This document shows positions 1 through 12,445 of a DNA stretch of 12,445 nt, piece by piece. The stretch is from contig JAKAAL010000048.1 in assembly GCA_021802375.1 (NCBI GenBank), positions 1-12,445 on the forward strand, in the 5' to 3' direction. This stretch comes from Bacillota bacterium (GTDB lineage: Bacteria; Bacillota_E; Sulfobacillia; Sulfobacillales; Sulfobacillaceae). The first letter of the stretch is position 1; every line of letters starts with the position of its first letter. The position numbers were made by a program, and so were the translations under genes. The notes under the pieces are model-generated. The model saw only the letters and a list, made by a program, of their open reading frames with translations, was not told where the DNA came from and made no database searches.

Positions 1-230
1 ATAATATTCGTGGCGATGGTGGTCCCCAAAACTATGGTGTCGACTTCCCGAAGAAATCCGGTGAGATCACGTCCAGTCTTTTTCGCGATGCGGCCCAATC
101 CCTCTAAAACGCCTTGGTTGAAATCGTCTGGTGTAGTAGGAGCCTTCCCTATCTCAAGATTTCCCTCGGCGTCGACCGCCACACAATCGGTAAACGTGCC
201 GCCAATATCTACTCCAACCTGATACGTCAT
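1..230 (-). CDS. HyuA-type hydantoinase/5-oxoprolinase family protein, N-terminal part (runs off left edge)
   Basis: Reading leftward from an ATG at 230, 76 codons stay open to the window edge, so only the N-terminus is seen. The start MTYQVGVDIGGTFTDCVAVD carries the acidic, glycine-rich phosphate-binding motif (DIGGTFTD, residues 8-15) typical of the hydantoinase A/oxoprolinase N-terminal domain, and LGTTIATN (about residues 68-75) matches the family's second conserved block. Family members are ATP-dependent ring-opening enzymes (N-methylhydantoinase, 5-oxoprolinase) or acetone/acetophenone carboxylase subunits; the substrate cannot be told from this fragment. The start is well supported: an AGGGAGGA ribosome binding site (238-245) sits 7 nt upstream, and a promoter with a palindrome lies at 388-416. 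A HyuB-type partner would be expected further left, outside the window. Family assignment is confident; the reaction is not. Confidence 0.88.
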   Translation of the reverse strand, partial: MTYQVGVDIGGTFTDCVAVDAEGNLEIGKAPTTPDDFNQGVLEGLGRIAKKTGRDLTGFLREVDTIVLGTTIATNI

Positions 231-387
231 GACAGATTCCTCCCTGCCTCACTCTTCTCGTGGCGGAACCAAATCGGTATATCCTGAATTCTTTTGGCAC
301 TGTTACGTAAACCGCCAAAATTTCCCCGTGCCAGCCCTGACAAAGCCTATTCATCTACCAATGTATCCAATCAATGCTAACAAATTT

Positions 388-411
388 AACATACCATCCG
401 GTCCGTATGTT
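388..411. promoter_or_regulatory. 24-bp palindromic operator candidate overlapping the promoter
   Basis: The arms AACATAC (388-394) and GTATGTT (405-411) are perfect inverted repeats around a 10-nt centre that adds one further symmetric GG/CC pair at its middle. The palindrome occupies the whole -10 box and spacer of the promoter at 388-416 and touches the -35 box, so a bound dimer would block RNA polymerase. Size and symmetry suit a TetR-family dimer. The TetR gene at 1173-1751 is the obvious candidate, but no copy of the same palindrome was found in front of that gene, so the pairing is inference. Confidence 0.5.
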
Positions 412-416
412 GTCAA
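388..416 (-). promoter_or_regulatory. Sigma-A-type promoter for the HyuA-family gene
   Basis: On the minus strand a perfect TTGACA -35 box (411-416) is followed after exactly 17 nt by TATGTT (388-393), a good -10 box. It points toward the HyuA-like gene starting at 230, giving an expected 5' leader of about 150 nt. No other minus-strand promoter of similar quality was seen between this gene and the TetR gene. The sequence match is direct; activity is inferred. Confidence 0.6.
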
Positions 417-512
417 CAATCATATTGTCGTGATAGTTCTTTCAATTTTGAGATGATTGGCAACCTCGTGCCTTGTTTTGTACGCCTCCCAGACAAGGAG
501 CATAGAATTTGA

Positions 513-756
513 GGCAATATAAGCAAAACGCCCCCATAAGCGCCCTGCTGGGGGAAGAGATACTCATAAAATAAGGCCGAATGACTATGGGCATCCCTAG
601 GTTCGGACTTATCTACCCAAGCATATAGGCCTCGGACCCAGGCGTTCCGCTCTTGGCGCAAGGGTTGCCCGGGGATTGCCGGTTCACAGCGCTACGCAGC
701 AGCGGATTGGCGGACAGTCGTCCCTCCGAACGGTATTTGGCAATACGAGCAAAACG
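513..756. repeat. Pair of 18-nt near-identical direct repeats
   Basis: GGCAATATAAGCAAAACG at 513-530 and GGCAATACGAGCAAAACG at 739-756 share 16 of 18 bases in the same orientation, 226 nt apart. On the minus strand both can be read as similar short peptides (VLLILP / VLLVLP). They may be remnants of a duplicated element or chance; no target-site duplication or longer flanking identity is obvious. Confidence 0.35.
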
Positions 757-1172
757 ATACCTTCAGAAAGCCATAAATTTCTCGGAACATGGTAATTACC
801 CACCAGAAAGCAAATTCGTGACATATCGTGCAACACTGAACGTCGTCTAGTTATTGGGGGTTGAACCGCTTCCAGGACCATCGAAACCTTGGCTGGCTCA
901 TGATCGTGACCTGGATGGCGCGGCGTACAAAAAATACCGGGCTTGAGACGGCACAAGCAAATGGATTCATGGCGCAGCCATCACCGGTTTCTGATTATCC
1001 TCAGGGGTTGGCCTAGCATTTGAGAAAGGTGATTTCCTGAGTGTGCTTAAAAATCCGAATTAAGATAACTTGGGTCGCGGAAAACGTCACGAAATGTGCA
1101 AGTTTAACACCGTTACCACCATATCTTGGAATTACGCAACATCCACAAAAAGGCGACCCTTCGTCAACAACC

Positions 1173-1751
1173 CTATGCTTTTAGCCCGGTAAGAAACAAT
1201 TTGGCAAACAATTCGCCGATTTCCCCCGATGTCAGGGATTCGTTGGCGCGAAACCAAGTATACATCCAGTTGGACATACCCAGCAAAGCCAAGGTAGCAA
1301 TGTTAGCTGGGATATCCGTTCTAAATACACCAGCTTCTTGGCCTTGGCGGATTACGGTTTCAAAAATTGCCTGGTATTTAGCCCGGACTGTTTTAATTTT
1401 TTCGAAATACTCCGGTTGCAACCTATGCATCTCTCTAAGGGAGACAGTAACTTCTTCGCGGAAAAGGCCAATGGATTCCACCCCATCAACGATTAAGGCC
1501 TGCAGTGTATCCCACGGCGGCATTCCCTGGCCCAAAATAGTTTCTGCATGAGTCATTTCGTAGCTCACCACTTGGTCGTGAATATGGTAAAGCAGATCAT
1601 CTTTTGAAGTAAAGTAATAATAAAACGCTCCCTTGGTGACATTCGCCGCATCAACAATATCTTGTACCGAGGTAGCGTCAAATCCACGCTGCGCAAATAG
1701 AATTATCGCGTGGCGCAACAACCGCTCGGGAACTAATTCAATTTGTGACAT
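1173..1751 (-). CDS. TetR/AcrR-family transcriptional regulator
   Basis: A 192-residue protein of usual TetR length. Residues about 8-55 form the tetR_N helix-turn-helix domain: the sequence from ERLLRHAIILFAQRGF through TSVQDIVDAANVTKGAFYYYF (residues 28-47) and SKDDLL is the family signature. The C-terminal part (about 75-190) is the helical ligand-binding and dimerisation domain and resembles the broad FadR/KstR-like acyl-CoA-sensing branch only in general form, so the ligand is unknown. The ATG at 1751 is preferred over an upstream in-frame start at 1832 because AGGGGGAG (1757-1764) lies 5 nt before it. A direct repeat CATGATAC (1795-1802, 1811-1818) lies upstream and may serve autoregulation. 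Likely targets are its own gene and perhaps the HyuA-family gene downstream on the same strand, whose promoter carries a palindrome. Confidence 0.93.
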   Translation of the reverse strand: MSQIELVPERLLRHAIILFAQRGFDATSVQDIVDAANVTKGAFYYYFTSKDDLLYHIHDQVVSYEMTHAETILGQGMPPWDTLQALIVDGVESIGLFREEVTVSLREMHRLQPEYFEKIKTVRAKYQAIFETVIRQGQEAGVFRTDIPANIATLALLGMSNWMYTWFRANESLTSGEIGELFAKLFLTGLKA

Positions 1752-1788
1752 GCTGTCTCCCCCTAAGTCATTTAGCTTAATTCCCCAT

Positions 1789-1818
1789 TTTATACATGAT
1801 ACAACACCGCCATGATAC
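1789..1818 (-). promoter_or_regulatory. Possible TetR-gene promoter with a direct-repeat site
   Basis: In front of the TetR gene the minus strand has TATAAA (1789-1794), usable as a -10 box, flanked upstream by two exact copies of GTATCATG (plus-strand CATGATAC at 1795-1802 and 1811-1818), 16 nt apart start to start. No good -35 box accompanies it. The repeats are a plausible site for a regulator bound on one DNA face, but this is inference. Confidence 0.3.
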
Positions 1819-2552
1819 GCCGAAGACTGCAATCAGCATTTTAACTCTTGACGAGTTATTCCAAGCGCCGGATGCTTCTTGGCCCATCACACCTTTCAGA
1901 AAACCATTCCGCCCATCGCGACGGACTCCTCGGCGATCAAAATGGTTCCGTAACCGTTGCACCATCTCTAGTTTACCCTTCGGATGCGGGCTTCCCGCGT
2001 TGGTAATCCGAACGCTTTTTTTGCCTGCGAAGCGCTCCGCGAACGGGACTGTTAGACCAGTCGTTAGACCAGTCGCCGGACAATTTCCTTCTCATACAAC
2101 CTAGGCTAGAGAGCCATGTGCGTAGCACCACCGAAACCGCCAAATCTGCAGATCATCCCACGGTCGCTCCTTGATGTCGTACAGACTGGGGCTCACAAAG
2201 GGGCTTGGCCAATGTTTATGCCGTTTTGAAAACCGGGCTACCGATTCTTGGATAATAAAAAGATCACGCCGGCGAAACTGTTGAACCCCATCAAGCGGTT
2301 ACGTAAGAACGCTCTGCAACGGAATCCATCGTCCTCATAGTCCACGATACACTCAATGGCACGCTGCGACGACGGGCGGGGCATCGCTGAACCTTGTCGT
2401 CCAAATAGCGTGAGCACAAGATTCCGAAACCCGGGGTCAGAGCGCACTACGCAAGCAGTGGCCGATTGAATAGAAAGAAAGCTGTCGCTGGTGGATTAAA
2501 CAGTGGCATTTCACGTGGAAAACCGGAGGGAGTCACGCCGAAGACCGCAATT
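1815..2552 (+). repeat. Two copies of a ~19-nt motif (possible element ends)
   Basis: ACGCCGAAGACTGCAATCAG at about 1816-1835 and ACGCCGAAGACCGCAATTAG at about 2534-2553 differ at two positions and share orientation, about 718 nt apart. Both are followed by a TTTTAAC/TTAAAAC tract. They could mark the ends of two related decayed elements. Confidence 0.4.
2051..2074. repeat. 12-bp tandem duplication
   Basis: GTTAGACCAGTC occurs twice back to back (2051-2062 and 2063-2074). It lies in the gene-poor interval and does not disturb any recognised gene. It looks like a simple slippage or duplication event. Confidence 0.7.
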
Positions 2553-2831
2553 AGAAGTTAAAACGGACGCTATGTTCCGTCTTGGAGCGTCTCAAACCCG
2601 GTCCGGCCAGCCGGACGGGCGATAGCAAAATTCGATGGATTTCTTGGCCATAAGAGCGCTGACGATCCCCGAGTGAAAACCTTGTGGCGAAGATTTCGCC
2701 AATTCGTCGTGGGGCTACTACCTTCAGGTTACGGAACCGATGTCTCAGTCCTCTTGCCAACCGTTCTGATGAGCGAGTAGCCCCCGGGGAGTTGCACCCC
2801 GAGGCTTTCCCAGAACCGGCCATGAACCTCT

Positions 2832-3029
2832 CTATCGACGACCCATGTCCACCGGGGTGGGGCCGCCTTTGCGACGAATCCGGAGATTCATCGGTAAAGC
2901 GATGGGATGCCCGCCCCAGGGCGGGCTCCAAATCACCACCAACAAGACCAGCGCGCCAATATCCTGCAAGCCCGACATGCCGACCGGGATACCGGATCCA
3001 CGCACTAAAATCATGCGCTCATTGCGCAA
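2832..3029 (-). pseudogene. Transposase-like fragment (possible decayed IS)
   Basis: The minus-strand frame contains a hydrophobic stretch followed by HPIALPMNLRIRRKGGPTP and VDMGRR, then a TAG. This resembles the central part of DDE-type transposases, in which a hydrophobic strand is followed by a P-ALP---R-YRK pattern and an alpha-helical segment. A shift of frame at the TAG continues as an open frame (2551-2931) containing GSGKASG and SYGQEIHRI without recognised domains. No start, upstream catalytic Asp block or intact downstream catalytic Glu region was found. I infer a truncated, frameshifted transposase; it could instead be a chance open frame. Confidence 0.3.
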
Positions 3030-3241
3030 GATCGGGAGCGATCACTGCGGACGAAAACAGGCTCGCCAACGACATCCGCCATATCTCCATCACCACGTTC
3101 CTCCTGGACCGTGGCGGGGATTGCATCCAGATTGTTATGATGCCATAATAAAAGAACCTTTGGGTGGTAATTTTTGGTACTCCCTACCAACGCCATGCCA
3201 CTCGGAACTTCTGTTTGTCACCCCCTAAAAACAGTGTCGAA

Positions 3242-3271
3242 TTTTACGAAACTTTTCAAAGTTGAGTAAAA
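3242..3271. repeat. 30-nt AT-rich interrupted palindrome downstream of glpC
   Basis: TTTTAC-GA-AACTTT-TC-AAAGTT-GA-GTAAAA reads as two perfect 6-bp stem blocks separated by a symmetric GA/GA internal mismatch, with a 2-nt centre. It lies about 40 nt beyond the glpC stop. It lacks the GC-rich stem and trailing T-run of an intrinsic terminator. It may be a protein-binding palindrome, part of a mobile-element end, or a weak RNA structure; function is unknown. Confidence 0.5.
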
Positions 3272-3310
3272 CAAATACTCCAGTCTATATTCATGGCAAC
3301 CTCACGTTAG

Positions 3311-4459
3311 TTAGCCCTTATTAAGCCTCTGATAGAGCCACAATGCGGGATGAAGTGCGGAAACTTCCGTATATTGGTGCAAATGAAGCGCGCATGTGCC
3401 GCTATCCACCAACATCGACTCAGGCTCGGGAGTAAGACATAATTCCTCAAGAGCTGACTTGGCTGATTTGCCTAAAGCCGCTGCCGCATCTTCGTGCTCA
3501 GCCTTAAATGCATACGATCCTGCCGCTCCGCAACAAGCAATGCCCAGCGGAACCGGTATAGCACTAGTCAATGCCGCCAACTGCTCCATCGCTCCTTCTC
3601 CTTGAGCCACCTTGCCGCGGCATGTGGTATGCACCAAGACTTGCCGACCTTTTTCAGATACCTGCGCCCAAAATTCTTGGGGTGCATGTGATACAATCCA
3701 GTCGGTCCACGGCATGACCACCGTAGTCGGGCTATCCAAGCCCAAATAACGCGGCCATTCATCGCGGATAGTGCCATCGCAAGTCGCATTGAGGGTCAGT
3801 AACGTGGAAACCGGGGTACGGTTCAGCGCATCATAAGTGCTGGCAGCAATGTCTTTCGCGTCTTGCAGCCGCCCGCTGGCATATGCCGCTGCTCCACAGC
3901 AGTGAGCATCCCGAGGCACCAGTTGAACCTGATATCCTAGCTGATTGAGGATCCACACGGCGGCCTTTACGGTCTCCCCGCCATAGTCTCGGTTGAAACA
4001 GTCTACAAACAACCCGATCTCTCGGTTCGGAACACTTTGGTGTAGTGAGCGGAAGATCCGGTTTTTTTTCGGATAATCAGCCTTTCTCGAGAGTCGAAAG
4101 GCTGTAGCGAAAAGTCGCGGCACTTTATCAGGCCCTACGGGCAATCGTCCTATCCAATGAGGGTGGGATAGGGCAAAGTCTCGCAGTCGACCAATTTTTG
4201 ACCGGTAGCGTCGATGGCGGTCTTTATGTTGAGCAATAAGATGGGCAACCGGAACCTGTGCCGGGCAGGCTTCTTCGCAAAGTTGGCAAAATGTGCAATC
4301 GTCCACCGAAGCATCTGTTTGCTGAAAGTCGGCCGCCACTGCACTTCGCCACCACTCCGGTCCCAATGCCTTAGGCCCGGAAAACGCGGAATCGACCCGG
4401 ACAATTGGGCACGCGGCAATACACAACGAGCATTTGAGACACGCATCATCATTTAGCAA
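3311..4459 (-). CDS. glpC: Anaerobic glycerol-3-phosphate dehydrogenase subunit C (Fe-S electron-transfer subunit)
   Basis: A 382-residue protein, close to the 396 of E. coli GlpC. Two ferredoxin-type [4Fe-4S] motifs are intact: C7, C10, C13, C17 and C55, C58, C61, C65, each ending CP. Two CCG domains follow, with CCG at 187-189 and 309-311 plus outlying C154, C227, C280 and C356, as in heterodisulfide-reductase-like proteins that bind unusual clusters. The segment SGPKALGPEWWR and the pattern LSHPHWIG also match GlpC. In characterised systems GlpC anchors GlpAB to the membrane and passes electrons to menaquinone. The TTG start at 4459 is chosen because a perfect AGGAGG (4466-4471) lies 6 nt upstream and it keeps the first Fe-S motif; nearby ATGs are out of frame. 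It overlaps the end of glpB by 11 nt, indicating translational coupling. No strong terminator follows. Confidence 0.93.
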   Translation of the reverse strand: MLNDDACLKCSLCIAACPIVRVDSAFSGPKALGPEWWRSAVAADFQQTDASVDDCTFCQLCEEACPAQVPVAHLIAQHKDRHRRYRSKIGRLRDFALSHPHWIGRLPVGPDKVPRLFATAFRLSRKADYPKKNRIFRSLHQSVPNREIGLFVDCFNRDYGGETVKAAVWILNQLGYQVQLVPRDAHCCGAAAYASGRLQDAKDIAASTYDALNRTPVSTLLTLNATCDGTIRDEWPRYLGLDSPTTVVMPWTDWIVSHAPQEFWAQVSEKGRQVLVHTTCRGKVAQGEGAMEQLAALTSAIPVPLGIACCGAAGSYAFKAEHEDAAAALGKSAKSALEELCLTPEPESMLVDSGTCALHLHQYTEVSALHPALWLYQRLNKG

Positions 4460-5591
4460 GGCTGACCTCCTGTTGCACAGAGTGCCACCACTTCAATACC
4501 GAACCCAAGACTTGCCCTGCACCTCCATGAAGGTCGCCGTTCCATCTCCCGGAGGACCGGCCCACCACATCATAGTTCGAGGAATCTCGGGCAATTGACA
4601 GCAATGGCAAATCTTCGGGATCGCCGCTCCATAAGATGGTCTCCCCTGTCGCCGTATTAGTCACGGTATGATCCCAATTCACCCGCAATCCGCCGCCTAA
4701 TACGCCACCGGTGGCCAAAACTGTCCGCCCCGCAAGCACTCGACCGTCGGTTAGCCACACACCGTCGTTACTTATTCGGATGGCCTCCCCCGTTAGCAAA
4801 CGGACTCCTTGACGTACCAAAAATTTTTGCCAGCGTTCTTGAATCCGAATCCCGCCCAAAGCCGGAGCAACCAGCGGAATCTCTTTGACCTTCCGTCCTA
4901 ACGCCAAACTTAAGCGATTTAAGAGCTGTTCAGTATGGCGGATCCCTATGACTTGCGGCAAAAGCAGTGGATTTTGAGCATCCGTGCCCACTAGTGCTTG
5001 CTCCAGATCGTGCATTAGCCAATCCATCCCGACTTCCGTATCAAAGAACCCAGCCCAATGCAAGGCCGTCCAACGCGGAGACCAATTTCCCGGTGCTGGC
5101 CGATACCTTGCCTGCGCCTCGAGTCCACTGCTCAATTGATACCTGGCGGTCCAACTTTCTAAATCCAAATCGGCAATGCCATGCCACGACACTACCGTAA
5201 CCGGCTCCGGTATTCTGCAAGCATATTGCCAGTTTGGTACGACATAGCGCGGATACAGCACGCCCGTGGCCGTCGGGCTTAAGAGGTTTGCAGCCATCAC
5301 ATCAACCTGAGTCTCCACCCCAATGCCCGCTAATATTTGCCTCCAGGTATCCCAACCAGACAGCCATTGGTCATAGGACAGATACCGCGAAAGAACGTCG
5401 CGGTGATCTTCAGGATGCGTGACCGGCCTCAATTTGTGATCCACACTATAAAAATCTAAGGTTCCGCTCCATAAGGGAAACGAACCTTGTCCATGAGACA
5501 CCACCGTGACATTGTAGCCAGCGTCCAGCAATAACGAGGCGGACAACAGCCCTGACGGTCCTTTGCCCACCACCACCCACTCACGACTCAT
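4449..5591 (-). CDS. glpB: Anaerobic glycerol-3-phosphate dehydrogenase subunit B
   Basis: About 380 residues from the ATG at 5591. The N-terminus MSREWVVVGKGPSGLLSASL has the GxGxxG dinucleotide-binding fold (VVGKGPSG), followed by SFPLWSGTLDF, matching the SGSLDLL region of GlpB. The later blocks VIGIRHTEQLLNRL, FLVRQGVRLLTG and VLATGGVLGGGL correspond to conserved GlpB segments. E. coli GlpB is 419 residues, so this is slightly short but looks complete. GlpB binds a flavin and forms the soluble catalytic dimer with GlpA. The start is chosen at 5591, not at an in-frame codon 51 nt upstream inside glpA, because it gives the classical ATGA overlap with the glpA stop (5588-5591) and puts the nucleotide-binding strand at the N-terminus. 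The C-terminus overlaps glpC by 11 nt. Confidence 0.9.
   Translation of the reverse strand: MSREWVVVGKGPSGLLSASLLLDAGYNVTVVSHGQGSFPLWSGTLDFYSVDHKLRPVTHPEDHRDVLSRYLSYDQWLSGWDTWRQILAGIGVETQVDVMAANLLSPTATGVLYPRYVVPNWQYACRIPEPVTVVSWHGIADLDLESWTARYQLSSGLEAQARYRPAPGNWSPRWTALHWAGFFDTEVGMDWLMHDLEQALVGTDAQNPLLLPQVIGIRHTEQLLNRLSLALGRKVKEIPLVAPALGGIRIQERWQKFLVRQGVRLLTGEAIRISNDGVWLTDGRVLAGRTVLATGGVLGGGLRVNWDHTVTNTATGETILWSGDPEDLPLLSIARDSSNYDVVGRSSGRWNGDLHGGAGQVLGSVLKWWHSVQQEVSLAK
4466..4471 (-). promoter_or_regulatory. Ribosome binding site deciding the TTG start of glpC
   Basis: AGGAGG on the minus strand ends 6 nt before the TTG at 4459. This perfect Shine-Dalgarno supports TTG initiation although an out-of-frame ATGATGATG run lies just downstream. 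Confidence 0.8.
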
Positions 5592-7030
5592 TTTGGTGGC
5601 TCCCCCAATCCCTGAAAACGAATGTTGCGTTGCAGCAGCCACTCCACCGCGTTGTCACCCCAGAGTGCGGATAACATGCCACGTTCACGCTCTTTTCGAA
5701 ATTTCAGAAGCTCCTGATCGCTTTGATCAATCCCCAGCTGATGGCTCTGCCATGCCGCTACTCGATGGCCGCAAAAGGTTCCCTGGCAGGGCCCCATGCC
5801 AAACCAGGTGCGTGTCCGCAAATCTGTTAGCGAGCAACCGGAATAGTGCTGTATTTGCCGACTCGATACTCTTTCGCATTCACACAGCAAAGGTTCGGCG
5901 TGACCACCAGCGCCAACCCCCTCTACCCGGGGGGGCAAGGGATGATCCTGGGTTTGGCATGCCGTGGAGTAATGCAAGTATCCTGCAACCCTATCCGCCA
6001 CTTGTTGCGCCATCAACCGAAACGTGGTCCATTTTCCCCCAATGACGGAAAATGCCCCTGATAATGGATGCTCTACGACCACAAAATCCCGGCTGATGTC
6101 TCGAGTCGGAGTGCTGCCGCTACCCGGTGCCCGATATAGCGGACGAACTCCAGTAAAAGCCCGCAACACTCGCCACTGTCCCATATCGGGAAACATCTCC
6201 TGACCTCGCTCCATTAACTCGAAAACTTCTTGAATGTCCGGTGATGGGGCTGCTGGCAAATCGGTTTCCCGGTCGGTGGTTCCCCAGATACTGATGTGGT
6301 CATGAGGAACTAAAATATCTCCATCTCCAGGCATGTCTAGCCGGTTAATCACTTGGGGTTGGTGACGATGAGAAAACAACACCATGACACCACGCGACAG
6401 TGTTAAAGGCACCGGATCACCCCATAGGGCCGCCACTTCCCCGGCCCAGGGACCAGCCGCATTCACCACGGCATCTACGGCCAATTCTTGGGTTCCTTGA
6501 GCAGATTCGAGAATCACCTTGCAAATCTTGCCGTTTACTTGCGCCGCACCAACCAATCGGGTATGGGTCAACACCCTGCCCCCACCCGATTCAACTCCCC
6601 GGGCAAGTGCCTGCAATAACGGATACCCATTGATCACACCATCGTTCACTGAAAAAACCCGACTCCAACGAGAGTTGAGTCCTTCTACTGCGACACTAGC
6701 CGCCACCGGAATGTGCACCGCCTGACAACCTTGTTTCCATTTGTCGATGAGGCGATCAGGCACTTCAGGGGGAGCAGCAAACAGCCCTCCAGTATCCTCA
6801 ATGTAGGAAGCCGCGATGCGTCGCAAGCAAAGGTTCTCAGTTTGGCATTGGCCCGCCGCTACCGTATCAGTCAAGACATATCTTGCCCCACTGTGCAAAA
6901 GGCCATGAAAACGCCCCGAGGTCCCATGAGCCAAGTCTCCTTGATCCACCACCGTCACCGGTACGCCTCGCAGCATGAGATCCCAAGCTGCCCCAAGACC
7001 AGTTGCTCCTGCTCCCACCACCACCACCAA
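5588..7030 (-). CDS. glpA: Anaerobic glycerol-3-phosphate dehydrogenase subunit A (FAD catalytic subunit)
   Basis: A 480-residue FAD-dependent oxidoreductase that converts sn-glycerol 3-phosphate to dihydroxyacetone phosphate. The N-terminal VVVVGAGATGLGAAWDLMLRG is the Rossmann FAD site; HGTSGRFHGLLHSGARYVLTD (about 35-55) is highly typical of GlpA. VVNAAGPWAG (188-197), DGDILVPHDHISIWGTTDRE (236-255) and VIGGKWTTFRLMA (329-341) are further conserved blocks. Residues about 380-425 form the BFD-like [2Fe-2S] domain with C383, C385, C415 and C420, which separates GlpA from aerobic GlpD. It is somewhat shorter than E. coli GlpA (542), mainly in the linker and C-terminus. The TTG start at 7030 is favoured by AAGGGGAG (7039-7046) 8 nt upstream; GTG codons immediately after it are alternatives. 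A promoter and leader hairpin lie upstream (7056-7163). It is first of glpABC, with an ATGA overlap to glpB. Confidence 0.95.
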   Translation of the reverse strand: MVVVVGAGATGLGAAWDLMLRGVPVTVVDQGDLAHGTSGRFHGLLHSGARYVLTDTVAAGQCQTENLCLRRIAASYIEDTGGLFAAPPEVPDRLIDKWKQGCQAVHIPVAASVAVEGLNSRWSRVFSVNDGVINGYPLLQALARGVESGGGRVLTHTRLVGAAQVNGKICKVILESAQGTQELAVDAVVNAAGPWAGEVAALWGDPVPLTLSRGVMVLFSHRHQPQVINRLDMPGDGDILVPHDHISIWGTTDRETDLPAAPSPDIQEVFELMERGQEMFPDMGQWRVLRAFTGVRPLYRAPGSGSTPTRDISRDFVVVEHPLSGAFSVIGGKWTTFRLMAQQVADRVAGYLHYSTACQTQDHPLPPRVEGVGAGGHAEPLLCECERVSSRQIQHYSGCSLTDLRTRTWFGMGPCQGTFCGHRVAAWQSHQLGIDQSDQELLKFRKERERGMLSALWGDNAVEWLLQRNIRFQGLGEPPK

Positions 7031-7038
7031 GGCAGCAT

Positions 7039-7046
7039 CTCCCCTT
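7039..7046 (-). promoter_or_regulatory. Ribosome binding site supporting the TTG start of glpA
   Basis: AAGGGGAG on the minus strand lies 8 nt before the TTG at 7030. A nearby ATG between it and the TTG is out of frame with glpA. Two in-frame GTG codons directly follow, so a start a few residues later cannot be excluded. Confidence 0.65.
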
Positions 7047-7055
7047 CACGGCAAA

Positions 7056-7093
7056 AGCCCGGGGCGCCCCCTAGTAAAGGGACACTCCGGGCT
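7056..7093 (-). promoter_or_regulatory. GC-rich leader hairpin before glpA (attenuator or terminator candidate)
   Basis: On the minus strand AGCCCGG (7087-7093) pairs perfectly with CCGGGCT (7056-7062), enclosing a smaller CCCT/AGGG hairpin. The 3' arm runs into TTTT (7053-7056) and then GCC. It lies downstream of the predicted promoter and 26 nt before the glpA start. It could be a weak terminator for read-through from the hyf operon, or an attenuator of glp transcription, since glp genes in some Firmicutes are controlled by leader antitermination. The short T-run makes termination uncertain. Confidence 0.4.
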
Positions 7094-7133
7094 CTCCATT
7101 TCTCAACCCGCAACCAATTGTCGTCTTCCCTGT

Positions 7134-7163
7134 ATTATACGATAGGCGCCGGGATCCAGGCAA
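7134..7163 (-). promoter_or_regulatory. Promoter for glpABC in the hyfI-glpA gap
   Basis: A perfect TATAAT -10 box (plus-strand ATTATA at 7134-7139) is preceded after 18 nt by TTGCCT (7158-7163) as -35. Transcription would start near 7127 and give a leader of about 95 nt containing the hairpin at 7056-7093. The promoter suggests glpABC can be expressed independently of the upstream hyf-like genes. Confidence 0.55.
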
Positions 7164-7171
7164 ACGCCACT

Positions 7172-7600
7172 TCAGTCAAGAGTTTTTCTCCAGACTGTAA
7201 TCTGCCGCAAGATGTCTTGCGGCAGCGGTGGGCAACCCATAATCACCAAGTCTGGAGGTCGCACACTGGCCACTCCGCTATAGCATGCGTACGCACCTTG
7301 AAACACTCCACAGCCCGCTGCGCAGTCGCCCAAAGCAATCAGCCACTTGGGCTCCGGAACCGCATCCCAATCCTGCATCAAAGGGCGCTTCATAGTATCG
7401 GTCACGGGACCCGTGACCACCAAACCGTCAGCGTGCCGCGGGGAGGCCACCACATCTATCCCCGAATGCTGCATGTCATAAAATCGATTGCCAAGTGCCG
7501 TTAATTCTTGCTCACAACCATTACAACTGCCAGCATCCACATGCCTCAACTGCAACACCTGGATCGATTTGCCCACGAATCTCAACTCCTTTGCCCCCAT
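7172..7600 (-). CDS. hyfI: Hydrogenase-4/NuoB-like small subunit (HyfI family)
   Basis: A 142-residue protein of the NuoB/HycG/HyfI family that holds the single [4Fe-4S] cluster next to the active site of the large subunit. The block VDAGSCNGCEQEL gives C26 and C29; ALGDCAAGCGVF gives C93 (and C97); MGCPPLP gives C123, so all ligands expected for the cluster are present. SPRHADGLVVTGPVT is the typical central motif. E. coli HyfI is longer mainly at the N-terminus. The ATG at 7600 follows hyfG by 14 nt; a GTG at codon 9 with AAAGGAG 9 nt before it is an alternative start. In related operons a HyfH-type two-cluster ferredoxin gene lies between the large and small subunit genes; here none does. 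It is the last hyf-like gene, followed by the glp promoter. Confidence 0.9.
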   Translation of the reverse strand: MGAKELRFVGKSIQVLQLRHVDAGSCNGCEQELTALGNRFYDMQHSGIDVVASPRHADGLVVTGPVTDTMKRPLMQDWDAVPEPKWLIALGDCAAGCGVFQGAYACYSGVASVRPPDLVIMGCPPLPQDILRQITVWRKTLD

Positions 7601-7614
7601 AATATGTTCCCACC

Positions 7615-9072
7615 CTAGCGATCTAAGCAGCTATAACACAACTCAAAACTTTTGTTAATTAAAGGAAAGTCTCCCACCGCGTTGCCCGCCACCGCTTTGG
7701 ACAGCAGTGGCCAATTACGGAACGTGCCGGAACGAACATGGTAGCGAATGACCTTCCCGCGATCAACTGCTACGATATGGGCATTAAGTCCATGAGGGGA
7801 TTCAGAAAACGTAGCCGCCTGACCGATAAGATCTGTTGGTGGTTCCCAAAAGGGCAACGCGCTATGAATTTGATACCTCTGCAACACCCATTGCATCAAT
7901 CGCCAAGAAGCCTCAACTTCGTCTAACCGTACCTTGAAGCGCCCCGAGACATCGCCTGACGTTTCGCTGGCATAGTCCACATGCCAACCATGGTAGAGTG
8001 GCATCAGTTGTCGGGCATCAAAAGTCAGCCCCGACGCGCGCGCCACAACGCCCTGACCACCGAATCGCAACGCATCGCTTTGACGCACCATCCCTACTCC
8101 CTTCATCCGGTCTTGAAACCCGTGATGGCCTTGCACCAGTGACCGCCATGGCCGCCACTCACGCTGCAACTGGGTAATCAGGGCTCCCAAAGCCGCGGTG
8201 TCCATAGCCAAAGATTTCCCCGGATGGACGGTATCAAACAACAACCGATGGCCAAATATGACCGCGAGACCGCGCTGCCATCGCTCTTTCATCGTCAACG
8301 CCTTTTGGTTGGCCACCGAAAACCCCACACCGGCAGGTATTTGCGCCAGGTCATTGAGATGGCTTAATATGCGCTCTGATTCCAACAACAGGATTCGTTG
8401 CCACTTGATCTCATCAGGGACTTGATAACCCGCCATCTCCTCCACTGCCATGGCCAAATTAGTCTGGTGGGAGACGGTGTCGGCGCCACAAATCCGGGAG
8501 ATTAAAGGCGCCACGGACCCGATGAGACGTCCTTGCAACTGGCCTTCCACCCCGCGATGGTTTTGAAACAGGTGAAGATCTAAGTGCAAGATGTTTTCCC
8601 CGATGATGCTGAAGACAAAGTGACCTGATTCGATAATTCCCGCATGGGTCGGCCCCACTTTCATAATGGTGACGCCCTCGCCCTCCACCGTCTGTTCTGG
8701 ATTATTGGGTGCCACCTCACGCCATGGTGGTTTTTGCGGTGCGTTCAGGCCTGCCATCGGGTAAAATTCATCCGGCCACCTGGGATTACGCACCAAAGCC
8801 CGTAAATCAGGATGCCCTTGGGGCCGATAGCCAAACACATCGTGAATTTCTCTTTCGTCCCATGCCATTTCCGGCAATTCCACTGTCAACGACGGAAATT
8901 CCAAGCCATGCATATCCCAGTTGTCCTGAACAATCTGCCCACTAGGCATGAGCCAATGAACGGCGATATGGCCTCCGGCAAAAGCCGTCACTCCCAGCAC
9001 ATGCGCTCCCAAATTTTTTCGTCGAACATTGTTGGTTATCCACTCTTTTTTTGTCATCAGCGCCGCAATCAT
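7615..9072 (-). CDS. hyfG: Hydrogenase-4-like large subunit (HyfG/NuoCD-type) with an altered [NiFe] site
   Basis: A 485-residue fusion of a NuoC-like domain (about 1-125; PEMAWDEREIHDVFGYRPQGHPD is characteristic) and a NuoD/hydrogenase large-subunit domain (about 130-485). VGPTHAGIIESGHFVF (about 139-154) and HRGVEG (172-177) are group 4 hydrogenase-type blocks rather than NuoD-type. The N-terminal nickel motif reads R193-I-C195-G-A-D198-T-V-S-H202: the second cysteine of the usual RxCGxCxxxH is aspartate. The C-terminal motif reads E477-L-C479-Y-S-C482-L-D-R485; its DPC has become ELC and the protein ends at the arginine, where hydrogenase proteases normally cut. Three of four metal-ligand cysteines therefore remain. 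It probably belongs to the energy-converting hydrogenase-related (Ehr) group; H2 turnover is doubtful. The ATG overlaps the hyfF stop (ATGA). Confidence 0.9.
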   Translation of the reverse strand: MIAALMTKKEWITNNVRRKNLGAHVLGVTAFAGGHIAVHWLMPSGQIVQDNWDMHGLEFPSLTVELPEMAWDEREIHDVFGYRPQGHPDLRALVRNPRWPDEFYPMAGLNAPQKPPWREVAPNNPEQTVEGEGVTIMKVGPTHAGIIESGHFVFSIIGENILHLDLHLFQNHRGVEGQLQGRLIGSVAPLISRICGADTVSHQTNLAMAVEEMAGYQVPDEIKWQRILLLESERILSHLNDLAQIPAGVGFSVANQKALTMKERWQRGLAVIFGHRLLFDTVHPGKSLAMDTAALGALITQLQREWRPWRSLVQGHHGFQDRMKGVGMVRQSDALRFGGQGVVARASGLTFDARQLMPLYHGWHVDYASETSGDVSGRFKVRLDEVEASWRLMQWVLQRYQIHSALPFWEPPTDLIGQAATFSESPHGLNAHIVAVDRGKVIRYHVRSGTFRNWPLLSKAVAGNAVGDFPLINKSFELCYSCLDR

Positions 9073-10421
9073 GCCATTTCCTCCCCAAAAGCCGCTGTGC
9101 TCGAACTGTCCCCACTCGCTTTGTTGTTTTCATTGCTGCTGTACTGGGAAAAGTTCAGCCCTCCCCAGAGACCACTCAGAAGATGGTACGTTAAGGCGGC
9201 AAACGTCACCAAAAGAGCCAAACTCAGCACGATAATAAGCCACACTTGGTGCGTTTCCCACATGGCATGAAGCATGATCCATTCGCTGTAAGCCAGGCCC
9301 AGAGGTGGTATTCCAGCCAGAGCCAGGATACCTAGAGACCAACTCACCGCCAATCCGGGATGAGTTTTGGCCATGTCAGTAATCTTTTCCAGCCGTTTAC
9401 TGTGGTATACCGCTGATAGATGACCGGAAAGATAAAATAGGGTGGACTTAATGGCCGCATGAAACACCAACTGTAAGAACGCTGCCAATTCTGCCAATGG
9501 GGTACCAAGGCCAAACCCAATGGCCATAATGCCAACCTGCTCAATCGATGAATAGGCCAGAAGTCGTTTGATATCACGCTGAACCAACAAAGCCAAGGAT
9601 CCCACCGCAATCGATAGCACCCCATAAAATACCAATAAATGGGGCCCAGACAGCAACGCTGTCGGAGGCTGCGGCACCGCAGCCACAAACCGTTCGATAG
9701 TGACCAAACAAAGACCCAATAGGGCTCCCGATAAAAGTCCGCTGACAGGAGACGGTGCCTCCGAATGCGCATCCGGCAGCCAGGTGTGAAACGGCACCAA
9801 CCCGACTTTGGTGCCAATCCCGCTCACAATAAAGATGGTCGCAACCCCGCGCACAATGGGGGCAATGGCATGGTAATGGCGAGAGAGGTTGCTATAAGCC
9901 AAGGTTTCCCAGCCTAATCCTTGAAATCTTAGTCCGGCGTATACAAAAATGATCCCGATCAATGCCAAGGCTAACCCCACTGATGCAATGACGATATACT
10001 TCCAAGCCGCCTCCAGTGCCCGCCGGTTTCCCATTTCCACCACCAAAGCCCCGGACGCCAGGGTAGAAAACTCAATGGCCACCCACGACACCATTAAATT
10101 TTCGGCCAGCACAATCGCAGCTAATGCTCCCCAAAACAAGGCCCACCAAATATAGTAACGTTCTAGGCGGATGCCTCGATGTTCCCTCAAAAACCAGATG
10201 CTATCCCAGGCACTGGTGGTGGCCAATACGGTGACCACCAACAATAAAATGTCTTGCCAATCGCCGTGGAAAACCTGAGAATACGTAGCCACTGCCGTCA
10301 CCACCAGCACCATCGTTACCCAAAGCGCAATGACCAAAGCGATTTTGCGAGCCCTCAACCACACCCCCAATAAAGCCAAAACAATCACGATCAAGGGTCC
10401 CAGTCCATATTGGATACTCAT
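9069..10421 (-). CDS. hyfF: Hydrogenase-4 antiporter-like membrane subunit (HyfF family)
   Basis: A 450-residue polytopic membrane protein of the proton_antipo_M family (NuoL/M/N, MrpA/D, HyfB/D/F) predicted to translocate H+ or Na+. The key charged residues of antiporter subunits are visible: E117 in VSWVAIEFSTLAS, K141 following it, K205 in GTKVGLVPFHTWLPDAHSEA (with H212 and E221) and K325 in FHAAIKSTLFYLSG. The YSSIEQVGIMA block (290-300) is also typical. About 12-14 hydrophobic segments are apparent. It is shorter than E. coli HyfF (526) and ends in a hydrophilic Ser/Asn-rich tail (about 424-450). It starts 3 nt after hyfE with AGGGGG as ribosome binding site and overlaps hyfG by ATGA. 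Confidence 0.9.
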   Translation of the reverse strand: MSIQYGLGPLIVIVLALLGVWLRARKIALVIALWVTMVLVVTAVATYSQVFHGDWQDILLLVVTVLATTSAWDSIWFLREHRGIRLERYYIWWALFWGALAAIVLAENLMVSWVAIEFSTLASGALVVEMGNRRALEAAWKYIVIASVGLALALIGIIFVYAGLRFQGLGWETLAYSNLSRHYHAIAPIVRGVATIFIVSGIGTKVGLVPFHTWLPDAHSEAPSPVSGLLSGALLGLCLVTIERFVAAVPQPPTALLSGPHLLVFYGVLSIAVGSLALLVQRDIKRLLAYSSIEQVGIMAIGFGLGTPLAELAAFLQLVFHAAIKSTLFYLSGHLSAVYHSKRLEKITDMAKTHPGLAVSWSLGILALAGIPPLGLAYSEWIMLHAMWETHQVWLIIVLSLALLVTFAALTYHLLSGLWGGLNFSQYSSNENNKASGDSSSTAAFGEEMA

Positions 10422-10424
10422 TTT

Positions 10425-11048
10425 TTACCCCCTTAACCGTCGTAGTGCTACAACATCAATCGTCTTAAACTGACGATGGATGCGGTGACTCATCCAGACC
10501 AAAATAGCGGCAGCTACCAACAAATCCACCAGCATCCCAAATTCCATGAAGGTGGGTAAAGCGCCTGCCACTGACGCAGCTAGCACCACCAGACCATTTT
10601 CAATCCCAACCAGAGCGCCTACCTGAGACATAACATGGCGACGGCTAACAATCATTAACAGACCCAAATGAACGCTTGCCAATCCGTAAAAGAACAGGGT
10701 GCGATGCAAAATAATGCCGGTTGGTGTCAACAATTCGATGACATGTCCCACAGCCAGGAGCAATCCTGCGGCAACAGGATAGGCCCAAAACGGCAACGGC
10801 TGATCTTGTCGAAATTCTGTAGGCCATCGAGAGATAACACGGAACATGGATCCTGGAATCAATGCGACCTTGATGGCTAACGTAGCGGCCATGATGGCCA
10901 CCACGACCAAAGACAACCGCTCTGTAGAACCCACCATAATGGTCAGCGCCATGCCCTCCATAGCCAAAAACAATAATCCATAAACCATATTCCGAGACCA
11001 CAATAGTCCCACTGCCCCGGCAAATACCAAAAATCCGGCGACTGCCAT
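10425..11048 (-). CDS. hyfE: Hydrogenase-4 membrane subunit E (HyfE, NuoK-related)
   Basis: A 207-residue, very hydrophobic protein close in length to E. coli HyfE (216). About six to seven membrane segments are visible. The C-terminal half has a NuoK/MrpC-like pattern with intramembrane acidic residue E150 in GIENGLVVLAAS, and E31 lies in LAMEGMALTI. A positively charged tail (HRIHRQFKTIDVVALRRLRG) is likely cytoplasmic. HyfE-type subunits link the antiporter modules in hydrogenase-4-like complexes; the exact role is not known. The start at 11048 is 1 nt after the hyfC stop, with GGGAGG inside the hyfC end as probable binding site, and hyfF starts 3 nt after its stop. Confidence 0.87.
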   Translation of the reverse strand: MAVAGFLVFAGAVGLLWSRNMVYGLLFLAMEGMALTIMVGSTERLSLVVVAIMAATLAIKVALIPGSMFRVISRWPTEFRQDQPLPFWAYPVAAGLLLAVGHVIELLTPTGIILHRTLFFYGLASVHLGLLMIVSRRHVMSQVGALVGIENGLVVLAASVAGALPTFMEFGMLVDLLVAAAILVWMSHRIHRQFKTIDVVALRRLRG

Positions 11049-11049
11049 C

Positions 11050-11949
11050 TTAGTTGAGCCCTCCCGTCATCATCAGATAAAAGGCGAGAAGCCCTAAACC
11101 CGAGGCCATCGCCAAATACGTAGGTATTTGAAAATATCGTAGCTTGGCAAACCGACTTTCAATGCCGCCCACTATCGCCGCGGTAACCATAATTTCGCTG
11201 AGGTGAAGCACTGCGGTAATCCATGGAGACTCCAATGACGGGGACAGCCACACCCAACCCAGGCCCAGCATTGCCGTATATTTAACCGCTATGGCCGCTT
11301 GATTTTCCGCCAATAGTCGCCCGTTATATTCCAGTACCGTAGCCTCATGCATCATCGTCAATTCCAAGTGGGTATCCACATTGTCAATCGGCAGCCGCCC
11401 CAGTTCCGCCAACATCACCAAGCCATAACTGACCGCCGCCATTCCCCATGGCAACAGCGAAAGATGACCCACCACCGTGCTAATTGTCGTACGCCCGGAG
11501 ACAGCCCATAGCACGCCAAAAGCAGCAAACAGCGCTGGCTCAATTCCTGCCCCCAAAGTCGTGATCCGACTAGATCCCAACCCGCCAAAGGTACCCGCGC
11601 TGTCTAATCCTGCCAATCCGACCCAAAATCGTTCGAGTGCCAACAAGAAGAACAAGGTCAACAAATCATGGGGCCACGGCGTAGGTACCCGCCCCGCCCA
11701 AGGAATGGTCGCAGCCACCAGTACCATCGCGGCTAGGCTAATGCTGGGCGCGACCCGAAATATCCACGAGCTGTATTCGGGCACTGTGGTTTCTTTTCCC
11801 CAAGTCTTGGCTAATACCCAATATCCCCACCATAAACTCGGCCCGCGCCGACCTTGCAACCGCGCTTTGACAATTTGCGTTATTCCTAAAACCAGTGGGG
11901 CCATCATGATGACCACCACCACGGAAATCCCCTGTACGCCCCACAACAC
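11050..11949 (-). CDS. hyfC: Hydrogenase-4 membrane subunit C (HyfC, NuoH-like)
   Basis: A 299-residue NuoH/HyfC/HycD-family protein that docks the HyfG-HyfI module onto the membrane arm; E. coli HyfC is 315. Diagnostic motifs are KARLQGRRGPSLWW (28-41), GLGSSR (123-128), the acidic loop AELGRLPIDNVDTHLELTMM (181-200) followed by HEATVLEYNG, and ESRFAKLRYFQIP (264-276). Around eight membrane helices are present. The acidic loop residues are those proposed to couple redox chemistry with ion movement in complex I. The likely start is the GTG at 11949, 24 nt after the hyfB stop, with a GGGGGG stretch about 9 nt upstream; TTG at the next codon is an alternative. Confidence 0.9.
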   Translation of the reverse strand: MLWGVQGISVVVVIMMAPLVLGITQIVKARLQGRRGPSLWWGYWVLAKTWGKETTVPEYSSWIFRVAPSISLAAMVLVAATIPWAGRVPTPWPHDLLTLFFLLALERFWVGLAGLDSAGTFGGLGSSRITTLGAGIEPALFAAFGVLWAVSGRTTISTVVGHLSLLPWGMAAVSYGLVMLAELGRLPIDNVDTHLELTMMHEATVLEYNGRLLAENQAAIAVKYTAMLGLGWVWLSPSLESPWITAVLHLSEIMVTAAIVGGIESRFAKLRYFQIPTYLAMASGLGLLAFYLMMTGGLN

Positions 11950-11973
11950 CGCTCTATGCCCCCCAGATGTTTC

Positions 11974-12445
11974 CTAATGTAAGACCAGCAACATCATGCC
12001 AACCGCCACCAGCAAATAGGTCAGATACAGACGCACCGGGCCTGCTTGAATGCGCGCAGTGGATTTTGACAGCCACCATGCCATTTGATACCCAGGACGA
12101 TACAGATATCGCTCCCAGGTCGGGGTGGTACCCCCTTTATAGACAAGTCGTTCTGGGAAGTCCCGTGAATTTTCGCCAATACGGGTTAACTGACGATGGG
12201 GTCGATAAATCACCGCAAACGTGGTGCGAATGGCCTTGGTCATTGATGAGGAGGAAAACTGCATGGCCGTTGTGGCATCGCCACCACAAGCCCAACGCGG
12301 GACCTCTCGCACTTGCGATGGACGCGCCAACAGCACCAAGGCCACTACGGCGATTCCGAGAAGCACCGCGACCAGTGTAGTTTTCAAAGGAAGCAATAGG
12401 GCGACCGCATGATAAGAAGCGGCTGGATCAATACTTCCCATGACA
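11974..12445 (-). CDS. hyfB: Hydrogenase-4 antiporter-like subunit HyfB, C-terminal part (runs off right edge)
   Basis: The frame is open to the right edge, so this is the C-terminal about 157 residues of a larger protein. VPRWACGGDATTAMQFSSSS matches the conserved 'W-CG' cytoplasmic tail block of HyfB/HycC antiporter subunits, and TKAIRTTFAVIYRP follows as in that family. A helix precedes it (LVAVLLGIAVVALVLLA) and another ends the protein (LYLTYLLVAVGMMLLVL). The internal Met near 12441 is not the start. The full protein is expected to be about 650-680 residues, with most antiporter helices outside the window. Position, 24 nt before hyfC, fits the hyf gene order B-C-E-F-G-I. Confidence 0.85.
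   Translation of the reverse strand, partial: VMGSIDPAASYHAVALLLPLKTTLVAVLLGIAVVALVLLARPSQVREVPRWACGGDATTAMQFSSSSMTKAIRTTFAVIYRPHRQLTRIGENSRDFPERLVYKGGTTPTWERYLYRPGYQMAWWLSKSTARIQAGPVRLYLTYLLVAVGMMLLVLH

Follow-up and report, generated by a model that had tools for sequence, protein, structure and literature searches.

A fixed three-cysteine-plus-aspartate motif in the large subunit of a group 4 hydrogenase-related complex of Sulfobacillus-type bacteria

The 12,445-nucleotide stretch of DNA analyzed here (the window) encodes a hydrogenase-like large subunit in which an aspartate stands in place of one of the four cysteines expected of a group 4 [NiFe] enzyme, which raises the question of whether the complex still acts on hydrogen and, if not, what its pocket may be used for. 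The HyfG-like protein scores 89.4 bits with PF00346 and 35.2 bits with PF00329, whereas its PF00374 score of 25.6 bits falls just below the cut-off of 25.8; the plus strand holds many stops across the same interval. The protein reads R193-I-C195-G-A-D198 in the N-terminal motif and E477-L478-C479-Y-S-C482-L-D-R485-stop at its end, with C195, C479, and C482 as its only cysteines. When aligned with HycE from Escherichia coli, these three correspond to C241, C531, and C534, and D198 takes the place of C244; D529-P530 of HycE aligns with E477-L478, and R537, which we take to be the position of endopeptidase cleavage, aligns with R485. The open reading frame and this alignment therefore bear out the first-pass annotation of the gene, which had described C195-G-A-D198, C479-x-x-C482, the Glu-Leu pair, and the end at R485. 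The protein thus departs both from the four-Cys ligand set of group 4 (CxxC plus CxxC) and from the intact N-terminal CxxC expected of group 4f (Ehf), and so do its 60 closest listed homologues, all of which carry the aspartate.

Table 1. Features of the hyf-like operon in the window. Proportions refer to listed homologues of the HyfG-like protein.
Feature	Position	Strand	Remarks
hyfG-like large subunit (NuoC-NuoD fusion), 485 aa	7615..9072	-	ORF: start 9072, stop 7617-7615
Codon C195, first Cys of N-terminal motif (HycE C241)	8488..8490	-	C in 60/60 closest
Codon D198, at second-Cys position of N-terminal motif (HycE C244)	8479..8481	-	D in 60/60 closest; C in 179/179 others
Codon E148, proton-transfer Glu equivalent (MbhL E21, HycE E193)	8629..8631	-	60/60 closest
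Codon C479, first Cys of C-terminal motif (HycE C531)	7636..7638	-	60/60 closest
Codon C482, second Cys of C-terminal motif (HycE C534)	7627..7629	-	60/60 closest
R485 and stop, protein end at HycE R537 position	7615..7620	-	no tail in 120/120 best-listed
hyfI-like small subunit, 142 aa	7172..7600	-	PF01058; no ferredoxin domain
hyfF-like antiporter-type subunit	9069..10421	-	PF00361; overlaps hyfG by 4 bases
hyfE-like membrane subunit	10425..11048	-	NF008556 55.5 bits, below cut-off 136
hyfC-like (NuoH-type) membrane anchor	11050..11949	-	PF00146
hyfB-like, C-terminal 156 residues, rest beyond window	11974..12444	-	NF005086 65.1 bits, partial

The first-pass annotation had proposed checking whether relatives share CxxD together with CxxC, and the combination proved common to the whole clade sampled. 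The listed HyfG homologues considered are the best 120 of 2336 and, from a second search, the best 120 of 7732. C-x-x-D plus C-x-x-C occurs in all of the 60 closest of the first 120 (48 to 100% identity to the window protein, with a minimum pairwise identity of 46% among them), while the next 60 (38 to 45% identity) all have C-x-x-C plus C-x-x-C. Position 198 is accordingly D in 60/60 closest listed homologues versus C in 179/179 others, the latter comprising the 60 of the first list and 119 from the second search. The 60 share 90 invariant columns out of 485, so that the probability of all four named columns being invariant by chance is about 0.001. Moreover, 16 of 16 genomes carrying C-x-x-D have identical residues at these positions, with each of the four codons varying synonymously (C195, 8 TGT and 8 TGC; D198, 9 GAT and 7 GAC; C479, 12 TGT and 4 TGC; C482, 11 TGT and 5 TGC), and the fixed protein end is followed by TAA, TAG, or TGA depending on the genome. 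Such synonymous variation of codons and stops indicates that purifying selection acts on both the residues and the protein end. A sequencing error or recent decay can be ruled out, given that the motif is fixed in the 60 closest listed homologues and in 16 genomes. Further residues are invariant or nearly so within the clade but seldom seen in four-Cys relatives, namely, H167 (60/60 versus 0/179), Q244, W265, F379, and H445 (60/60 each), and H427 (59/60). That selection would have retained C195, D198, C479, and C482 fits the observation that none of the four pocket positions is kept in the zero-Cys paralogues that the carrier genomes also encode.

Two other features had been read as signs of a nonhydrogenase, and here the comparison with four-Cys relatives gave a different answer. 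At the Asp-Pro position, these relatives have E in 177 and L in 178 of 179 listed homologues. The maturation tail is likewise absent from the 60 four-Cys homologues of the first list and from the 119 of the second, even though HypD is present in 16 of 17 genomes with tail-less four-Cys proteins. Since Glu-Leu and the absence of the tail are common to four-Cys relatives, most of them HypD positive, they provide no argument against hydrogenase function, and we discarded both as indicators of its loss. The Cys-to-Asp change, unlike either of them, does argue against such a function.

To place the C-x-x-D proteins, we used a tree of 93 large subunits (a quick IQ-TREE run with SH-aLRT as its only support measure). 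All 23 C-x-x-D proteins in it form one clade (SH-aLRT 100) nested among four-Cys tail-less proteins, the nearest being P0080/P0095 (support 89), followed by P0061/P0065/P0072 (98). These neighbors are of the Ehf, or group 4f, kind, judging from one Desulfosporosinus homologue so named in its source record; the HydDB reference for group 4f is EhfE from D. orientis (PMC7811984). The two zero-Cys (Ehr) groups sampled sit elsewhere on the tree. One consists of paralogues from the window's own order, two of which (L040 and L041) occur in G001, the nearest genome compared, in which 91% of the words sampled from the window recur; the other is the S-G-D-E/N-L-S-Y-A-G type of the wider phylum. Of all 34 matches in the phylum, whatever their type, loci were obtained for 30, and four (G089, G108, G131, and G193) were left unclassified. 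In this quick tree, then, the C-x-x-D proteins do not group with other Ehr large subunits, their nearest rows being four-Cys proteins. Given that the zero-Cys groups are placed elsewhere, the cysteines seem to have been lost more than once, with the C-x-x-D clade representing an event of its own. Plasmid-borne proteins were left out of the tree; five of the six plasmid loci fetched (from Rhodococcus, Rhizobium, Cupriavidus, Methylocalor, and Meiothermus) have no Cys at the four positions, and the sixth (Rhodovastum) is an ordinary four-Cys HycE type with a tail. A contig search with the window protein yielded one distant Bacteroidales locus. Clear placement inside active H2-evolving clades had been named beforehand as a result that would contradict an Ehr-type reading. 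The tree goes halfway toward this, as the clade nests inside four-Cys group-4f-like proteins whose H2 activity is putative.

In the window, the HyfG-like gene is the fifth of a minus-strand run of hyfB, hyfC, hyfE, hyfF, hyfG, and hyfI. The complete run in G001 comprises a gene for a 108-residue regulator of the ArsR type (PF01022), a hyfB of 628 aa, hyfC, hyfE, hyfF, hyfG, and hyfI. Called genes are in the same order in all 16 carriers; simple ORF calling recovered all six hyf genes in eight of them, while one to three went uncalled in each of the others. An ArsR-type homologue adjoins hyfB in 14 of 16. A comparable set of genes together with an ArsR gene is present in a mycobacterial locus, and an ArsR-type gene precedes the Ehr operon of Meiothermus as well, whereas the Ehr locus of Rhizobium has another kind of HTH gene. 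In HyfF, residues E117, K205, K285, and K325 are kept in every one of the 14 carriers for which hyfF was called, and E. coli HyfF has the same residues. The small subunit HyfI carries C26, C29, C93, and C123 as putative ligands of the proximal [4Fe-4S] cluster, besides an extra C97; this cluster motif was found in 16/16 carriers (hyfI being located in all of them by six-frame reading), and the four cysteines were found in 120/120 of the best-listed HyfI homologues (best 120 of 7997).

With group 4f (Ehf; Desulfosporosinus EhfE) the complex shares the order B-C-E-F-G-I, the tail-less FELC-x-x-C end, and the NuoCD fusion. The same gene order was found in 10 of 10 related loci (nine four-Cys loci and one G270 variant, L139), although the use of this order as a mark of group 4f is a comparison of our own. 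It differs from group 4f in having CxxD for CxxC, in the frequency of HypD (5/16 versus 16/17 tail-less four-Cys genomes), and in its HyfI, which lacks the N-terminal ferredoxin-type extension of about 100 residues present in eight of the ten related loci, six of them with a full CxxCxxCxxxC. Group 4a enzymes (HycE and HyfG of formate hydrogenlyase/hydrogenase-3 and -4) resemble the complex in the proton-transfer Glu and in the type of proximal cluster but, unlike it, have four Cys, Asp-Pro, a 32-residue tail after R537, and extra Fe-S subunits. Formate hydrogenlyase also has a formate dehydrogenase partner (PMC9474812), whereas no ferredoxin-type or formate dehydrogenase gene was seen in the operon, either in the window or in the carrier loci.

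Next, we asked whether the carriers could make a NiFe cofactor at all. HypD serves as the scaffold for the assembly of Fe(CN)2CO (PMC12134894), and we looked for it in 61 relatives plus 33 additional genomes. It was found in 5 of 16 C-x-x-D carriers, the same five that have HypF over the cut-off, and none of the HypD genes in these five is more than about 6 kb away from a gene for another NiFe hydrogenase large subunit (549 to 608 residues as open frames). Neither HypD nor an over-cut-off HypF was found in the assemblies of the other 11 carriers, including G001, whose protein is 99% identical and whose genome is 93% complete. Among four-Cys genomes, HypD was present in 20 of 21 (16/17 tail-less and 4/4 with a tail), a set that includes these four of other group 4 kinds as well as the near-duplicates G065/G112 and G072/G158. 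The absence of HypD from 11/16 versus 1/21 genomes corresponds to a Fisher P value of 5e-5 if kinship is ignored; the tree offers only one to three independent pairs, too few for a kinship-free test. For the zero-Cys forms on the tree the picture is mixed (HypD in 6/10 of one group and 4/14 of the other), and G185 has four Cys, no HypD, and an H at the conserved R193 position. Two HypD-lacking carriers, G017 and G031, have a four-Cys sulfhydrogenase-like hydrogenase and HypA over the cut-off, together with HypB (TIGR00073; confirmed in G031, with a near-identical gene in G017). Because they have a hydrogenase and HypA yet no HypD, the lack of HypD counts as strong, though not absolute, evidence. 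Of the 17 genomes tested for HypA, 8 had a match over the cut-off; these included just two of the 11 HypD-negative carriers, G017 and G031.

These data bear directly on the idea that the complex has remained a hydrogenase, its NiFe site being modified by an Asp in place of one bridging Cys. In its favor, three ligands, E148, and R193 are kept, the proximal cluster is of the hydrogenase type, the parent clade is four-Cys and mostly HypD positive, and the interaction with HypC requires C241 of HycE (PMC12134894), to which the kept C195 corresponds. Nevertheless, of the Hyp maturation genes expected of a group 4 [NiFe] hydrogenase, HypD and over-cut-off HypF were not found in 11 of 16 carriers, and 9 of these 11 have no PF00374 match over 32 bits, the matches there being of the Ehr or NuoD type. 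Furthermore, all [NiFe] hydrogenases covered by the part of the literature consulted are described with a four-Cys site made by HypA-F (PMC12134894). We therefore consider a modified hydrogenase improbable. The proposal of the first-pass annotation that this is an Ehr-type complex and not a standard H2-evolving enzyme agrees with both the clade-wide C-x-x-D and the maturation genes that were not found in 11/16 carriers. From the sequences, the HyfG-like protein would be an Ehr-type large subunit, and a standard H2-evolving enzyme is very unlikely.

The term Ehr denotes complexes related to group 4 without conserved Ni/Fe-coordinating residues (PMC6349859), and accounts of Ehr in other phyla describe metal-binding residues or motifs as missing (PMC6349859, PMC7304191, PMC10284858). 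In Sulfobacillus, Justice et al. (2014) noted group 4 large subunits without normal binding motifs, encoded among six syntenic genes, and likened them to Ehr complexes of unknown function (PMC4378227). The complex studied here shares its subunits and an incomplete metal-ligand set with zero-Cys Ehr complexes. However, these have no Cys at the four positions, whereas here three Cys and an Asp are fixed, so that three of the four ligands whose absence characterizes Ehr are present. A rival reading is a complex-I-like enzyme with an inert pocket, where the three Cys and the Asp would be a structural remnant (through structural zinc or packing) and a quinone-like substrate would be reduced or oxidized at the proximal cluster, as happens in complex I. 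Zero-Cys Ehr complexes encoded by a similar type of operon are widespread, which implies that the pocket is dispensable in the family; this would be compatible with an inert pocket, as would the lack of a ferredoxin-type subunit in the operon seen here and the noncatalytic Cys of the sulfane reductase MBS (PMC7684303). On the other hand, the quinone residues of complex I (NuoD) are absent: the position of Nqo4 H38 is I147 in 60/60 closest listed homologues, and that of Nqo4 Y87, residue 196, is G (33) or A (27) among the 60, both positions being inferred from alignments. In addition, the four pocket residues are invariant while paralogues have lost them. Overall, we regard an inert structural remnant as unlikely but as the main rival of our explanation, with the remaining alternatives less likely.

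One of these alternatives is an MBS-like sulfane reductase, as had been suggested from the motif pattern. MBS of Pyrococcus furiosus is similar in that a proton-pump-type complex has lost part of the four Cys, and Sulfobacillus species are sulfur oxidizers with polysulfide chemistry (PMC4378227). MBS, which thus likewise kept part of the pocket site, retains two of the four Cys, and mutating both leaves polysulfide reduction intact; its proximal cluster has three Cys in a motif three residues shorter than that of MBH, and it has no equivalent of E21 in MbhL, the proton-transfer Glu of MBH (PMC7684303). Here, the proximal cluster keeps all four cysteines (C26, C29, C93, and C123 of HyfI) with normal CxxC spacing, and E148, whose equivalence to MbhL E21 was read from the sequence alignment, is conserved throughout. 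The suggestion of sulfane chemistry thus finds no support on either count, and we consider it very improbable. A separate observation from the MBS mutants is that retained cysteines can be replaced, and those of the C-x-x-D clade might similarly be structural or relics.

Returning to the Ehr-type reading, our best explanation is a six-subunit Ehr complex (HyfB, HyfC, HyfE, HyfF, HyfG, and HyfI) that would derive from a tail-less group-4f-type [NiFe] hydrogenase, would no longer be one, and would have a Cys3Asp metal pocket; we assign it a probability of roughly 0.55. In the clade ancestor, the second Cys of the N-terminal motif, which is a bridging Ni-Fe ligand in canonical enzymes, would have changed to Asp, and most sampled lineages would have come to lack the genes making Fe(CN)2CO. 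C195, D198, C479, and C482 may now hold a single simple metal ion, such as Zn, Fe, or Ni without CN/CO. Electrons might enter at the [4Fe-4S] cluster of HyfI from a soluble donor, a nonhydrogen substrate might react or be positioned in or beside the old pocket, and HyfB, HyfC, and HyfF could couple this redox step to proton movement in either direction. Electrons would instead leave via the HyfI cluster if the pump were driven in reverse by the large pH gradient that an acidophile maintains. It is tempting to go further and to speculate that a fixed, selected Cys3Asp centre derived from the hydrogenase pocket catalyzes a proton-coupled nonhydrogen reaction and so represents an active site of a third type, intermediate between [NiFe] hydrogenases and complex I, in acidophiles mostly without NiFe maturation machinery, but we offer this extension tentatively, with the odds rather against it.

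Instead of a single ion, the pocket might hold an Fe-S cluster with Cys3Asp ligation, acting as one more relay that links the proximal cluster to the substrate. Precedents exist for a [4Fe-4S] cluster ligated by Cys3Asp in P. furiosus ferredoxin and in the dark-operative protochlorophyllide reductase. Yet the ancestral spacing of the thiolates suits a small bimetallic site and not a cube, and no other sequence change indicating a cluster was recognized, which makes this variant hardly probable. The AlphaFold model of the HyfG-like protein (mean pLDDT, 87.4; pTM, 0.90) contains no cofactors, and its pocket segments 139 to 155 and 480 to 485 have pLDDT values under 50. By both sequence and fold, the best PDB match is HycE of formate hydrogenlyase (7z0s_E; 182 bits; TM-score, 0.84).

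The step from a membrane hydrogenase to complex I involved the loss of the four Cys. The C-x-x-D clade keeps an intermediate state, mostly without the gene for the NiFe-cofactor scaffold, beside paralogues without all four. The fate of an old hydrogenase pocket after the loss of its cofactor hence becomes approachable in an environmental organism that can be cultivated, through mutagenesis and analysis of metals. The Ehr label for Sulfobacillus large subunits dates from 2014; in the literature searched, which covered few subscription papers, we found no description of a fixed three-Cys-plus-Asp state. Acid-loving Sulfobacillus-type bacteria possess a proton-pump-like complex that is derived from a hydrogenase and probably no longer handles hydrogen. 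Database annotations should be read with caution in this respect, since some C-x-x-D proteins go under the names Ni,Fe-hydrogenase III or formate hydrogenlyase subunit 5.

Two minor observations concern the surroundings of the large subunit. The glpABC genes were considered as a conserved partner and rejected, as they lie beside the operon only in the window, G001, G004, and G005, that is, in one genus. Similarly, C97 of HyfI (in GDCAAGCG), found in 14/16 carriers and in 0/10 related loci compared, initially looked like a change specific to the clade; it also occurs in a second HyfI family of about 160 to 190 aa and is therefore not clade specific.

Relatives of the large subunit occur with motif states other than the C-x-x-D form (C195, D198, C479, C482). 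In the relative from genome G270 (loci L117/L139), an N-terminal CGVC motif is combined with a C-terminal FELF-x-x-C motif, which is a three-cysteine state different from the C-x-x-D form. The large subunit of genome G185 (L119/L138) carries four cysteines, with a histidine replacing the conserved arginine before the motif. No match to HypD, the scaffold for Fe(CN)2CO synthesis, was found in genome G270 or in the one-contig genome G185. Neither HypD nor a HypF above the cutoff was found in genomes G031 and G017, two carriers of the C-x-x-D form; each of them also encodes an intact four-cysteine hydrogenase of the sulfhydrogenase-like type, close to HypA and HypB. One C-x-x-D protein, P0059, derives from a MAG labeled Acidimicrobiaceae, which may reflect either gene transfer or mis-binning.

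On the small-subunit side, HyfI harbors an additional conserved cysteine, C97 (GDCAAGCG), four residues past a cysteine of the proximal [4Fe-4S] cluster. This residue is kept in 14 of the 16 carriers, and it also occurs in another family of small subunits, about 160 to 190 amino acids long. Downstream of hyfI, 141 bases lead to glpABC (7030-3311) on the same strand, a neighborhood shared with G001, G004, and G005 (one genus) and not seen in the remaining carrier loci examined.

Coordinates of features in the window and in related loci
Feature	Locus	Position	Strand	Description
hyfI C97 codon	window	7312-7310	minus	extra conserved cysteine, motif GDCAAGCG
glpA	window	7030-5588	minus	anaerobic glycerol-3-phosphate dehydrogenase gene
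glpB	window	5642-4449	minus	anaerobic glycerol-3-phosphate dehydrogenase gene
glpC	window	4459-3311	minus	anaerobic glycerol-3-phosphate dehydrogenase gene
Hydrogenase	L150 (G031)	8714 on		intact, four-cysteine, sulfhydrogenase-like
Hydrogenase	L151 (G017)	6829 on		intact, four-cysteine, sulfhydrogenase-like
ArsR gene	L149	2491-2829		Meiothermus plasmid

G001, the genome nearest to the window, holds two more hydrogenase-related operons (L040 and L041), whose large subunits lack cysteine at all four pocket positions; in L040, a partial ferredoxin-type motif can be recognized near the N terminus of the small subunit. A Meiothermus plasmid (L149) likewise encodes a hydrogenase-related operon with a zero-cysteine large subunit; an ArsR gene lies 1.2 kb before this operon, and the cysteines of the cluster have been lost from its small subunit.
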